Positions 1 to 64,000 of a stretch of 64,000 nt of DNA are shown here, piece after piece. The position numbers were made by a program, and so were the translations under genes. The DNA comes from an uncultured Mucispirillum sp. GTDB lineage: Bacteria > Chrysiogenota > Deferribacteres > Deferribacterales > Mucispirillaceae. The notes under the pieces were generated by a model. That model was not told the DNA's origin. It did no database searches and saw only the letters and a program-made list of their open reading frames with translations. Location of the stretch: the NCBI GenBank assembly GCA_944326705.1, contig CALVEY010000003.1, positions 1-64,000 of the forward strand, in the 5' to 3' direction. Numbering within the stretch: position 1 is the stretch's first letter; every line of letters starts with the position of its first letter.

Positions 1-230
1 GCTCCTTTCATATTTTTTTATTATATCATAGAAAACTTAAGTTCGCACTATTTACAGACTTTTTTTCACAGGCTCATATAAATCGGCTAATGATATTTTT
101 TATGAGAATTTAAACGACTGCTTAAAATGTTGCAATCGTTTTTAGAATTTACTATTTTACCTGACTTATTAGTAAAAATGTAGATTTTCCCATATAAATA
201 TACTATAATGGTATATTAAATGGAGAAAGT

Positions 231-632
231 ATGATAACTAACCTTATTACCCTTTATATGCAGATATTCTGTATTATAACATTTGCTTCCTATTTAATAT
301 ATGTGCTGGCAGTAGTCCCTCTTTATAACTTACTGCCATTAAAGATTATTAAAATATATGACTCAGTTATGTTTGATTTTGCAATATTTATGGTAATATT
401 AATGGTGTTTTATATATTAAACCAGTCAATATTTCATATAAAACATTCGCTTTTTATAAGCATTGAGCTGATGATAACTCTTTCTTCCGGCGTGCTGCTG
501 TCATCTATCATATCTCATTTTGCAGTAAACAGCTTTAAAATGTCAAAATTATCTGCATATATTTCTTATCTGCTTTTATTTATATTTTTATTTGTGCTTT
601 ATATTGCAGTAGTGTTTAAGCCTTATTATTAA
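231..632 (+). CDS. Small integral membrane protein, function unknown
   Basis: The product is 133 residues and almost wholly hydrophobic, with about four predicted membrane segments (roughly residues 8-32, 46-65, 72-95 and 108-130), so it should sit in the inner membrane. I recognise no family motif. The ATG follows a GGAGA ribosome site at a normal distance, which supports the start. Its stop codon overlaps by 4 bases the stop of the convergent gene at 629-1126, so the two genes converge without a spacer. It could be a subunit of a larger membrane system, but nothing nearby shows this. Confidence 0.6.
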   Translation: MITNLITLYMQIFCIITFASYLIYVLAVVPLYNLLPLKIIKIYDSVMFDFAIFMVILMVFYILNQSIFHIKHSLFISIELMITLSSGVLLSSIISHFAVNSFKMSKLSAYISYLLLFIFLFVLYIAVVFKPYY

Positions 633-1126
633 CAGCAGATTTTTTTAAATGCTTCAGCATTTTCTGCCATAGCAGCTTTTATCAATGTTTCCTTTTCTTC
701 ATCTTTTGCCATAGCAATATCCTGCTGATAGTTTATATGTTCCATTATATATTCTGCCTTTTTCTTGTCTTCTGCCCTGTCTATACATATCTGGTTAAGT
801 GATGAAAGCAGAGAAAGCTCTGTATCAAACTTACTGTTATTATAAAAAAGATATGTTATCAGCTTCATTACATATATATAAATATGGATATATGGAAAAA
901 GATTATATATATCATCTTTTGAAGATTTTTCACAGGTGAGCATATCAAATGATTTATCATATTCCTGCGGAATATCTAAATTTTTCCATGATGATTCAAG
1001 CTTATCAAGTGCTTCTATTATTTCCGCATCTGTCTGATACTCTTTTGATAAAAGCTTTTCTAAATCTGGTATAATAGTTTCTTTTATTATTTTTTCTATT
1101 TTTTCATCTTTAATATACTGTGCCAC
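629..1126 (-). CDS. Hypothetical acidic cytoplasmic protein
   Basis: This 165-residue product is charged and predicted largely helical, with no signal peptide or membrane segment. I do not recognise the family. The start is a GTG, chosen because a strong GGAGG lies six bases upstream and no ATG is better placed. It ends with a Cys-Cys pair. The gene is convergent with the small membrane protein at 231-632 and stands alone; the region to its right (1127-1476) holds no gene. Confidence 0.6.
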   Translation of the reverse strand: MAQYIKDEKIEKIIKETIIPDLEKLLSKEYQTDAEIIEALDKLESSWKNLDIPQEYDKSFDMLTCEKSSKDDIYNLFPYIHIYIYVMKLITYLFYNNSKFDTELSLLSSLNQICIDRAEDKKKAEYIMEHINYQQDIAMAKDEEKETLIKAAMAENAEAFKKICC

Positions 1127-1297
1127 TTTCTGCCTCCATTTTAAAAAATAATAATAGATTAGTGCATATTGTCAATATATTTATTACTATGGAAAAAATT
1201 GTCTGCATAAAAATTTTGCTTTATCAAATTAATTTTTAATATAACTTTATAAACATTACTGTATTATTATATTATTCAAAACTTTTCTTAAAGATAA

Positions 1298-1325
1298 ATA
1301 AAAAATGCAGGACAAAATGTCCTTG
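1298..1325. repeat. Partial copy of the downstream terminator arm
   Basis: The sequence AAAAATGCAGGACAAAATGTCCT is nearly identical to the terminator stem at 1477-1509, but its right arm decays after TGTCCT and so lacks the long stem. It lies in the gene-free stretch 1127-1476, which otherwise shows only AT-rich sequence. It may be a duplicated remnant of that terminator. Confidence 0.5.
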
Positions 1326-1476
1326 CAAATTTTAACTATGCTGAAAAAATAATTTTTCAGCATCTTCTTATAAAATAGGAAAACCAAACTTAGATACACG
1401 CTCTAAGTTTTGTTTATCAAATTGTTTTAATGTAACTTAGTAAAAATTATTATACTTTCCAAAAATATTTTCTAAT

Positions 1477-1509
1477 AAAAAATGCAGGACAAAGTGTCCT
1501 GCATTTTTT
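1477..1509 (-). terminator. Strong intrinsic terminator of the flagellin transcript
   Basis: A perfect 15-bp stem (AAAAAATGCAGGACA with its complement) encloses a 3-base loop. The A and T tracts at either end make it work in both directions. It lies downstream of the flagellin and DUF2292-like genes on the minus strand. Confidence 0.85.
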
Positions 1510-1595
1510 GTTTTGAGCATTGTATTTCTATTAATGAGTTAATAGTCTTAATTAATAATATTCCTTTCCGCCATTTATAAATTACTTAATATATA

Positions 1596-1772
1596 CTAGA
1601 TTTTAATAGATTCAGTTTTTTTAATAATAGTAACTTTACCTGCTTCAAATTTTACTTCAACAGAGCCATAAAAGCCTTGCTCCATAGTTTCTCTCATTAT
1701 TTCATAAAGTTTAGTAAGTTGTGATTTCCCGCCAATTTGTTGTTCGTTTTTGTTAATAGTTAATGCTGCCAT
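1596..1772 (-). CDS. DUF2292-like small protein downstream of flagellin
   Basis: The product is 58 residues. Its C-terminal half (GFYGSVEVKFEAGKVTIIKK) has the layout of the DUF2292 family: a short helix, then a GSV beta strand, then a G-K-V strand ending in a basic tail. The start ATG at 1772 has an excellent GAGGAGGAG ribosome site; a longer reading frame that runs back into flagellin lacks any such site. It follows flagellin by 73 bases, with no terminator between, so the two are probably co-transcribed. The role of DUF2292 proteins is not established. Confidence 0.7.
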   Translation of the reverse strand: MAALTINKNEQQIGGKSQLTKLYEIMRETMEQGFYGSVEVKFEAGKVTIIKKTESIKI

Positions 1773-1803
1773 AATGCTCCTCCTCAAATGTCTTGTTCGT
1801 TGC

Positions 1804-1841
1804 ATTTTTTTATTTTTTTTATTTTTTTTATTTTTTATATT
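1804..1841. repeat. T-tract repeats between flagellin and the small gene
   Basis: Four runs of six to nine T are separated by single A residues. This low-complexity tract sits in the 73-base gap between flagellin and the DUF2292-like gene, outside coding sequence. Slippage here would change the spacing in the shared mRNA but no reading frame. Confidence 0.6.
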
Positions 1842-1845
1842 CTTT

Positions 1846-4212
1846 TTATGCCTGTAAAAGCGATAATGCAATTGCAGGTATTTGGTTAGCTTGTGCAAGT
1901 ATTGCAATATTAGCCTGATATGCAACCTGTGCAGTAGTCATTGCTGTTGTTTCTTTTGCTATATCAGTATCTCTTATTCTTGATTCACTTGCTGTAGTAT
2001 TTTCTTCTGCTGTTGCAAGAGTATTAATTGTGCTGTTAAGTCTGTTAACATGTGCACCAATTTTTGACCTTGCAGAAACAACTTTACTTAATGCGTTATC
2101 AATTTCAGTAATAGCTCTTTGAGCATCTTCCTGAGTATTAATATTTGTATTGCCTATACCTAAAGCTGCAGTGTTTAATGCAGGAAGTGATACATCTAAT
2201 TTTTCACCTTTTTCAGTGCCTATTTGTATTTCTGTTCTTGCATCAACTATATGCAGGTTTAAGTTTTGGTTTTCTAATCTGTTGCTTGGTTTAAAATCAA
2301 TTTTGCCTGTTCCTGTATTATAGTAAGCATCAACACCAGTTCTTGTATCAACTATTAAATCGATACCAGGAATAACATCTGTTACTCTTGAATTACTTGT
2401 TACCCTTTCGCCTACTACTACGCCAGTTAAATTATCTGTTGCAGTAATAGTTTGTATATTCTGGCTTGATTCTTGAACAACTTCAAGACCTAAAGCATCC
2501 ATTAATTTTTGGCTTCCGATAAATGAAAGCTCGCCGTCTTTACCTGTTAAAGCAGATTGAAGTATCATAGTTCCAGGAACTACACCAAAACCTGTGCCTT
2601 CTATCTGATTAAAAGATACAAGTTTTTTATCTACTTCTGTTAAGCCGCTGCCCATTCCTAAATCTTGAGTAATCGCTTTTGTTATTTTTTCAACTACATC
2701 TTGAATAGTGTCATCACCTTCTAAATAGATTGTAGTATTTGTATTGTTACCATATATTTTTAATTCCTGAGTTGAAGCAAAAAGCTCAACACCGTTTTCA
2801 TCTACAAAGTTTGCAAGCTCAGAAAGTTTTGTTGTAGCTGTAGCAGCTTCTCCACCTTTGCGAACTTCTATTGATGCTGTGCCTCCTAATGTCTGGCCGT
2901 TGCCAGCTGCACCAGTGTTTTCTTGGAAACCTAATGTGATTTCCCCAGTATCAAATGTTCCAGTTTCGCTGTCTAATGTTACCATGTGAACTGTTACATT
3001 ATTATATTCAACTATACCATCTTTATCATCTGGTTTAGTTAATGAGTTTGGCTGGTTATAAACTATTACAGGACCTTGCACACCATTTTGGCTTATCTGT
3101 AATGCGCCGCCGCCGTTTGCCATTAAATCTTCATTATTAGTAACATCTTTAGCATCAGTTACAGAAAAAAGGAATTTATCACCATCATTAACTGTATCTG
3201 CACCTGCAAGCATTGGTATTTCAAACTCTAAATTAAAGCCGTTAGAATCATAACTGCCTTTTAATTTACCATCTTCTGTTTCAAAATCTATCCATTGGCC
3301 TTCTTCGCCAGTTTCTGCTGATATAAATTTTACTCTGTAACCTGCACCATTTTCTACAGTAGTGCTGTTTTCAGTAAATTCTATCATAAAGTAACCGCTT
3401 TCATTTGTTTTAAGAGCTGTTGCACTAACTGCTCCAAATGCCATATTTGAGCCTTCTTTTTGGTAGCTGTTAATGAAGTCCATAGATGAATTCATAACAT
3501 CGCCAGTTGCTCCGCCATCTGTTGGGTTTGCAACTGTTACATTATAGCTGCCGTCTGCTGTATCTTTAATATTATCAGGGCTGCTTACTTCGCCTATATT
3601 TGTAGTGCCTTGATTACCTACATAAGCACCAAGTTTACCTTCTCTTAATGTAAAGATTTGAGTAGACTGCACTTGATTTTGACCAGGTTTCACATCAACA
3701 CTAATATCATAGTTGCCGTCAGCTACTGTGCCGTTAATTACTGCACTGATTTTATCTGTGCCACTGTTCCATGCACCGCTTGATTCACCATTAATAAGTT
3801 TTTTAGTGTTAAATTGTGTTGTTTCAGAAATCCTGTCTATTTCTGCTTTTAATTGGTCTATTTCTTTTTGGATTTCTAATCTGTCATTAGCAGAATATAC
3901 ACCATTTGCACCTTCAACTGATAACTCTCTCATTCTTTGGAGCATATTAGTAATTTCAGTTGTAGCGCCTTCTGCTGTTTGAAGATATGAAATACCATCT
4001 TGTGCGTTTTGTGATGAAGTTTGCAGACCTAAAATGAAACCTCTCATTTTTTCTGATATTGACATACGAGATGGGTCATCCATAAAAGAGTTTATACGTA
4101 AGCCTGAAGAAAGTCTATTTATAGATTGGCTTAAATCGCCCTGATTTCTGCCAGCAGCAACTAAGCTTGATAAAGAAAACAAATTTGTGTTAGTAATCAT
4201 ACCTGTTGACAT
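1846..4212 (-). CDS. Flagellin with a very large variable domain
   Basis: This is the filament subunit of the flagellum, exported by the flagellar type III apparatus. Residues 1-145 form the conserved D0/D1 region (NTNLFSLSSL, SINRLSSGLRINS, then the NAQDGISYLQTAEGA segment). The last 100 residues form the C-terminal D1/D0 half (ALSKVVSARSKIGAHVNRL and the closing IALSLLQA). About 540 residues of surface-exposed insert lie between, making 788 in total, against about 270-550 for common flagellins. The ATG follows a GGGAGG site. A sigma-28 promoter lies upstream and a strong terminator downstream. Cys residues are absent from the ends, as usual. The family assignment is certain; the function of the insert is unknown. 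Confidence 0.97.
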   Translation of the reverse strand: MSTGMITNTNLFSLSSLVAAGRNQGDLSQSINRLSSGLRINSFMDDPSRMSISEKMRGFILGLQTSSQNAQDGISYLQTAEGATTEITNMLQRMRELSVEGANGVYSANDRLEIQKEIDQLKAEIDRISETTQFNTKKLINGESSGAWNSGTDKISAVINGTVADGNYDISVDVKPGQNQVQSTQIFTLREGKLGAYVGNQGTTNIGEVSSPDNIKDTADGSYNVTVANPTDGGATGDVMNSSMDFINSYQKEGSNMAFGAVSATALKTNESGYFMIEFTENSTTVENGAGYRVKFISAETGEEGQWIDFETEDGKLKGSYDSNGFNLEFEIPMLAGADTVNDGDKFLFSVTDAKDVTNNEDLMANGGGALQISQNGVQGPVIVYNQPNSLTKPDDKDGIVEYNNVTVHMVTLDSETGTFDTGEITLGFQENTGAAGNGQTLGGTASIEVRKGGEAATATTKLSELANFVDENGVELFASTQELKIYGNNTNTTIYLEGDDTIQDVVEKITKAITQDLGMGSGLTEVDKKLVSFNQIEGTGFGVVPGTMILQSALTGKDGELSFIGSQKLMDALGLEVVQESSQNIQTITATDNLTGVVVGERVTSNSRVTDVIPGIDLIVDTRTGVDAYYNTGTGKIDFKPSNRLENQNLNLHIVDARTEIQIGTEKGEKLDVSLPALNTAALGIGNTNINTQEDAQRAITEIDNALSKVVSARSKIGAHVNRLNSTINTLATAEENTTASESRIRDTDIAKETTAMTTAQVAYQANIAILAQANQIPAIALSLLQA

Positions 4213-4345
4213 CTTGTCCTCCCTGACTTATTCAATAGAGTCCCAACCTTGTATGGTATATGTATCGTAAAAACTTAAAATAACTTTAATAAAATTTTAG
4301 TTTTTCTAATCTTTTATTTTCTGGGCTTCCCTGCCCTTTTACTCT

Positions 4346-4372
4346 TTATCGGAATACTAATATAAAACTTTA
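4346..4372 (-). promoter_or_regulatory. Sigma-28 (FliA) promoter of flagellin
   Basis: Read on the minus strand, TAAAGTTT is followed by exactly 11 bases and then TCCGATAA. This matches the flagellar sigma-28 consensus TAAAGTTT-N11-GCCGATAA in all but one base. It lies about 135 bases before the flagellin start and points at it. Confidence 0.9.
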
Positions 4373-4438
4373 GAAAATATTTTACTTATATTAAAAAAAA
4401 TTTTATACTTTTATAAATAAAGGCACTGCGGAGTTTTT

Positions 4439-6091
4439 ATGAAAAGATTATTACTGCTTTTTATTCTTTTACTTCCACTAAATATATATGCAGAAAACAC
4501 TGCTCTTGACAGCAGTATTTATGAAGTAATGCGTATAGGGTTTATGCTGCCACCTGCTGATTTAAAATGGAAAAATACTTCTGCTAATGCTAACTATACA
4601 GATATTAAAGCAAAAATCAGAAAACAGCTTTCAGATGCCCTTGCTCTTAATAAAAAATATCCAAATATAAGTAAAAATCAAAAAAATAATATTATCTTTC
4701 GTTATAATAAGTTACAGGAAGAACTGGAAATTAATATAAAACATAATACAGTCAAAGGTGTTGAAATACGTCTTTACAGGCTTTTTTTAGATTTATCCTT
4801 AATGTGTATAAATGAATTTAAAGATGATATATCAAGGCTTGCTTCTTTTGATGAGAAAGATTTTTATATTGCTTTAAGAAGCCGTATTCTAATAAGCTAT
4901 ATTTTATTTAACATAAACTATATGCCGGAAGAACAAAAAATTATACTAGAATTTACTAATATGTATATAGAAAAATATAAAGATTATATGCAGCAGGATT
5001 ATAAACTTAAACATACTAAGTATGACTATTATAATACATATAAAAAAGCAGCTGATGAACTTACAAAAGCAGTAAATGAAAGATACAGCGTAAATAAAAA
5101 AATTAATCTTGCTGAAATTAAAGATAAAAATGGAAACTCATTAAAAGGTATATGGTGCAGCATAGATTTTGATAAAGCAGGCAATCCACTTTTTACTGCT
5201 TATTACAGCCTTTTCTTTGGCGGATATACTGGATACCACTATTACAATTTTTCATCAGATTATAATTTTATAGAAACATTTTATACAAGTGCTGATTCAA
5301 GAACTACTTTATTATTATACCCAAAAGCTGCCTATGTGAAAAATAATATAATATATGTTACTCTTGTAAGTGACCCTGTAAACAACCAGTCTGAATATAA
5401 AAAACCACTCTACATTCAAGCAAGGTTTAAAGAACCAAAACTTTTAGAGCTTACAGACTCTTACTATGACGGCGTATCTTTATTTGTAGATAATATGGAT
5501 AAATATATAAAGCAATACAGCATTAACCTTACATTAAACCATAAAGTTAATAAAGATAACCTTGAAAAAAATGTATCTTCATTTATAAAAAAATCTGATA
5601 AACAGGCAGATATAGAAAATGCAGGCAGATTTATCATTAATAATAAAGCATACTATATATTTGTATCATACCATAACTATGCTTTTGGATATGATGGGGT
5701 TAACAGCAGATGGAAAGATATTGTTGTTACATTCTGGGAAGATATGGGGCAGTATGCAGTATTAAAAGATTACTCATATCTTGATAACGGCGGAATACTG
5801 CAAAAAACAAGCTCACAGAATAATATGATTATATTTGATTTAATATACGGCGATGAAAGAGCTGCATTTGGAAATAACCTTTATACTTATATATTAGATA
5901 ATGATAAATTTTACTTATATTCTTATAAAAATATTACAGGAATAGATGATAAAAATGTAACATGCACATATTATACCTATACTGCTGAAAATAAAAAGCC
6001 TTTGCATAATATTTCCCTTGATTATCTTAAAAGTTTAAGAGATACTGCTTACAGCAGTAAAAAGTGCAGCAAATTAGTTGGAATAGAATAG
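4439..6091 (+). CDS. Exported protein of unknown function
   Basis: The product is 550 residues with a clear Sec signal peptide (MKRLLLLFILLLPLNIYA, cleavage likely after residue 18) and no lipobox, so it is probably periplasmic. The N-terminal third is helical and lysine-rich. The rest is rich in Tyr, Asn and Asp and looks beta-rich. I recognise no catalytic motif or family. It is divergent from flagellin and is followed by its own terminator, so it is a single-gene unit. Confidence 0.75.
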   Translation: MKRLLLLFILLLPLNIYAENTALDSSIYEVMRIGFMLPPADLKWKNTSANANYTDIKAKIRKQLSDALALNKKYPNISKNQKNNIIFRYNKLQEELEINIKHNTVKGVEIRLYRLFLDLSLMCINEFKDDISRLASFDEKDFYIALRSRILISYILFNINYMPEEQKIILEFTNMYIEKYKDYMQQDYKLKHTKYDYYNTYKKAADELTKAVNERYSVNKKINLAEIKDKNGNSLKGIWCSIDFDKAGNPLFTAYYSLFFGGYTGYHYYNFSSDYNFIETFYTSADSRTTLLLYPKAAYVKNNIIYVTLVSDPVNNQSEYKKPLYIQARFKEPKLLELTDSYYDGVSLFVDNMDKYIKQYSINLTLNHKVNKDNLEKNVSSFIKKSDKQADIENAGRFIINNKAYYIFVSYHNYAFGYDGVNSRWKDIVVTFWEDMGQYAVLKDYSYLDNGGILQKTSSQNNMIIFDLIYGDERAAFGNNLYTYILDNDKFYLYSYKNITGIDDKNVTCTYYTYTAENKKPLHNISLDYLKSLRDTAYSSKKCSKLVGIE

Positions 6092-6168
6092 TATTATAAT
6101 GGTTTATATGCTTAAAACAGTAAATACATTAATGATTTATTGTAAAATAGTAACAACACTAAGCATTA

Positions 6169-6196
6169 TAAGGGAAGAACAAATCTTCCCTTTTTT
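6169..6196 (+). terminator. Intrinsic terminator of the exported-protein gene
   Basis: A stem AAGGGAAGA / TCTTCCCTT with a 5-base loop is followed by a run of T, about 80 bases after the stop codon of the 550-residue gene. Confidence 0.8.
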
Positions 6197-6285
6197 ATAA
6201 AATCAAAATTTTATATAAAAAATATCAGCCATAAACATATACTGCCTAAAAGAAAAATTTATATAATTTTAACTTTACAGCCTGC

Positions 6286-6816
6286 TTAATCTGCCTTTTT
6301 AAAAAGAGTAAACTCCCCTAAGTCTGATTTATATGCCATTGTTTGTATTTTTTCTACGGCAGGCATATCATCTACTGTTATTTCCATATTTATCTCACAT
6401 GCAACATTGGGGTTTACTACAATATTTTTTGTAGATGAATCATATATACAGCCTTTTGTATTTATTTTGCTGGCACTGTAATTTGTATAATATGTTTTAT
6501 CATTTATATATATAAGCCCTGCAAGCCCGCCTGCTCTGATAAGCATACGCCTGCTTCCCGCATTAAGCTTGTATGTTAGAATATTATTAGAAAGATTATA
6601 TGATATTTCAGCCTTTTCATTACTGCCTTTATATATTACTAAACTTTCTTTCTTTTTTTCTTTTTCCTTTTTTACATAAGGTTTTTTAGCTTTTTCAGGC
6701 TCTTTTTGTTCCTTTTCTACAGCTCTGCTTTCTTCATATCTTATTGTGCTGCTTTTTGCTGCTGTGCAGCCTGATAAAATAAATAAAATAAAAAATAACG
6801 ATAAATACTTTTTCAT
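6286..6816 (-). CDS. Small lipoprotein, function unknown
   Basis: This 176-residue product starts with a lipoprotein signal (FILFILSGC, lipobox Cys at about residue 17), so it should be acylated and membrane-anchored. A lysine- and glutamate-rich linker (about residues 30-57) leads to a small beta-rich domain. I recognise no family. It starts 6 bases after the stop of the ATPase-like gene upstream, and the GGAG used for its start overlaps that gene's final codons, so the two are translationally linked. Confidence 0.7.
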   Translation of the reverse strand: MKKYLSLFFILFILSGCTAAKSSTIRYEESRAVEKEQKEPEKAKKPYVKKEKEKKKESLVIYKGSNEKAEISYNLSNNILTYKLNAGSRRMLIRAGGLAGLIYINDKTYYTNYSASKINTKGCIYDSSTKNIVVNPNVACEINMEITVDDMPAVEKIQTMAYKSDLGEFTLFKKAD

Positions 6817-6822
6817 ATACTA

Positions 6823-8115
6823 CTATATCTCCCATATTGATAATGCTGTTACTTCATTATCTAATTCTTTATACATATCTGTTAAACAGATTAATGAACC
6901 ATAACCTAATCTTTTATGAAGCACTGCTTTTTTAAATGATGAAATATACTCACTTTTAGGCTCAGTTGTATTTTTAATATTTACAGGATAAAAACATTCT
7001 TCATCTTCTATTAGTAAATCAATAGTTACTTTTGAATTATCTCTGTAATAGTAAAATGAAGCTTTTCTGCCGTTATGTCTGTAGCTTTTTAAAAGCTCCA
7101 TAATTACAAAAGTTTCAAAAAAACTGCTGTTATACTCACTTTTTGCAAGCTCTTCACCGCTGTTGATAGATAAAAGCCATGCAGCAAGTCCAGTATCTGT
7201 CATATATATTTTTGGTGCTTTTATATACCGCTTAGTGTTTTCTGTAAAATAAGGCTTTAAAAGATAAATAATACCAGCCTGCTCTAATATATGCACCCAG
7301 CTTTTAATAGTATTTGGTGCAGCATTTACTTTTTCAGCAATCTCTGTAATATTTAATTCCTTTCCTGTGCAGGCAGCTGCAGCCGTTAGAAAATTTAAAA
7401 AAGCAGCCTTATTTATTATATTTATTTTGTCATTTATATCTTTCTGCAGTATCTCTTCTATTTTATGACTGTAAAAGTTATCCCACTCATTAAAATTATC
7501 TGTTTCTTCATAGTCTGGAAAAAAACCACGCCATATAAGTTTAAATGTATGATGAACACTTTTTTTGCTTATAATACATGGGGGATGCTTAGAAGGCACA
7601 AAAGGACTCTGCATATGCCCCATATTTGCCATTTCATAAATAGAAAGCCCCATAAGCTCTAAATATATACTTTTATCTTTCATATATTGGTGATATTCAC
7701 TTGTGCAGTCTAACTGCTGATTTGCAATAAGAAATATTTTCTTATTTTCCATAGTTGAAATATACTGAAATAAGTTTAATGAATACTGTATTTCATTAAT
7801 GATTACAGGGGAAGTATGCCTGCTGAAAAACTGACTGGCAGAATTATTTGCTAGAAGTATTTCTTTTATATTGCTTAAATGTACACAGGGAATATTCTCA
7901 TAATAAGAGCGGACAGCAGAAAGTTTACCTACGCCGCGCATACCTGTTATTATAACAGGCTTATCTATATTACCTAATTTTTTAATATACTCAACTACAC
8001 TCCGTCTTACAAATCTCAATATTTTCTCCGATATGCAGTTATACTTAAAATCTACAAAATTCTTAATACTTAATAATTTATTTTTTAATTTATACAAAAA
8101 ATAATCATTAATCAA
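6823..8115 (-). CDS. AAA_14/DUF4143-type ATPase with a degenerate active site
   Basis: The 430-residue product has the layout of the AAA_14 plus DUF4143 family: a P-loop ATPase, a winged-helix region near residues 230-275 (NITEIAEKVNAAPNTIKSWV), then a PD-(D/E)XK-like C-terminal domain (SKVTIDLLIE, FYPVNIKNT). The usual G-K-T of Walker A reads GMRGVGKLS, with Leu in place of Thr. Walker B reads PVIINEIQ, with Asn in place of Asp. Both magnesium-linked residues are therefore changed, so ATP hydrolysis is doubtful. The start lacks a strong ribosome site. The downstream lipoprotein is in the same unit. The cellular role of this family is unknown. Confidence 0.75.
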   Translation of the reverse strand: MINDYFLYKLKNKLLSIKNFVDFKYNCISEKILRFVRRSVVEYIKKLGNIDKPVIITGMRGVGKLSAVRSYYENIPCVHLSNIKEILLANNSASQFFSRHTSPVIINEIQYSLNLFQYISTMENKKIFLIANQQLDCTSEYHQYMKDKSIYLELMGLSIYEMANMGHMQSPFVPSKHPPCIISKKSVHHTFKLIWRGFFPDYEETDNFNEWDNFYSHKIEEILQKDINDKINIINKAAFLNFLTAAAACTGKELNITEIAEKVNAAPNTIKSWVHILEQAGIIYLLKPYFTENTKRYIKAPKIYMTDTGLAAWLLSINSGEELAKSEYNSSFFETFVIMELLKSYRHNGRKASFYYYRDNSKVTIDLLIEDEECFYPVNIKNTTEPKSEYISSFKKAVLHKRLGYGSLICLTDMYKELDNEVTALSIWEI

Positions 8116-8314
8116 GCATTTTCTTATATGCAGTTATATTGAAAATATGCAAATATTAGATTTTATTGCAGTTTTAAAGCTACTTAGAGTATTATATATA
8201 ATGATAATATTTTAATAAGGGGAAAATAGGCTGTATTTAAAGGTTTATAAATACAGGCTTGATATGTTTCTTTATTATATTAAGTAAGATTATATATTTT
8301 ATTATATGATGCCA

Positions 8315-8350
8315 GTAAAAAAGAAGCAGGAAAGTTATTCCTGCTTCTAA
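8315..8350 (-). terminator. Intrinsic terminator downstream of glpT
   Basis: An 11-bp stem AGAAGCAGGAA / TTCCTGCTTCT with a 5-base loop (8322-8348) is followed on the minus strand by a T run. It ends the glpT transcript. Another hairpin, CTGTATTTA / TAAATACAG, lies at 8231-8256 in the same gap. Confidence 0.85.
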
Positions 8351-8393
8351 AATTTATTAAATGCTGTGTGTTATCTGCTTTGTAGCAGAGTTA

Positions 8394-9749
8394 TTAATCC
8401 ATTTTTGCATTTAATGCTTTTTGTTTGCTTTCGCTGAGTTTTGTCATAAAAAGAAGAAGGATTGCTAATATACAGCCGCCAATCATAACAACAAAACCAC
8501 CATTCCAGCCGAAAAAGTCTACAGTGTAACCAACTATCGCACTTGCTGCAACAGAACCACCAAGGTAACCGAAAAGACCTGTAAAGCCTGCTGCTGTTCC
8601 AGCTGCTTTTTTAGGTGCAAGCTCTAAAGCATATAAGCCTATAAGCATAACAGGGCCGTATATTAAGAAACCAATAATAACCATACAAGCCATATCAATT
8701 GTAGGGTTGCCTGCAGGGTTTAACCAGAATACTGTAACTGCTATTGTTACAAGTATCATAAAGAAAAGACCTGTAATACTTCTTGAGCCTTTAAAAACTT
8801 TGTCACTCATCCAGCCGCAAAGCAGTGTGCCAGGAATACCTGCATATTCATATAAGAAATAGCCTATTGAGCTCATCTGCATTTCAAAGCCTTTTACTTC
8901 CCTTAAATATGTAGGTGACCAGTCTAATATACCATAACGGATAAGGTATACAAATACATTGGCAATTGCTATATACCATAATAATTTATTAGGGAATACA
9001 TACTGCATAAAAATTTCTTTTGCAGTTAATTCTTTTTCAGATGTTTCTTTATTATAATCAGGTGGATAATCGTTTTTATATTCTTCTATAGGAGGAAGAC
9101 CGCAGGACTGTGGAGTATCTCTCATTAAAAAGAAAGCAATGATTGCAACAGTGATTGCTGCAAGAGAAGGCATATAAAATGCTGCACGCCAGTCATTAAA
9201 TAAAGCCATACCCCAAAGGAAAAATATTGGGGGAAGACCACCACCCACATTATGAGCAACATTCCATAAAGAAACTATTGTTCCACGCTCTTTATGTGAC
9301 CACCAGTGCACCATAGTCCTTCCGCATGGAGGCCAGCCCATACCCTGAAACCAACCGCAAAGAAAGAGTATAACAAACATTATTGTTACAGATGAAGTAG
9401 CCCATTCAAATGCACCCATTATGAGCATCATAGAAGCAGCTAAAATCAAACCGACAGGTAAAAATACTCGCGGGTTAGCTCTGTCAGAAAAAGAGCCCAT
9501 TATGAATTTTGAAAAACCATAAGCAATAGATACACCAGAAAGAGCTATACCAAGCTCACCCTTTGTATATCCATACTCTTCAATAAGATATGGCATCGCA
9601 AGACCAAAATTTTTACGGACAAAATAGTAGGCTGCATAACCTATAAAGATACCAATAAAAATTTGAACACGCAGACGCTTATAAAGGGGGTCTACCTGTT
9701 CTTCAGGCACGCGCTCTATGTGAGGAGCGGGTTTAAAAAAATTTATCAT
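8394..9749 (-). CDS. glpT: Glycerol-3-phosphate:phosphate antiporter GlpT
   Basis: This inner-membrane transporter of the major facilitator superfamily takes up sn-glycerol 3-phosphate in exchange for inorganic phosphate. The 451 residues match the family length and align with enteric GlpT almost from end to end. Diagnostic stretches include [18 protein letters not shown] at the N terminus, [38 protein letters not shown] and [18 protein letters not shown]. Arg45 (YYFVRKN) and the later Arg in [12 protein letters not shown] are the known substrate arginines of the family. The ATG follows GGGAGG. No glp metabolic genes are adjacent. Such closeness to gammaproteobacterial GlpT suggests acquisition by transfer, which is inference. 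Confidence 0.97.
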
Positions 9750-9902
9750 ACTTATACCTCCCTAATATGATATTAAAATAAAACTATCTTTTAAAAAAGA
9801 AGAAAAAATACAAATACGCTTATAATGTCAATATATTATTTTTAACACAGGTAGGATATTTTGGTCAATAAATATTTTATAACAAAATGAATTTAATTGT
9901 TT

Positions 9903-11429
9903 TTATATATTATTATCAGGCAGTTTCATTTGAAATGCCTCTAAAATATGAGCTCTTTCTATTTTAGAACAACTGTTTAAATCTGCAATAGTTCTTGAAG
10001 TTTTTAAGATTTTTGAGTAGGAGCGGGCTGATATATTATGTTTTGACATTATTTGTTCCATTATTTTTAAGGCAGCATCATCTAGAATGCAGTATTTTCT
10101 AACTAAACTTTCATTCATTTCAGAATTATAAAGTATTCCATCATCTTTAAAACGCTCAGCCTGTATTTTATGGGCATTTATCACACGCTGACGGATATCT
10201 TCAGATGATTCCCCTTCTTTTAAGTCCATTAAGTCTTTATAGTCTACCGCTTCTACATGGGATATTAAGTCAATCCTGTCAAGCATAGGACCGGAAAGTT
10301 TTGCGCGGTATCTATCTATTGCATTCTGAGTACATGTACAGGCTTTGCGGTTATCACCTAAGTAGCCGCAGGGACATGGGTTCATAGCAGCTACAAGCAT
10401 AAATTTTGCTGGATATGTAACTGTTCTGCCTGCTCTTGCAATGGTTACATATCTGTCTTCCAAAGGCTGCCTTAAAACTTCTAACACACTTCTTGAAAAC
10501 TCAAGCATTTCATCAAGAAATAAAATACCACTGTTGGCAATACTTACATTACCAGGCTTAGCTTTTGCACCGCCACCGATAATTGCAATATTGCTTGATG
10601 TATGGTGCGGGCTTACAAATGGTCTTTTATTTATAAGCCTGCCGCTGTCCTTAATAAGACCTGCAACAGAATGGATTTTTGTAGTTTCAAGGGCTTCCTT
10701 TAATGTCATAGGCGGCAGAATTGAAGGCATGCGCCTTGCAATCATTGTTTTGCCGCTGCCAGGGCTTCCTATCATTATAAAGTTATGCATACCGCTTGCT
10801 GCCACTTCTGCTGCACGGCGGGCTGCAAACTGACCTTTAACATCTTTAAAATCCATATCATAATTTATAAATGATGTTTCATCTAATATATTATTACTAA
10901 TATACGGCTTTCTCTCTATATCGCCCCTTAAAAAGCCTGTCACATCTGATAAACTTTCAAAGCCATATACTTCCATATCTGGTATTAATGATGCTTCCAT
11001 AACATTTTCTGCTGGCAGTATTATTTTTGTGATACCATTTTCTTTTGCATATTCTGTCATAGACAATATTCCAGTTACACCACGCAGCCTGCCGTCAAGA
11101 GAAAGTTCTCCTAATATTAAATATTCATCAAGGTTTTTATCTATTATACCCACTGCTTTTAATATGGATATGGCAACAGGTAAATCAAAATGACTGCCGT
11201 CTTTTTTCATATCAGCAGGTGCAAGGTTTATTGTTACTGGGTGGTTAAAAAAATGATAGTCTAGGTTTTTAAGGGATGCTTTTACACGCTCTTTACTTTC
11301 CTTAATAGCGTTATCCCCTAGACCTACAATAGAAAAGGAAGGCAGACCGTATGATGACACATCACACTCCACATCTACCCCCACTCCATATATACCATTC
11401 AGGTATGATGATTTTATTTTGGCAAACAT
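9903..11429 (-). CDS. comM: YifB/ComM family Mg-chelatase-like AAA+ ATPase
   Basis: ComM proteins are hexameric helicases that help integrate incoming single-stranded DNA during natural transformation; the family was once annotated as Mg chelatase. The 508 residues hold the N-terminal ChlI domain (SSYGLPSFSIVGLGDNAIKE, near residues 26-45), Walker A at GSPGSGKTMIARR (near residue 218), Walker B at ILFLDEMLEF, and the C-terminal Mg_chelatase_C region (SARSYSKILKTSRTIADL). The conserved cysteine stretch NPCPCGYLGD is present. The gene's ATG overlaps the sppA stop by one base, so it is translationally coupled to it. No competence genes are seen in this window. Confidence 0.95.
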   Translation of the reverse strand: MFAKIKSSYLNGIYGVGVDVECDVSSYGLPSFSIVGLGDNAIKESKERVKASLKNLDYHFFNHPVTINLAPADMKKDGSHFDLPVAISILKAVGIIDKNLDEYLILGELSLDGRLRGVTGILSMTEYAKENGITKIILPAENVMEASLIPDMEVYGFESLSDVTGFLRGDIERKPYISNNILDETSFINYDMDFKDVKGQFAARRAAEVAASGMHNFIMIGSPGSGKTMIARRMPSILPPMTLKEALETTKIHSVAGLIKDSGRLINKRPFVSPHHTSSNIAIIGGGAKAKPGNVSIANSGILFLDEMLEFSRSVLEVLRQPLEDRYVTIARAGRTVTYPAKFMLVAAMNPCPCGYLGDNRKACTCTQNAIDRYRAKLSGPMLDRIDLISHVEAVDYKDLMDLKEGESSEDIRQRVINAHKIQAERFKDDGILYNSEMNESLVRKYCILDDAALKIMEQIMSKHNISARSYSKILKTSRTIADLNSCSKIERAHILEAFQMKLPDNNI

Positions 11430-12286
11430 TAATATATTTCCGCCAGATAGAAAAAGCCTGTTTTAGTAGAAAGTATTTTGCCAAGCTCAGATTTTGAACT
11501 GGTTTCTGTTAGTTTTTCAAGCATAGTTTTTTCTGCAGGCACTTCATATATTGCAAGAGTCGGCTTATTTAACTTGTCTTTCATATCTTCTGCTGCCTTT
11601 CTCCATGAGCCTAAATGGTTAACAAGTCCTTCTTTCTGCGCCATTCTGCCAGTATATATTCTGCCGTCTGCTAATGCCATAACTTTTTCTTTTGCCATGC
11701 CGCGCCTTTGGATAACTATATCAGTAAACTGGTAATACATATCCATAAGCACATCGTTTAATACTTTTTTATCCTGCTCTGTCATTTCTCTTGCAGGGCT
11801 TCCTGCATCTTTATATGCACCGCTTTTTAATACTACACTTTTTACACCTATCTTATCCATAAGCTCTTGAGTGTTTACTAAATTCATAATAACACCAATA
11901 CTGCCTGTTATGGTAGAAGGCTCTGCATATATAGAATCTGCACCAAGACTTATTAAATATCCCCCTGAAGCTGCAACTGAGCCCATAGCAGCATAAACAG
12001 GCTTGCCAAGGTTTAAGATATAATCATATATTTCCATACTTGGTGCTACTGCTCCCCCTGGGGAATCTACTCTTATGATTACACCTTCAACTAACGGATT
12101 ATTTTTTAATTTTTTTAAAGTCTCTATAGCTGATGTACTTTCAAATATCTGACCACTTATATCCATTACCGCAATAGACGGCTTTGTAAGCCCTGCGGCA
12201 GTCTCCATACCAGAAAGAACTAATATAGCTCTTGCAAATACAACAAAAATTACAACCGCTATTATTATTTTTATCCATTTTTTCAT
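11429..12286 (-). CDS. sppA: Signal peptide peptidase SppA (short form)
   Basis: SppA is a membrane-anchored serine protease that degrades cleaved signal peptides. The 285-residue product is the short, single-domain form. An N-terminal anchor (residues 5-25) is followed by the S49 peptidase domain, with the nucleophile in GSVAASGGYL (Ser107) and the general-base lysine in SGAYKDAGSP (Lys159). The motif RVDSPGGAV is also typical. It is the middle gene of a minus-strand operon with the FlhB-like gene upstream (14 bases) and comM downstream (1-base overlap). Confidence 0.95.
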   Translation of the reverse strand: MKKWIKIIIAVVIFVVFARAILVLSGMETAAGLTKPSIAVMDISGQIFESTSAIETLKKLKNNPLVEGVIIRVDSPGGAVAPSMEIYDYILNLGKPVYAAMGSVAASGGYLISLGADSIYAEPSTITGSIGVIMNLVNTQELMDKIGVKSVVLKSGAYKDAGSPAREMTEQDKKVLNDVLMDMYYQFTDIVIQRRGMAKEKVMALADGRIYTGRMAQKEGLVNHLGSWRKAAEDMKDKLNKPTLAIYEVPAEKTMLEKLTETSSKSELGKILSTKTGFFYLAEIY

Positions 12287-12300
12287 AACTTATCCTTTAC

Positions 12301-12555
12301 TTATGGAAGATTTTTATTAATTTTATATAATTCATGCAGTATCTCTGCTACTGCTTCATACATATCATCTGGAATATTATCATATACATCAAGAGTGGAA
12401 AGAACTTCTGCTAAATCCTTATCCTGCTTTATGGCTATGTTATATTCCTTTGCAATACGCACTATTTCACCAGCTAAATCACCGCTGCCCCTTGATACAA
12501 CCTTTGCTTTATTATTTTCTAAGTCGCCTTTTACTGCCGCAGCTTTTTTTATCAC
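12301..12555 (-). CDS. Stand-alone FlhB C-terminal-domain protein
   Basis: The 84 residues correspond to the cytoplasmic domain of FlhB/EscU export-switch proteins without the membrane part (KVVSRGSGDLAGEIVRIAKE, then DKDLAEVLSTLDVYDNIPDD and YEAVAEIL). The autocleavage NPTH motif is missing, as in known stand-alone homologues such as Bacillus YlqH. It may modulate flagellar export, but the role of these proteins is not settled. Its start overlaps the stop of the DUF72 gene by 4 bases, showing co-translation. Confidence 0.85.
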   Translation of the reverse strand: MIKKAAAVKGDLENNKAKVVSRGSGDLAGEIVRIAKEYNIAIKQDKDLAEVLSTLDVYDNIPDDMYEAVAEILHELYKINKNLP

Positions 12556-13334
12556 AAGCCCTGCTCTATCATATTTTTAAGAGTGACTGCATTTTTTGGC
12601 GCATATCCCTTTTCCACATTACAGAAAGAAAAGAAAATATTTTTTGCCATAACAGATACATCTCTTGCATCCTGCATAAATCGTTTTAGCTCATTATCAG
12701 AATAATCATAGTTTAAAAACTTATCAGTCCCGCTAAGCCATAATGGGTCTTTTCCATAAAGCCTGAAATACACACCATTATTAGAGCATACTGGTCTGTA
12801 TGGTGCAAAACCACGAAAAGCTGGGCCGTCTATTACACATATCCCTATCTGGTTTGCCTTAAATTCATCATAATATTTTTCTTTATGCCATGTGGAGTTT
12901 GTAAGCTCTATAAATAAAGGTAAATCTTTAAAATTTTCCTTTAACTCAAGTAATATATCAAAATTTTCCCTGCTTGCTGAAAAAAGATGATGAAAATCTG
13001 CTAAAAGTGCAACAGCTGTGCCACGCTCTATAGCTGGAGCAATACCTTCTTTAAAAGATTCTATCTCTAATTTATCTGGTTTTTTACGCATTAATGATTT
13101 ATTAAGCCTGATAGAAAGCTTTATATCGCCTAGTCTGTCGCATATACCTGCTATCTTTTCAGCTATAGGCATACGATAAAATGTATATGTTAATTCTAGA
13201 AAGTTAAGATTAGATGCTTTGTAGTGAGTAAGCAGGTCATAGTTATCTGTATCTTTTGGAGCAAATGTGCCTTTCCAATCTTCATAGTTATAACCACTTG
13301 TGCCTACATATACTGGGGTATTATTGATTTCCAT
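12552..13334 (-). CDS. DUF72 family protein
   Basis: The 260 residues match the DUF72 (YecE-like) family, which has a TIM-barrel fold and unknown biochemistry. It opens with VYVGTSGYNYEDWKGTFAP, where the GTSGY-x-Y-x-DW signature is diagnostic, and carries the later FRLYGKD strand. The last strands include NIFFSFCNVEKGYAPKNA, where the family usually has a FNN-x-x-x-GxAxxNA pattern. It is the first gene of the minus-strand operon DUF72-flhB C domain-sppA-comM. It diverges from the tRNA-Arg gene. Confidence 0.9.
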   Translation of the reverse strand: MEINNTPVYVGTSGYNYEDWKGTFAPKDTDNYDLLTHYKASNLNFLELTYTFYRMPIAEKIAGICDRLGDIKLSIRLNKSLMRKKPDKLEIESFKEGIAPAIERGTAVALLADFHHLFSASRENFDILLELKENFKDLPLFIELTNSTWHKEKYYDEFKANQIGICVIDGPAFRGFAPYRPVCSNNGVYFRLYGKDPLWLSGTDKFLNYDYSDNELKRFMQDARDVSVMAKNIFFSFCNVEKGYAPKNAVTLKNMIEQGL

Positions 13335-13472
13335 TATTCCTCATCACTTATTATATTATTATTTAAAGATTACTTTTATCATAAAGACACCATATTCTGC
13401 AAGGAAAATTTTTATAAATCAATCCTTAAATAAAGAGCAAAATAAAAAATCTGCATTTTTTAAAATATTTGC

Positions 13473-13502
13473 TTGACAAACTAACTTATTTCTGGTTATA
13501 AA
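13473..13502 (+). promoter_or_regulatory. Sigma-70 promoter of tRNA-Arg
   Basis: A perfect TTGACA is followed after 17-18 bases by TTATAAA. The predicted start lies about 7 bases before the tRNA-Arg gene at 13516. Confidence 0.85.
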
Positions 13503-13515
13503 TACAGTCTGATAT

Positions 13516-13594
<79 letters not shown>

Positions 13595-13704
13595 TATACC
13601 TTATTAATAGGTTACTATTAATACTAGGTTATTAATCAGCAACAAATTTTATTTTTTTCTAGACAAATCAAATAAACACTTCCGTTGCTGGTTGCATTTT
13701 TTTA

Positions 13705-13728
13705 ACCGCCTATTATTTAATAGGCGGT
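13705..13728. repeat. Perfect inverted repeat upstream of the sigma-like gene
   Basis: ACCGCCTATTA and its exact complement flank a 2-base spacer, about 45 bases before the ATG of the sigma-like gene. A T run lies before it, not after, on the plus strand, so it is unlikely to be a terminator for that gene; an operator or leader hairpin is more likely. Between it and the tRNA (13600-13690) are two related direct repeats (ATTAATAGGTTA, ATTAATACTAGGTTA) and a CAGCAAC / GTTGCTG inverted pair. Confidence 0.6.
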
Positions 13729-13774
13729 GCAGTCAAAACTACAATTTATCTATTTTCTCTTTTGGTGGTGCTAT

Positions 13775-15451
13775 ATGGTAACCGCTGAAAGACGCCAAAA
13801 GCAAATCTGCTTTCACAATATAGATTTATATAATTCTATACAAATACCAGTGCGTGATTATTTACTGGAATTGACAAAAGATTTAGAGCTTGCCGTCCTG
13901 CTTAATCAAATGATATTCAGCAAAAAGGAATATATGACTTTAAATGACATAAAACGGCTGTCATTAAATGAAAAAACAAAACAGACTATTAGGGTTAAGC
14001 TGGAACAGCTTATAGAAATGGGCTTAATTAAAAAACATAAAAACAATAAGATTATATATAACCAAGATTTATATACAGTATCTGATAGTTTACTATCTTT
14101 TGAAGATAATAAAATATTAGGCATAATTGAAGGTAAAGACTTAAACTATGAATTTCACTACTTAATGGCAATGATTATAAATAAATTTAGAACATATGCA
14201 TTAAGTGGGATAAATGAGCTAACTATATCAGTATATCAATTAAAAATAATGCTGGGTGTAAATAACAGTGAAAGCTCTATCCGTAATGTTTTGAATCAGC
14301 TGGCAGAAGATAATTATATCACAATTGATACAGATAAAAATGTCAACATCAATACATATATAATCAATACAGATAAAATCATAAATAATTACAGCCTTGA
14401 AGATATAAAGAAATATACCGAAGAACTGGTTAAATATTATGAAGAATATTTAAAACGGATGGCATATTATATTTATAAACATAGAAGTGATAACAACTCT
14501 ATTGATTACCATATTAAATTGACATTAAATAGTTTTAAAAATATTATTAAGAAACTATTTGAAAGTGGCAAAGCCGATTATTATATATTAAAGTATATAA
14601 TGATATACTTAATCCATAATATAGATTTAGAAAAATATACAAATCCAAGAGCTATTAAAAAAGAATATAATGAGCTGGCGGAATTATCAAAAAACTTATC
14701 TAAAAGAAAGGCGAAACGGTTTATATATAAATTTCAAAACGACTTACTTAATGAAGAAAGCAGTAAGGCATTAAATAAAATCTACTGGGATGAAGCACAG
14801 AAATTTATAGACAACTATAAAAGTATATTGCGTTTAAAATATTTTGAAAGCAGGGCAGGAGTAAATTATATTGAAGTGGAAGACTACTACCAAGAAGCAT
14901 TACATATTACATATAAAATTTTAAAAAAATACAATATTACTGATATAACGGATAATGAGAAATTTAGCAAAGAAATTCTATATAATGAAATATTATATAG
15001 ATTAAAAGAATATATGTATAATAAAAGGGACAATATAAAAGTAGGACAACAGAAAGATTTACAGACAGATAAAAGAGATTATAGTATCTGTATTACATCA
15101 GTCAGTGATGATGAGTATTATTTTAAAACAATAAATAATTATACTACGGATGCCTTATGCAGTAATTTTCTTGTTAAAGAAGATACAGAACTGGAGCAGA
15201 TAGATATAGAATATGATACTAATACAGGCATAAATAAACTTTTCAGCATATTAGACGACAGAAGCCAGTATGTAGTAAAAAAATATACAGGCTATGACGG
15301 TCAGGCTTTAACATTTAGAGAGATAGGGGAACAAATAGACTTAACAGAAAGCCTTACAGCAAGAATATATAAAAAAGCTATTCAAAAACTAAAAGAACAC
15401 TTCCCACCTGATAGAGAGCAGGAAATAAGGCAGTTAATTTTTAAGACTTAA
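13775..15451 (+). CDS. Winged-helix plus sigma-70-like fusion protein of the element
   Basis: The 558-residue product (ATG at 13775 after a GGTGGTG site; a longer GTG-initiated frame is less likely) has two parts. Residues 1 to about 180 show two helix-turn-helix-like units (LNDIKRLSLNEKTKQTIRVK and ISVYQLKIMLGVNNSESSIR) like those of replication initiators or repressors. The C-terminal half resembles a sigma-70 factor. A region-2-like stretch lies near residues 345-385 (VNYIEVEDYYQEALHITYKI), and a clear region-4 helix-turn-helix lies near 493-545 (ALTFREIGEQIDLTESLTAR). It may recruit RNA polymerase to element promoters or act in replication. I know no characterised protein with this layout. 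Confidence 0.75.
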   Translation: MVTAERRQKQICFHNIDLYNSIQIPVRDYLLELTKDLELAVLLNQMIFSKKEYMTLNDIKRLSLNEKTKQTIRVKLEQLIEMGLIKKHKNNKIIYNQDLYTVSDSLLSFEDNKILGIIEGKDLNYEFHYLMAMIINKFRTYALSGINELTISVYQLKIMLGVNNSESSIRNVLNQLAEDNYITIDTDKNVNINTYIINTDKIINNYSLEDIKKYTEELVKYYEEYLKRMAYYIYKHRSDNNSIDYHIKLTLNSFKNIIKKLFESGKADYYILKYIMIYLIHNIDLEKYTNPRAIKKEYNELAELSKNLSKRKAKRFIYKFQNDLLNEESSKALNKIYWDEAQKFIDNYKSILRLKYFESRAGVNYIEVEDYYQEALHITYKILKKYNITDITDNEKFSKEILYNEILYRLKEYMYNKRDNIKVGQQKDLQTDKRDYSICITSVSDDEYYFKTINNYTTDALCSNFLVKEDTELEQIDIEYDTNTGINKLFSILDDRSQYVVKKYTGYDGQALTFREIGEQIDLTESLTARIYKKAIQKLKEHFPPDREQEIRQLIFKT

Positions 15452-15612
15452 CCGCCGATGCAACACTAAGCAGTTTAACCAGCATAACCAAAATACATAA
15501 GCCAGTATAATATTATCTACTTATAAAAATCTCAAAAAATACAGTATATCAATAAAATTTAAATTACAAATTTTATTCCTGGTATATTATGTAGAAATTG
15601 TGTAGAAAACTA

Positions 15613-15652
15613 GCACCAAAGAAAGAAATTTATTTTTTATTTGGTGTTTTTT
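15613..15652 (+). terminator. Hairpin terminator after the sigma-like gene
   Basis: CACCAAA pairs with TTTGGTG across an AT-rich loop and is followed by seven T. An inverted copy of part of it (15630-15647) occurs at 22180-22197 before the integrase gene. Between 15653 and 16085 I see only AT-rich sequence with no supported gene. Confidence 0.65.
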
Positions 15653-16085
15653 TATATCAGCAGTTCGTAAAAATTCATACACTACTCACAATTTCTAATA
15701 CACTCTATATAAAGAATATATAAATAAAAAGGTATTATATAATTATTATATTATTTATAACGCCAAAGAAAAAAAAAGGAAGAATTTTTAAAATTAAAAA
15801 AAAAGAGTATAGCAATTATTCAAGTTTTATGATGTATGATAGTTACAATTATTTTTAATACTGCATATATGATTATTTGCTGGTAGATGTTTTTTTAAAT
15901 TATATAGTAGATAATTTTAAAAATTTAAATAATCTAAAAAAATATATAGAATAGTAGATAAATATTATTAATTTCAGCAGTCTAGATTTTTGACCGCCGA
16001 ATTTTTTAAATTTTCCGCCTGTATAAAGAGATAGAATATAAATATATACTTTTATACTATCCGCCAGCAAACACAGCGGACAGGG

Positions 16086-16126
16086 CAAAATAAAGCCCTG
16101 CATAATATAATTACTATACAGGGCTT
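16086..16126 (-). terminator. Terminator of the small-peptide transcript
   Basis: AAGCCCTG and CAGGGCTT form a stem across an AT-rich loop. On the minus strand it is followed by TTTATTTT. It would end a minus-strand RNA starting near 16352, giving an mRNA of about 265 bases. Confidence 0.6.
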
Positions 16127-16133
16127 GTTTTGC

Positions 16134-16162
16134 TTGACAATTAATAAGAATGCTTTTATATT
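16134..16162 (+). promoter_or_regulatory. Sigma-70 promoter driving antisense RNA
   Basis: TTGACA, a 17-base spacer and TATATT form a near-consensus promoter on the plus strand. It has no coding sequence in front of it and fires across the 28-aa peptide gene in the antisense direction. Confidence 0.75.
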
Positions 16163-16168
16163 ATGGGT

Positions 16169-16290
16169 ATAAACCGCAGGGCTAACTTGTAGCCCTTTGG
16201 TTTTTAAGAGTTATAACAGCTCTTTTAATAGCTTGATGACTGCGGTAACAGTTTCAAGTATTTTGGTTAAAAGAGCTATTTTTTCTTTTT
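16169..16290 (+). ncRNA. Putative antisense RNA to the small-peptide mRNA
   Basis: The inferred RNA of about 120 bases starts at the promoter at 16134-16162. It contains a hairpin AGGGCTA / TAGCCCT (16178-16196). It ends at a second stem AGCTCTTTTAA / TTAAAAGAGCT (16218-16228 with 16267-16277) followed by ATTTTTTCTTTTTT, a good terminator. It would be complementary to the entire coding part of the peptide gene except its first codons. The existence of the RNA is inferred from promoter and terminator signals only. Confidence 0.5.
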
Positions 16291-16297
16291 TACCCAT
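16211..16297 (-). CDS. 28-residue amphipathic peptide, possible type I toxin
   Basis: The frame encodes a 28-residue lysine- and leucine-rich peptide starting MGKKEKIALLTKIL, predicted to form one amphipathic helix. A very strong AGGAGG lies six bases before the ATG, which makes translation likely despite its size. Its own promoter (16359-16387), a 5' hairpin CTGTAAA / TTTACAG at 16330-16348, and an antisense promoter at its 3' side give the layout of type I toxin-antitoxin loci. The coding sequence itself contains an 11-bp inverted repeat that would fold the mRNA. Toxicity is inference; a leader peptide is the alternative. Confidence 0.55.
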   Translation of the reverse strand: MGKKEKIALLTKILETVTAVIKLLKELL

Positions 16298-16358
16298 TCG
16301 CACCTCCTATTAAATTTTCAAGCATCAAACTGTAAAATTGCTTTACAGCTGATTATTA

Positions 16359-16387
16359 TATATACCATAAATTGCCTTATATATCAA
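16359..16387 (-). promoter_or_regulatory. Sigma-70 promoter of the small-peptide gene
   Basis: On the minus strand TTGATA, 17 bases and TATATA form a good promoter, with a predicted start near 16352. The 5' leader of about 55 bases holds a hairpin and the AGGAGG site. Confidence 0.65.
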
Positions 16388-16439
16388 GGCTTTTTATGAT
16401 ATTCTTATATTTTTTACAGTCTACTTTTTGTAGTCATTT

Positions 16440-17201
16440 TTATTCTTCTTCAAAAATGAAATCAACTTTATCCAGTTCTGCAAACATTTCTTTTTGCATT
16501 CTTGTAAATCTGCTTCTACTCATAATAAATACAGATGTGTCAGTTTTTACTTCTTCAAAAGTTTTATGATTTGTAAGCATTTCTGATAAATCTTTTTTAA
16601 ACAGGTCGCCTTTGTATGTTGGTATTCTTACCACTCCTAATATTTTATTTTCATTATTTTTATATTCTGGATAATCTGTGATTTTTTTATCTTCCGTTTC
16701 TATTTTGCCTAAATAATTATTTATCCATACTATAAGTCTAGTGTTTGAATTTATAAAATTGTAACATATAGTATTAAGTCCTGCCAGTGTATGAGATAAT
16801 CCTTCACCGCCTGCTATAACTGTATGTATAAATACAGTTCCTTCATAGCTATGCTCTTCTGCTGTTAAAATATTAAATAAATCATTATCATAAGCATAAT
16901 TCATTAATGGCACAAATGAACTTGCACCATTATCTATTATAATATTTGATTTATCTGTATTTAATAACCTATTGGCTAACATTTCCCATCCTTTATCTGT
17001 AATTCTGTTTTCTTCCATTAGGTTTACCTGCTCTACATTTAAACCTTTAAAGCTGGCAAAGCTGGCATTTACTTGGTCAGTATCTATTGCAAGATAATCC
17101 TGTTTTAAATAGTCTTTTACATACTGGGTTATAAAGGTTGATACTGTTGTTTTTCCTACACCTCCTTTTCCTTGTAGGATAAAATGATAATTTTTTCGCA
17201 T
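16440..17201 (-). CDS. traL: TraL-like ParA/MinD-family ATPase of the conjugation module
   Basis: The 253-residue product matches RP4 TraL closely: FILQGKGGVGKTTVS (Walker A, residues 8-22), LAIDTDQVNASFASFKGLNV, IIIDNGASSFVPLMNYAY and VFIHTVIAGGEGL all have direct counterparts in TraL. TraL is a ParA-like ATPase of the RP4 Tra1 region; its exact step in transfer is not settled. The ATG follows GGAG. It lies 24 bases after traK on the same strand, in the RP4 order traK-traL reading away from oriT. I am confident of the family. Confidence 0.9.
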   Translation of the reverse strand: MRKNYHFILQGKGGVGKTTVSTFITQYVKDYLKQDYLAIDTDQVNASFASFKGLNVEQVNLMEENRITDKGWEMLANRLLNTDKSNIIIDNGASSFVPLMNYAYDNDLFNILTAEEHSYEGTVFIHTVIAGGEGLSHTLAGLNTICYNFINSNTRLIVWINNYLGKIETEDKKITDYPEYKNNENKILGVVRIPTYKGDLFKKDLSEMLTNHKTFEEVKTDTSVFIMSRSRFTRMQKEMFAELDKVDFIFEEE

Positions 17202-17225
17202 TTTTTTACTCCTTTCATAAATAAT

Positions 17226-17780
17226 TTATTTTAGTATGCTTGTCTCATAAACAAAGCTCTTCTTTTCTTCTGGTATGTTTTTTTGTTGATTTTGTAAATT
17301 ATTAAAATATTCTTCTCTTGAGTTAAACCCTGCTTCTTTCCATTTTGGAATTTTGCCACTTGGCTTTTCATCAGCTGGAACATCTTTTTTAATTTCTATT
17401 TTTTCCTGTTCTTTTGGTTGTGCTGGTTGCTCTGATTCTGAAATTTTAGCCGCTAAAATTTCAGGCTGTTTTATTTCTTCTTTTTTCTCTGGTGTGGCAG
17501 TAGCTGGTTGACTGATTGCCTGCATTTGCTTTTTATATTCTGCTTCTGATAGGTTATAAATGTATTTCTTTTTAAATTCTGAAATAAATTGACAAAAATA
17601 TTTATAATCAATATCTAATTGTGTTCTTTCAATAAATACTTCATATATATGTATATATCTTACTTTATCATTAAGAGCCTTTAATATATCATTTTTATTT
17701 TTTTCTAAAAAACTTCTTAATATATTATATTTATTTTTACTAATTAGCTCGTCATATAAACTTTGTTCTTCTTTATTCAT
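17226..17780 (-). CDS. traK: TraK-like oriT-binding protein
   Basis: The 184-residue product has an N-terminal domain (residues 5-80) that matches the DNA-binding part of RP4 TraK, with the pattern DILKALNDKVRYIHIYEVFI then DYKYFCQFISEFKKKYI. A proline- and glutamate-rich linker (about 90-150) and a short tail (WKEAGFNSREEYFNNL) follow. RP4 TraK binds and bends oriT to help the relaxosome form. It lies between traL and a second, shorter copy, on the traK side of the nic site as in RP4. A 21-bp palindrome of the element is embedded in its linker codons (17441-17461). Confidence 0.8.
   Translation of the reverse strand: MNKEEQSLYDELISKNKYNILRSFLEKNKNDILKALNDKVRYIHIYEVFIERTQLDIDYKYFCQFISEFKKKYIYNLSEAEYKKQMQAISQPATATPEKKEEIKQPEILAAKISESEQPAQPKEQEKIEIKKDVPADEKPSGKIPKWKEAGFNSREEYFNNLQNQQKNIPEEKKSFVYETSILK
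17441..17461. repeat. 21-bp palindrome, copy 1 (inside traK)
   Basis: The sequence is AAATTTTAGC, one base, GCTAAAATTT; both arms are perfect. It encodes ILAAKI in the traK linker. Three more copies lie in non-coding parts of the element. Confidence 0.75.
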
Positions 17781-17788
17781 AACTGCAC

Positions 17789-18094
17789 CTAATTATATTT
17801 TTTCTCTGGTGTGGTAGTAGCTGGTTGACTGATTGCCTGCATTTGCTTTTTATATTCTGCTTCTGTTAGGTTATAAATGTATTTTATTCTAAAATCAGAT
17901 AAAACTTTACAAAACCAATTATATTTTACATCAATTTTACTACTTTCTATAAATTCATTATAAATATCTTTATATTTTACATTATTATCTAGTGCTTTTA
18001 ATATATCATTTTTGTTTTTTTCTAAAAAACTTCTCAGAATATTATATCTACGCCTATTTATTAATTTATCATATAAACTTTGTTCTTCTTTCAT
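17789..18094 (-). CDS. Truncated tandem copy of traK
   Basis: The ATG at 18094 has a GGGAG site upstream and gives 101 residues. They match residues 1-100 of the adjacent TraK-like protein (SLYDKLINRRRYNILRSFLE), then stop shortly after the shared EAEYKKQMQAISQPAT segment. DNA identity is highest near the 3' end of the copy (17800-17885 against 17487-17570), which points to a recent tandem duplication or recombination. The DNA-binding part is kept and the linker and tail are lost. It may act as a second oriT-binding protein or a competitor of full TraK. Confidence 0.65.
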   Translation of the reverse strand: MKEEQSLYDKLINRRRYNILRSFLEKNKNDILKALDNNVKYKDIYNEFIESSKIDVKYNWFCKVLSDFRIKYIYNLTEAEYKKQMQAISQPATTTPEKKYN

Positions 18095-18112
18095 ATCTAT
18101 ACTCCCTACTAG

Positions 18113-18135
18113 TATATACAGATACCAACTGAACA
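18113..18135 (+). repeat. 23-bp element repeat, copy A
   Basis: TATATACAGATACCAACTGAACA lies just upstream of the ribosome site of the partial traK gene, an operator-like position. It is in inverted orientation to copy B 60 bases away. Confidence 0.7.
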
Positions 18136-18195
18136 TATTTATTGATATAAGTTAATAATCAAAAATTTTCATAAATATTTATATAATTATTACAT

Positions 18196-18219
18196 AAGTT
18201 CAGTTGTTATCAGTATATA
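18196..18219 (-). repeat. 23-bp element repeat, copy B
   Basis: On the minus strand this reads TATATACTGATAACAACTGAAC. It lies between copy A and the oriT nic region, in opposite orientation to copy A. Confidence 0.7.
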
Positions 18220-18253
18220 TCAGTAGCACAATATATATAATCAGCTCTTTTAT

Positions 18254-18300
18254 CGGTTGCAATTTTCAGGCAAGATGGGTGAATGTGGGCACATTCACGG
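18254..18300 (-). other. oriT with IncP (RP4)-type nic site
   Basis: On the minus strand TTCACCCATCTTG|CCTGA matches RP4 TTCACCTATCCTG|CCCGG at all but four positions. The predicted nick is opposite 18270/18271. A perfect inverted repeat with 9-bp arms (18279-18298, GTGAATGTG and its complement around GG) lies immediately 5' of the nic core, where RP4 has the TraJ-binding repeat. The traJ-like gene is on the 5' side and traK on the 3' side, the same order as in RP4. A further IR (GTTCTTTT / AAAAGAAC, 18336-18352) precedes traJ. Nicking is inferred. Confidence 0.8.
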
Positions 18301-18372
18301 GAAACAATTCGCATAAATGCTCTAGTTTTATCTTGGTTCTTTTGAAAAGAACGAAAGAGGGATATTTTTATT

Positions 18373-18714
18373 ATGAATAAAAAAGATAAGTGGTTTAAGC
18401 TACGATTAACACCAGAAGAAAAAGAAATTTTAAAAAGCAAGGTTGAAAAAGTTGGGTATATTACACAGTCGGATTATATCCGCCGTTTAATTACAGATGT
18501 AGAAATACCCTGTTATTTAGACAAGGTTAAGTTAAATGATATTAGACGGCTTGCTGGTCTGCTGGGTAAAAATACAGGGCTTTTAAAAATGTATATTATG
18601 GAGCTGGAACAGCCCAATAAAAAAATGATTGATAAGATTATCAATGATAATGAAAAAATCAAAAAGGAAATAAGGCAGGTATTAGAACATATAAAGTCAA
18701 AATTTAATATATAA
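18373..18714 (+). CDS. traJ: TraJ/MobC-like relaxosome accessory protein
   Basis: This 113-residue protein starts KKDKWFKLRLTPEEKEILKS and continues with the pattern SDYIRRLIT, the ribbon-helix-helix layout of TraJ/MobC-type proteins. It then has the DIRRLAGLLGKNTGLL segment common to relaxosome accessory proteins. Such proteins bind the inverted repeat beside nic and recruit the relaxase. It begins about 75 bases from the oriT inverted repeat and diverges from traK-traL, as in RP4. In RP4 the next gene is the relaxase traI; here a lipoprotein follows and no relaxase exists. Confidence 0.85.
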   Translation: MNKKDKWFKLRLTPEEKEILKSKVEKVGYITQSDYIRRLITDVEIPCYLDKVKLNDIRRLAGLLGKNTGLLKMYIMELEQPNKKMIDKIINDNEKIKKEIRQVLEHIKSKFNI

Positions 18715-18734
18715 AATTTTAGCGGCTGAAATTT
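18714..18734. repeat. 21-bp palindrome, copy 2
   Basis: AAATTTTAGCGGCTGAAATTT, with one mismatch in the right arm, begins at the stop codon of traJ and precedes the lipoprotein gene. Confidence 0.65.
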
Positions 18735-18807
18735 TATATACTTGCTTTTATTTTTCTTTTGGTGTTTATTTGTTAATATTAAGTATGTTTTAAATGGAGG
18801 AAGTAAA

Positions 18808-19467
18808 ATGAAAAAACTATTATTTTTATTATTTGGTGTAATATTTGCACTTGCTGGTTGTGCTGATGAAAGCGGAACTAATGGCGGAAATACTGAAACC
18901 TGCCCTATAACATCAGCTGATTTTAGTTATGAAAGAATAGCACAAAATAAATATAAAATGAAATTAATTGATGAAAGCAAAAGACAGTATGCTCGCGGTG
19001 TATACTGGGAAGAAGGTCGTAATACTGGTGGTTTTATCAGTGAACCATATAACATAGAGCCTTTAATTGAATATCTAAAAGGTGGAGCTAAAAAAGAAGT
19101 AATTTTTTATTATAATAATAATCAATGTGGCGAAACTATTATATTAAAGCCAAAATCTACATACAACAAATGTGATGATATTCAGATAGAGTATTATCAA
19201 AATGCCACTTATGGAACTAATCAATCAGTTATTTTTATTGTAGAATATGATAATACTTTTGATATATCATTAAAGACATCATTAAGTTTTGATAATGGTT
19301 TGATTCAAGAACAGAATGCACCAAGTGGAATAAATGCCCATCAATTCGTTATTCCATACAATTCAATAAAAGAGTTAAAGATTGGGACTTATATATATGC
19401 TGATGTAATTATTGAGTTTCCAAATAACACAGAGTGTGTGAAAGAGCTTAAATACTATATTAAATAA
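18808..19467 (+). CDS. Lipoprotein of the element, function unknown
   Basis: The ATG at 18808 follows a GGAGG site; a longer frame from 18742 has no such site. The 219-residue product has a lipoprotein signal (FGVIFALAGC, Cys at about residue 17). The mature part is beta-rich with a few Cys (CPIT, QCGET, KCDDI, ECVKE). I recognise no family. It lies 3' of traJ on the same strand and converges with the PKD lipoprotein gene. It could be surface-exposed cargo or an exclusion/adhesion factor, but nothing proves this. Confidence 0.7.
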   Translation: MKKLLFLLFGVIFALAGCADESGTNGGNTETCPITSADFSYERIAQNKYKMKLIDESKRQYARGVYWEEGRNTGGFISEPYNIEPLIEYLKGGAKKEVIFYYNNNQCGETIILKPKSTYNKCDDIQIEYYQNATYGTNQSVIFIVEYDNTFDISLKTSLSFDNGLIQEQNAPSGINAHQFVIPYNSIKELKIGTYIYADVIIEFPNNTECVKELKYYIK

Positions 19468-19498
19468 TAAATGCTGGCTTTTGCCAGCATTTATTTTG
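19465..19498. terminator. Bidirectional terminator between the two lipoprotein genes
   Basis: AAATGCTGGC / GCCAGCATTT form a 10-bp stem with a TTTT loop (19469-19492), flanked by A- and T-rich sequence. It separates the convergent lipoprotein genes. Confidence 0.8.
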
Positions 19499-19501
19499 TA
19501 A

Positions 19502-21787
19502 TTAGTAATTTTTTACACATTTAGTAGGGTCAGCTTTAGCACATATGGTAGTATTTACCCATTGGTCAATATTTCCCCAGCAATCAGCGGATTTTTCGTC
19601 CCATCCGTGCCATACATTGTCTGTAAAATTCCAACCTGCACCATTACAACTGCAGTTTGTATTTCCAGTAGAAAATACATTTGTTATAGTAAAATCTTCT
19701 TGATTAAATAAATCAAAATTATTACGATATACAGTATATTTACCATCTGTCTGCCTGCCACCACAATCAGCAGTTCCAGATTTACTACCCCTGTCAAAAT
19801 ATGATGATACATTGACTAATACTGTATAATCTTGGGTTATTTCTATTGGTTTTATTAATTGGTTTGATTTAAATTTCATTGTTACTGGATATGTTCCAGC
19901 TTTTTCATATGTATGCTCACTTTCATCTCTAAAATACTTATCACTATTTTCTCCAAAATCCCATAAAATGCTAGTTCCAGAATGTGTGCCGTTTAAGTCA
20001 TATGCAGTGCATTCTAATTTTAAAGCATCTGGATTATTACTATCTAATGTTTTTGAAGTGCAACCAAAACCAATACCGTCTAACCTAGCATATGCAGTAA
20101 AAGTATCTGTTTCTGTAATATTTGTATCTTCTATTTTAGCAGTTGCAGTAATAGTATAAGATGCTTCATAAGCATCAAATTTAAATCTTTGATTAGCTCC
20201 AGTATAAGTTTGTCCATTAAATACCCATTCATATTCTATATCACCACCGTGTGAAGAAGTAACATTTTCACCTAATCCCCTTGTATCACATATCCATTCT
20301 AAATTATTATTTGGCGAATTAACACAATGAATTTTGAAATTTTTTATCGTTGGTCTTACAACCTGCACTTCTTTTGTTTCTTTAACAGATACATTTAATC
20401 TTGGAATACTAGCTTTAATATAGATATTTTCAGTAATATTTCCGCTGTCATTTGCCACAGACCAAAAAGACATTTCTCTTTGAACTGCACGACCTGCTTT
20501 TTGAGTGCCGTCTTCAAATTCCCACGAATATTCTATCTCGTCAGAAAATTCAGAATCTGCACTTACTCTATACTCAATAATATTGCCTGCTTTCATACTA
20601 GGTGTCCCTGTAATTTTTATATTATTAATATGAGGTGTTTCAAGTGTAAATGTTTTAGTAAGTGTCTTTTGTGTCTGCTGTGCCGTCCGCAGTGTAACAT
20701 ATACTGTCTTTTCGCCATAGCTCTCATATCTGTAATTTACCCTTAAACCGCTTGATGTGTTACCATCGCCAAATTCCCACATAAAGCTGTCTTGCTGGCT
20801 CATATCTTCACTTTCACCGTCTTTATTTTCTATAACAAAATAAACTTGCAATGGGTCATTCGGGTCTAATGTGTATGTTATCTCATAATTTTTAAATACT
20901 GGAGGCTGAACTGTTACTTCTTGATTTACTGTTCTAGTTGCCCCTGTTTCTTTTATTTTTGCTTTTAACTGCACATTATAGCTTGCATATTTGCCATATG
21001 TATTTGTAGGCTCTTCTATATCATAAGCTATTTTACCATCACCAAATGACCACTCATATTCAAGAGTTCCCCAAGTTGCTTCTGCTATCGGTTTAAAATG
21101 AAATAAAAAAGGGTCGTCATCGTCCTGCTCTGCATAAAATTCTAATCTTGTAATAGCTGGTGCAGCTATCTCTACATATTTTTTTCTAATACTTTCTATT
21201 TTCTCATATTCTGATATTTTAGCTTTCAAGCCTATTTCATATGTTCCAAAATATTCAAATCCGTATTGCACTGTTTCGCCGCTGGCTGTCATACCATCGC
21301 CAAAATCCCACTCATATTCTACATTGCCGTAGTCTGTATTAGATACAGCTTTGAAATTATATAATCTAGGATTTTGTTTGTCAGGGACAACTTCAAAATC
21401 CAAATCTGTAATTTTTGGAATGACTACTTCAATTTCTTTTGAGACAGTAGTTTCTATTTTACTGTCTTCTATTGTTGCAGTAAGAATTACTGTAAATTTT
21501 CCAAAATCGGAAAATTCGTGTGTAATATCTTTTCCCTGCCCAGTGCTTCCATCACCAAAAGACCAAGTGTATTCAAAACTGCCAAAATCACTTTGACCTT
21601 TTGCATTAAAATGAACTACCCGTCTGTCGTTAGCGTCCATATAATAATCAAAACCTACACTGTCAATACCTTTATCACAGCTTGACACAAATAAGGATAT
21701 TATCGCCAATACAAAAACAAGTAACGGCATTGTAACTAACGCTGTAAACTTTTGTGTAAAAAAGTTTTCTTTAATAGTTTTAAACAT
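19502..21787 (-). CDS. PKD-repeat lipoprotein, about seven repeats
   Basis: The ATG at 21787 follows GGTGA; a longer frame has no ribosome site. The 761-residue product has a signal with lipobox Cys (LFVSSCDKG, near residue 37). PKD-like repeats follow, each about 80-95 residues. Their hallmarks read YTWSFGDGSTGQG, YEWDFGDGMTASG, YEWSFGDGKIAYD, FMWEFGDGNTSSG, YSWEFEDGTQKAG, YEWVFNGQTYTG and ILWDFGENSD; the later ones are degenerate. A Cys-rich tail of about 100 residues ends the protein. PKD domains form extended stalks in surface proteins, so adhesion or cell contact is plausible. It is cargo of the mobile element, and its upstream gap holds repeat copies C and D. Confidence 0.85.
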   Translation of the reverse strand: MFKTIKENFFTQKFTALVTMPLLVFVLAIISLFVSSCDKGIDSVGFDYYMDANDRRVVHFNAKGQSDFGSFEYTWSFGDGSTGQGKDITHEFSDFGKFTVILTATIEDSKIETTVSKEIEVVIPKITDLDFEVVPDKQNPRLYNFKAVSNTDYGNVEYEWDFGDGMTASGETVQYGFEYFGTYEIGLKAKISEYEKIESIRKKYVEIAAPAITRLEFYAEQDDDDPFLFHFKPIAEATWGTLEYEWSFGDGKIAYDIEEPTNTYGKYASYNVQLKAKIKETGATRTVNQEVTVQPPVFKNYEITYTLDPNDPLQVYFVIENKDGESEDMSQQDSFMWEFGDGNTSSGLRVNYRYESYGEKTVYVTLRTAQQTQKTLTKTFTLETPHINNIKITGTPSMKAGNIIEYRVSADSEFSDEIEYSWEFEDGTQKAGRAVQREMSFWSVANDSGNITENIYIKASIPRLNVSVKETKEVQVVRPTIKNFKIHCVNSPNNNLEWICDTRGLGENVTSSHGGDIEYEWVFNGQTYTGANQRFKFDAYEASYTITATAKIEDTNITETDTFTAYARLDGIGFGCTSKTLDSNNPDALKLECTAYDLNGTHSGTSILWDFGENSDKYFRDESEHTYEKAGTYPVTMKFKSNQLIKPIEITQDYTVLVNVSSYFDRGSKSGTADCGGRQTDGKYTVYRNNFDLFNQEDFTITNVFSTGNTNCSCNGAGWNFTDNVWHGWDEKSADCWGNIDQWVNTTICAKADPTKCVKNY

Positions 21788-21899
21788 TACTTCACCTTTT
21801 ATTATAAATTTTTCCTTATAAAATTTGTTTAAAAACAACCGCACATTATAAAAATGCACGGTTATTTTTGTAGACTATTAATTATAAGGTTATTACTTA

Positions 21900-21922
21900 T
21901 ATATACTGATATAAACTGAACT
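21900..21922 (+). repeat. 23-bp element repeat, copy C
   Basis: TATATACTGATATAAACTGAACT lies in the 496-base gap between the PKD gene and the integrase gene. Confidence 0.7.
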
Positions 21923-21938
21923 ATTAAGAATAAAAAAA

Positions 21939-21962
21939 GCTGGTTAGAAATTTCTAACCAGC
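21939..21962 (-). terminator. Perfect 24-bp palindrome with a T run on the minus strand
   Basis: GCTGGTTAGAAA and its exact complement meet without a spacer, and the minus strand continues with TTTTTTT. It looks like an intrinsic terminator or attenuator about 150 bases upstream of the PKD gene. A second hairpin, CTGCTTAA / TTAAGCAG, lies at 22081-22099 in the same gap. Confidence 0.6.
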
Positions 21963-22015
21963 GCAACAATAGAAGACAGTAAAATTGAAACTACTGTAAT
22001 ATTTACTGTTATTTA

Positions 22016-22038
22016 TATATACATATACCAACTGAACA
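22016..22038 (+). repeat. 23-bp element repeat, copy D
   Basis: TATATACATATACCAACTGAACA lies 10 bases before palindrome copy 3, upstream of the integrase gene. Confidence 0.7.
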
Positions 22039-22047
22039 ATGTATATA

Positions 22048-22068
22048 AAATTTTAGTGGTTAAAATTT
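22048..22068. repeat. 21-bp palindrome, copy 3
   Basis: AAATTTTAGTGGTTAAAATTT lies about 220 bases before the integrase start; compared with copies 1 and 4 it differs by C-to-T changes near the centre. Confidence 0.65.
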
Positions 22069-22237
22069 TTATATATTTATCTGCTTAATCGTTAAGCAGC
22101 TTAACATAAACATTTGAAAATACTAAAAAAGTATTGTGTATTATCTGGGGATAAATATTTTTACTTGTAATTTTTCACTACACCAAATAAAAAATAATTC
22201 TTCTTGGCAATTTATTTGCTTATCTACTAACTCTAAA

Positions 22238-22258
22238 AAATTTTAGCGGCTAAAATTT
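22238..22258. repeat. 21-bp palindrome, copy 4
   Basis: AAATTTTAGCGGCTAAAATTT has perfect arms around one base. It ends 25 bases before the integrase ATG, a likely operator position for autoregulation. Confidence 0.75.
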
Positions 22259-22283
22259 ATATTATTTTTTTGGAGTATTCACT

Positions 22284-23180
22284 ATGGATAGTTTAGAAGT
22301 ATTACAGCAAATAAATATTTTATCATCTGCTATTTTATCAAATTTTAATTCTATTACATTAAAAAAGTATATAGAAGACTATTATATACCTTTTCAAAAA
22401 AACGCTAAAAAAGAAAAGAATTTTAAGGATTTATTAGGTAAATTAAATATAATTCTGTCTTATGAACTTGTAGATAAAAATATTACAGATATTACAGAAA
22501 ATGATATTTTAAATTTTTTTAATCTACTAAAAAATGATAGAGACATCAAGCAGGCAACACAAAATCGTTATAGAACTTGTTTAAATCATATCTTTAATAC
22601 AGCGATGAAAGACAGAATAGTTAATTACAACCCAGTAAAATATATTAAGCGATATAAAGAAAAAAACAGGGATAGAGCTTTAAGTAAAACTGAAATAAAA
22701 GCACTACTTGAAGCCTGCAAGCAAAGCAGGAATGAAGAATTATACTATATTGTACTTACTGCCTTATATACTGGTATGAGATACAGCAATATAGTAAATA
22801 TGAAGAAATCAAATATAAAAAATAATGTCTACCAGCTTGACGGATGCGAAACAAAATCAGGCAAAAGCCAGCTTATATATTTACATCAAGATTTATTAAA
22901 TGAATTAAATCAATATATACAAGCTCATAGTAGAGATAATATTTTTATTACAAAACGGATAAAACGCTCATTTAAAACAGCTTTATTAAAAGCAGGGATA
23001 GAAAATTTTAGATTTCACGATTTAAGGCGAACATTTGCAACTACATTGCTGTATAATGATGTGAATATTAAAACCATTCAAAATATGTTAGGTCATAGCT
23101 CAATTATGATGACAGAGCGATATTTAGCAAATGACAGCAAAAAAGAGCTTGACGCAATTAATAAATTATGCTTTATTTAA
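22284..23180 (+). CDS. int: Tyrosine recombinase (integrase) of the element
   Basis: The integrase catalyses site-specific insertion and excision at the tRNA-Arg 3' end. The 298-residue product has an N-terminal SAM-like core-binding domain (residues 25-110) and a catalytic domain with the full active-site set: Arg166 (TGMRYSN), Lys near 191-194, His245 and Arg248 (FHDLRRTF), His271 (MLGHSS) and Tyr280 (MTERYLAN). The ATG follows GGAG. It lies 100 bases inside attR. No excisionase gene is recognisable; the upstream region is rich in inverted repeats that could bind one. Confidence 0.95.
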   Translation: MDSLEVLQQINILSSAILSNFNSITLKKYIEDYYIPFQKNAKKEKNFKDLLGKLNIILSYELVDKNITDITENDILNFFNLLKNDRDIKQATQNRYRTCLNHIFNTAMKDRIVNYNPVKYIKRYKEKNRDRALSKTEIKALLEACKQSRNEELYYIVLTALYTGMRYSNIVNMKKSNIKNNVYQLDGCETKSGKSQLIYLHQDLLNELNQYIQAHSRDNIFITKRIKRSFKTALLKAGIENFRFHDLRRTFATTLLYNDVNIKTIQNMLGHSSIMMTERYLANDSKKELDAINKLCFI

Positions 23181-23281
23181 ATTGTCTAGAAAATTAAGGA
23201 AGTGAACTATGATTTTTCCATAACATATTGCCCAAAATATAATAAATAATCAAGGTATAAAAGCGTGTTAATAGGGACATC

Positions 23282-23330
23282 GCCTTCTAAGCCGTGGGTC
23301 TGAGGTTCGAATCCTCATGGGCACGCTTTT
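23282..23330 (+). repeat. attR: right 49-bp direct repeat
   Basis: It is a perfect copy of 13546-13594, covering the tRNA-Arg 3' half from the anticodon loop on. It is not a functional tRNA because the 5' half is missing. Confidence 0.92.
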
Positions 23331-23335
23331 AAAAC

Positions 23336-23361
23336 CTGCTTATTTCTAAGCAGCTTTTTTT
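23336..23361 (+). terminator. Terminator beside attR, probably the original tRNA-Arg terminator
   Basis: CTGCTTA / TAAGCAG with a TTTC loop and a run of T follows attR by 5 bases. Before integration it would have directly followed the tRNA gene. At 23362-23477 I see only AT-rich sequence. Confidence 0.8.
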
Positions 23362-23477
23362 ATTGTTAAAAATTAGGCTGAATTTTTTCATTAATCATTA
23401 TCTATATTCATATCTTTATTATAATATACGACATCTATTGTCACCTTATAATTGCAGATATATCAATAAGTATATTA

Positions 23478-23505
23478 TTGACAATACAGCTGAATACTGT
23501 ATAAT
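23478..23505 (+). promoter_or_regulatory. Consensus sigma-70 promoter of the DUF262 operon
   Basis: TTGACA, a 16-base spacer and TATAAT match the consensus hexamers exactly. It sits 26 bases before the ATG of the first DUF262 gene, so the leader is very short. An imperfect dyad (TACAG / CTGTA) overlaps the spacer. Confidence 0.85.
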
Positions 23506-23531
23506 AAATATATTCTACAAAAGGAGAAGAT

Positions 23532-25481
23532 ATGGGAGAAACATATTCTGAAAATAACAACATATTAGAGTTAAAATCTATTTCTAATATACATAATGAA
23601 AAATTTATTATTCCCTCTTTCCAGCGTGGTTACAGGTGGGAGCCTGTTCAAGTAATTACACTTCTTGAAGATATAAAAGAATATATTGAAAAAAAATTAG
23701 ATACTTTTATGTGCCTGCAGCCAGTTGTATTTTATAAAAAAAATAATAACGATAATAAATTAGAAGGATTAGTTGTTGTAGATGGGCAGCAAAGACTTAC
23801 TACTATTGCTGTAATTAGTAGATGCTTAGGACTTGATAATATAAATATAGAATATAATAAAAATAATAAGGCATTGCAGGATATACTAAATAATGTAGAA
23901 AGCTATCTTAACACAAATAAGATGGATATAAATAACTTATTTAATGACGATAATAAATTATTATTTGAAAAAACTAGTGAAATATATAAAAAGATTTATC
24001 TATCTGCCAGAAACAATTCTGATAAAGTTAATTTATTAGATGAATATTATATTATTTTATCATATTTAACCATTAAATGCTGGCTGGAAAATGAGAAAAA
24101 TATAGAAGAAAGTATTAAAAGTATTAAAAATCTTTTCACATCTGATAAAGATAATTTTTCTATTAAATTTATATGGTATGATGTAACTGGGGAAATTAAT
24201 GGTAAAGAAACAAAAGCCATAAATATTTTTACAAGATTAAATATTGGAAAAATAGAACTTACAGATGCGGAACTAATCAAAGCGTTATTTTTGAAAAAAG
24301 ATAATTTTAAAGATAGTGAATTAGATAAAAAACTTCATATTGCATATAAATGGGACGAAATAGAAAAAACCTTAAATAATGACAGTTTTTGGTATTTTTT
24401 AAGCAATGATAAAGATAAACCAAAAAAAGATAGAATAGAGCTGGTACTAGAACTTGCAGCAAATATAAAAAATGATGAACAGCATAACCTGTTTAGAAAT
24501 TATGAAAATAAATTAAAAAATAAAAATGAACTTGATAAGCACTGGCAGGCTGTTGAAGAATGCTTTATGACATTAAAAGAATGGTATAATGATAATGAAA
24601 TGTATCACTATATAGGCTTTTTATTAAATAATAAACTTGAATCATTAGAAAATATATATACAAATATATATACAAATAAACTTGAATCATTAGACAATAT
24701 ATATAAACGTGATATTATTAAAAATAAAGTAATAGAAAAAATTAAAACAAAAATAAATGTAGACGAAGTAAAGAATTATACATATTATAATAATGAAGAA
24801 GAAATAAAATTAATCTTATTTTTTTCAAATATTTATGAAACAATTCATTCTAATCAAGCACGCAACAAAAAAGGTTCTGTAACTGAAACAATAACAAATA
24901 GATTTCCTTTTGATTTATATATTAAAGAGGATTTTGATGTAGAACATATAGCACCACAAACAGAAAATCCATTAAATAATAAAGAAGACCGTATTAAATG
25001 GTTTAAAGACTCTTATGAATATCTAGAAAAAATAGATTTTAGTAAGATAAATGATGATGAAATAAAAAATAATTTAACAGAAGAAAATATTAAAAAAATA
25101 ATTGAAAATGAAGATAACAAGAATATAAATAATATTATTTTTAATAATGAAAAATGGAATATTATATATAACTATATACTTGAAACTGCAATAGAAAAAG
25201 GTAAAAATATTAATTTAGAAGATGAAGAACATTGTTTAGGCAATCTTGTTTTACTGCCAAGAGATATTAATCGTGCGTATAAAAATGCGCTTTTTGGTGT
25301 AAAAAGAAAATATATTATAGATAAGGAAACAGAAAAATATAGATTTATCCCTGTTGTTACAAGGCATGCATTTCTAAAATATTATAGTAAAAATATTATA
25401 GATTTATGGACACAAGAAGATGCAGAACAATTTAAAAAAACAATCATTAATAACTTAAAAGAATTTTTAGGAATTAATTAG
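23532..25481 (+). CDS. DUF262 plus DUF1524 (HNH-like) protein, candidate defence nuclease
   Basis: The 649-residue product has the DUF262 (GmrSD N-terminal, ParB-like) domain at residues 10-260: IPSFQRGYRWEP, VVVDGQQRLTT (84-91) and IFTRLNIGKIELTDAELIKA. A C-terminal DUF1524 domain has FDVEHIAPQ (catalytic His472) and LGNLVLLPRDIN. In GmrSD-type enzymes the first domain binds nucleotide and drives cleavage of modified DNA by the second. The ATG follows AGGAG. An in-frame 45-base tandem duplication (24630-24705) repeats NKLESLENIY. The second DUF262 gene follows after 11 bases. Its target is unknown. Confidence 0.85.
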   Translation: MGETYSENNNILELKSISNIHNEKFIIPSFQRGYRWEPVQVITLLEDIKEYIEKKLDTFMCLQPVVFYKKNNNDNKLEGLVVVDGQQRLTTIAVISRCLGLDNINIEYNKNNKALQDILNNVESYLNTNKMDINNLFNDDNKLLFEKTSEIYKKIYLSARNNSDKVNLLDEYYIILSYLTIKCWLENEKNIEESIKSIKNLFTSDKDNFSIKFIWYDVTGEINGKETKAINIFTRLNIGKIELTDAELIKALFLKKDNFKDSELDKKLHIAYKWDEIEKTLNNDSFWYFLSNDKDKPKKDRIELVLELAANIKNDEQHNLFRNYENKLKNKNELDKHWQAVEECFMTLKEWYNDNEMYHYIGFLLNNKLESLENIYTNIYTNKLESLDNIYKRDIIKNKVIEKIKTKINVDEVKNYTYYNNEEEIKLILFFSNIYETIHSNQARNKKGSVTETITNRFPFDLYIKEDFDVEHIAPQTENPLNNKEDRIKWFKDSYEYLEKIDFSKINDDEIKNNLTEENIKKIIENEDNKNINNIIFNNEKWNIIYNYILETAIEKGKNINLEDEEHCLGNLVLLPRDINRAYKNALFGVKRKYIIDKETEKYRFIPVVTRHAFLKYYSKNIIDLWTQEDAEQFKKTIINNLKEFLGIN

Positions 25482-25492
25482 GAAGCGCAATT

Positions 25493-27787
25493 ATGAATAT
25501 AAATAATATAAAAGATAATAAGGTAATTATAAAAACATCTAATATATCACAAATAAAAATTCCTATGATACAGCGTGATTATGTGCAAAGCTTAGACGAT
25601 AAAAAATTTAAAAAATTTCTTAATGTTTTAGTTGATGCATTAAATAATGGTACGGAGCTTTCTCTTGATTTTATATATGGCAATATTAATGAAGATGGCG
25701 TATTTGAACCAATAGATGGGCAGCAAAGATTAACTACTCTTGCTTTATTAACCGTTTATCTGTATTGCAGACAAAGTGAAAATATTTTACAAAACCCATT
25801 TGAATATATAACTTATGCTACAAGACAAAGTGCAAATAATTTCTGCCAGCTTTTAAGAGGTGATAAGTGGAAAAATAAATTTAATGATACTGATAATCCA
25901 TCAAATATAATAAAAAATGACATAAAATATTTTAAAGAATATGATGAAGATACAACTATTTTTGCAATGTTACAAGCATTAGATAAAATCCATAACAGTA
26001 TAAAAAACCAAGATATAGATAGTTTAACAAAAAATATTAGCAATATATCTTTCCATATTTTTCCAATGGAAAGCTTTAATTTATCAGATGATTTATATAT
26101 AAAAATGAATGGTCGTGGCAAACAGCTTTCAAGTTTTGATAACTTTAAAGCAGATTATTTTAAATGGTTAGAAGAAAATGAAAAAAATATAGCTGAAGAT
26201 ATAATAGATATAAAAAATAACTTTAATAATAAATATATTGATATCTTTTGGGATTTTACATTTGAAAATAACAATAAAATACCTGACCCTGAAAGCTTAT
26301 TTTTTAGGTTTATAAATAGGTTTATTATAGCTAAAAATGATTTATCACAAAACATTATATCTGATAATTTTATTAATGACTCTGAAGACATGAACTATAT
26401 ATATAATTCATTTGAAATTTATAAAATAACTTTTCAAAATCATCATAAAGCTTTCATTACTCTTTTAGAGAATCTAACTAAAATTAGCAATATAAATGAT
26501 TATTTTCAACATCATATAGAAAATTATGAAGAAAATACATCTGTGAAATTTAATATATCTGATAAATTAACTTTTAAAACCAGATTTGCATATAATTATA
26601 TAATGAGATTTTTTGAAGAAACAAATTGTACTGAAAAAGTTGATGAAGCTAAAAAATATGCTAGAATTATCTGGAACATTACTGAACAATATTTTACTCT
26701 AAATGAAGTTAATAAAAATAGTTATATTACAGCTGTTAATGGTATGATACAAGTTGATAATATAAAGTGGGATAATATTTATCATTCATTTCATAAATTA
26801 GAAATTAAAGAATGCAAAACACATATGCAAAAAATACTTTGTGATGAAATAAAAAAATGCTCTTATATCATAGAAGAACCTGAATTAGAAGAAAAATTTA
26901 AGACTCTGGAACAACTTCCTTATTTAAATGGTGCTATTGGATTCCTGCTGGGTAAAGATAAAGATGATTTTAATAAAATATATGATACTGCTTTAAATGT
27001 ATTTAGTGAAAATAAACAACACATATTCAATATATATAATAATAATTATTTACTTAATAGAGCTGTAGTTAAAAAATTATTTGAAGATTCTAGAGAAAAT
27101 GATATATTATTCAACCCATTTAATAATAAATTTTTAAAAGAATACTTAATCAGCAGTGAAAATATTCGCGATATTACTCAAAATATTTTATTAAATCATA
27201 ACTCATATCTAATTAATGATAATGAATATACAGATTTTATATCTAAATATCATAATGATAATGATACTATTACTAAACACATATGTTTATCTGAAATATC
27301 TGCATTAATTCACTGTAAAATACAAGATAATTATCTAATTAACAAGTATTTTATATTTAAATATAATAATAATATTTACCTGTGTGAAATTAAGTATAAA
27401 AAATATCAAAATAATTCATCAGATAAAAAAAAATCATCTTTAATCATTGATAATCAAATATGTAAATTATTATATAATATTAAAACATTATTAGACAAGA
27501 ATAAGTCAAATAATGTAGTGTATGAGCCTTTTAATAAAATAGATATTATAGAAAATGAAATATATGGATTTAATAATGTAGCTAGAACCAGGTATGATAT
27601 AAATATAAACTTTAATATAGGCTCTATTAAATATCAATTTTGGATTTCAGGAGATATAATGGCTATAGAAAAATTTGAAAACGATACTTATAATTCTATT
27701 GAAGTAAAGTCTAATATTAAATATAGTGATATGGAAGATTATAGTAAAAACATGATAAAGCTTATTGAAGAACTTATTGATTCATAA
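25493..27787 (+). CDS. Second DUF262 protein, partner of the upstream gene
   Basis: The 764-residue product has a second DUF262 domain: IPMIQRDYVQ, then IDGQQRLTTLALL (from residue 74) and a variant of the later motif, DLYIKMNGRGKQLSSFDNFK (near 200-220). Unlike its neighbour it has no DUF1524 HNH signature, and I recognise no other nuclease motif in its long Asn- and Lys-rich C-terminal half. It begins 11 bases after the first gene with an AGGAAG site, so the two form an operon. A two-component restriction-like or abortive system is the most natural reading, but this is inference. A toxin role cannot be excluded. Confidence 0.8.
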   Translation: MNINNIKDNKVIIKTSNISQIKIPMIQRDYVQSLDDKKFKKFLNVLVDALNNGTELSLDFIYGNINEDGVFEPIDGQQRLTTLALLTVYLYCRQSENILQNPFEYITYATRQSANNFCQLLRGDKWKNKFNDTDNPSNIIKNDIKYFKEYDEDTTIFAMLQALDKIHNSIKNQDIDSLTKNISNISFHIFPMESFNLSDDLYIKMNGRGKQLSSFDNFKADYFKWLEENEKNIAEDIIDIKNNFNNKYIDIFWDFTFENNNKIPDPESLFFRFINRFIIAKNDLSQNIISDNFINDSEDMNYIYNSFEIYKITFQNHHKAFITLLENLTKISNINDYFQHHIENYEENTSVKFNISDKLTFKTRFAYNYIMRFFEETNCTEKVDEAKKYARIIWNITEQYFTLNEVNKNSYITAVNGMIQVDNIKWDNIYHSFHKLEIKECKTHMQKILCDEIKKCSYIIEEPELEEKFKTLEQLPYLNGAIGFLLGKDKDDFNKIYDTALNVFSENKQHIFNIYNNNYLLNRAVVKKLFEDSRENDILFNPFNNKFLKEYLISSENIRDITQNILLNHNSYLINDNEYTDFISKYHNDNDTITKHICLSEISALIHCKIQDNYLINKYFIFKYNNNIYLCEIKYKKYQNNSSDKKKSSLIIDNQICKLLYNIKTLLDKNKSNNVVYEPFNKIDIIENEIYGFNNVARTRYDININFNIGSIKYQFWISGDIMAIEKFENDTYNSIEVKSNIKYSDMEDYSKNMIKLIEELIDS

Positions 27788-27876
27788 TCATATTATCTGT
27801 TCAACTTTTACTTTTGGCACTATATTTGCTTCTTGACTAATACAGGTAAAAATGTTTTATTAATCGGGAGGCAGAT

Positions 27877-28449
27877 ATGGCAACATTTATATCAATTTTT
27901 CTTGCATTTGTTGCGGCACTGGTTAGTGCATTTGCTTTATATACCGTTAAGAAATCTAGTGAAACTGGTGATAATCATTTAGATGAGATTATGCGGTTAA
28001 AACAGCAGATAAATGAAACTAACGACAGACTTGCACAGCTTAAACATGACCATAATATTTTACAGGAACAGTTTAAAAAACTGCAGGAAGTATCTATTAA
28101 TAACGATATGCAGGTGCTTTTAAACACTGCTATTAAAGATTATAATGATATTGCAAGTGTTACACCAGAGGAAGGCAGCATAGGCAAACATGAGAGAGCA
28201 AGAAAACAGGCTGCTGAAAAAGTGCTGCAGGCCTGCAACGAAGTCTGCCAAAGGTTTATTGCAGAAGATTTAAGCCATAATACTTTTGCTTCTGTTTATA
28301 AATCACAGCTGCAGGATATATTAAACAGTGATGATTTAAAAGAAATATATTCAGCTCTTAAAAGCAAGTACCCGTATATTGAACGGGTACTACTTACTCC
28401 AATTGATGAAAATATCACTCCAAACTTTGACCATTTTTCTGCAAACTAA
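27877..28449 (+). CDS. Membrane-anchored coiled-coil protein, unknown
   Basis: The 190-residue product has one N-terminal membrane segment (residues 3-25, ISIFLAFVAALVSAFALYTV). A coiled coil follows (about 38-75, EIMRLKQQINETNDRLAQLK), then a helical cytoplasmic or periplasmic domain. I recognise no family. A GGGAGG site supports the start. It lies 90 bases after the DUF262 operon on the same strand and converges with the large outer-membrane protein gene. Co-transcription with the DUF262 pair is possible but not shown. Confidence 0.65.
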   Translation: MATFISIFLAFVAALVSAFALYTVKKSSETGDNHLDEIMRLKQQINETNDRLAQLKHDHNILQEQFKKLQEVSINNDMQVLLNTAIKDYNDIASVTPEEGSIGKHERARKQAAEKVLQACNEVCQRFIAEDLSHNTFASVYKSQLQDILNSDDLKEIYSALKSKYPYIERVLLTPIDENITPNFDHFSAN

Positions 28450-28464
28450 TCTAATAATATCTTA

Positions 28465-30618
28465 TTAAAATAATATTCCTATTCCAAAATATGGTGTTGA
28501 ACCGCTTACAGTTTCGCTTAATATTCCTTCTATAAATGCATTAAACCTTAAACTGCCACGGCTCATATCTTTACTCTGCAGGGCAATACCGCCGCGAAAA
28601 ATGCCTGCTAAACTGTTTTTACCATTGTCTTGAAAGAAATAACCGATATTTGCTTCACCAAAAAGAAGCAGGTTGTTTGTCAAATATATATCAAGCCCTA
28701 TACCGCCTGCAAGACCTGAATCTATTGTTGTTTCTGCTTTACTTCTTGAACGGTAGTAATAATCATCATAATAATAATCATCATAGTAGTCATCATCATA
28801 ATCATTATTTGACTGCAATAGTGATTTTAAACCGCCAAAACCAATTATTACTCCACCATTAAGATATAAGCCAAACCACCTGTTAAAACGCCAGTGAGAC
28901 TGCATAGCAAACTCTATATTCATTATATCTAAATTAAAGCCGCCTGCTGCCTGGAAGCCGTAAAGATAATATGTGCTTTTGTAGCTGTCAGTAAATTTTA
29001 CTGTGTCAGATGTGTGGTATTTATAACTGCTTTTATAACTATCTGCACTATCTTTTGTTTCTTGAATATACTGTGTATTTTCTGTTTCCTGTATTTTTGG
29101 TTTAGGGTTAAGCTCATCAGCCATCTGCTCATACTGTAAAATCTCTGGAAAAATTTCATATTTAGGGTTTATAGAAAAAAACTGCTCTTTATTATTACCA
29201 AGATGTACTACTCTAAACCCAGTTAAATAGGACTTAGCACCTTTTGTTCCACTTGGCTCTAACCCATATACTGGCAGTGCAATAAAACTTGCCCTTGTAT
29301 CATACATGGCTCTAAATTCCTGTAAGGATGCAAATTTATATGTAAAATTGTATTTTTTAGTTTTATATTTTACTATAATAGGCAGCTCTAAATTATCTAA
29401 GTCGCGCTCCCCAAAATCTATTACTGCTTTTGATGTATTACTTGAAGTATACATTCCAGTATTATATTTTTTAAGCCTTTCATAAAGGGGATTTAATGCT
29501 TTTAATAAAGATGTTTTTGTATCTGTTTCGCTTTTTATTTTTCTTTCAGCATATTCTGCTTTTAAACCTTCAATATCCTGTTTCTTCTTATTTTCAAACT
29601 CTTCTTTTCGTTTATTATATGCTGCTGTTTTTTCATTATATGTGGCAGTATTATCCCACTCCCCTTTTTTAGGCATTTCTTCAGTAAACTTCTGCTTTTC
29701 AAGTATAGCAAGCTGTGATTTATGATACATTTCAAGCTGCTTGCTGTTTGCATTCATAGCAGTTTTATATTCATTTACAAGGCTGCTGAAGTTAGTTCGC
29801 ACTTGAGCAGCATCCATTGCAATTACTTCAATAGTATCATTTGCAGCAATATCCATTGTTTTATCATTTATCAGTGCATTTTTTGCTAGTTCTGCTAAAA
29901 GTGCCTGATGCTCCATTTCTGCCCTTGCCTGTGCATCTTTTTCAGCTGCAATTCTTGCCTGCAGTGCGGCATCCTGCGCCATATATTCTTTTTGTATCTG
30001 CTCTAACTCTTTAGCTGCCTGCAGCTCTTCCGCCTGCTGCCTGCGTTGAGCTTCCATTAACTGCTGCTTAGCATTTGATATTTCCTTTTCCAGCTGTTTC
30101 TGCCTTGCAGCTCTTGCTTTTGCAATATTTGCTGCCTGCACACTTAATGTGTTATCATACTCTTCTTTAGATGCGTTTTGCAGTTTCTTTTCAAGGGCAA
30201 GTTTTTCTTTTCTTTCCTGCTCTAATTCCTGTTTTAAGGCTTCATTCTGCATAAGCTGCCTTAAAAAAGCATCAAGCTCACTAGAATCAACTGTTGCTGT
30301 AACCTGCACAGTTATATATGTCTGTCCGTTTTCTATTGCCTGATTTAATACTTTAACATCTTTTTTGGCGATAGCGCTTGTCTGCATTTTGATTTCATCT
30401 TTAGATACTTTGCCGTCTACTAAGACAGTGCTGCTTGATACTGCAACCCCTGCCTCTTCTGCTGCTTCTCTAAATAAACGGTCACTGATATACTGCTTAA
30501 CCTGCTCTACTGACTGGTTTTCAGGCACAACAACTTTTGCTGTCTTTGTAATAGTTTTAGTTTCTGCATAAGAATATATTGGTAAAATAAGTAAAAAAAC
30601 AATAAATAAAATCCGCAT
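28465..30618 (-). CDS. Outer-membrane-type protein with a long coiled coil
   Basis: The 717-residue product has a Sec signal (MRILFIVFLLILPIYSYA). Next is a beta domain of about 100 residues, then a long coiled coil (about 120-250, rich in Ala, Glu, Gln and Lys) and a second helical part to about 370. The C-terminal 180 residues have alternating strands and end in an aromatic-rich segment (SGSTPYFGIGILF), typical of outer-membrane beta-barrels. An acidic Tyr/Asp loop (NDYDDDYYDDYYYDD) interrupts the barrel. I cannot assign a function. It would span the periplasm, with the coil perhaps reaching the cell wall. Confidence 0.75.
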   Translation of the reverse strand: MRILFIVFLLILPIYSYAETKTITKTAKVVVPENQSVEQVKQYISDRLFREAAEEAGVAVSSSTVLVDGKVSKDEIKMQTSAIAKKDVKVLNQAIENGQTYITVQVTATVDSSELDAFLRQLMQNEALKQELEQERKEKLALEKKLQNASKEEYDNTLSVQAANIAKARAARQKQLEKEISNAKQQLMEAQRRQQAEELQAAKELEQIQKEYMAQDAALQARIAAEKDAQARAEMEHQALLAELAKNALINDKTMDIAANDTIEVIAMDAAQVRTNFSSLVNEYKTAMNANSKQLEMYHKSQLAILEKQKFTEEMPKKGEWDNTATYNEKTAAYNKRKEEFENKKKQDIEGLKAEYAERKIKSETDTKTSLLKALNPLYERLKKYNTGMYTSSNTSKAVIDFGERDLDNLELPIIVKYKTKKYNFTYKFASLQEFRAMYDTRASFIALPVYGLEPSGTKGAKSYLTGFRVVHLGNNKEQFFSINPKYEIFPEILQYEQMADELNPKPKIQETENTQYIQETKDSADSYKSSYKYHTSDTVKFTDSYKSTYYLYGFQAAGGFNLDIMNIEFAMQSHWRFNRWFGLYLNGGVIIGFGGLKSLLQSNNDYDDDYYDDYYYDDYYYRSRSKAETTIDSGLAGGIGLDIYLTNNLLLFGEANIGYFFQDNGKNSLAGIFRGGIALQSKDMSRGSLRFNAFIEGILSETVSGSTPYFGIGILF

Positions 30619-30775
30619 AATGTAACCTTTTTTGTAATCTTTTTACTCTATCATACTATGATGAAAAATCAATCATTTTATTTAATACCTATACTGCGAC
30701 AACATATATCGTATAAAATTTTTTATACTAATCTATCAGTATGTTATTCAGCCGCAAAAAATTTATACTTGAATG

Positions 30776-30960
30776 AAAGAAATTTTTCTGATAAAAAATA
30801 ATCAGAGATAAGCGGAAGCAGGTGAGATGCCTGCACTGCCCCCGCAACTGTATGCTAGACAAAGCCCATTATGCCACTGATATTCGGGAAGGCGGGTAGA
30901 GGTTGAAAGCAAGTCAGGATATGCTTACTCAATTTATTCTTCGGAGGGAAGCCCATGAGA
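30776..30960 (+). promoter_or_regulatory. Cobalamin (AdoCbl) riboswitch upstream of nrdBA
   Basis: The segment contains the conserved elements in order: GCAGGTGAGATGCCTGCACTGCCCCCGCAACTG-like P3-P6 core (30810-30852), GCCACTG then CGGGAAGGCG (30873-30896), and the B12 box AGTCAGGATATG (30912-30923). It reads on the plus strand toward nrdB. When cobalamin is plentiful, expression of the class Ia reductase would be turned off. Confidence 0.93.
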
Positions 30961-31006
30961 TACAATTCTATTTAACATTCTTTTTTACACCACATACATA
31001 CTCTTG

Positions 31007-31090
31007 ACTAACCAGACAGCAAAATATTTTTGCGTGCATTGACCTCGCTCGTATATATTATATTCATAAGTCTGCCTGGTTAGTTTTTCT
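31007..31090 (+). terminator. Riboswitch-controlled terminator before nrdB
   Basis: ACTAACCAGACAG (31007-31019) pairs with CTGCCTGGTTAGT (31072-31084), leaving one mismatch, and is followed by TTTTTCTT. The loop is unusually long, about 52 bases. Its position between the riboswitch and nrdB (start 31126) suggests transcription-level control. Confidence 0.75.
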
Positions 31091-31125
31091 TATTTAGTAC
31101 CAATATGTTATAAGGAAGTATTTTT

Positions 31126-32208
31126 ATGAGCAGTCATATATTAGATATTTCTTTCAAAGTAGAGAAAGAAAAAATATTTTTTGGCGATTTTGGCCATTAT
31201 ATCCGCATAGATAATGTAACACATGAAATTGCAAGAAAATTAAAAGAAGCAAGCGAAGGTAATACATGGTTTACAAAGGAAATAGATTATAAATCTGACA
31301 AAGTCCGTTTCCAAAGCCTGCCGGAAAATGCAAAGCGGGCATTTAAACTAAATATTGCATACCAGACATTAATGGACAGCGGTGTTACAAGCGGACTTAG
31401 TTTTGTGATGAGCAGAGTTGTAACAAGCTCTATATGGAGCCTTTTATATGCAAGGATAGCTATAGAAGAAGCAATACATGCAGAATCTTATTCTTACGGT
31501 TTATCAGAAGTATTTGGTCATGAAGCAGCTGAAACTTTAGATTTAGTGTATAATGATAACTTTGTAAAAAGACGCATGGAAAAAGAATGTATGCTTTTTG
31601 ATAATGTGTCTGCTTTATGTTTATCTGATGATACATCTGTTAATCTCGATGATAAAAAGAAAGCACTTTTAAGCCTGCTTTTAGGTATATATTACTTAGA
31701 AGGCATAAAATTCCCTTTTTCATTTTTAGTTACTTTCATAATAAATAACAGCTACAATGACGCCATTACTGGCTTTACTAAAACTATAAAGCTGATAGCC
31801 CATGATGAACTTTCTGTCCATGTGGTAACTGGCAAAAATATATTAAATATTTTAGCTCGTGATGAAAATGAAGGCTTTAAGCATCTTTTTGATAACGGAT
31901 TTTTTAGAGAAACTGCATTAAATTTAGCAGAAGAAGTAGTTACTCAGGAAATAATGTGGGCAAAATATCTTTTTGATGATTATGAAGTTGCAGGCATAAA
32001 CAGCCAGATATCAGAAAATTTCATTAAATACTGGGCAAATATCCGTTTAAAAGATATAGGCATCATAGATAACCCATATATGAAAGAAGAAAAGACAGAT
32101 ATTATTGACTGGTTTAATAACTACAGAAATATTAACAAGCAGAATGCTGCTTTACAGGAAACATCAAACACATCATACCAAAAAGGTGTCTTGAAAAACG
32201 ATTTATAG
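31126..32208 (+). CDS. nrdB: Ribonucleotide reductase class Ia, beta subunit (NrdB/R2)
   Basis: R2 carries the diiron-tyrosyl radical that starts ribonucleotide reduction in R1. In the 360 residues the metal ligands and radical tyrosine are visible at the same numbers as in E. coli: Asp84 (TLMDSG), Glu115 and His118 (IEEAIHAE), and Tyr122 (AESYSY). Later ligands are Glu192 (YLEGIKFPF), Glu228 and His232 (AHDELSVHV). The last pair is spaced E-x3-H, where most R2 proteins have E-x2-H, an odd one-residue insertion. nrdA follows after 7 bases. Control is by the upstream cobalamin riboswitch. Confidence 0.93.
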   Translation: MSSHILDISFKVEKEKIFFGDFGHYIRIDNVTHEIARKLKEASEGNTWFTKEIDYKSDKVRFQSLPENAKRAFKLNIAYQTLMDSGVTSGLSFVMSRVVTSSIWSLLYARIAIEEAIHAESYSYGLSEVFGHEAAETLDLVYNDNFVKRRMEKECMLFDNVSALCLSDDTSVNLDDKKKALLSLLLGIYYLEGIKFPFSFLVTFIINNSYNDAITGFTKTIKLIAHDELSVHVVTGKNILNILARDENEGFKHLFDNGFFRETALNLAEEVVTQEIMWAKYLFDDYEVAGINSQISENFIKYWANIRLKDIGIIDNPYMKEEKTDIIDWFNNYRNINKQNAALQETSNTSYQKGVLKNDL

Positions 32209-32215
32209 GTGTAAA

Positions 32216-34489
32216 ATGGTAATACTTACAGAAGGTAAAAAACATATAATAATAAAACGCGATGGCAGAGAAGAACCATATAACGAAGAAAAACTTAGGA
32301 AAGTTACAAGCTGGGCAGCAGGCGGTAAAAGTGCATTTACTGATAAATTATTAAAAGATTTAAATATTAAAATAAATAATAAAATGAAAATCACAGATTT
32401 ATATGATGCTCTTATTACTACAGCAGTAAATAATATAAGCCCACTTTATACAGAATATGATGAGATAGCAGAAAAGCTTTATTTAATGAAAATATATAAA
32501 GAAACTTACGGGCTTAAAAAAACAGGTCAGTATCCCCATTTAAGTATAGTGCTTACCCGTGGAGTAAAAGCAGGTATTTACTCTAAAGAATTTATAAACT
32601 CTTTCTCTCATAAAGAAATAGATTTATTAAATGATATGATAGTGCCGGACAGAGATTTTTTATTTACATATAAGGCATTAAATACATTTTTTACAAAATA
32701 CTGCAAAACTATAAAAAATAAAAAACTGGAGCTGCCGCAGATTACTTATATGATAGCTTCTATGTTTTCATTTTATAATGATGATAAAAAGAAAAGAATG
32801 CAGTTTATAAAAGAAACTTATGATATGCTGAGCACCCATAAAATAACATTTGCAACACCCCGTATTATGAACAGCGGTTACAGAAATCCACAGCTTGCAT
32901 CATGTGTATTAAATACGCCAGATGATGATACATGGAGCTTAAACCAGACAGACGGAAATATTGCTCTTTATTCAAAATTTTCTGGCGGTATTGCTTATGA
33001 TGTATCTCATATTCGTTCATCTGGCTCAAAAATAGCTTCCTTTAATGGCATATCTGATGGCCCTGTGCCGTTTATTAAAAGATTAGAGCAGACTGTTTCT
33101 GCATTTAACCAACAGAGCAAAAGAAAAGGCTCATGTGTTGTTACTTTCCCTTTCTGGCATTATGATGTGCAGGATATGGTAATGTTAAAAGATGCTGGAG
33201 GCACAGAAGATACAAGAGCTAGAAAATTAATGTATTCTATCCGCATACATAATATTTTTAAAGAAAGAGTTGAGCAGGATGCAGATATTACTTTATTTGA
33301 CCCAAAAGATACACCCCTTTTAAACTGCACTTACGGTAAAGAATTTGAAAAAGCATACATAGAATACGAAACAAAGCCAGGTATCCGCAAAAAAACAGTA
33401 AAAGCAAAAGATTTACTTTATCTTATATTAAAAGTGCGCACAGAAAGCGGCAACCTGTATTTTACTTTTGTAGATAATATTAATGAGCAGTCAGTATTGA
33501 ATACCTTTATTGGTGCATCTAACTTATGCACAGAAGTGCTTGTGCCATCAAGTGCCTCATCTTTAAAAAGTGAAGAATTATATTTAAACAGTCATGGAGA
33601 ATATGAAATACACCAGATACGAAAAAGCGGAGAAATTGGTATATGTAACCTGTGCTCTATAAACTTAGTATCCTGGGATAAAATGACATTAAAAGAAAAA
33701 ACAGAATTCTCTTACACTCTTTTAAGGGGCTGCGATAATATTATAGATACACAGTTTTATCCAGTAAAAGAAGCGCAGGCATCAAACTTAAAAAACAGAC
33801 CTATAGGTATAGGCGTATTAAACTATGCAAACTTAATGGCATCTAAAAAAATCAAGTTTACAGATGAAGCTGCAAAAGAATTTACAAATACTTTATTTGA
33901 TGACTTATACTATCACTTATATTCTGCTGCCTGCACTTTAGCAAAAGAAAGAGGGGCATACCCAGCATTTAAAAACTCAAAATGGAGTTTAGGCAAAACA
34001 CCTTTTCATCTTTCTTCATTTGATTATAAAAAATTTAACTTATCAATAGATAAAAAGAAATGGGACAGGTTAGCTGATGATATTAAAACATTTGGCATAA
34101 GGTTTTCTTATGTGGCAGCAATAGCACCAACAGCAACAAGTGGAAAAAGTATATCAGCAACAGAATCTATTGAACCAGTTATGGACTTATTTTATATGGA
34201 AGAAGGTCTGCAGAATATTCCTACTCTTGTGGCAAATATTAAAGAAAACAGACTTTATTATGAAAGATGCTGGGATATTCCTGCAAAAACTATTATTGAG
34301 CTTGCAGCTATCAGGCAGAAATATATTGACCAGTCACAGTCTGTAACTCTTTATTACACAAAACCAGAATCTGCTAAAATACTATGGGAAGATATAAAAT
34401 ATGCTATGGAACTTGGTCTTAAAACTCTTTATTATATGAAAACACCTAAGTATAATTTTACAGAAGAAGTATGCGAAAGTTGTTCATAA
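32216..34489 (+). CDS. nrdA: Ribonucleotide reductase class Ia, alpha subunit (NrdA/R1)
   Basis: R1 reduces ribonucleoside diphosphates. The 757-residue product has an N-terminal ATP cone (about residues 8-95, IIKRDGREEPYNEEKLRKV), the substrate Cys in NPQLASCVLNTP, and the active-site motif NLCTEV with its Cys and Glu. The partner region GICNLCSINLVSW holds another conserved Cys stretch. The protein ends in CESCS, a CxxC pair that would accept electrons from thioredoxin or glutaredoxin. The ATP cone suggests dATP-controlled overall activity. It forms an operon with nrdB. Confidence 0.95.
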   Translation: MVILTEGKKHIIIKRDGREEPYNEEKLRKVTSWAAGGKSAFTDKLLKDLNIKINNKMKITDLYDALITTAVNNISPLYTEYDEIAEKLYLMKIYKETYGLKKTGQYPHLSIVLTRGVKAGIYSKEFINSFSHKEIDLLNDMIVPDRDFLFTYKALNTFFTKYCKTIKNKKLELPQITYMIASMFSFYNDDKKKRMQFIKETYDMLSTHKITFATPRIMNSGYRNPQLASCVLNTPDDDTWSLNQTDGNIALYSKFSGGIAYDVSHIRSSGSKIASFNGISDGPVPFIKRLEQTVSAFNQQSKRKGSCVVTFPFWHYDVQDMVMLKDAGGTEDTRARKLMYSIRIHNIFKERVEQDADITLFDPKDTPLLNCTYGKEFEKAYIEYETKPGIRKKTVKAKDLLYLILKVRTESGNLYFTFVDNINEQSVLNTFIGASNLCTEVLVPSSASSLKSEELYLNSHGEYEIHQIRKSGEIGICNLCSINLVSWDKMTLKEKTEFSYTLLRGCDNIIDTQFYPVKEAQASNLKNRPIGIGVLNYANLMASKKIKFTDEAAKEFTNTLFDDLYYHLYSAACTLAKERGAYPAFKNSKWSLGKTPFHLSSFDYKKFNLSIDKKKWDRLADDIKTFGIRFSYVAAIAPTATSGKSISATESIEPVMDLFYMEEGLQNIPTLVANIKENRLYYERCWDIPAKTIIELAAIRQKYIDQSQSVTLYYTKPESAKILWEDIKYAMELGLKTLYYMKTPKYNFTEEVCESCS

Positions 34490-34598
34490 AATAGATATTT
34501 TTATCTACTTTGTCTAAAACTATAATACTTTTATAATTATTTTATTGAGAGTATGAATATTATATGCTACTCTGTTATTATATTAACAGGTAATATGT

Positions 34599-36254
34599 AT
34601 GGTTGAAATAATTACAGGTATTATAGATTTACTGATAATTGCAGGTGTTGTTTTTGCAGTATTATTTATTAGAAAAAGATTAAAACAGCACCCTTGGAGA
34701 CGGTATATGCTGATAGCTTTTTTTATTCTTTTTGGTATTATTATTGTTGCCAGCAGTGCAACAGTTATATATTCCACAAAAAATCTGCCAAAAGATTATA
34801 AAACACGCATTTCTTCAAAAATAATTATTCCACCTTATGATATATTAAAAACACCTATAAGTATGGCTTATGCAGAAGAACTTAAAAATAATCCCACAAA
34901 AAGCGGCGCTATGCTTATTAAAAGCGGAAAAGTATCATTTTTACATAGAATTGCATTAGTTAGAATGGCTCGCCACTCCATAGAGCTGCAGACATATATT
35001 TATGAAAACGATATTACATCAAGAATATTAATGCATGAAATGAAACTTGCAGCAGACAGGGGCGTAAAAGTCCGCATTTTAGTAGATGATAACGGACTTT
35101 CATCAGATACCAGCGATATTATGCTTTTAAACTACCACCCAAATATACAGGTAAAAGTTTTTAACCCGTATGAATACCGCTCAAAAATCTTAAAATATCC
35201 ACAGTTTATTTTTAATATAAGCAGGCTGAATTACAGAATGCACAATAAACTTTTTATTGTAGACTCATCTGCTGTGATAATAGGCGGCAGAAATATCGCA
35301 AGCAACTATTTTGATGACAGCTCCCGTCTTAATTTTTCTGATACTGATGTGCTTTTTATTGGAAAACTTGCTCAAGATGCGCTAGGCTCTTTTGATGAAT
35401 ACTGGAATTATCATAAATCTATACCAGTAGATGTATTCCCAAATCTTAATAATCCAGAAGAATTAGAGATTTTAGATAGAGAAATCACTGCAAAATCTGC
35501 CTACTATCAGCAGGAAAAAGAAATGTTTGATGCAGCAATAAAATTTTTCCTGGAAAGCTTTAATGAAAAAAAATTCACTGTATACTGGGGTAATTCTAAA
35601 CTGATTGCAGACAGCCCAGAAAAAGCAGAAGGCGGTAATTTTATAAGCCCTATTATAGGTGCTCTTGACGGCTTATGGCTGGAAGCAAAAAAATCTGTAT
35701 ATATATCTGCAGCATATTTTGTGCCTGGCAAAAACGGCACTCAAAACTTAATTAATAGTGCTAAAAATGGGATAAATATAAATATACTTACTAACTCTCT
35801 AGCTTCAACAGATGCAAAAGTTGTATATTCTGGCTGGGATAGATACAGAGATGATTTAGTATTAAACGGCATAAATGTTTATGAATTTCGTAACGAAGGC
35901 TATAAAGTATACAACAGACATAATTCTGGCGCATCTCTGCACAGCAAAACTATAGTTGTAGATGATAAAATAAGCTGGATAGGCAGTTTTAATCTGGACG
36001 GCAGGTCTGCAATATATAATACAGAAGTAATTGCTGCATTCTTTAATGAAGATTTTGCAAAACTATTAAGAGAATCTATGGAAAAAGATATGTCTGAATA
36101 TATTTCCTGGAAACTTTATGCAAAAAATAATAAAGTCTACTGGAAAACATACAGAAACAGCAAAGAAATAGTAAAAGGTCATATTCCAGATACATCACTT
36201 TTAATGCGGATAGTTACTTTTGTATTAAAAATAGTGCCAGAAAAGCTGATATAA
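34599..36254 (+). CDS. Phospholipase D family protein, ClsC-like cardiolipin synthase
   Basis: The 551-residue product has two N-terminal membrane segments (about 5-25 and 38-60). Two HKD catalytic motifs follow: HNKLFIVDSSAVIIGGRNIA (near residue 224) and LHSKTIVVDDKISWIGSFNL (near residue 448). The arrangement matches ClsC/YmdC-type phosphatidyltransferases, which make cardiolipin from phosphatidyl lipids at the inner membrane. The ribosome site is weak (AGGTAA). It follows nrdA by 109 bases and converges with the Fic gene, with which it shares no spacer. A role as another PLD-type phosphatidyltransferase is possible. Confidence 0.88.
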   Translation: MVEIITGIIDLLIIAGVVFAVLFIRKRLKQHPWRRYMLIAFFILFGIIIVASSATVIYSTKNLPKDYKTRISSKIIIPPYDILKTPISMAYAEELKNNPTKSGAMLIKSGKVSFLHRIALVRMARHSIELQTYIYENDITSRILMHEMKLAADRGVKVRILVDDNGLSSDTSDIMLLNYHPNIQVKVFNPYEYRSKILKYPQFIFNISRLNYRMHNKLFIVDSSAVIIGGRNIASNYFDDSSRLNFSDTDVLFIGKLAQDALGSFDEYWNYHKSIPVDVFPNLNNPEELEILDREITAKSAYYQQEKEMFDAAIKFFLESFNEKKFTVYWGNSKLIADSPEKAEGGNFISPIIGALDGLWLEAKKSVYISAAYFVPGKNGTQNLINSAKNGININILTNSLASTDAKVVYSGWDRYRDDLVLNGINVYEFRNEGYKVYNRHNSGASLHSKTIVVDDKISWIGSFNLDGRSAIYNTEVIAAFFNEDFAKLLRESMEKDMSEYISWKLYAKNNKVYWKTYRNSKEIVKGHIPDTSLLMRIVTFVLKIVPEKLI

Positions 36255-36989
36255 TTATATTTTATATAATGCAGTTATTTCTTTAAGTCTTTCAAGTTCA
36301 TATTCTGCAATAAGATTATAAAATAAACTGTAATCATTATGGCAGTGAGCATAGTCTAAGGCTTCATAATATGCGGACTTTTTATCATTTCTAATACTTA
36401 CTGCCTGATATCCGCTTTTTAAAAGTTCTAAATTCATAATAAGCCTTGAGACTCTGCCATTACCATCTATAAAAGGATGTATGCCCACAAAATCCATATG
36501 GACTTTTGCAGCCTTTAAAACAGGATGCATATTATTGCAGGATTTATACCAGTTTATAAATTCTTCCATTTTTTCCTGCACTAATATATGGCTTGGTGGA
36601 ATATGTTCTGCTCCACTTATTATCACATTTTGATTTCTATATCTACCTGCATTATCATTATCTATATTTTTAAGTATTAAGCTGTGGATAGATTTTATTG
36701 CATATTCACTTAATTCTTCCTTATTTTTTACCATATCTTCTATATATAAAATAGCTTCTGCGTGGTTTATTACTTCAAAATGCTCTCTTAAAGTTTTTCC
36801 GCCAATAGTGATACCTTCAAGCACAACTTTTGTTTCATGCAGAGTAAGAGTATTACCTTCTATTGCATTAGAATTGTATATATACTTAATTTGAAAGTCT
36901 TTATCTAAATTTCTTATACTTTTTTTCTGTATTTTTAATTCTGCAATTTCTTTTTTCAAAGTATCAATTTCTTTAAGCAGTCTATCCAT
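36255..36989 (-). CDS. Fic family AMP-transferase with built-in inhibitory helix
   Basis: Fic proteins usually transfer AMP from ATP to target hydroxyls. The 244-residue product carries the full active motif HPFIDGNGR (171-179) with catalytic His171. Near the N terminus SNAIEGN (40-46) fits the inhibitory motif (S/T)xxxE(G/N), so it is a class II Fic that keeps itself inactive until relieved. A coiled coil occupies residues 1-25. It lies 15 bases after the L,D-transpeptidase gene on the same strand. The target is unknown. Confidence 0.93.
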   Translation of the reverse strand: MDRLLKEIDTLKKEIAELKIQKKSIRNLDKDFQIKYIYNSNAIEGNTLTLHETKVVLEGITIGGKTLREHFEVINHAEAILYIEDMVKNKEELSEYAIKSIHSLILKNIDNDNAGRYRNQNVIISGAEHIPPSHILVQEKMEEFINWYKSCNNMHPVLKAAKVHMDFVGIHPFIDGNGRVSRLIMNLELLKSGYQAVSIRNDKKSAYYEALDYAHCHNDYSLFYNLIAEYELERLKEITALYKI

Positions 36990-37004
36990 AATACCTTTTT
37001 CCTT

Positions 37005-37547
37005 TTATGGCTTTATTTCTATTTTTGTGCCTATATCTATTATTTCATAAAGTTCTGCCATATCTTCATTTGAAACTGCTATGCAGCCATGCGTCCAGTC
37101 ACCATATATATCAAATAATGGTTTTGCCATACTAAATCCGTTTGGAAGTCCATGTATTTTGATATCGCCACCTGCACTTTTATTATACTTTGCTGCGTAT
37201 TCCTTATCTTTTTCGTTAGGGTAGCTTATGCCAAGGTTTAAAAAATACTTGCTTTTTGGGTTTTTGCCGTCAATAAAATAAACACCTTCTGGGGTTTTAT
37301 TATCCCCTTCAAACTGTTTATGGCCGACTGGGTTTTGACCAAGTGATATTTTATATGTTTTTAAAAGCTCATTATCATGATATATAGATAACTGCCGTTT
37401 AGATTTTTCTACTACTATTAGATTTACTTTTCCTTTTAAACTTTCATCTATTTTATATTCCTTTTTCTGCTCCATAAAATATCCTGCCAGTATCAAGACA
37501 AATAATAAAATGATTATCAGTAATAATGTTTTTACTATTTTTTTCAT
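37005..37547 (-). CDS. L,D-transpeptidase (YkuD family)
   Basis: The YkuD domain uses a catalytic Cys to form 3-3 peptidoglycan crosslinks or attach proteins to the wall. From the ATG at 37547 (180 residues), the stop of yraN overlaps the start as TAATG; an alternative ATG lies 6 bases upstream. A single N-terminal anchor (about residues 4-25) is followed by the domain with HGLPNGFS (conserved His) and the THGCIAVSN active site, where Thr stands in place of the usual Ser before HGC. It is in an operon with yraN, rnhB, hypB and hypA. Confidence 0.9.
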   Translation of the reverse strand: MKKIVKTLLLIIILLFVLILAGYFMEQKKEYKIDESLKGKVNLIVVEKSKRQLSIYHDNELLKTYKISLGQNPVGHKQFEGDNKTPEGVYFIDGKNPKSKYFLNLGISYPNEKDKEYAAKYNKSAGGDIKIHGLPNGFSMAKPLFDIYGDWTHGCIAVSNEDMAELYEIIDIGTKIEIKP

Positions 37548-37891
37548 TACCATGCACCAAAAGCATTTTCTATATGGGTTATTTCGTTATCATCTATAGA
37601 TATTACATCAAATCTTACAGGCATTTTTATATTATTTTCATTTATATAGTGCTGTGCTGTTTTTATAATTTTCTGCTGTTTTGTATAGTGGACTGCTTCA
37701 TAGCCTTTGCCAAATTTTACAGACTTCCTGTATTTTACTTCTATAATTACAAGTGTATTATTATCTTTTGCAATAATATCTATTTCCCCATACAAGCATC
37801 TGTAATTTCTTTCTAATATTTTATACTTTTTAGATTTAATATAATTACAGGCTTTTTCTTCCCCACTTTTTCCTGATAATATTTTATCCAT
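37547..37891 (-). CDS. yraN: YraN family (UPF0102) nuclease-fold protein
   Basis: The 114 residues match UPF0102: GKSGEEKACNYIKSKKYKIL, then RCLYGEIDIIAKDNNTLVII and EVKYRKS. The G-E-I-D-x-I and E-V-K residues form the PD-(D/E)XK nuclease-like site. Its biochemical role is uncertain; homologues are often next to rnhB, as here, hinting at a nucleic-acid role. Its end overlaps the L,D-transpeptidase start. Confidence 0.92.
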   Translation of the reverse strand: MDKILSGKSGEEKACNYIKSKKYKILERNYRCLYGEIDIIAKDNNTLVIIEVKYRKSVKFGKGYEAVHYTKQQKIIKTAQHYINENNIKMPVRFDVISIDDNEITHIENAFGAW

Positions 37892-37901
37892 AGGCTGCCT
37901 T

Positions 37902-38453
37902 TTATGTAAAATTTTTTAGAAAAGATTTCCTGTGCACTGGCGTTATACCCAGCTCTTTTATAGCTGCAATATGCTCTTTTGTGCCATAGCCTGCATTTTT
38001 TTCCCACAGGTAGCCTTTATATATTTTTGCAAGCTCTGCCATCAGGTTATCCCTGTAAACTTTTGCTACTATTGATGCAGCTGAAACTTGAATATATGTA
38101 TCATCTGCTTTATTTGGGTGGATATATTCTTTATCAATATTATTAAGTGCTACTGCATCAACTATTAATTTATCATAATCACAAGTAAGCCGTGACAGGC
38201 TTAAATGCATTGCATGTTTAACTGCATTTAATATATTTATTTTGTCTATTATTATTGGGCAGACTACACCTATGCCGTAAGAAACAGCGTTTTCTATAAT
38301 AAAAGGATAAAGCTCTTCACGCTTTTTTTTAGAAAGTTTTTTAGAATCTTTTATGCGGTCATCATAAAAATCACTTTCAAAAACAACCGCACAAGTTACA
38401 ACAGGACCAGCCAGACAGCCTCTGCCTACTTCATCTATACCTGCTATGAGCAT
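37902..38453 (-). CDS. rnhB: Ribonuclease HII
   Basis: RNase HII cuts RNA-DNA hybrids and single ribonucleotides in DNA. The 183-residue product has the N-terminal IAGIDEVGRGCLAGPVV with the first catalytic Asp and Glu, the Asp in KLIVDA, and the ASIVAKVYRD stretch common to the family. Length is normal. Its ATG lies within the last codons of hypB (10-base overlap), so the two are translationally coupled. Confidence 0.96.
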   Translation of the reverse strand: MLIAGIDEVGRGCLAGPVVTCAVVFESDFYDDRIKDSKKLSKKKREELYPFIIENAVSYGIGVVCPIIIDKINILNAVKHAMHLSLSRLTCDYDKLIVDAVALNNIDKEYIHPNKADDTYIQVSAASIVAKVYRDNLMAELAKIYKGYLWEKNAGYGTKEHIAAIKELGITPVHRKSFLKNFT

Positions 38454-39109
38454 TGTTTTTTCGCCAGAATACCACGCTCAAACCAGTCTATAACCTGCTG
38501 CAGTCCCTCACCTGTTTTGCATGAAATTGTAAAATCTTCTAATGTGCTTTTTATTTTTTTAGCATTTGATATGGCTTTTTCTATATCAAAATCTACATAA
38601 GGTGCTAAATCTATTTTATTAATAATAAAAATATCCCCAGCAAAAAACATTGTAGGATATTTTAACGGCTTATCGTCCCCCTCTGTTACAGAAAGCAGAA
38701 TAATATTTGCGTCCTGTCCTAAATCATATTCTGACGGACATACTAAATTGCCTACATTTTCAATAATAAGTAAATCTAGATTATCACCATCTACAAGGGG
38801 CAGTTTTCTTTCTATCTCTGCAGCTTCTAAATGACATGCTCCCCCAGTTTGTATCTGCACAGCCTTAACACCTACTTTTTCTATACGCTCTTTATCGTTT
38901 TCTGTCTGCAGGTCGCCTTCTATAACTGCCACATTATATTTAGATGATAATGCACCTAATATTTTTTCTAAAAGGCTTGTTTTACCGCTGCCAGGTGATG
39001 ACATAATATTTACAGTAAATGTACCGTTCTTTTTAAATCTGCTACGAAGCTCTGCCGCATCCATATCATTTTTTGAAAGAACTTTCTGATTTATTTCTAT
39101 TTTTTCCAT
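38444..39109 (-). CDS. hypB: Hydrogenase/urease nickel insertion GTPase HypB
   Basis: HypB is a GTPase that delivers nickel to [NiFe] hydrogenase precursors with HypA. In the 221 residues, Walker A reads SSPGSGKTSLLEKI (near 38-51), with VIEGDLQTENDKERI and the metal-site region TGGACHLEA (Cys-His). A NKID motif (IINKIDLAP) near residue 170 gives guanine specificity. No His-rich N-terminal nickel store is present. hypA precedes it by 15 bases. No hydrogenase structural genes are in the window. Confidence 0.95.
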   Translation of the reverse strand: MEKIEINQKVLSKNDMDAAELRSRFKKNGTFTVNIMSSPGSGKTSLLEKILGALSSKYNVAVIEGDLQTENDKERIEKVGVKAVQIQTGGACHLEAAEIERKLPLVDGDNLDLLIIENVGNLVCPSEYDLGQDANIILLSVTEGDDKPLKYPTMFFAGDIFIINKIDLAPYVDFDIEKAISNAKKIKSTLEDFTISCKTGEGLQQVIDWFERGILAKKQCS

Positions 39110-39124
39110 ATACCTGCTCCCTGA

Positions 39125-39466
39125 TTAATCCACATCTATATAAGCAATTTCAAGTTCGTTGCCTGTTAATATTTTCACTCTGCCGGAATTACATTTTGGG
39201 CATAAGACAAAATAGCCGTCAAGCTCTGATTCTGTGCCGCATTCTTCACATTTACCAGTTAACGGCACTTCCATATATTCAAACTCTGAATTTTCTGCTA
39301 TTGTGCCAGCTTTTAATGCATCAAAAGCAAATCTGAGAGATGCTTCATCAATAGCACTCATTTTGCCTATACGGACACCAACATTATTTATCTTTTTTGC
39401 ACCATTTTCTTCTGCTGTTTTTAGTGCAATTTCTAATATGCTTTGAGCAATACCTGTTTCGTGCAT
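39125..39466 (-). CDS. hypA: Nickel metallochaperone HypA
   Basis: HypA binds nickel through its N-terminal Met-His-Glu and holds a structural zinc. The 113 residues begin MHETGIAQS and contain the zinc knot CEECGTESELDGYFVLCPKC. An AAGGTGA site precedes the ATG. It is the first gene of a probable minus-strand operon hypA-hypB-rnhB-yraN-L,D-transpeptidase-Fic. Confidence 0.96.
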   Translation of the reverse strand: MHETGIAQSILEIALKTAEENGAKKINNVGVRIGKMSAIDEASLRFAFDALKAGTIAENSEFEYMEVPLTGKCEECGTESELDGYFVLCPKCNSGRVKILTGNELEIAYIDVD

Positions 39467-39507
39467 ATATCACCTTAAATCATTGTTTTAATATCATAAT
39501 ATAGTTA

Positions 39508-41511
39508 TTAAAATAAATCAATATCTACTGATATTTTACTGCCCTTATATACTGCATTTTCCTTGTCTTTTTGTGACATACTGCCACTTTGCTCATATAA
39601 TTCTTCTGGCAGTTCATTAAAGAAATAATGGGACTGACCTGCATAATCTGTCATACCTGAGCCTGCAGTTGTAAAATATCTGCTGTAAAGTATAAGCTCA
39701 TTTTTTGCCCTGGTTAAAGCAACATAAAGACATCGTCTTTCTTCTTCTATACTTTCATCTCCCTCTTTTACTGCCCTTTTTGAAGGGTATGAATAAGGGG
39801 TTACATTTAACAGATGACATACATCAGCTTCTAAGCCTTTTGCAGAATGTATTGTGGAAAGTATAACACATTCTTTTGGCTTATCTGTGTCTATAAATGA
39901 TGATTCTAATGCAGGGTCTAATATATATTCTGTGATGAATTCAGTTACAGAAGTTGTACTTGATGCAATCTCTTCTAAAACTGCAAAATCCTGTTTACGC
40001 CAGTTAAGCCATTCTTCCTTATAAATTTCTGCAAACCGTAAATCCATAAGAGCAAGAATTTTTGCTATCATTTCACTTGGGGAGCTTGAGTATGGAAATG
40101 CTGCTTCTAATACTTCACATACTCTTTTATCTATTTTCTTTGTTTTTAATATCTCTAATGCCTGCCCAAAATTTTCTGCATTTACCATATATTCTGATAA
40201 ACTGACAGCTGTTGCAGGTCCTATTTTATTCCAAAGCTGTAAATATCTGTGCCATGCAAGGGCGTCTTTATAGTTTGCTGTAATTCTCATAGCCGAAACC
40301 ACATCTCTTATATGGCGAGATTTCATTAAACTGCTGCCCCCGTATATTTTATATGGTATTTTTTTCATAACGCATGCACCCTCCACATGCCTGAGCCCTG
40401 AAAGAGTCCTACTTAATACCATATGCCCTGAATAGTCAATATTCTTATTCATAAAATAAAGCAGTATTTTATCTGTTACAGAGTTTGCCTCCGAATATTC
40501 ATCATACATATACTCTATTACAGGCTTTACTCCCTGCCCTCTGTATGCTTTTAAATGCTTGTTGTAATCTATACTTGACTGCTCTAATAACCAGTTTGAA
40601 ATATCTAATATTTCCTGTGTAGAGCGGTAGTTTGTATTAAGATATAATTTGACAGAGTCTGGCACAATCTTAGTAAAATTATGCATAGACTTAAAATCTG
40701 CACCACGAAAAGCATATATTGACTGAGCATCATCGCCCACACAAAATAAGTGGCAGTTCTCATAAAAAGATTCTAAAAGCTGATACTGCAGCGGGTTTGT
40801 ATCTTGAAATTCATCTACTAATATATGTTCATACTTTGATGATATAAATTTTCTTGCTTCCTCATTCTGCCCTAAGCCGTTTGCAGTAATATATAATAAA
40901 TCATCATAATCAAATAACTTATTTTTCTTTTTATACGCAATATAATCCCGCATTATTTCCTTAAATACAGGCTCGTTATCTTTAATGTATTTTTCTTTTT
41001 CATATTCACTCATATTAGTGCATTCCTGCAATTTTATGGCTTCTATAAGTGGTTTTCTGGTATTTAGCATATAAGAATAAACTGACTGTATTTTAGAATA
41101 AAGCTTCTGGTCTACTGTCTTATTATTTTTATATTTCTGAGTAAAAAGAAGTTTAAAAAGGCTGTCTACATCTTCACTGTCAAGCAGTGTGTAATCATGC
41201 TGTTCAAAAACCTGCGGATTATTTTTTATAATCTGAGAGCACCAGGAATGAAATGTCTGGCCAGATAAATTTAACACAGAGCCTGTATCTTGAAACTGCT
41301 TTATTCTTTCTACTATTTCTCTTGCTGATTTTCTTGTAAATGAAAGGATAAGTATTTTATCAGGTCTTACTCCCTGACTAAGAAGATGAATAGCCCTGTG
41401 AATAATAGTCCTTGTTTTACCTGTGCCAGCCCCAGCAATCACTAATGCATGCTTGCCACTGAAAGTTACCGCCCTTTGCTGCTCCTCATTTAATGATGAT
41501 AAATAATCCAT
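39508..41511 (-). CDS. UvrD/Rep/PcrA family superfamily I DNA helicase
   Basis: This 3'-5' helicase family acts in repair and replication restart. The start at 41511 (667 residues) has an AGG six bases upstream; a GTG two codons earlier is less well placed. Motif I is AGAGTGKTRTIIHRA, motif II is HILVDEFQDTNPLQY, and motif III region is FCVGDDAQSIYAFRGAD. Motif V region is STIHSAKGLEADV and motif VI is EEERRCLYVALTRAKNELIL. Length matches Rep-like proteins. The TTHSAKG and ALTRA stretches are typical. I cannot say which of UvrD, Rep or PcrA it replaces. Confidence 0.93.
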   Translation of the reverse strand: MDYLSSLNEEQQRAVTFSGKHALVIAGAGTGKTRTIIHRAIHLLSQGVRPDKILILSFTRKSAREIVERIKQFQDTGSVLNLSGQTFHSWCSQIIKNNPQVFEQHDYTLLDSEDVDSLFKLLFTQKYKNNKTVDQKLYSKIQSVYSYMLNTRKPLIEAIKLQECTNMSEYEKEKYIKDNEPVFKEIMRDYIAYKKKNKLFDYDDLLYITANGLGQNEEARKFISSKYEHILVDEFQDTNPLQYQLLESFYENCHLFCVGDDAQSIYAFRGADFKSMHNFTKIVPDSVKLYLNTNYRSTQEILDISNWLLEQSSIDYNKHLKAYRGQGVKPVIEYMYDEYSEANSVTDKILLYFMNKNIDYSGHMVLSRTLSGLRHVEGACVMKKIPYKIYGGSSLMKSRHIRDVVSAMRITANYKDALAWHRYLQLWNKIGPATAVSLSEYMVNAENFGQALEILKTKKIDKRVCEVLEAAFPYSSSPSEMIAKILALMDLRFAEIYKEEWLNWRKQDFAVLEEIASSTTSVTEFITEYILDPALESSFIDTDKPKECVILSTIHSAKGLEADVCHLLNVTPYSYPSKRAVKEGDESIEEERRCLYVALTRAKNELILYSRYFTTAGSGMTDYAGQSHYFFNELPEELYEQSGSMSQKDKENAVYKGSKISVDIDLF

Positions 41512-41708
41512 AACCACCCTGTATTTATTATTTATAAAATATAAGATTATACTTATATACGCAGATTTAGTGATAATATTTTGGTATATTTTATATTATT
41601 TTAATATTTTATCAATGAATATTTATAGGTTAATATAGACTACACTATTATATTATGAATTAATTAATTTTAGTAAATTTTAATATAGCAAAAATTTATT
41701 TATAACAT

Positions 41709-41734
41709 AAAACCTGTTCATATGAACAGGTTTT
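41709..41734 (-). terminator. Palindromic terminator after the nuclease-pair operon
   Basis: AAAACCTGTTCA TATGAACAGGTTTT forms a perfect palindrome with A/T tracts, placed just after the gene at 41754. The tail on the minus strand is TTTTATG, so it should stop that transcript. The rest of 41512-41708 is AT-rich and without a gene. Confidence 0.65.
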
Positions 41735-41753
41735 ATATATTATATTTGCTATT

Positions 41754-42401
41754 TTAATATCGAGCATTTTTAAAGTCTTCAAGTTTGTCTTTTAGATATT
41801 TTTTCAAAAATTCAGCGGCTTTCACTGATACTTCTTTACTTGTTAGCTTTTGATTATAATCTATTAGTTCATATGCATAAATTTTATCATCAAACCAGTT
41901 TGGAATTTCTGTATATTCTTCAGAATGGTTTTTCTGTCTTAATAAATCTAAATTATATTTTTCATTGTATAAATATAATTCAAAAGAAATTACTGGATTT
42001 TTTACATCATTTTTTCCTTTTATACTCTCATTTGTATAGTAAAAAGCAATATAAAAATCAAAAGTAATATCTGATTTATTACCTGGTCCATACTGCCTTA
42101 ATGTTATATCGCAACCAATATAATTATCTTCCTCAAGTTCATATTCATCAGATATAGATTCAATAAAATCTGCATTTTCAAGTTCTTCTACTAAATAGTT
42201 ATAGCTGCTAGATAAATATTCTTTCATATCTAATACTGCAACTTCATATAGATAACGAACTTTTTTTATATTTTCTTCTGTTAAAATATCTTTCAAATTA
42301 TTTTCTTGCAATAATTCACTGTTATCAACTATATTTAATATTCCATTATATGCATTTTCTAAAAAATAATTTGTTACTTTTAGTAATTTATTGTTTTCCA
42401 T
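41754..42401 (-). CDS. Hypothetical protein coupled to a PD-(D/E)XK gene
   Basis: The 215-residue product is acidic and rich in Asn, Tyr and Leu, with no signal peptide. I recognise no family. Its start overlaps the end of the PD-(D/E)XK gene by 14 bases, so the two are co-translated and probably functionally linked. Possible roles are a partner or inhibitor of the nuclease, but there is no sequence proof. Confidence 0.65.
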   Translation of the reverse strand: MENNKLLKVTNYFLENAYNGILNIVDNSELLQENNLKDILTEENIKKVRYLYEVAVLDMKEYLSSSYNYLVEELENADFIESISDEYELEEDNYIGCDITLRQYGPGNKSDITFDFYIAFYYTNESIKGKNDVKNPVISFELYLYNEKYNLDLLRQKNHSEEYTEIPNWFDDKIYAYELIDYNQKLTSKEVSVKAAEFLKKYLKDKLEDFKNARY

Positions 42402-43344
42402 TAATTGCCTCCATTACTTCTTTATATTTTTCCATAAATCTTGCACTCATAATAAACATATTATAATCATTATCATTAAATTTATCTATATCTTCTATAT
42501 CATATAAATGTGTAAGAATATTTGACAGCCACATTTGAAAAAATATACCATCATTACTGTCTTCTATTTTACTAAAATCCACAGTACTCCAGTCTTTCTC
42601 ATCTGTTTTACTAAACTTGTAGCTGTTATATCCTGCATAAAAAGCTGCTGCTAAATCAAGCCATGTAATATTTTTAAATTCCTTACATTTTGGAGTTGCT
42701 TCTTCAACTGTGAGATATACAAACCCAAAAGCTTTATTTTGTTTTGCTTTATAATATCTTTCTGTTTGGTCTTTACCTTCTTTTGATTTTATCTTAGCTT
42801 CTATAACAAGTTCATTTTTTTCATCTTCATTTTCATTACATATACATAATACATCTAATCTATCTAGTGAGTCATCTTGAAGCCTAGCTTCACATTCTGC
42901 TTCTTTTAAAGTATATTCATCATGATTTTTAAGTAAGAATAAAATACTTTTAAATAGTTTGTCTCTAAATTCACTTTCCCTTAAAAAGTGACTTAGTAAA
43001 TATGTATAGGCAGTTTCACTTGTTATTTTTTTATATCCCATAACATTTGTATTTGATTTAAGTGGAGAAAATCTATATTCTTTAAAATATGAGAACCATT
43101 TTATATTTTCTTTAAATGTTCCTTTAAGAGCTTCATTTAATGCTTGATTTAAGTCGCCTAGATTTTCTTTAACAAATTCAAAATCTTCATCTAAGCAAGT
43201 TGTAAACCTTTTTACTATTTTGTTCAATTCATCATTTAACTGTTTATTCATTAATTCCAAATTTTCAGATATGAAGTTTAAGTCATTATCTAAAAATGCA
43301 ATAAATTCTTTTACAGTTTGTTCATTAGCTTGTATGTTATCCAT
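42388..43344 (-). CDS. PD-(D/E)XK nuclease-superfamily protein
   Basis: The 318-residue product has a coiled-coil N-terminal part (about residues 10-80). A nuclease-like core follows: SLDRLDVLCICNENEDEKNE then LVIEAKIKSKEGKDQTERYY (about 175-215), the D-x(n)-E-x-K pattern with a Gln-containing helix. This resembles the family often called PDDEXK_4, found in defence and phage-related loci. It is the first gene of a two-gene unit. Its promoter is in the AT-rich gap 43345-43458, where I see no other element. Catalysis and target are inferred only. Confidence 0.75.
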   Translation of the reverse strand: MDNIQANEQTVKEFIAFLDNDLNFISENLELMNKQLNDELNKIVKRFTTCLDEDFEFVKENLGDLNQALNEALKGTFKENIKWFSYFKEYRFSPLKSNTNVMGYKKITSETAYTYLLSHFLRESEFRDKLFKSILFLLKNHDEYTLKEAECEARLQDDSLDRLDVLCICNENEDEKNELVIEAKIKSKEGKDQTERYYKAKQNKAFGFVYLTVEEATPKCKEFKNITWLDLAAAFYAGYNSYKFSKTDEKDWSTVDFSKIEDSNDGIFFQMWLSNILTHLYDIEDIDKFNDNDYNMFIMSARFMEKYKEVMEAINGKQ

Positions 43345-43458
43345 AATTATTCCTATATTCTATAATAAAATAGTCATAAATCTGTATTATAAATATAAAT
43401 ATTATGCAGTAATTATAGACATATATATGTATTAAGTCAAGTTTTTAATTTTTAATAC

Positions 43459-43492
43459 AAAAAAAGACCCTTCTAGTAAAGGGCCTTTTTTG
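43459..43492 (-). terminator. Terminator after rpsU
   Basis: AAAAAAGACCCTT pairs with AAGGGCCTTTTTT with one mismatch around a 6-base loop. The minus-strand side ends in T residues, directly downstream of rpsU. Confidence 0.85.
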
Positions 43493-43494
43493 TG

Positions 43495-43713
43495 CTACGC
43501 ATTTTTGTAGCTTTTTTGAAGTTTTCTTTGTAACTTCTGTTGTTTGCGACGAGCTTTTAAAAGTTTTTTGCGTCTTACTTCTGTTGGTTTTTCATAGTAA
43601 GCGTGTTTTTTAATCTCACGGATTAAACCTTCCCGTTCGATTTTCTTTTTTAAAAGTTTTAATGCCTGGTCAACATTGTCGCCATCAACTCGGACGATTG
43701 CATTAACTGCCAA
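43495..43713 (-). CDS. rpsU: Ribosomal protein S21
   Basis: S21 is a small basic protein of the 30S subunit. I chose a TTG start at 43713, giving MAVNAIVRVDGDNVDQALK (72 residues). An AAGGTGG site lies five bases upstream and S21 usually begins near this residue. A GTG at 43722 is an alternative but overlaps that site. The typical YEKPTEVRRKKLLKARRK stretch follows. It is the last gene in the tig-clp-lon series, 22 bases after lon. Confidence 0.93.
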   Translation of the reverse strand: MAVNAIVRVDGDNVDQALKLLKKKIEREGLIREIKKHAYYEKPTEVRRKKLLKARRKQQKLQRKLQKSYKNA

Positions 43714-43735
43714 CGTGTCCACCTTCTTTCATAGT

Positions 43736-46045
43736 TTATTTTAGAACAAGCGCTCTTACTTCATCAAAAGTAGAAACAAGCTTGAATTCCATTTCATTTC
43801 TAACATCTTCTGGGATATCCGTCAAGTCTTTTTCGTTTTGGGTAGGGCAGATTACTGTTCTTATGCCAGCGCGGTGTGCCGCAAGCACTTTTTCTTTAAG
43901 CCCGCCAATCTGTAAAACTTTACCCCTTAATGTTATTTCTCCTGTCATAGCTATTTTACAGTTTGCTTTTCTTTCTGATACTGCTGATAAAATAGCTGTA
44001 GCCATTGTTATGCCTGCTGATGGTCCGTCTTTTGGCACTGCACCTTCTGGCACATGTAAATGTATATCAAAATCTTTAAACCTGTAAGCCGGCACTCCTG
44101 CATCACTAGCTATGCTTTTTACTACTGAATAAGCAATATTTGCAGATTCTTTCATTACATCGCCAAGATGACCTGTTACAATCAGTTTGCCGCTGCCTTC
44201 AAAAAGTGCCACTTCTATCTGCAGTAAATCACCGCCATACTGTGTCCAGGCAAGCCCTGTTGCAACCCCCATTTCTTCATCATCATATACTCCGCCGATT
44301 CTAAATTTTCTTGGTCCTAAATATTCCCTTGTTAATTTATCATCAACTTCTATATGCTCTATGCTTTCATCAGTAACAAGTTTTTTTACACTTTTTCTGA
44401 TTAATGATGCAATATTTCTTTCAAGTGAGCGCACACCTGCTTCTTTTGTGTAATATGTTATAAGTTCCATTACAGCGCTGTCTGTTACTGTAATTTTACC
44501 TTCTTCCACATTATGCTCTTTTAATTCCTTAGGGATTAAAAAGCCCCGTGCAATATGCAGTTTTTCCTGCTCAGTATAGCCTGAAAGGCGTATAACTTCC
44601 ATTCTGTCTAAAAGCGGTGCTGGAATAGTTTCCAGTGAGTTTGCTGTTGTAATAAAAAACACTTTTGATAAGTCCAGCTCTGTTTCAAGATAATGGTCAG
44701 TAAATGTGTTATTCTGCTCTGGGTCTAAAGCTTCAAGTAAAGCTGACGCTGGGTCGCCCCTGTAATCTGAGCCTATTTTATCTATTTCATCAAGTAAAAA
44801 TACAGGGTTCATACTGCCTGCTTTTTTCATAGACTGCACAATTTTACCAGGAAGAGCGCCAATATATGTTCTTCTATGGCCTCTGATTTCTGCTTCATCT
44901 CTTACACCGCCCATACTCATGCGCACAAATTTTCTGCCCATAGCATCTGCAATAGAGCGTGCAAGTGATGTTTTACCAACTCCCGGCGGACCTACAAAGC
45001 ATATAATAGAGCCTTTCATATTTTCAGAATATTTCCTGACAGATAAAAACTCTAATATTCTTTCTTTTGGTTTTTCTAAGCCGTAGTGGTCTTTATTAAG
45101 CACTTCTTCTGCATGCTTAATATCTATTATATCTTCTGTTTTAATATTCCATGGCAGGCTTACAATCCAGTCAAGATAGTTGCGGACAACTGTTGTTTCT
45201 GCACTCATTGGCGGCATAAAGCGAAGTTTTTTCAGCTCTTTTTCTGCCCTGTCTTTTACCTGCTCAGGCATATCCATTTCTTTTATCTTCTGCTCTATCT
45301 CATCAATATCTGCTTTATAGTCATCTTCTTTGCCCATCTCTTTTTGGATAGCTTTCATCTGCTCATTTAAGTAGTATTCCTTTTGAGACTGGCTCATGCG
45401 TGCTTTTACTCTGTTTTTTATACGGTCATCTATTTTTAAAAGCTCCAGTTCTGTCTGGATAAGCTCCATAACCTTTTCTGCACGCTCAATAGGGTTATTA
45501 ATATCTAATACACTTTGAAAATCCTGTGCTTTTACTTTAAGATTAGCTGCAATCATAAAAGTAAGCCTTGTTAAGTTTTCTGATTGTATTATATTGTTAT
45601 ATAATTCCTGATTAACACGCTTTGTCTGCCCAACATAAGTTTCAAAGTTTTTAACAAGCATAAATCTGGCAGTATCCATATCTTTTATATCTGCCTGCTC
45701 GTCTTCTATTAACTCTACATCAGCAAAATAACAGTCATCATCAAGGTTAAGACTTGTCATTTTTGCTCTTTTTAAGCCTTCTATTAATACTTTAACATTG
45801 CCATCAGGCAGCTGCAGAGTCTGCAGGACTCTTGCGATAACACCTGTTTCATTTAAATCATCCTGCGCTGGGTTATCTGTTGCTGCATCTTTTTGCAGTG
45901 TGAGAAAAAGCCTTTTATCAGTTGTATTTGCAATATGCAGAGCTTTCACAGAACGAGGTCTGCCCACAAAAATAGGCATAATCATATGAGGAAATACTAC
46001 CACATCTCGTAAAGGGATAACTGTAAACTGTTCTTTTTGACTCAT
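43736..46045 (-). CDS. lon: ATP-dependent protease Lon
   Basis: Lon degrades misfolded and regulatory proteins in the cytoplasm. The 769-residue product has the N-terminal substrate domain (FTVIPLRDVVVFPHMIMPIF), the AAA+ domain with Walker A GPPGVGKTSLARSI and Walker B VFLLDEIDKIG, and the C-terminal protease domain. The catalytic Ser lies in KDGPSAGITMA and the paired Lys in GEITLRGKVLQIGGLKEKVL. It follows clpX by 23 bases and is probably co-transcribed with it. Confidence 0.98.
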   Translation of the reverse strand: MSQKEQFTVIPLRDVVVFPHMIMPIFVGRPRSVKALHIANTTDKRLFLTLQKDAATDNPAQDDLNETGVIARVLQTLQLPDGNVKVLIEGLKRAKMTSLNLDDDCYFADVELIEDEQADIKDMDTARFMLVKNFETYVGQTKRVNQELYNNIIQSENLTRLTFMIAANLKVKAQDFQSVLDINNPIERAEKVMELIQTELELLKIDDRIKNRVKARMSQSQKEYYLNEQMKAIQKEMGKEDDYKADIDEIEQKIKEMDMPEQVKDRAEKELKKLRFMPPMSAETTVVRNYLDWIVSLPWNIKTEDIIDIKHAEEVLNKDHYGLEKPKERILEFLSVRKYSENMKGSIICFVGPPGVGKTSLARSIADAMGRKFVRMSMGGVRDEAEIRGHRRTYIGALPGKIVQSMKKAGSMNPVFLLDEIDKIGSDYRGDPASALLEALDPEQNNTFTDHYLETELDLSKVFFITTANSLETIPAPLLDRMEVIRLSGYTEQEKLHIARGFLIPKELKEHNVEEGKITVTDSAVMELITYYTKEAGVRSLERNIASLIRKSVKKLVTDESIEHIEVDDKLTREYLGPRKFRIGGVYDDEEMGVATGLAWTQYGGDLLQIEVALFEGSGKLIVTGHLGDVMKESANIAYSVVKSIASDAGVPAYRFKDFDIHLHVPEGAVPKDGPSAGITMATAILSAVSERKANCKIAMTGEITLRGKVLQIGGLKEKVLAAHRAGIRTVICPTQNEKDLTDIPEDVRNEMEFKLVSTFDEVRALVLK

Positions 46046-46068
46046 AATTTTACAACCTTATTTATTTT

Positions 46069-47397
46069 TTATGCAGTTTCCTGCCCGTTTTCAGCAGGTT
46101 TTGGCATTTTAAATTCTTCTGCATCTTTTTCGTTTATTTCTTCTTTGCTGTTATCATCAATTCTTACTAATATTGGCTCTGCCTTATCAGTGATAACTTC
46201 TTCATTAATGATACACTCTCTTATGCTGCCTGCTTCTGATGGGATTTTATACATAACATCAAGCATAGCATCTTCTAATATAGAGCGAAGCCCCCTTGCA
46301 CCTGTTTTGCGTTTGATTGCAAGTTTTGCTACAGCACGAAGAGCATTTTCTGTAAAAGTAAGTTTTACATCGTCAAAACCAAGCATAGCTTCATACTGTT
46401 TAATAAGTGAGTTATGCGGCTCTACTAATATGCGGACAAGTGCATCTTCATCAAGCTCATCAAGGGCAGCAGTTATTGGCAGCCTGCCTACAAATTCAGG
46501 GATAAGCCCGTATTTTACAAAATCATCTGGTTCAAGCTGTTTTAAAAGCTCCATACGCTTCATATTTTTAGCGTTTTTAGTATTTTCGCCGTCAACTGCA
46601 CCAAAACCAAGAGTTTTTTTGCCTACACGCCTTTTAATGATATCTTCCATACCGTCAAAAGCACCACCGCATATAAAAAGAATATTTGTAGTATCAACCT
46701 GTATATATTCCTGCTGCGGATGTTTTCTGCCGCCCTGTGGTGGAACATTTGCCACTGTGCCTTCTATAATTTTTAAAAGTGCCTGCTGAACACCCTCACC
46801 AGAAACATCTCTTGTTATAGACGGACTGTCGCCTTTTTTAGATATTTTATCTATCTCATCAATAAAGATTATGCCGCGCTCTGCCATTTCTACATTATGG
46901 TCTGCATTCTGCAGAAGTTTAAGAACTACATTTTCTACATCTTCGCCCACATAACCTGCTTCTGTTAATGTAGTAGCATCTGCTATTGCAAAAGGCACAT
47001 TTAAAAGCCTTGCTAATGTTCTTGCAAGCAGTGTTTTACCAGTGCCTGTTGAGCCTATAAGTAAAATATTGCTTTTTTCAAGCTCTACATCGCTTTTAGA
47101 TGCATACTGAATACGCTTATAGTGGTTATATACTGCAACACTTAAAACACGCTTTGCATCGTCCTGACCAATAACATATTCATTTAATTTTTTATGGATT
47201 TCTTCAGGAGTTGGAAGGTCAATATATGCCTGCTCTTCTCCATTATATTTTGTATCTTCTAAAATAACTTCCTGACATAACTGCACACAACTGTCGCAAA
47301 TGTATGTTCCTTCCTGCTGTCCTGCTATAAGTTTTTTTACTTCATCTCTGCCTTTGTTGCAAAAAGAACAGCGGATATCATCATCAAATCTAGACAT
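46069..47397 (-). CDS. clpX: Clp protease ATPase subunit ClpX
   Basis: ClpX unfolds proteins for ClpP. The 442 residues include an N-terminal C4 zinc domain ([14 protein letters not shown] and CDSCVQLC, residues 11-40), Walker [14 protein letters not shown], Walker [11 protein letters not shown], and the IGF-loop equivalent [11 protein letters not shown] that docks to ClpP. A Glu- and Lys-rich C-terminal tail follows. A terminator lies between clpP and clpX, so clpX has its own promoter in 47398-47615, which holds no gene. Confidence 0.98.
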
Positions 47398-47615
47398 TAT
47401 TTCCTCCAGAATGTATCTGTAAACTAAAAAATTATATCGGTATTTTTTTAAATTATATTATATATTTTTACACTTATACTACTTATGCGCATATTAATAT
47501 AATATATAATATAAATAATGCAATAAAAGATTATCTTAATATACACATTGCATATAAAATATAATATACGCTAAATTTTAGCAATTGGTTATAATATTCC
47601 TGTGTCTGTGGCTTT

Positions 47616-47650
47616 TTTACCAAAAAAGCCACCTAATGCAGGTGGCTTTG
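47616..47650 (-). terminator. Terminator between clpP and clpX
   Basis: AAAGCCACCT / AGGTGGCTTT with a 5-base loop (47625-47649) is followed on the minus strand by a T run. It ends the tig-clpP transcript. Confidence 0.85.
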
Positions 47651-47672
47651 TATATTATATTTTATATTCTTG

Positions 47673-48263
47673 TCAAGCGCGTTTTTCAAATACATTATCA
47701 ATTAAGCCATACTCTTTTGCTTCTGCACTGCTCATAAAATAATCACGCTCAGTATCAGCAGCAACTTTTTCATAAGGCTGGCCTGTATTTGCAGATAAAA
47801 TTCTGTTTAAATGCTCTTTTGTTTTGATAATCTCATTAGTTTGAATAAGAATATCAGTTGCCTGGCCTCTAAAACCGCCTGATGGCTGGTGTATCATAAT
47901 GCGGGCATTAGGCACTGCAGAGCGTTTACCTTTTGCACCTGCTGCAAGTAAAAATGCACCCATGCTGGCAGCCTGACCTAAGCATATTGTTGCCACATCA
48001 GGTTTAATATAGTTCATAGTGTCGTATATTGCCATACCTGATGTAATAACCCCACCTGGAGAGTTAATGTATAAATAAATATCTTTATCAGGGTCATCAG
48101 CTTCTAAAAATAAAAGCTGAGCACATATTATATTTGCCACATGGTCATCAACTTCTGTGCCAAGAAATATTATTCTGTCTTTTAAAAGGCGGGAATATAT
48201 ATCATATGAACGCTCGCCGCCTCTGCCTGTCTGCTCTATAACGTAAGGTACATAATAGCTCAT
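47673..48263 (-). CDS. clpP: Clp protease proteolytic subunit ClpP
   Basis: ClpP forms the barrel-shaped serine protease. The 196 residues include the catalytic Ser in [11 protein letters not shown], His in MIHQPSGG, and Asp in ERDYFMSS. The N terminus ([20 protein letters not shown]) is of the usual type. It follows tig by 18 bases with an AGGGAG site and shares its transcript. Confidence 0.98.
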
Positions 48264-48281
48264 CTTAAAGCTCCCTAAGTA

Positions 48282-49751
48282 TTACTCTGCTGAATCTTCT
48301 TTCTTTTTAGAAGTTCTAGTTTTTTTAGGTTTTTCTTCAGCTTCTGTTTCTGTTTCTGCTTTTTTAGCAGATGCTTTTTTCTTAGGTTTTTCTTCTTTTT
48401 TGTCTTCTTCTTTTTGTGCTGCTGCAGCTGCTGCCTTTGAAGCTTCGTATTCTTTTTTAGTCATTTTAGATTCTTCAGCTTTATTTACACCAGCTAAGAA
48501 TTTATATACTTTATCACCTAATATATCATTACGAACTGCTTCCATCTGCATTTGTGCTTCAAGCTCTTTTTTGATTTCTTCTACTGTTCTGCCTTGAAGC
48601 TCAGCATGGAAAGAAAGGAAGTTATTAATATCTTCTTCTTCAACAGCAATGTTTTCAAGTTTAGCTACTTCATTAATAACGATAGCCTGTTTAACCTGCT
48701 CTTCAGCCTGAGCAAGATATCTTTGAGCCATCATTTCAAAAGAAATGCCAACTTGTTCTGGGTTTAAGCCCATTTGATAGAACTGGTTCATTGCATTAAA
48801 TGCAAGACGGTCTGACTGTTCTTTTACAAATGAATATGGCACTTCAAATGGATTTTCTTTAACAATCTGCTCTAAAATCTGACCGAAAGCTTCTAACTGT
48901 GTAGCTTTATCAGCTTCTGTCTGCAGACCTTTTTTAAGTTTGCCTTTTAAGTCATCAAGACCTTTGCTGTTAGGGTCTATATCGCGAGCAAAGTCATCAT
49001 TGATTTCTGGTTTAACTTTTTCTTTTATTTCATGAACAGTAACAGTGAAAACAACATCTTTTCCTGCTAATTCTGCACTATTATATTCTTTAGGGAAAGT
49101 AAGATTTAAATCTTTTGTTTCGCCTTTTTTCATACCAACAACGCCATCTTCAAAGCCTGGAATAAACTGGCCGCTGCCAATATTTAAAGAGAAGCCTTTT
49201 GCTGTGCCGCCATCAAAAGCAACACCATCTTTTTTACCTTCAAAATCAATAACTGCTACATCGCCTTTTTGAACTGTATCTCTGTTTTCTACTGGTTCAT
49301 AAGTCATATCTCTTTCTTGTAAAGTGATAAGTGCATCTTCAATATCAGCATCGCTGATTTCTACAGTAACTTTTTTAAAGTTGAAATCTTTATATTTATT
49401 AAGCTCTACTTTTGGGAAAACATCAACTCTTGCAGTAAATGAAATAGGTTTGTTTTCTTCAAACACTACATCAGAAATATGAGCCTGAGATATTGGCACT
49501 ATATTATTAGAAGTTAATGCGTCCTGCACAGCTTCATTTATAACTTTTTCAATAGCCTGAGATTTAATTTGATGAGAAAATTGTTTTCTAGCGATTTCTC
49601 TAGGTGCTTTACCTGGGCGGAAACCATGGATTTTTGCTTTTGGAAGCAGTGTATCCAGCTCTTTATCTGCTGCTTTTTCAAAAACTTCATAAGGGATTTC
49701 TACCAAAAGCTCTTTTTGGGAACGCTCTGCATCATTAACTTGAACTTTCAT
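48282..49751 (-). CDS. tig: Trigger factor (ribosome-bound chaperone and PPIase)
   Basis: Trigger factor binds the ribosome exit tunnel and assists folding. The 489 residues contain the ribosome-binding signature HGFRPGKAP near residue 41, the FKBP-type PPIase domain (GDVAVIDFEGKKDGVAFDGG, about 160-245), and the C-terminal chaperone arms. The final 60 residues are a low-complexity Lys/Glu/Ala-rich tail (EEKPKKKASAKKAETETE), longer than usual, so the protein exceeds the common 430-450. It follows the tRNA-Gly gene on the same strand. Confidence 0.96.
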   Translation of the reverse strand: MKVQVNDAERSQKELLVEIPYEVFEKAADKELDTLLPKAKIHGFRPGKAPREIARKQFSHQIKSQAIEKVINEAVQDALTSNNIVPISQAHISDVVFEENKPISFTARVDVFPKVELNKYKDFNFKKVTVEISDADIEDALITLQERDMTYEPVENRDTVQKGDVAVIDFEGKKDGVAFDGGTAKGFSLNIGSGQFIPGFEDGVVGMKKGETKDLNLTFPKEYNSAELAGKDVVFTVTVHEIKEKVKPEINDDFARDIDPNSKGLDDLKGKLKKGLQTEADKATQLEAFGQILEQIVKENPFEVPYSFVKEQSDRLAFNAMNQFYQMGLNPEQVGISFEMMAQRYLAQAEEQVKQAIVINEVAKLENIAVEEEDINNFLSFHAELQGRTVEEIKKELEAQMQMEAVRNDILGDKVYKFLAGVNKAEESKMTKKEYEASKAAAAAAQKEEDKKEEKPKKKASAKKAETETEAEEKPKKTRTSKKKEDSAE

Positions 49752-49815
49752 AAGGACTCCTTAAAATAAATAAAAAGTAATATATATATTATTGAATTAT
49801 TAGAAGCAAAAAAAG

Positions 49816-49888
49816 AGCGGGTGACGGGACTCGAACCCGCGACCTCAACCTTGGCAAGGTCACGCTCTACCAACTGAGCTACACCCGC
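49816..49888 (-). tRNA. tRNA-Gly (anticodon GCC)
   Basis: On the minus strand the acceptor GCGGGTG / CACCCGC, D arm, anticodon stem-loop with GCC and T arm (GCGGG TTCGAGT CCCGT) fold well. No CCA is encoded. It is the last of three tRNA genes before tig. Confidence 0.96.
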
Positions 49889-49917
49889 TTATATGCAAGA
49901 AATGACTAAATTGTGTA

Positions 49918-49998
49918 TGCGGATGAAGGGACTCGAACCCCCACGCCGAAGACACTAGATCCTAAGTCTAGCGCGTCTACCAATTCCGCCACATCCGC
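49918..49998 (-). tRNA. tRNA-Leu (anticodon UAG)
   Basis: The minus strand folds as a class II tRNA: acceptor GCGGATG / CATCCGC, anticodon loop CTTAGGA (TAG), and a long variable arm around TGTCTTCGGCGT. Its length is 81 bases without CCA. Confidence 0.95.
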
Positions 49999-50012
49999 GT
50001 AATCTGTAAAAG

Positions 50013-50086
50013 GGTGGATGACGGGGCTCGAACCCGCGACAACAGGAGCCACAATCCTGGACTCTACCAACTGAGCTACATCCACC
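50013..50086 (-). tRNA. tRNA-His (anticodon GUG)
   Basis: The minus strand shows acceptor GTGGATG / CATCCAC with the extra 5' G (G-1) facing C73 that defines tRNA-His. The anticodon loop TTGTGGC carries GTG. Confidence 0.95.
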
Positions 50087-50109
50087 GTGCTATCTCATTA
50101 GAGTTAAGA

Positions 50110-50138
50110 CTTATAATACTTTTTTTAAATGTTGTCAA
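50110..50138 (-). promoter_or_regulatory. Sigma-70 promoter of the tRNA-His-Leu-Gly cluster
   Basis: On the minus strand TTGACA, 17 bases and TATAAG lie about 17-25 bases before tRNA-His. The strong -35 box suits stable RNA genes. Confidence 0.8.
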
Positions 50139-50174
50139 GCAAAAAATTTTAACTTTTTAAATATCTGCTTATAA

Positions 50175-52343
50175 TTAAGGTATTTTAGTCCATTTGCCAT
50201 ATATTGTGCCAGATGTATCTGTCCATCTACTTTTATTTGTAAATATATGGTCTGCTTTAAATCTGTAATCTATTTCTCTTCCTGGTGCTGCTTCAAAATT
50301 TTTTGCCGTTACATAAAGCCCGCCCCAAGGCTTACTGTGGTCTAATGTTATTTCATAAGTAGGTATTGTGCCTGCTTCATTATTTGCTGATAAGGCAGCT
50401 TTACCGTTTACCATATTTTCTTCTGCCACATCTTCTGCCATATATGCAGGGATAGTTAACTTAGTTGCTTTTTTAAATATAGTATTATCTATACGAACTA
50501 CTGGTGCAGAAGCATTATATTTTCTTATTTCTGTTATTTCTGCCTGCTGAGTTTTTAGATTATATTTTATATAAATATCAAAGTATACCACCTGAGTAAA
50601 AAGTGAGCCTTCTTCATAGTCACTCTGCACTGTTGTTTTAAAGTATACTTCATCAAGACTGCCACTGTATGTATTATTGCTGTATTGATACTGCAGCCTT
50701 ACAGGGTTGCCGTTTAAAGTAATTATTTTATTATTTTTTGGCTGATTAACTGTAACATCATAGCACAATAAATCTTTCTGTGTGCTGTCGGTACATTCCA
50801 TTGGTGTATTTAATGGAATCTGAGCAATTGTTGCAATATGAATATTTTCATAAGGGGTTAAGCTTTTAGACCTGGCTTCAAGCATTATACTTGTTACAGG
50901 AATATTTGTTGCCAGTTTAAAATTTATACTGCCTTCTGCATCAACAGTTGTAGTATTATCCATTATAGGATTTTTATAGGCTTCATTTATTTCTTTTGAT
51001 ATTTTTTCCATAAATGCTCTGTATTTTGGTGCAAAAGAAATGCTGCTTATTTCTCCAAACCTTTCGCTGTATACAGGGTCAAGTGATGATGATAAACCAC
51101 CTTCCCCCTCATATATAACTAATGCTCTGTTATCTAATACTGCATCTTTTATAGATTTTTGTAACTGCTCCACTTCCTGAGTATAATCTATATTAAAATA
51201 TTCATTCTGCTGGTTAAGCCTTTCTGCAAATGTATATAAATCTGCCTGACCTAAATCATAAATAACAGCATTTTTACCTGATAAAAATATATTACTTCTT
51301 ACTTTTACAGGGTTTTGGTTATAGTCACTTTCAAGCTTTGTAAAAAGATTATCTAAAGATAAAGATACGGCTTCCATTTTACTTGTATCTATTGCATTAA
51401 TATCTGCTGAAAGTATATTTTTTGTATTATTATCAACATTGTTGTAACTTCTGCTTATAAAAGAATCAAGCACTGCAGTATATGCTTTTTCTGCAGTGTA
51501 ATCGCCTTTTGCAAGCTCTTTTATTAAATCTGCCACCTGCCAGGAAACAAATGGCTGGCTTGATTCTGAACCTACAAAATAATTTGTATATTTGCTTAAG
51601 GAATGAACCCATTCTGCATTACTCATAAGACATGATATCTGCACAATAATATCAAACTTAAAATCAGGGTTTTGCAGTTTCTGTCTTACAAGTTCCATAG
51701 CCTCAGCAATATCCTGTGGTTTTATGTCAGCAAGATAACCGTCACCGCCAATACCTAAAATAGAGCCGCCCCCATGGCTGAAAAAAACAAGTATATATCT
51801 ATCTGACTGGTTTTCCTGAATAGATTTTACTAATAAATCAGATATAACTTCAGGTTTACCCATATCTATACAGTTTTCAGTAATATTATCTTCAGGAAAA
51901 TATGCCTTTGTATAGCATGATAAGCCTGCATTTTCTATTTCCTTTATACTGTTATTTGTAATCTGCCACCTTTTTACATTGTTAAAATCAAGTATAGGGA
52001 AAGTTTTTTCCTGCTCGCTGTATTTTCCTTCGCTGTGGTCAATATGACCAGCACCTGTAATAAAAGATACCTTTGTATTATTATCATTAACAACTTCTGC
52101 AGTGCTTAATGCCATATAATTTACAAAAGTAACGCCTTTTGCTTTTTCATCATCAATATTATCATACATATTGAAAAAAAGGCTGTCATCACCTTCTGAA
52201 TTCATAGCAGGGAAATAACCAATAACTGTTACATTTTCAACTTTATCTGCAATTTCTGTATTATTACTATTATCAGAAGAACATGATACTGTGATAAATG
52301 CACATAAAATAAGAAATAATTTAAAATAATATACTTTCTTCAT
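50175..52343 (-). CDS. Clostripain-family (C11) cysteine peptidase lipoprotein
   Basis: The 722-residue product has a lipoprotein signal (ILCAFITVSCSS, Cys near residue 21). The clostripain-type domain has the catalytic His in FFSHGGGS (near residue 190) and Cys in IVQISCLMSNAEW (near residue 238), the C11 His-Cys order with a beta strand before each. The C-terminal 300 residues are beta-rich and of unknown fold. It would be a membrane-anchored secreted protease, perhaps acting on host or envelope proteins. C11 enzymes often autoactivate at an Arg or Lys; I cannot place the cleavage site. Confidence 0.85.
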   Translation of the reverse strand: MKKVYYFKLFLILCAFITVSCSSDNSNNTEIADKVENVTVIGYFPAMNSEGDDSLFFNMYDNIDDEKAKGVTFVNYMALSTAEVVNDNNTKVSFITGAGHIDHSEGKYSEQEKTFPILDFNNVKRWQITNNSIKEIENAGLSCYTKAYFPEDNITENCIDMGKPEVISDLLVKSIQENQSDRYILVFFSHGGGSILGIGGDGYLADIKPQDIAEAMELVRQKLQNPDFKFDIIVQISCLMSNAEWVHSLSKYTNYFVGSESSQPFVSWQVADLIKELAKGDYTAEKAYTAVLDSFISRSYNNVDNNTKNILSADINAIDTSKMEAVSLSLDNLFTKLESDYNQNPVKVRSNIFLSGKNAVIYDLGQADLYTFAERLNQQNEYFNIDYTQEVEQLQKSIKDAVLDNRALVIYEGEGGLSSSLDPVYSERFGEISSISFAPKYRAFMEKISKEINEAYKNPIMDNTTTVDAEGSINFKLATNIPVTSIMLEARSKSLTPYENIHIATIAQIPLNTPMECTDSTQKDLLCYDVTVNQPKNNKIITLNGNPVRLQYQYSNNTYSGSLDEVYFKTTVQSDYEEGSLFTQVVYFDIYIKYNLKTQQAEITEIRKYNASAPVVRIDNTIFKKATKLTIPAYMAEDVAEENMVNGKAALSANNEAGTIPTYEITLDHSKPWGGLYVTAKNFEAAPGREIDYRFKADHIFTNKSRWTDTSGTIYGKWTKIP

Positions 52344-52489
52344 ACTACATAACCTGTAAATATATATTTTTGGTAATATATGATATTTTACATGTTTATG
52401 CCATAATTATTTTTAGTATGCTAAAATATTTCTTTTAAAATATGTTTTTTTGCTATATATAATTTTATAAATTTTTAAAGGCTGATGAT

Positions 52490-54013
52490 ATGAATAAAGA
52501 ATTAATGTATAATTTTATTAATAAGTGGTATGGGCAGGTGCTGCTTACTCTCTTATCTGCCCTGCTTTTAATATTATCTACTGCAGGCTTTGGTCTGTCT
52601 TTTACTGTATTTTTTGCGTTTATTCCACTTTTATTTGCATTAAATGCTGAAAAAAGCCGTCCAGTTATTACAGGCTGGCTGTTAGGGTTTTTATACTGGG
52701 CAGTATGCCTTTCATGGATGATGATAACTTTTGGATATTTTGGCGGAGCGCCGCTTCCTGCTGCCTTTGGATTATTAATGTTTATAGCATTATCAGGCGG
52801 GTTTTTCTTTTTTGTGCCATTTACTTATGCAGCAGCTAAAATCAGCAAAAATCCAATTATATTATCACTTATATTTGTTATGCTTGAAGCCATAAAAGGC
52901 AAAGTATTTTTTGGCGGCGTGCCTTGGCTTAACCTGGCACAATCTCAGTATCAAAATACATTAATAGTGCAGAATGTTTCAGTATTTGGCGAATACGGAC
53001 TTTCTTTTATTATCATGCTTATAAACTTCTTTTTATATTACATTATAAAAGATTATAAAAATAAAAAAAAATATTACATGCTTGCATCTGCTGTTATCAT
53101 TATGATACTTCCAGGAATATACAGAACGATAAACCCTGTACCGTATACTGATACAAAAAAAATAGCTGTTGTGCAGCCAGCATACAAACAGGAAATTAAG
53201 TGGGATAATAACTACAGAATACAAATAATTAACGAAGTAAACAGTCTTGTACTTAAAGCTTATAATGCTGATGTAGATATGATAGTGCTTCCAGAAAGCT
53301 CATACCCTGCAAAAGTGCTTGCTACTGATATGATAATGTCTGTTCTTAATAAAGTTTCAGAAAAAACACCTGTTATTTTTGGTGCTGACAGAAGAATGAA
53401 TATAGATAATAAAAGCAGACTTTTTAATACTATGGTGCTGCTTGATAATAAATCACTTTCTTTTTATGATAAACGCCACCTGACACCATTTGGCGAATAT
53501 TTCCCATTTGAAAAACTGCTTGCCCCTGTAAAAGAATTTTTCTTCGGTCCTGGTGATATGTTCAGCCCTGGAGAAAAAGCAACTGTGCTTGCCTCATCTA
53601 AAACTGGAATATATGCAGGACCTGTAATATGTTTTGAAAGTGCATTTTCTTCACTTGCAGGCGAGCCTGTCCGAATGGGCGCTAATATGCTTGTAATTAT
53701 ATCTAATGATACATGGTTTGGTAAAAATCAGGGAAGAATACAGCATTTAGCAGTGGATACTATCCGCTCAGTAGAATATGGCAGAAGTGCAGTTAGAGCT
53801 ACTCAGGACGGGATAAGTGCTTTTATTATGCCTGATGGAAAAATACCATTAAAAGAAGATAAACAGATACCTGCAATATTAATATATGATGTGCCTGTTA
53901 CAAATTTTATGACATTTTACAGCCTTGCAGGCAATATTTGGATTGCAATTCTTATACCTTTGCTTTATTATCAAATGAAAAGAAAAAAGAAAAAGGATAA
54001 TTTAAATGGATAA
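52490..54013 (+). CDS. lnt: Apolipoprotein N-acyltransferase Lnt
   Basis: Lnt adds the third acyl chain to lipoproteins, matching the many lipoproteins in this window. The 507-residue product has about seven membrane segments in its first 220 residues, then a nitrilase-like periplasmic domain. The catalytic triad is visible as Glu in VLPESSYPAK, Lys in YDKRHLTPFGEYFP and Cys in PVICFESAF. The length is typical. The next small gene begins 8 bases before its stop, so translation is coupled to it and to tatA. Confidence 0.96.
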   Translation: MNKELMYNFINKWYGQVLLTLLSALLLILSTAGFGLSFTVFFAFIPLLFALNAEKSRPVITGWLLGFLYWAVCLSWMMITFGYFGGAPLPAAFGLLMFIALSGGFFFFVPFTYAAAKISKNPIILSLIFVMLEAIKGKVFFGGVPWLNLAQSQYQNTLIVQNVSVFGEYGLSFIIMLINFFLYYIIKDYKNKKKYYMLASAVIIMILPGIYRTINPVPYTDTKKIAVVQPAYKQEIKWDNNYRIQIINEVNSLVLKAYNADVDMIVLPESSYPAKVLATDMIMSVLNKVSEKTPVIFGADRRMNIDNKSRLFNTMVLLDNKSLSFYDKRHLTPFGEYFPFEKLLAPVKEFFFGPGDMFSPGEKATVLASSKTGIYAGPVICFESAFSSLAGEPVRMGANMLVIISNDTWFGKNQGRIQHLAVDTIRSVEYGRSAVRATQDGISAFIMPDGKIPLKEDKQIPAILIYDVPVTNFMTFYSLAGNIWIAILIPLLYYQMKRKKKKDNLNG

Positions 54014-54218
54014 TCAATACATTCTTATAAGCCTGAATTACTTTGAAATATTAATTGTTGCATTAGTTTTATTATATGCTTTTTTATTTACTGAAAAAAA
54101 GTATTTTACTAAAATGATTTTTTCTGCTATTAATAAGTCAATACTCTGGCTTAGGGGTATTGTTAAAAATAAGAAATATAGTCAAGACACTAAGTCTGAT
54201 GATATGGAGGAAAAATAA
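54006..54218 (+). CDS. Small single-pass membrane protein
   Basis: The 70-residue product has one membrane segment (residues 5-28, ISLNYFEILIVALVLLYAFLF) and a basic C-terminal half. It overlaps the end of lnt by 8 bases and its stop overlaps the start of tatA by one base, so it is translated as part of that unit. I recognise no family. A link to Tat or lipoprotein processing is only suggested by position. Confidence 0.6.
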   Translation: MDNQYILISLNYFEILIVALVLLYAFLFTEKKYFTKMIFSAINKSILWLRGIVKNKKYSQDTKSDDMEEK

Positions 54219-54448
54219 TGGGCAGCATAGGACCATGGCAGGTTGTTTTAATACTATTAGTTATAGTATTACTTTTCGGAGCTAAAAAACTCCCACAAAT
54301 AGGTAAAGGTATGGGCGAAGCTCTTAGAAATTTCAAAAAATCTGTTAATGATATTGACGATGCAACAGATATTACTCCTATTGCATCAAAAAGAACTGAA
54401 GATGTTTCTAAAACAGCAAACAGCTCTGAAGAGAAAAAAGATGCTTAG
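54218..54448 (+). CDS. tatA: Twin-arginine translocase subunit TatA/TatE
   Basis: The 76-residue product has one N-terminal membrane segment (MGSIGPWQVVLILLVIVLLF), the family FGAKKLPQIGKGMGEALRNFKK motif including the FG hinge, and a charged tail. TatA forms the pore of the twin-arginine export system. It is preceded by a GGAGG site. tatC is not in the window. Confidence 0.95.
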   Translation: MGSIGPWQVVLILLVIVLLFGAKKLPQIGKGMGEALRNFKKSVNDIDDATDITPIASKRTEDVSKTANSSEEKKDA

Positions 54449-54480
54449 TCTTGTTTAAACACAATATACTTTTGTATAAT

Positions 54481-54522
54481 AAAGGCTTGAAGTTTAATAC
54501 TTAAAGCCTTTATGTGTTTTTT
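54481..54522 (+). terminator. Terminator of lnt-tatA
   Basis: AAAGGCTT / AAGCCTTT form a stem with an inner AAGT / ACTT pair, followed by a run of T. It overlaps the first possible start codon of the ecfT frame, which argues against that start. Confidence 0.75.
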
Positions 54523-54529
54523 CATAAGT

Positions 54530-55324
54530 ATGAATAAAATCTATTTTGGCAAATATATTGAGCTTGAATCCCCTTCAATTATCCATTTACTTAATCCACT
54601 TATCAAGCTGATTATTATATCTATTGCAGCGGCTCTTATATTCTATTTCGGCAGAAATATTTACTCTTATGCTGTGATGACTTTTATCTGGCTTATACTT
54701 ATATTTCTATCAGGCAGAATATTTAAGCAGGCGTTTTCTGCAATTAAATCATTTAAAATGTTATATATTTTTATTTTTGTAACAATGCTTTTTTTTGGTG
54801 AAAATGGCGGTTTTTCTATATATTTTACAGAGGAAGCTTTATTTACTGCATTATTATCTACTTATCAGTTTATGCTTATTGTGGCTTATTCCTGCCTGCT
54901 GACACTTACCACTTCACCATCTGAAATAGCAAAAACTTTATATATTTTTATAAAACCTTTTAAAATATTTAAAGTAAATATAGAAAATACAGGGCTTTCT
55001 ATGCTTATTGCCATAAGATTTATTCCACTGCTTTTTGAAGAAGCATCTAAAATTATTACTGCCCAAAAACTGCGCGGGCTTTGGATAGATAATAAGTCAT
55101 TTAAATATAAAATTAAGTTTATTTTTAATATGGATTCATTTATTATCCCACTTTTTGTGCGTGTATTTCACTATGCAGAACAGCTTTCTATCACCGCTTT
55201 ATATAGAAATAATATTGATAATGTATTAAAGCTTGATAAAATAAATACAAGAGATATATGTTTTCTTATATGCTTTATTTTATTTACAGGTGCTTTTTAT
55301 GCAGCAGCAGAATATTTATTATAA
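54530..55324 (+). CDS. Energy-coupling factor transporter membrane protein EcfT/CbiQ family
   Basis: EcfT couples ATPase subunits to substrate-binding membrane proteins for vitamin or metal uptake. From the ATG at 54530 (264 residues) the product has five to six membrane segments and the coupling-helix motif AQKLRGLW, the family A-x-x-R-G pattern. An upstream in-frame start at 54512 lies inside a terminator. No ECF ATPase or S component gene is near. Its end overlaps the truA start. Confidence 0.85.
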   Translation: MNKIYFGKYIELESPSIIHLLNPLIKLIIISIAAALIFYFGRNIYSYAVMTFIWLILIFLSGRIFKQAFSAIKSFKMLYIFIFVTMLFFGENGGFSIYFTEEALFTALLSTYQFMLIVAYSCLLTLTTSPSEIAKTLYIFIKPFKIFKVNIENTGLSMLIAIRFIPLLFEEASKIITAQKLRGLWIDNKSFKYKIKFIFNMDSFIIPLFVRVFHYAEQLSITALYRNNIDNVLKLDKINTRDICFLICFILFTGAFYAAAEYLL

Positions 55325-56099
55325 AGCATGCCTTATATCCTACTGCGGCGATAATTATAATGGCTGGCAGCGTCAGAAAAATGCGGTAGGAGTGCAGAAT
55401 ATTATAGAAAATACACTTTCTAAGCTTTATGAAAATAAAATACTTATAGCAGGAAGCGGCAGAACAGATACAGGCGTCCATGCCTTAGGACAGGTATTTA
55501 ATTTTGCAGCAGAAAAGTATTTTGATAATAATACTCTAATGCGGGCTTTAAACAGCCTTTTACCAAAAGATATTGCTGTGCTTGAAATTGCAGATGTTAC
55601 AAAAGAATTTCATTCAGGAAAATCTATAAAATCTAAAACTTATGAGTATAAAATAATAAATACCCCTATCCATAATCCATTTATGATAAACCGTGCTTTA
55701 TGGATAAGAAACTATATAGACAGGAAATATTTAGAAAATACCCTTTCATATTTCTGCGGCACTTATGATTTTCAATCATTCTGCGTGAAAAAAACAAAGA
55801 AAGAAAATACTATCCGCACAGTTAATTATGTTAAATTAATATCTGATGATGAAAATATTTCTATACTTATTAATGCAAGCGGTTTTCTACATAATATGGT
55901 CAGAATAATTACAGGCACAGCTTTAAAAATAGTAAAAGATAACTTAAAGCCTGAAACTGTACTTAATATTATGGAGCAGAAAGACAGAAGAATGGCTGGA
56001 CCTACTGCCCCAGCCTGCGCCCTTTACCAAAAGGAAGCAATTTATAATAATGATAATATACCAGGTCTTAAAGGGATTCCTGCAAAATATTTACTTTAA
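55299..56099 (+). CDS. truA: tRNA pseudouridine(38-40) synthase TruA
   Basis: TruA modifies uridines 38-40 in the anticodon arm of tRNAs. The ATG at 55299 (266 residues) follows an AGGTG site; a GTG at 55290 is less likely. YCGDNYNGWQRQKNAVGVQN and the active-site SGRTDTGVHALGQV (catalytic Asp) are diagnostic, with SFCVKKTKKENTIRTV later. Its 3' end overlaps the convergent ROK gene by 4 bases. Confidence 0.96.
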   Translation: MQQQNIYYKACLISYCGDNYNGWQRQKNAVGVQNIIENTLSKLYENKILIAGSGRTDTGVHALGQVFNFAAEKYFDNNTLMRALNSLLPKDIAVLEIADVTKEFHSGKSIKSKTYEYKIINTPIHNPFMINRALWIRNYIDRKYLENTLSYFCGTYDFQSFCVKKTKKENTIRTVNYVKLISDDENISILINASGFLHNMVRIITGTALKIVKDNLKPETVLNIMEQKDRRMAGPTAPACALYQKEAIYNNDNIPGLKGIPAKYLL

Positions 56100-56977
56100 A
56101 GCCCAAAAAATAAGGCTGCTCCCCCTGCCATACCTGCCTGATTTTTTAGTGCAGCGCGCTCTATTTTTACCCTGCCCTTATATGCTGGGAAAATAATGTT
56201 ATTAAATTCTTCTTCCATTGGCTGAATATAATATTCTGCAAGCTCAGAAAGTCCGCCCCCAAATTTTATTTTTTCAGGGCAGAATAAAGCTGAAATATTT
56301 GCAAAAGCACCAGCCAGCAGTCTGCCATATTCTTTAAATGCTTCTAATGCGTGTATATCACCACTTGAAGCAAGCTCACCTAACTGAACAGGGTTAATCT
56401 CTTTTCCTGTAATATTTTTATATATTTCTTTTAAGCCGCCAGTAGAGCAGTATTCATCTAAACAGCCCCGCCTTCCACAGCCGCACTGCCTGCCGTGGAA
56501 ATCTATAGAAAGATGACCTATCTCAAATAAAGTAATATTTGACTGTAAAAGCTTTCCATTTAATATTAATCCGCCGCCAAAACCTGAGCCTAATGTGCAG
56601 AACACCATATTTTTTACTGATTTTTTATCACCAAAAACATATTCGCCGTAAGCTGCTAAATTTGCATCGTTTTCTGCCAATACTTTTATATTAAATATGC
56701 TTTCTAAATCTGTCCTTATATGTTTACCATTTAATATATTCAGGTTAGGGGCAAATATTTCATCTTTTTCTATATCATATCCCCCAGGAAGTGCCGCTGC
56801 AATACCTGCTGGTTTTTCATCTAATCCTGCCATAATGCTTTTTACTGTATCTATAAAACCAGAATATGTTTCTTCTTTTAAAACTGTCCGTTTTTCTTCG
56901 CTGATATTGCCATTAATATCAACAAGCCCGCTTTTTATTGATGATGCACCTATATCTAATGATAATACTTTGCCCAT
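56096..56977 (-). CDS. ROK-family sugar kinase
   Basis: ROK kinases phosphorylate glucose or related sugars. The start at 56977 (293 residues, MGKVLSLDIGASSIKSG) has an AGG eight bases upstream; a longer frame is less likely. The ATP-binding motif is LDIGASSIKSGLVD, the sugar-binding motif ENDANLAAYGEYVFG, and the ROK zinc motif is GRQCGCGRRGCLDEYCS. All of these are present, so it is a kinase and not the repressor type (no HTH domain). Substrate is uncertain. It diverges from the alkD gene. Confidence 0.93.
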   Translation of the reverse strand: MGKVLSLDIGASSIKSGLVDINGNISEEKRTVLKEETYSGFIDTVKSIMAGLDEKPAGIAAALPGGYDIEKDEIFAPNLNILNGKHIRTDLESIFNIKVLAENDANLAAYGEYVFGDKKSVKNMVFCTLGSGFGGGLILNGKLLQSNITLFEIGHLSIDFHGRQCGCGRRGCLDEYCSTGGLKEIYKNITGKEINPVQLGELASSGDIHALEAFKEYGRLLAGAFANISALFCPEKIKFGGGLSELAEYYIQPMEEEFNNIIFPAYKGRVKIERAALKNQAGMAGGAALFFGL

Positions 56978-57042
56978 AATATTGACCTGCCCTCGTATTA
57001 AAACTATCATAATAATATTTTTTATGATATTATATTATAAAA

Positions 57043-57810
57043 ATGAACAAAACAAGTTTTTTTATGGAAAAAGCAGTAGAGCAGTATTGTAAAAATATAG
57101 AGCAGTTTATTTTAAATAACGCCGATGCAAAAAAAATAGCAAATATTAAAATATATCTTAAAAACCAGGCAGAAATCATATACGGAATACCTATGAAAAG
57201 GTTAAAGTCATTATTCTTAAAACATTTATCAGAATTTGACAACTTAGAAAGTGAATATATATACAGCCTTATAAATGAGCTTTTTATCTCAAAAGCATAT
57301 GAAAAACAGATTATAGCCTGTATGCTTTTAGAAAGATACTATTATAAATTTCAGGAAGAAAATATTATAAGGCTGATAAAAGATTATATTTTAAATGATA
57401 TTATTATTAACTGGGCAATTGCTGACCAGGTATCAACTAACACATTTAGTAAATTTAATAATAAATCATTTCTCCATGAATTCGCTTTAAGTGACCACTA
57501 TCTTTTAAGGCGCTGCAGCGTAACAGTCTTTGCAGAAATGCCTTTAACAGATGAAGATATAAATATGCTTATAAATAACATCAGAGAGCTTTTTCAGGAA
57601 AAAAATGAATATGTTATGCGAGCAGCTGGCTGGGCATGCAGAAATATTTTAAACTATAATGAAAGCAGATATTTTCAGTTTATAGATGAAAGCAGTCACC
57701 TTATGCCAAGAATAATGCTTAGAAATGCCATAGAATTTTTAGATGAAGATATAAGAGTAAATATTTTAGTTTCATCAAAAGAAAAAAGGGACAGTATTAA
57801 GAATAAGTAA
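57043..57810 (+). CDS. DNA alkylation repair enzyme (AlkD family)
   Basis: AlkD glycosylases with HEAT-like repeats remove bulky or positively charged alkylated bases. The 255 residues follow the family pattern (IYGIPMKRLKSLFLKHL, then a repeat set and NWAIADQVSTNTF). Helical repeats run across the whole length; the catalytic tryptophan and aspartate region is consistent with WAIAD. The start lacks a strong ribosome site. It diverges from the ROK gene with only 65 bases between. Confidence 0.85.
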   Translation: MNKTSFFMEKAVEQYCKNIEQFILNNADAKKIANIKIYLKNQAEIIYGIPMKRLKSLFLKHLSEFDNLESEYIYSLINELFISKAYEKQIIACMLLERYYYKFQEENIIRLIKDYILNDIIINWAIADQVSTNTFSKFNNKSFLHEFALSDHYLLRRCSVTVFAEMPLTDEDINMLINNIRELFQEKNEYVMRAAGWACRNILNYNESRYFQFIDESSHLMPRIMLRNAIEFLDEDIRVNILVSSKEKRDSIKNK

Positions 57811-58402
57811 CTAAAATTTACCTGTAATCAGCTAATCATTTTTTAAATATATAAGCAAAGTAGCTGGCTGAATAATAAATTTCAATTTATATATTAATTC
57901 TGCTTTGCCCCCATTTTTTTGGAAGGATATTTAATTAATACATAATAATAAAGATAAAATGGATAAGAATTTAAAAAATAGCCTTTAAGCTTAATATATT
58001 ATATGACCCCATTTCTGCTTTTAAGAGATACCCCAAGTTATTTCATTATCTTTGCGACTTAATTGTATATGAGCAATTTTTTCGAAATGTTTTGCTGTCA
58101 GATTGTCTGAGCGTTAGCGAGTTGCTGCAGCAATGGAGAAAAAATTGTGAATGATTATGCAATTCGGAGCATAAGGAATGAAATAACAAAAATTTTGCTT
58201 TATGAGATTTGCGGCGGTAGTGATAGTGTAATATATTATGCAAATATAAATTATTAAAAATATAAAACATCAATTTTATTGTAAAATAATTGCTTTTTAT
58301 TAAAGTTTAAAAAAATGGGAGTAATGCAAAAACATATTAATTGATTATAATATATATTTGATTTCTAATATTAACACTTAATTTATCAACAAGGATATTT
58401 TT
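57811..58402. other. 592-base gap with an unusual less AT-rich segment
   Basis: No gene is supported here. A segment at about 58095-58215 is clearly richer in G and C than its surroundings (TGTCTGAGCGTTAGCGAG, then CAATTCGGAGCATAAGG, then GAGATTTGCGGCGG). It contains several stop codons in each frame. It resembles a decayed coding fragment or a dispersed intergenic repeat. Confidence 0.4.
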
Positions 58403-58702
58403 ATGGATAAAAATTTTATAAACACTTATTTTAAAAAAAGCAATATCATTCTTTTTTATTTTACTTGCAGGTATTAATATTATATTTAATATATTGAAAC
58501 AATACAGTATTGCAAATAATTTTTTACTATTTAGCATTTTTGCTCTGTATTCCTTTTGTTTGGATTAATCATATTTAATCTTAAAGAAATTATCCAAAAT
58601 AAAAACTATAAAAAAATTTATAGTATAGTATACACTTCTATATTTTTCATTATTATATTAATGATTATAAATGATAATATAAATTATCAATATAGCAAAT
58701 AA
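58403..58702 (+). pseudogene. Decayed small membrane protein gene with two frameshifts
   Basis: An ATG with an upstream AAGGA opens a frame MDKNFINTYFKK that ends after 24 codons. In the next frame SFFFILLAGINIIFNILKQY and NFLLFSIFALYSF continue, and then a third frame gives GLIIFNLKEIIQNKNYKKIY to a stop at 58702. Joining the three frames at the poly-A site near 58433 and the T-rich site near 58556 gives one protein of about 100 residues with three membrane segments. Either two frameshift mutations or sequencing errors explain this. Confidence 0.6.
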
Positions 58703-58711
58703 TACTAATCT

Positions 58712-60106
58712 TTAAGAAAGCGGTGCTTTAAATTCAAAAGTAAACCTTAAGCCGTTATCTATACGCTCTACCTTTGATTTGCCGTGGTGTCTTTCTACTA
58801 TTGTGCCGGCAATTACAATGCCCCAGTAGTCAAAACTTTGGGAAAGCATAGTATGTTTCCATGGGCTAAACATACTTTCAATAATATAATCTGCTACTTC
58901 CACACCTTCTAAATCTATATTTATAGTAAAGAAATCACTGTTTGATGAAAGTGTGATTTTAAAATGCAGGCTCTGGCAGTTAGAAAAATAGCGGATATTA
59001 TCCTTTAAAATATAGCATACTGCTAATTTTAAAAACATCTTGTTGCCAAGTATATGAAAAGGTCTGCTCTCTGCTAAATTATACTCTACTTCATAACTGT
59101 CAGTAAATTTATAAAGATATGCTGTAAAATTCCTGTCTACATTTTTTTCTGCCAGAGAAACAACCAGCTGGCTCATAAACTCATTTATATCAACATTTTC
59201 TGTAAGCTTAAATGATATTGCATGGGTATAGTCATTATATCCTGCAATAATTTCTTCTATTAAAAGCAGTTTATTATCAACAATCTTCCATAAGTTCTGC
59301 ATGTGAGCATCAGACTCTGTTTTTGTTTTTATCTGCCTAATAAAGCCCCCGGCAGCAGTTAATGCATTCATTACATTATGGGATAAATGGCGAGAAAAAC
59401 CTGCCACAATAGACTGCTCTTCTATTTTACGCATTTGAAGTATTTTTGTAATTTTAGTAGTTATATCATCAAAAATAATTTCAAAATTATAGCTGTCATC
59501 ACTTAATGCTATTACATGGCCAGCAATACTTATGCTCTCCCCTTTCTTATTTATCAGCTTGCCTGAAAAATTAGAATCAGAGCCCTGCAAAGCAGCCCCC
59601 ATACAGCGCTTTACTTCTATTGCTGTATTTTCATCAAATATTTTAAATATATTTTCTTCTATTAAAAAGTCATCATCTTGGTATACTTTTGCAAATTTTC
59701 TATTATAAAAGAAAATATCCCCAGTTAAGTCTATCTCTACAATACTTTCTGGCGATGCGTTTAAGATATGCTCTAACTTATTCATAAAATAAGTTATACG
59801 CTGCAAACCGCCTTCCTTTTCCATATATGGAGAGTATTTGCCTGCTATTTTTGTCATAAAAAAAGTATCAAGGCTTGCATGGACTGCAGTTTTTATGGAA
59901 TCTATATCATTAGAACTGTCTATAAAATAGCTGCCATTATAGGGATTTTTGTCTTTTACAATAATCACAAAGCAGGACGGAGAATATTCATCAGGAAATT
60001 CTGTAACGATAGCGTGTGCTTCATTTTTACTGCACAGCTTAAAATGGTCATTTAATTCTTTTGCAATCCCTTCATAATGCGGAAGGTTTACATAAACATG
60101 TCTCAC
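58712..60106 (-). CDS. PAS-containing histidine kinase-like protein lacking the G1 box
   Basis: The 464-residue product has an N-terminal domain of about 100 residues with a receiver-like order of elements but no clear Asp pocket. A PAS domain follows (about 112-220), then a dimerisation region with SRHLSHNVMNALT (His243). The ATP-binding domain keeps an N-box-like LKDNIRYF and a G2-like WGIVIAGTIVERHHGKS. The normal D-x-G-x-G box is replaced by INIDLEGVEVADYI. It may be a weak kinase or a signalling scaffold. No response regulator gene is adjacent. Confidence 0.7.
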   Translation of the reverse strand: MRHVYVNLPHYEGIAKELNDHFKLCSKNEAHAIVTEFPDEYSPSCFVIIVKDKNPYNGSYFIDSSNDIDSIKTAVHASLDTFFMTKIAGKYSPYMEKEGGLQRITYFMNKLEHILNASPESIVEIDLTGDIFFYNRKFAKVYQDDDFLIEENIFKIFDENTAIEVKRCMGAALQGSDSNFSGKLINKKGESISIAGHVIALSDDSYNFEIIFDDITTKITKILQMRKIEEQSIVAGFSRHLSHNVMNALTAAGGFIRQIKTKTESDAHMQNLWKIVDNKLLLIEEIIAGYNDYTHAISFKLTENVDINEFMSQLVVSLAEKNVDRNFTAYLYKFTDSYEVEYNLAESRPFHILGNKMFLKLAVCYILKDNIRYFSNCQSLHFKITLSSNSDFFTINIDLEGVEVADYIIESMFSPWKHTMLSQSFDYWGIVIAGTIVERHHGKSKVERIDNGLRFTFEFKAPLS

Positions 60107-60170
60107 AATATTCTCCCCAGTGTTCTTTTACGCTATCATTATAATGCACCATTGTCAAGGTGCTTATATT

Positions 60171-60689
60171 CTAACCACAGAGAAAACTCTCAAAATATAT
60201 TTCAACAACAGCATTGTTTTTTAATACATTATTCATTTTAGCTTTTAAATCACGCTTTATATATGCCATAATAGACGGTCTGTCTATATCTATAACAGGA
60301 TAATTTTTCATCATATTTCTTATTTCATTAACAGTCTGTGCCGTAATTTCTTCTATAGCTTCTGCATCTTTTTTACTATGGGCTTCAAATACAATATCTA
60401 TTTTAAAATATCCAGGGGTATCTGTTTCTCTTAACTTATAAGCATCGCAGTATATATCATTTATGCGCACATAATAAAGCTGCCTGTTTTTTTTCTCACT
60501 TTTTACTTTATACATATCATAAATGGTAGGTTCCTGTCTTTTTAATGTTACTTTTGAGAAATCTGCCTGTTTAATATCTATTTTGCCATAAAGCTCCCAA
60601 ATAACCAGCACTATGGCAGTCATTACTAAAAGCCATATAAGTAATTTTACTAATTTTTTGAATGTTGTATCTTTTCTTTCTTTACTCAT
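60171..60689 (-). CDS. FliL-like membrane-anchored protein
   Basis: The ATG at 60689 gives 172 residues (MSKERKDTTF). One anchor segment (about 12-33) is followed by a linker and a C-terminal domain whose order (FKIDIVFEAHSKKDAEAIEE, then KRDLKAKMNNVL and VEIYFESFL) resembles FliL, the flagellar stator-supporting protein. Similarity is structural more than by sequence, so this is tentative. It is a lone gene between the kinase and mtaB; a second, longer frame from 60704 is possible. Confidence 0.5.
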   Translation of the reverse strand: MSKERKDTTFKKLVKLLIWLLVMTAIVLVIWELYGKIDIKQADFSKVTLKRQEPTIYDMYKVKSEKKNRQLYYVRINDIYCDAYKLRETDTPGYFKIDIVFEAHSKKDAEAIEEITAQTVNEIRNMMKNYPVIDIDRPSIMAYIKRDLKAKMNNVLKNNAVVEIYFESFLCG

Positions 60690-60747
60690 ACAAAATAATA
60701 TCATATTATTTTACTTTATTAAAGAGATATTTATAAGGGAGCATACA

Positions 60748-62004
60748 TTGAATATATATTTTGTTACATTTGGCTGCAAAGTAAATGCAGGGGAAGACCA
60801 GTATTATTTATCACAGCTTATTGAACAGGGTTTTAAAGAAGCTGCATCAATCCATGATGCAGATATAGTTGTAATAAATACATGCGCAGTAACAGAAACT
60901 GCTGCTAAAAAATCAGCCCATTATATAGAAAAATTAAGAAAAGAAAATAAAGACTTAAAAATAATTGTTACAGGCTGCCTGACTGAAGAAAAAGGTATAT
61001 CACTTAAAGAATACGGTGCAGATATAGTTGTAACTAACGGCTCAAAAAGTCAGCTTGTAAACCATATATTAAATTTAACTGATGGTTATATTAAAGCATC
61101 TGATGGCAGCTTTGCAGGGGGTGCATTATTATCTCATACAAGCACTAAAACAAGAGCATTTTATAAAATACAAGACGGATGCGATGCTTTTTGCACATAC
61201 TGCATAATCCCAGAGCTTAGGGGTAAGCCAAAAAGTATGCCAAAAGATGAAGTAATAAGCGGATTTAAAAAGCTTTTATCATTAGGCTATAAAGAAATAG
61301 TGCTTGTAGGTATACATATAGGGCTTTACGGCAAAGATTTAGAAATAAATATAACTGATATTTTAGAAGAACTTGTAAAAATTGAAGGTGATTTCCGCAT
61401 AAGGCTTACCAGTATAGAGATTAATGAAATAGATGACAGATTATTATATTTAATAAAAGATAATAAAAAAATATGCCCGCACCTGCATATTCCATTACAA
61501 AGCGGCTGCGATAAAATTTTATCACTTATGGGCAGAAAATATAAAAAAGATGACTATATAAAATTAATTGAAAAAGCACGAAGCATTATACCAAATGTAA
61601 CAATAGGCTCAGATATTATTGCAGGCTTTCCTTCTGAAACTGATGAAGATTTTAATGATACACTTAAAACTTTACAATCTGCAGGTACAGAGTTTTATCA
61701 TGCCTTTCCATATTCTGAAAGAAAAGGCACAGTGGCAGAAAATATGGAAAATAAAGTAGATGTAAAAATAAGAGAAGAAAGAGCCGCATTATTAAGACAG
61801 CAGGGGCTTAAAAGCCTTATGAATTTATATAATAACTCCATTGGCAAAACATACAGAGTTCTCTCAGAAAAAGGCAGCAAAGGCCATACAGAAAACTATA
61901 TGCTTATACATTATGATAAAAATACAGAACCAAACAAGTTTATAGATGTATTAGTAACAGAAATAAAAGATAATAAACTGTTTGGAAAAGTGGTGGAAAA
62001 ATAA
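60748..62004 (+). CDS. mtaB: tRNA ms2t6A37 methylthiotransferase MtaB
   Basis: MtaB is a radical SAM enzyme that adds a methylthio group to t6A37 of tRNAs reading ANN codons. A TTG at 60748 with an AGGGAG site six bases upstream is the best start; the product has 418 residues. The UPF0004 domain has three iron-sulfur cysteines (FGCKVNAG, NTCAVTET, TGCLTEE), and the radical SAM motif is CDAFCTYCIIPELRGKP. A TRAM-like C-terminal domain follows. The protein is preceded by the divergent FliL-like gene. Confidence 0.94.
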   Translation: MNIYFVTFGCKVNAGEDQYYLSQLIEQGFKEAASIHDADIVVINTCAVTETAAKKSAHYIEKLRKENKDLKIIVTGCLTEEKGISLKEYGADIVVTNGSKSQLVNHILNLTDGYIKASDGSFAGGALLSHTSTKTRAFYKIQDGCDAFCTYCIIPELRGKPKSMPKDEVISGFKKLLSLGYKEIVLVGIHIGLYGKDLEINITDILEELVKIEGDFRIRLTSIEINEIDDRLLYLIKDNKKICPHLHIPLQSGCDKILSLMGRKYKKDDYIKLIEKARSIIPNVTIGSDIIAGFPSETDEDFNDTLKTLQSAGTEFYHAFPYSERKGTVAENMENKVDVKIREERAALLRQQGLKSLMNLYNNSIGKTYRVLSEKGSKGHTENYMLIHYDKNTEPNKFIDVLVTEIKDNKLFGKVVEK

Positions 62005-62031
62005 TATATTAAAATAATTACTATAAAATTT

Positions 62032-62059
62032 AGCCTTTCTATAAGAAAGGCTTTTTTTA
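62032..62059 (+). terminator. Terminator of mtaB
   Basis: AGCCTTTCT / AGAAAGGCT with a 3-base loop is followed by seven T, 28 bases after the mtaB stop. Confidence 0.85.
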
Positions 62060-62074
62060 TTTTGATTTTTTAAT

Positions 62075-62111
62075 AAAAAAAGACTGCCACAGAGAATGCT
62101 CTGTGACAGTC
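62075..62111 (-). terminator. Terminator of the flavocytochrome c gene
   Basis: GACTG(C)CACAGAG pairs with CTCTGTG(A)CAGTC around a 4-base loop and ends in T residues on the minus strand. It sits 35 bases after the flavocytochrome stop. Confidence 0.85.
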
Positions 62112-62145
62112 CACTAGAAGATGTATATTTGAGGTAAAGGGTTTA

Positions 62146-63987
62146 TTATTTTAATGCTGCAGCCTGCTCACCTGCTATTCTTCCGAATGTGATTGTTTCA
62201 GAGATAGAGTTGCCACCAAGTCTGTTTGCACCATGAACGCCGCCTGTTACTTCGCCGCCTGCATATAAGCCTTTTATAACTTTGCCTTCTGTATTAATAA
62301 CTCGCGCTTTTTCATCTATTTTTAAACCGCCCATACAGTAGTGGATAGCTGGTTTAACTTCTATTGCATAGAAATTAGGGCCTTCAATTTTTTGTGCAAA
62401 ATTATGTCTGCCAAAATCTTCATCTTTGCCTTTTTCTACCATTGTATTAAACCTTGCCACTGTTGCTTTTAAAGCATCTGCTGGTATTGATAATTCTTTT
62501 GCAAGCTCATCTAATGATTTACCCTGTTTTACTTTGCCAAGCTGGAAAAATGCACCTGTTTGTTTTACATTTTTTCTAACTGTATCATCAAATACGATAA
62601 AGCATGATGCACCTTTTTGTTTTCTAATAGCTGCAGTTGTAACATCTCTTGTTGTAAGCTCACTGATAAAGCGTTTGCCATCTCTGTTTACAAAGATACC
62701 GCCTGCACCACGAACGATTTCTGATACGATTACAGGGCTTCCTACAAGCATAGTAGGGTTAAGCTGAATTTCTTTCATATCAACTGTTGCAGCACCAATT
62801 GATGTACCAAGAACTATACCGTCACCTTGCGTGCCTGGCTGGTTAGAAGTCTGCACGCCTTTTACATCTGGTCTATAGCTTGCAACTAATTTATTATTTG
62901 CACCAAAACCGCCTGATGCTAATATTACAGCTTTTGCATCAATCTGATAGATACCAGAATGTTTACCTTTTACTAATACACCTGTTACATCGCCGTTTGC
63001 ATTAGTAACTAATTTTACAACTTTTGAATTAACTCTTACATCTGCACCATCTTTAACAACTCTTTGTCTTAATTTTGCACTTAAAAATGGTCCTACAAAG
63101 TCGCCGCTTGTTGGTCCGTGGAATCTAGGATATGTTGCACCGCCGCCCATAGCTATAAAGCCAAGCTCTGCATTTATTGATGCAAGCCATTCTATAGATT
63201 TAGATGACTGGTCTGCTAATATTCTTACAAGGTCAGGATTATTTATATTTTTACCGCCTTTCATAGTGTCGTTAAACATTACATCTGGACTATCAGGTAT
63301 TTTTTTAGCCTTTTGAAACCTTGTGCCTGCTGCATTCATACCACCTGCTGCAAGCTGAGAGTTACCGCCAACAATTGGCATTTTTTCAAGCATAATAACT
63401 TTTTTGCCTTTGCTTAGTGCTGTGATTGCTGCTGTAAAGCCTGTTGCACCAGTGCCCACAACAACTATATCTGTTTTTTCTACTCTTACAGGTTTTGCGT
63501 TTGCATATTTGCTTAAATCCTCATACCATTCTGTTTTTACTTTGCCGCCTGCTGATATGTTCATATCAAATTCATGGCAGTTTAAGCAGTATGATTTAGA
63601 TGGAGTGTGTCCTGTATGACATGTTGTACAGTTCATTGTGCCTAAGTGAGAGCTGTGCGGATTAATTTCCCCTTCAGTTATTTTTGCCATATCTGCAAGT
63701 GAGCCGTGGCAGCTTTCGCAGTTTGCATTAATGTCTTTCTCGCTGTCATCAATAACTGATGATGAGTGGCAGCCTTCACAGTTTTCAACAGTGCCTGCTT
63801 TCATGTGTATGCCTGATAAATAGGCTGCTTTCTTACCTTTTGCATAAGAATTAGCTGTTTTTGTATCAAAAACACTTTTTTCTGCTGCAGGAGCAGCTAC
63901 TGCTGTCATTTCTTTGTTAGGAGCGACAGCCATTGTTATAACCAGTGTTAAAACAATTACTCCTAAGACAATTATTTTTTTATTCAT
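62146..63987 (-). CDS. Periplasmic tetraheme flavocytochrome c reductase (fumarate reductase type)
   Basis: Electrons from the quinol pool pass through four hemes to FAD, which reduces fumarate or a related acid in the periplasm. The 613-residue product has a Sec signal (residues 1-25 or so), four CxxCH heme sites (Cys70, 90, 120 and 134; extra His in HSSH and GTMNCTTCH), and a fumarate reductase flavoprotein domain starting IVVVGTGATGFTAAITAL. Active-site elements are RFHGPTSGD, ELTTRDVTTAAI and HGANRLGGNSISE. The segment IHYCMGGLKID departs from the usual HHTMGG, so the substrate may differ from fumarate. The gene lies at the edge with its own GGGGGT ribosome site. Confidence 0.93.
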   Translation of the reverse strand: MNKKIIVLGVIVLTLVITMAVAPNKEMTAVAAPAAEKSVFDTKTANSYAKGKKAAYLSGIHMKAGTVENCEGCHSSSVIDDSEKDINANCESCHGSLADMAKITEGEINPHSSHLGTMNCTTCHTGHTPSKSYCLNCHEFDMNISAGGKVKTEWYEDLSKYANAKPVRVEKTDIVVVGTGATGFTAAITALSKGKKVIMLEKMPIVGGNSQLAAGGMNAAGTRFQKAKKIPDSPDVMFNDTMKGGKNINNPDLVRILADQSSKSIEWLASINAELGFIAMGGGATYPRFHGPTSGDFVGPFLSAKLRQRVVKDGADVRVNSKVVKLVTNANGDVTGVLVKGKHSGIYQIDAKAVILASGGFGANNKLVASYRPDVKGVQTSNQPGTQGDGIVLGTSIGAATVDMKEIQLNPTMLVGSPVIVSEIVRGAGGIFVNRDGKRFISELTTRDVTTAAIRKQKGASCFIVFDDTVRKNVKQTGAFFQLGKVKQGKSLDELAKELSIPADALKATVARFNTMVEKGKDEDFGRHNFAQKIEGPNFYAIEVKPAIHYCMGGLKIDEKARVINTEGKVIKGLYAGGEVTGGVHGANRLGGNSISETITFGRIAGEQAAALK

Positions 63988-64000
63988 AAATGACCCCCGT

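Follow-up and report, generated by a model that had tools for sequence, protein, structure and literature searches.

A putative toxin gene on mobile DNA of Mucispirillum, very probably kept silent by an antisense RNA and by the fold of its mRNA

The full-length hok mRNA of the hok/Sok system, which is found on plasmid R1 and its relatives, is inert through pairing of its 5' and 3' ends and is activated by 3' processing, and an antisense RNA blocks its translation. Hok has about 50 amino acids and a coupled reading frame, mok, and Sok covers the mRNA leader. The inertness of the folded hok mRNA and its activation by 3' processing have been described (PMC6733600), as has the AapA/IsoA system of Helicobacter pylori, in which an mRNA of ∼225 nt encodes a 30-amino-acid helical membrane peptide and is opposed by a cis antisense RNA (PMC6733600). 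The aapA mRNA was shown there to be inert through a 5'-3' long-distance pairing that masks the Shine-Dalgarno (SD) sequence and to be activated by 3' trimming (PMC6733600); an inert mRNA, 3' trimming and an antisense block are all experimentally known for this system. According to a 2025 report, type I toxin-antitoxin systems are known only from Proteobacteria, Firmicutes and Tenericutes, to which candidates from Cyanobacteria were added, and search bias is the suspected reason for this narrow range (PMC12390103). Our searches of the open-access literature for Mucispirillum and Deferribacter returned no type I system, nor any from their phylum.

Here we describe a locus at positions 16086-16387 of the window, the whole 64,000-nucleotide stretch of DNA of the gut bacterium Mucispirillum that was analyzed. 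It resembles AapA/IsoA in its short helical peptide, its predicted cis antisense RNA, a predicted 5'-3' lock masking the SD sequence and the presence of several module-specific copies per genome. However, the IsoA promoter is located inside the toxin open reading frame (ORF) and IsoA masks the SD region, neither of which was found here: the Mucispirillum antisense promoter is located downstream of the stop codon at 16211, its bases form the anti-SD, and the predicted RNA stops in the ORF near codon 3. Unlike AapA/IsoA, the locus is mostly found on mobile elements and prophages, and the two share no family model in Pfam or NCBIfam. With hok/Sok it would share the logic of element maintenance and a folded mRNA activated by 3' processing, but the predicted antisense RNA covers the ORF and a 3' hairpin, and no mok-like frame was detected, as no other minus-strand ORF of at least 25 amino acids overlaps the leader or the toxin start. 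Neither the Hok family nor the hok and Sok RNAs gave a gathering-level match in Pfam, NCBIfam or Rfam. Like the window peptide, TisB of the Escherichia coli TisB/IstR-1 system is an amphipathic helix with few charges (29 amino acids); however, the target of IstR-1 is a standby site of the mRNA, and TisB is under SOS control (PMC8309996), whereas the antisense RNA predicted for Mucispirillum would be transcribed convergently and span the ORF. A candidate type I locus from beyond the classical phyla is likewise MsoT1/MsoA1 of Microcystis aeruginosa, whose antisense RNA MsoA1 overlaps the 3' UTR as well as the 3' end of the ORF, but it is cyanobacterial and a long-distance lock is not described in the accessible part of the report (PMC12390103).

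Layout of the locus and its peptide

The original prediction had proposed a type I layout composed of a 28-codon minus-strand gene with a strong ribosome-binding site, its own promoter and a 5' hairpin, together with a convergent promoter whose RNA ends at a T-tailed hairpin, and each of these parts was located. On the minus strand, the toxin mRNA promoter TTGATA-N17-TATATA (16359-16387; predicted RNA start near 16353) is followed by the 5' hairpin (CAGCTGTAAAG..., 16326-16353, from the fold), the SD sequence GGAGG (16303-16307, five bases from the ATG at 16297) and the putative toxin ORF (16211-16297, stop codon at 16211), which encodes the 28-amino-acid peptide MGKKEKIALLTKILETVTAVIKLLKELL. 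Folds and an arm-swap test identified a post-ORF hairpin (16171-16204) that would serve both RNAs, as a stem in the 3' UTR of the mRNA and as the 5' stem-loop of its antisense counterpart. The toxin mRNA terminator, a 15-pair stem with a T-rich tail, was placed by a terminator scan at 16093-16126 of the minus strand.

The convergent plus-strand promoter TTGACA-N17-TATATT (16134-16162) is the best promoter match (11/12) in the 2.5 kb scanned. As an RNA transcribed from it meets a stem and then a T-rich stretch at 16279-16291, it is expected to be ∼123 nt long (16169-16291, plus strand) and to cover codons 3-28 and the post-ORF hairpin. Its putative terminator (16218-16291; stem 16218-16229/16266-16277, T-tract 16279-16291), recognized from sequence and fold, is located inside the toxin ORF, with the T-tract opposite the Lys-rich toxin start and the U-tract being the complement of the Lys/Glu codons there. 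The terminator scan, which was limited to loops of 8 bases, did not report this hairpin because its loop exceeds the limit; a weaker 5-pair hairpin at 16374-16390 was listed. In the other copies of the locus described below, the equivalent RNAs are predicted to be 114-130 nt long. The antisense promoter is kept in 11/11 copies (10 intact and one broken), and a reversed-pattern control gave no match in the genus. The terminator stem is kept in all sequence classes and in all intact copies, the T-tract being poor in the copy of genome G005. At the sequence level, these features amount to a gene for an antisense RNA that would be complementary to the mRNA of the toxin.

Corrected for composition, no other place in the window is as structured as the locus: among 6,381 stretches of 220 bases that were scanned, the top two both start at 16081, one on each strand. 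The mRNA itself, for which folding by internal arms had been anticipated, reached a z-score of -8.9 (0/200 shuffles as good). Taken by itself, the promoter scan of the window copy is compatible with chance (22 sites versus 15.8 expected); however, a chance promoter pair is ruled out by its recurrence with N17 spacing in 10 copies, and chance can be excluded for the locus because the promoter pair, SD sequence, ORF and structure recur in nine further intact copies.

The peptides of the intact copies have 28, 30 or 31 amino acids, are basic and hydrophobic, and remain in frame in all 10 copies. They fall into five sequence classes with peptide identities down to ∼32%, namely MGKKEKIALLTKILETVTAVIKLLKELL (window, G002 with two changes, G003 and G006), MGKKEKIALLNKILEAVTAAIKLLKELI (prophage copy of G000), MGILKKLKIANQVLRLLATILKLIKLAKELI (G005), MGEKRKLSLADVSMVVLAIIEIIRLLRELL (G003, G004 and G006, with changes) and MGKQKRKLLTWKRLTLLVIIVDLIKSIMEL (G001). 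The start codon is ATG, TTG or GTG and always occurs in the motif (A/G/T)TGGGT. Replacements preserve the basic N-terminus and, in most peptides, a (K/R)EL end, and dN/dS was below 1 in every within-class comparison, with few substitutions in each. The window peptide carries a charge of +3, was modelled as a single helix (pLDDT 94) and is significantly amphipathic, as had been proposed. Amphipathicity was also significant for the G000b and G005 peptides but not for the hydrophobic G003b, G004 and G001 peptides. The locus thus encodes the small (<60 amino acids) hydrophobic or amphipathic peptide with an SD sequence that is typical of the type I class. The statement that no known family is recognizable holds in Pfam and NCBIfam for the peptide and in Rfam for the locus, which showed no gathering-level match and only weak ones (E 0.27-2.8) far below the cut-offs.

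Pairing of the two ends of the predicted mRNA

A conserved pairing of the two ends of the mRNA, absent from the original prediction, emerged from the folds. The mRNAs of the ten intact copies share one predicted fold, in which the SD/start region and the 3' end come together in a closing helix that encloses a long hairpin from the ORF itself as well as the post-ORF hairpin (z-scores of the end-to-end paired fold from -4.6 to -12.9 across copies). In 9/10 copies, the SD sequence and the start codon are paired to the 3' end with a probability of 0.78-1.0. The exception is G001, with only 0.33 for the SD sequence and no pairing of the start codon; the predicted RNA start may be too short in this copy. 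On the 3' side, the lock is formed by the antisense promoter as read on the sense strand. The element TACCCAT (16163-16169, minus strand; fold and RNAalifold), just downstream of the antisense -10 region, pairs with ATGGGTA of the start region, and the spacer of the antisense promoter (16140-16151, minus strand; fold, covariation and swap test) pairs with the SD flank as an anti-SD. G001 differs in that its SD flank pairs with CCTTTCCATA, which lies just before the copy of the -10 region.

The SD helix changes on both sides between classes (TTAATAGG/CCTATTAA, AAAATAGG/CCTATTTT, AACGAAGG/TCTTCGTA and GGAAAGGG/TCCTTTCC), with double changes in 6/8 pairs. For the covariation analysis, this helix was aligned by register. 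In the seven sequences used, which represent only four to five independent classes, 13 cells changed on both sides versus 5.3 in shuffles (0/500 as high) and far fewer in slid registers, and 91% of the cells were paired versus 70% in shuffles and 48-59% in slid registers, in a test that leans towards structure because the arms were hand-picked from the folds. An alignment-free test gave a similar picture: SD arms paired with their own 3' tails at a mean of -12.4 kcal/mol, compared with -8.4 kcal/mol for swapped tails (8/5040 permutations as good). Own partners were also better for the ORF arms (12/5040) and for the post-ORF hairpin (6/5040). The start-codon helix was found independently by RNAalifold as its consensus helix 1, in which 96.8% of the cells are paired. 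No double changes were seen in the covariation on a plain MAFFT alignment, since the consensus structure obtained there holds near-invariant helices only. Taken as a whole, prediction and covariation both point to a long-distance interaction masking the SD sequence and start codon, as in AapA/IsoA.

In silico removal of the 3' end raised the unpaired probability of the start codon from 0.04 to 0.97 in the window copy. The SD sequence of the window class stayed mostly paired after this trimming (unpaired 0.21 before and 0.23 after), with a partner just after the stop codon, and activation may therefore need more than trimming. As its sequence changes between the five classes, the lock is directly testable by arm swaps. 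M. schaedleri ASF457 can be grown in culture, which opens the prediction to an immediate check.

Copies of the locus and their carrying elements

Ten intact copies and one broken copy were found in Mucispirillum. The intact copies are distributed over seven genomes, with two copies each in G000, G003 and G006, one each in G001, G004 and G005, and an intact and the broken copy in G002; the second copy in the genome of the window shows 77% identity. All seven genomes of the genus that are at least 90% complete have a copy, and none was detected in three less complete Mucispirillum genomes or in 41 genomes from other genera of the phylum. Searches with the promoter pattern, with a peptide profile (11 loci at E ≤ 1e-8, the next match only at 0.24) and with an RNA model (E ≤ 1e-17, followed by a drop to chance level) reached the same set, part of which was also recovered by DNA searches. 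All intact copies have the sense promoter, a strong SD sequence, the peptide and the convergent antisense promoter. The sense promoter has N17 spacing at the equivalent place in 10/10 copies, GGAGG is invariant, and the 5' hairpin is kept at the equivalent position in all copies except that of G001. The broken G002 copy (L037, L094 near 9893) has lost the sense promoter, SD sequence and start codon, retains an intact antisense promoter and is flanked on both sides by transposase genes.

Phages and plasmids gave no match by peptide or DNA, and viral contigs gave only unrelated promoter matches and none to the ORF patterns. A pattern scan of one genome per species (84,980 species) returned only Mucispirillum and one 4.4-kb contig in a 'Bacilli' bin (L056, CALVSI010000032.1); the remaining matches were mostly tRNA clusters or otherwise unrelated. 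This contig carries the same Mucispirillum element, including the locus and, by inspection, a TrbL-like gene; it is probably misbinned, the other explanation being transfer. Three of the weak RNA-model matches in other genera (E ∼1e-3 to 1e-2) were inspected and rejected, two being starts of a longer HlyD-like gene and one being unrelated.

The window copy is located in a 9.7-kb element bounded by an exact 49-bp direct repeat of the 3' end of tRNA-Arg (13516-13590), with attL at 13546-13594 on the left border and attR at 23282-23330 on the right (both plus strand). The element encodes a tyrosine-type integrase at its right end (22284-23180, plus; Phage_integrase, E 1.5e-28), a NikA-like mobilization protein (18373-18714, plus; PF21983, E 2.8e-12) and, just upstream of the locus, a ParA-like ATPase (16440-17201, minus; CbiA/ParA domain, E 5.6e-7). 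It is a mobilizable element integrated at a tRNA. A 574-amino-acid protein with a C-terminal sigma-70 region 4 (13727-15451), conserved near the end of related elements, is possibly the replication or regulatory protein of the element. Tandem paralogous genes with weak DUF5338 similarity (17226-18136) vary in number between related elements. Just right of attR, two adjacent GmrSD_N (DUF262) proteins (23532-27787) form a possible defence system.

Outside the window, where gene names were assigned by inspection, the contexts are diverse. The G002 orthologue is located in a like element beside tRNA-Phe, and the second copies of G003 and G006 are located in a related element with a putative relaxase gene, so that both genomes carry two different classes on two elements. 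In a prophage, the second copy of G000 lies between lysis-type genes and an HTH regulator; that of G001 has a HicB-like gene as its neighbour and is located in the tail region of a prophage. The G004 copy is solitary near tRNA-Asn, and the G005 copy lies beside a transposase fragment. No terminal overlap that would signal circular plasmids was seen in the short contigs. The type I layout is thus conserved in 10 intact copies on several kinds of mobile DNA, in support of the original prediction.

Proposed function and alternative readings

The locus appears to hold a small putative toxin gene whose expression is very probably shut off in two ways, by an antisense RNA and through the fold of the mRNA. 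We estimate a probability of roughly 80% that it is a type I toxin-antitoxin locus which helps to retain mobile elements in Mucispirillum cells. From the sequence anatomy, its conservation, the covariation of the SD helix and the mobile contexts, we infer transcription, toxicity, 3' processing and a post-segregational effect as follows. The minus-strand mRNA would encode a short basic and hydrophobic helical peptide that most likely damages or depolarizes the inner membrane. At full length, this mRNA would be inert and stable because its 3' end pairs with the SD sequence and start codon, and 3' trimming by exonucleases, by analogy with hok and aapA, would slowly free the start codon. The ∼123-nt RNA from the strong convergent promoter just downstream of the ORF would pair with codons 3-28, block initiation and mark the mRNA for degradation, presumably by RNase III. 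Upon loss of the element, the antisense RNA would no longer be replaced, and the stable folded mRNA would persist, slowly become active and harm the cell.

Since the comparisons with aapA/IsoA and hok failed on antitoxin geometry (for hok also on the family models) despite the alike working, we consider it likely that the locus represents a new type I family, built in a way of its own and the first in Deferribacterota. It would achieve the hok/aapA lock by different means, in that one stretch serves as both antisense promoter and anti-SD and the Lys-rich toxin start encodes the terminator U-tract of the antitoxin on the opposite strand. Because of these shared bases, toxin codons, lock and antitoxin gene would be unable to evolve apart. 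A clearly conserved type I family in another phylum tests the idea of search bias, and the start-codon lock, if true, would be the control scheme of hok and aapA arising in unrelated bacteria.

The same toxin-antitoxin parts could serve another purpose, such as phage exclusion or a stress or dormancy switch, which seems improbable to us given that most copies are located on mobile elements and prophages. The solitary G004 copy and the G005 copy beside a transposase fragment would fit such a role. The chromosomal aapA toxin AapA1 turns H. pylori into coccoid forms (PMC8309996), and round bodies appear in cultures of M. schaedleri as these age (PMC10535455); a link of either effect to the locus is speculation.

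A distinctly smaller chance is given to an antisense-controlled peptide that is not a toxin and acts as a regulatory or leader peptide for transfer, replication or lysis genes of the element. Antisense-controlled leader peptides exist in plasmid replication control, and a second small ORF directly follows in two classes. However, the neighbours differ between copies (a ParA element, a conjugative-type element, phage tail genes, phage lysis and immunity genes, and a solitary position next to tRNA-Asn), so there is no common target gene, and the window ORF is followed by the 15-pair terminator, which should end the transcript. Least probable is a pair of structured non-coding RNAs with an incidental ORF, for although structure is extreme on both strands and base pairing constrains most codons, the good SD spacing, the ATG, GTG or TTG start kept in place, the always in-frame lengths of 28, 30 or 31 codons, the survival of the basic N-terminus and mostly of the (K/R)EL end, and the dN/dS below 1 all argue for a translated peptide, and sequestration of the SD sequence would be pointless without translation.

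The second small ORF encodes a hydrophobic peptide of 28-29 amino acids (MSEKQKTILLILIVILSATNLILDIVKG, with a distant version in G001) on the sense strand after the toxin, and is located downstream of the antisense promoter (L009, L008, L030 and L027), at the place that the terminator occupies in the window. A search of 15 genomes of the family recovered it in Mucispirillum alone.

What the first reader, a model, noticed from the sequence alone, without database searches (positions are those of the whole stretch)
30776..34489. Cobalamin riboswitch controlling a class Ia ribonucleotide reductase
The riboswitch and a T-tailed stem before nrdB imply that nrdBA is shut off when adenosylcobalamin is present. 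This is established logic in bacteria that also have a B12-dependent class II reductase. It predicts such an enzyme elsewhere in this genome and a switch between oxygen- and B12-dependent DNA precursor synthesis in an anaerobe.
Basis: partly seen in the sequence, partly recalled or inferred. Interest (0 to 1): 0.5.

Follow-up and report, generated by a model that had tools for sequence, protein, structure and literature searches.

The report
B12 riboswitch controlling a DNA-precursor enzyme
A gut bacterium appears to use a vitamin B12 sensor in its messenger RNA to switch off an oxygen-requiring enzyme for making DNA building blocks when its B12-requiring counterpart can do the job; the logic is known from other bacteria, but here the sensor seems to act through a tiny six-codon gene, and the enzyme genes appear to have been acquired from elsewhere.

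Summary
An RF00174 cobalamin riboswitch (81.5 bits) lies at 30764-30942, before nrdB-nrdA (31126-34489). The logic is the known Streptomyces nrdABS logic, so the core is a new case of a known kind.

Three things are added. (1) The loop just after the aptamer carries GGAGG. In the genus' btuB (8/8) and cbiM (7/7) riboswitches this is the ribosome-binding site of the gene itself. In all 10 nrdB-type leaders it instead precedes a six-codon upstream ORF, followed by a G-poor spacer and a covarying hairpin, T-tailed in most. B12 therefore probably gates uORF translation, and so termination before nrdBA (inferred). (2) nrdBA is absent from 40 other genomes of the phylum. Its nearest relatives are in Brachyspira, then certain phages. 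The riboswitch is in 9 of 9 Mucispirillum nrdBA loci and 0 of 16 others. (3) One Mucispirillum genome has lost nrdBA but kept the whole leader as an orphan.

B12 response, uORF translation and termination are untested.

The parts
30764..30942 (+). cobalamin riboswitch aptamer (RF00174)
   Evidence: cmscan 81.5 bits, model 1-189 of 189; same place by whole-genome search
30836..30846 (+). putative L5 (CUGCCCCCGCA), expected partner of L13
   Evidence: position; the name L5 and the pairing are inferred/recalled
30939..30951 (+). P13/L13-like hairpin CUUC-GGAGG-GAAG directly after the aptamer
   Evidence: stretch invariant in 9 of 9 nrdB leaders of alignment A1 and present in the orphan
30943..30947 (+). 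GGAGG: Shine-Dalgarno site of the uORF inside the L13 loop
   Evidence: the equivalent GGAGG is the gene's own ribosome-binding site in btuB (8 of 8) and cbiM (7 of 7) riboswitches
30955..30975 (+). six-codon uORF ATG AGA TAC AAT TCT ATT TAA (MRYNSI)
   Evidence: start + 5 codons + TAA in 10 of 10 leaders; translation not shown
30976..31006 (+). G-poor, C-containing spacer (9 C, 1 G of 31), rut-like
   Evidence: 65 C to 4 G summed over 10 leaders; Rho action inferred
31006..31084 (+). covarying platform hairpin with invariant apical loop AYUGACCUC (31038-31046)
   Evidence: motif TGCAYTGACCTCGCTYG occurs once in the genome
31084..31091 (+). T-run after the hairpin
   Evidence: sequence; clear in most of the 10 leaders, absent in L014, short in L016/L017
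31112..31118 (+). ribosome-binding site of nrdB (AAGGAAG)
31126..32208 (+). nrdB, class I RNR small subunit; E-x3-H metal motif at 31807-31821
   Evidence: PF00268 101 bits over cut-off; motif
32216..34489 (+). nrdA, class I RNR large subunit with ATP cone
   Evidence: TIGR02506 492 bits (cut-off 341); PF02867, PF00317, PF03477 over cut-off

Best explanation
The leader is a class I-type cobalamin OFF riboswitch on nrdBA, the oxygen-dependent partner of the genome's B12-dependent NrdJ. When adenosylcobalamin is plentiful, the aptamer closes (L5 pairing with L13) and hides the GGAGG in the L13 loop. That GGAGG is the ribosome-binding site of a six-codon uORF. With the uORF untranslated, transcription ends in the leader: Rho could load on the G-poor spacer, and/or the covarying T-tailed hairpin acts as terminator. 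When B12 is scarce, the uORF is translated, termination is avoided and nrdBA is made. Shown from sequence: riboswitch, operon, nrdJ, conserved uORF geometry, covarying hairpin. Inferred: B12 binding, uORF translation, its coupling to termination, and use of nrdBA when B12 runs short. The OFF switch on nrdBA alone, without the uORF part, I would put at about 0.9.
For: Riboswitch 81.5 bits. It lies before nrdB in 9 of 9 Mucispirillum genomes that have nrdB (window plus 8). NrdJ is present and NrdD absent. No NrdR was found that could regulate the genes otherwise. The other three riboswitches in the genome serve btuB, an RCC1 lipoprotein and the cbi operon. GGAGG is the gene's own ribosome-binding site in 8 of 8 btuB and 7 of 7 cbiM leaders, but precedes a six-codon uORF in 10 of 10 nrdB-type leaders and an 18-19-codon uORF in 8 of 8 RCC1 leaders. 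uORF start and stop columns vary in 1 of 6, internal columns in 13 of 15, Fisher p 0.0055, rows not independent. A six-codon ORF there arises in 0.4 to 1.8% of shuffles per leader. Hairpin covariation. Published precedents: Streptomyces nrdABS (passages) and M. tuberculosis ppe2, whose expression needs translation of a riboswitch-controlled uORF (abstract and passages).
Against: No expression, binding or ribosome data. The uORF stop lies about 31 nt before the hairpin, so a ribosome at the stop codon should not reach it directly; the coupling must go through Rho or something else, and I did not check that the genome encodes Rho. The uORF peptide itself is not conserved. The longer RCC1 uORF shows 30 non-synonymous against 2 synonymous codon differences, so only its frame and place could matter. 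In M. tuberculosis the metE uORF suppresses its gene, the opposite sign to ppe2 (abstract). GGAGG is constrained anyway if it is L13. The T-run is missing in one of 10 leaders (L014) and short in two. What the invariant apical loop does is unknown.
Confidence: 0.58

Rival explanations
1. Plain transcription attenuation: the B12-bound aptamer favours the T-tailed intrinsic terminator and the free form an antiterminator. The short ORF is an unused by-product of the SD-like L13.
For: Covarying hairpin, z -2.99, T-run in most leaders. The published Streptomyces nrdABS case is transcriptional.
Against: By eye I found no conserved antiterminator partner for the 5' arm. L014 lacks the T-run. Start, frame and TAA of the uORF are kept in 10 of 10 leaders although the distance from GGAGG to the start changes from 7 to 10-11 nt.
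Confidence: 0.27
2. Translational control of nrdB itself: the hairpin or apical loop shields the nrdB ribosome-binding site when B12 is bound.
For: The hairpin ends about 28 nt before the nrdB ribosome-binding site. btuB and cbiM riboswitches in the same genus are of the direct translational type.
Against: The nrdB site AAGGAAG lies outside the conserved hairpin, and I saw no conserved complement to it. The GGAGG of L13 is about 180 nt upstream of nrdB.
Confidence: 0.08
3. The leader responds to another cobamide form or is no longer functional for nrdBA; the structure is kept for another role, for example as a small RNA, as the orphan copy in G006 might suggest.
For: G006 keeps the leader intact without nrdBA. 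The apical loop is invariant for no known reason.
Against: The leader sits before nrdB in 9 of 9 genomes with nrdB. The orphan is 82 to 90% identical to its five nearest relatives, which fits a recent deletion.
Confidence: 0.07

Closest known systems
Streptomyces coelicolor nrdABS cobalamin riboswitch (Borovok 2006; title seen in reference lists, paper not held)
   Same: Class Ia nrdAB under a B12 riboswitch in a genome with class II nrdJ; OFF logic proposed (passages).
   Different: Actinobacterium with nrdA-nrdB-nrdS order. Here nrdB-nrdA, a phage-like NrdB branch, a six-codon uORF on the L13 site, and a mucus-associated Deferribacterota genus.
Mycobacterium tuberculosis ppe2 B12 riboswitch with uORF (PMC11260477; abstract and passages)
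   Same: The uORF ribosome-binding site sits in the hairpin that carries L13; expression of the gene depends on uORF translation.
   Different: Proposed class IIb variant; the uORF overlaps ppe2 and works mainly by termination-reinitiation. Here the aptamer fits RF00174 end to end, and the uORF is six codons long and ends about 150 nt before nrdB.
M. tuberculosis pe20 Mbox with uORF and Rho-dependent termination (PMC12810186; abstract)
   Same: Riboswitch directly controls a small uORF, with Rho-dependent termination.
   Different: Magnesium ligand. Rho is only inferred here.
NrdAB of Yersinia phage YerA41 and Cobetia phage Carin-5
   Same: NrdB 46% and 50.6% identical over 99-100% of the query; same E-x3-H insertion.
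   Different: Phage-encoded. I did not search these phage stretches for riboswitches.

Membership tests
Cobalamin riboswitch (RF00174) | aptamer sequence and structure over the curated threshold | tested here: met
   81.5 bits against 31.5, full model length
Cobalamin riboswitch (RF00174) | L5-L13 kissing loop | tested here: inconclusive
   CCCCCG and CGGAGG can pair at 5 of 6 positions with one A-C mismatch (read from the sequence; positions); both sides invariant in the nrdB leaders, so no covariation test
Cobalamin riboswitch (RF00174) | binds a cobamide and changes expression | not testable with these tools
   needs in-line probing or a reporter
B12-riboswitch control of a class I RNR beside a class II RNR (Streptomyces type) | class II NrdJ in the same genome | tested here: met
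B12-riboswitch control of a class I RNR beside a class II RNR (Streptomyces type) | B12 represses nrdAB transcription | not testable with these tools
   experiment needed
Class Ia RNR | NrdA with ATP cone, all-alpha and barrel domains | tested here: met
Class Ia RNR | NrdB tyrosine and first metal ligands (D84, E115, H118, Y122, E192) | tested here: met
   aligned with solved R2 chains and Vibrio/Klebsiella NrdB; invariant in 24 rows; which residues are ligands is recalled
Class Ia RNR | E-x2-H spacing of the last two metal ligands | tested here: not met
   E-x3-H in the window, in 24 of 24 loci and in 2 of 4 phages read; whether metal binding differs is open
Class Ia RNR | curated NCBIfam NrdB equivalog score | tested here: not met
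   best 137.7 bits (cut-off 310) and 137.6 (cut-off 346)
Riboswitch-gated uORF (ppe2 type) | conserved uORF whose ribosome-binding site lies in the L13 hairpin | tested here: met
   10 of 10 leaders
Riboswitch-gated uORF (ppe2 type) | uORF is translated and needed for the downstream gene | not testable with these tools
   needs reporter mutants

The most novel reading that the evidence does not exclude
In the ancestor of Mucispirillum a horizontally acquired, phage-like nrdBA pair came under a copy of a cobalamin riboswitch related to the one on an RCC1-repeat lipoprotein. Unlike the direct-type riboswitches on btuB and cbiM, this lineage acts through a uORF: B12 gates a six-codon ORF whose translation decides whether transcription runs on into nrdBA. 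One descendant has since dropped nrdBA, relies on B12-dependent NrdJ alone, and kept the sensor as an orphan RNA.
Probability: 0.42. Interest if true: 0.62.

Novelty: new variant of a known kind. Interest (0 to 1): 0.48.

Why it matters
It makes the choice between a B12-dependent and an oxygen-dependent route to DNA precursors testable in a genus that lives in gut mucus, where both oxygen and B12 may fluctuate. It offers a natural comparison within one genome: two riboswitches that act directly on a gene's ribosome-binding site, and a related pair that precede a uORF. It would extend riboswitch-gated uORFs beyond mycobacteria (searches listed no B12 case outside them). It also documents an RNR shared between phyla and fitted with a host regulator, and a species that lost the backup.

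Tried and rejected
NrdR control: no NrdR in 6 of 6 genomes searched, though 9 of 14 control genomes ring; the NrdR-box idea was dropped. Viral contigs: no relative of NrdB. Plasmids: only distant NrdB (best row listed 30.5%).

Pairing of the invariant apical loop with aptamer GAGGUU (8 pairs with wobbles in the window clade) fails in the L015-L018 clade, where the stretch reads GAGGAU, so it was dropped. Pairing with L13 (GAGG with CCUC, four pairs) cannot be tested because both sides are invariant. I looked by eye for an antiterminator partner of the 5' arm and found none conserved.

Structure of NrdB: mean pLDDT 61.9 and under 50 at 208-230, next to the insertion, so it says nothing about the metal site; not searched further. 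The promoter scan is at chance level. G006 cannot be named from its handle.
Full report
WHAT IS THERE. The window belongs to a Mucispirillum genome (G000, 2.39 Mb, 79 contigs, 96.87% complete; the genus is judged from the named relatives). RF00174 hits 30764-30942 with 81.5 bits. nrdB (360 aa) and nrdA (757 aa) follow 7 nt apart. NrdA has the ATP cone, all-alpha and barrel domains. The genome has four RF00174 elements: before btuB, divergently before an RCC1-repeat lipoprotein, before cbiM and the anaerobic corrin-ring genes (cbiD, L, F, G, H and J by their models), and before nrdB.

THE PREDICTED PARTNER ENZYME. NrdJ is on contig 7 and passes curated cut-offs; none of the four riboswitches lies on that contig. 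NrdD was not found by TIGR02487 or PF13597, nor NrdR by TIGR00244. So nrdBA is the only B12-independent RNR found in this genome. Within the genus nrdJ was found in 8 of 10 genomes; the two misses are 57% and 75% complete.

THE LEADER. Just after the aptamer comes CUUC-GGAGG-GAAG (30939-30951). I read all 34 RF00174 elements of the 10 Mucispirillum genomes. In 8 of 8 btuB and 7 of 7 cbiM leaders GGAGG is the ribosome-binding site of the gene itself; two btuB genes start with GTG, first misread by the script and settled. In 10 of 10 nrdB-type leaders it precedes a start codon (8 ATG, 2 GTG), five more codons and TAA. In 8 of 8 RCC1 leaders it precedes an 18-19-codon ORF. One further element (L046, before a second RCC1-like gene 361 nt away) has a 13-codon ORF. 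For the nrdB uORF, 1 of 6 start/stop columns varies against 13 of 15 internal columns (Fisher p 0.0055; the rows are related, so this overstates). Shuffles give exactly six codons in 0.4 to 1.8% per leader. The peptide is not conserved. For the RCC1 uORF, same-length comparisons show 30 non-synonymous and 2 synonymous codon differences, so what is kept there is the frame and place, not the peptide.

After the uORF comes a spacer of 26-31 nt with 65 C and 4 G over 10 leaders, then a hairpin. RNAalifold and the pair count agree on 20 pairs: 95% of cells paired, 8 pairs with a change on both sides. Four of the five measures are reached by none of 500 shuffles, while the number of further pair types is reached by 97 of 500; slid versions are 28 to 38% paired. 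The apical loop AYUGACCUC is invariant apart from one Y, and the longer motif occurs once in the genome. Of the 114 loci then held, 28 contain TGACCTCGC, all of them stretches with an nrdB-type leader, several being copies of the same place. A T-run follows in most leaders; L014 lacks it and L016/L017 have four T.

MECHANISM. I infer that bound B12 closes L5 on L13 and hides GGAGG. In btuB and cbiM that would stop translation of the gene; in the nrdB leader it would stop translation of the uORF. Because the uORF ends about 31 nt before the hairpin and about 150 nt before nrdB, reinitiation is unlikely, and I favour an effect on termination: Rho on the G-poor spacer, with or without the hairpin. 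The M. tuberculosis ppe2 switch (PMC11260477, abstract and passages) and the pe20 Mbox (PMC12810186, abstract) show that such gating exists. I did not test that Rho is encoded.

HISTORY OF THE GENES. NrdB of this type is in 9 of 10 Mucispirillum genomes and 0 of 40 other genomes of the same family, order, class or phylum; 2 of 9 genomes from elsewhere in the domain give distant hits at 24-25% identity. Outside the genus the nearest are Brachyspira at 71-74% and one MAG labelled proteobacterium at 64%, then phages Carin-5 (50.6%) and YerA41/GN1 (46%). In the NrdB tree (31 rows) the nine Mucispirillum form one clade (100/100) beside Brachyspira, with the two phages next; some other joins carry long-branch warnings. 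The direction of transfer is not settled. Riboswitch upstream: 8 of 8 other Mucispirillum loci and 0 of 16 others, of which 13 hold at least 350 readable bases upstream. Aptamers of the nrdB and RCC1 types group together apart from btuB and cbiM (100/98; 99.8/99 without the P13 stretch), so the nrdB riboswitch probably arose by copying within this lineage.

LOSS IN ONE GENOME. G006 (one contig, 98% complete) has no nrdB and only NrdJ among PF02867 matches. Between the same neighbours as in the window it keeps the aptamer, the uORF (GTG start), the spacer, the hairpin and the T-run, then about 400 nt of other sequence before the phospholipase D-like gene. Its leader is 89.5% identical to the window's. 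NrdJ places G006 inside the genus (12 rows; 87/92 for its five-row group), so loss is the simpler reading. I cannot name G006.

NRDB. The metal motif that reads D-E-A-L-H or D-E-S-L-H in the Klebsiella and Vibrio NrdB reads D-E-L-S-V-H here: one residue more between the last two ligands. It is so in 24 of 24 loci and in phages Carin-5 and YerA41, but not in Va1 or PC14. The other ligands and the tyrosine are kept. The structure model is too poor there to interpret.

LITERATURE. B12-riboswitch control of nrdAB beside nrdJ is established in Streptomyces (PMC4991794 and PMC5962746, passages). Isozymes of B12-dependent enzymes are a recognised group of cobalamin riboswitch targets (PMC3766115, passages). 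In the M. schaedleri genome paper (PMC5285517, passages) the searched terms for RNR, B12 and riboswitch do not occur. Searches for Mucispirillum or Brachyspira with ribonucleotide reductase gave 5 and 4 papers; judged from the listings (titles and starts of abstracts) none treats this point.

Noticed in passing
L009 9254-10927 (+), G000:C23: A lipoprotein with RCC1 repeats (PF25390 170 bits, PF00415 111 bits) lies under a cobalamin riboswitch, divergent from btuB; full-length in 8 of 10 Mucispirillum genomes. It could be a surface B12-binding beta-propeller, an analogue of Bacteroides BtuG (recalled).
   Followed up: partly
window 31807-31821: NrdB has E-x3-H instead of E-x2-H in its last metal-binding motif, shared with Brachyspira and phages YerA41 and Carin-5.
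   Followed up: partly
L062 1494-1830: Orphan nrdB-type cobalamin riboswitch leader in G006, where nrdBA has been lost; the space holds about 400 nt of other sequence.
   Followed up: partly
Brachyspira genomes behind L019, L022, L024, L030, L033: No NrdD (two models) and no NrdJ over cut-off in 5 of 5, so this NrdAB may be the sole RNR of these anaerobes.
   Followed up: partly
window 31038-31046: Invariant apical loop AYUGACCUC of the platform hairpin has no explained role; it resembles an anti-Shine-Dalgarno stretch.
   Followed up: partly
L046 (G007:C40): Extra cobalamin riboswitch with a 13-codon uORF, 361 nt before a second RCC1-like protein gene.
   Followed up: no
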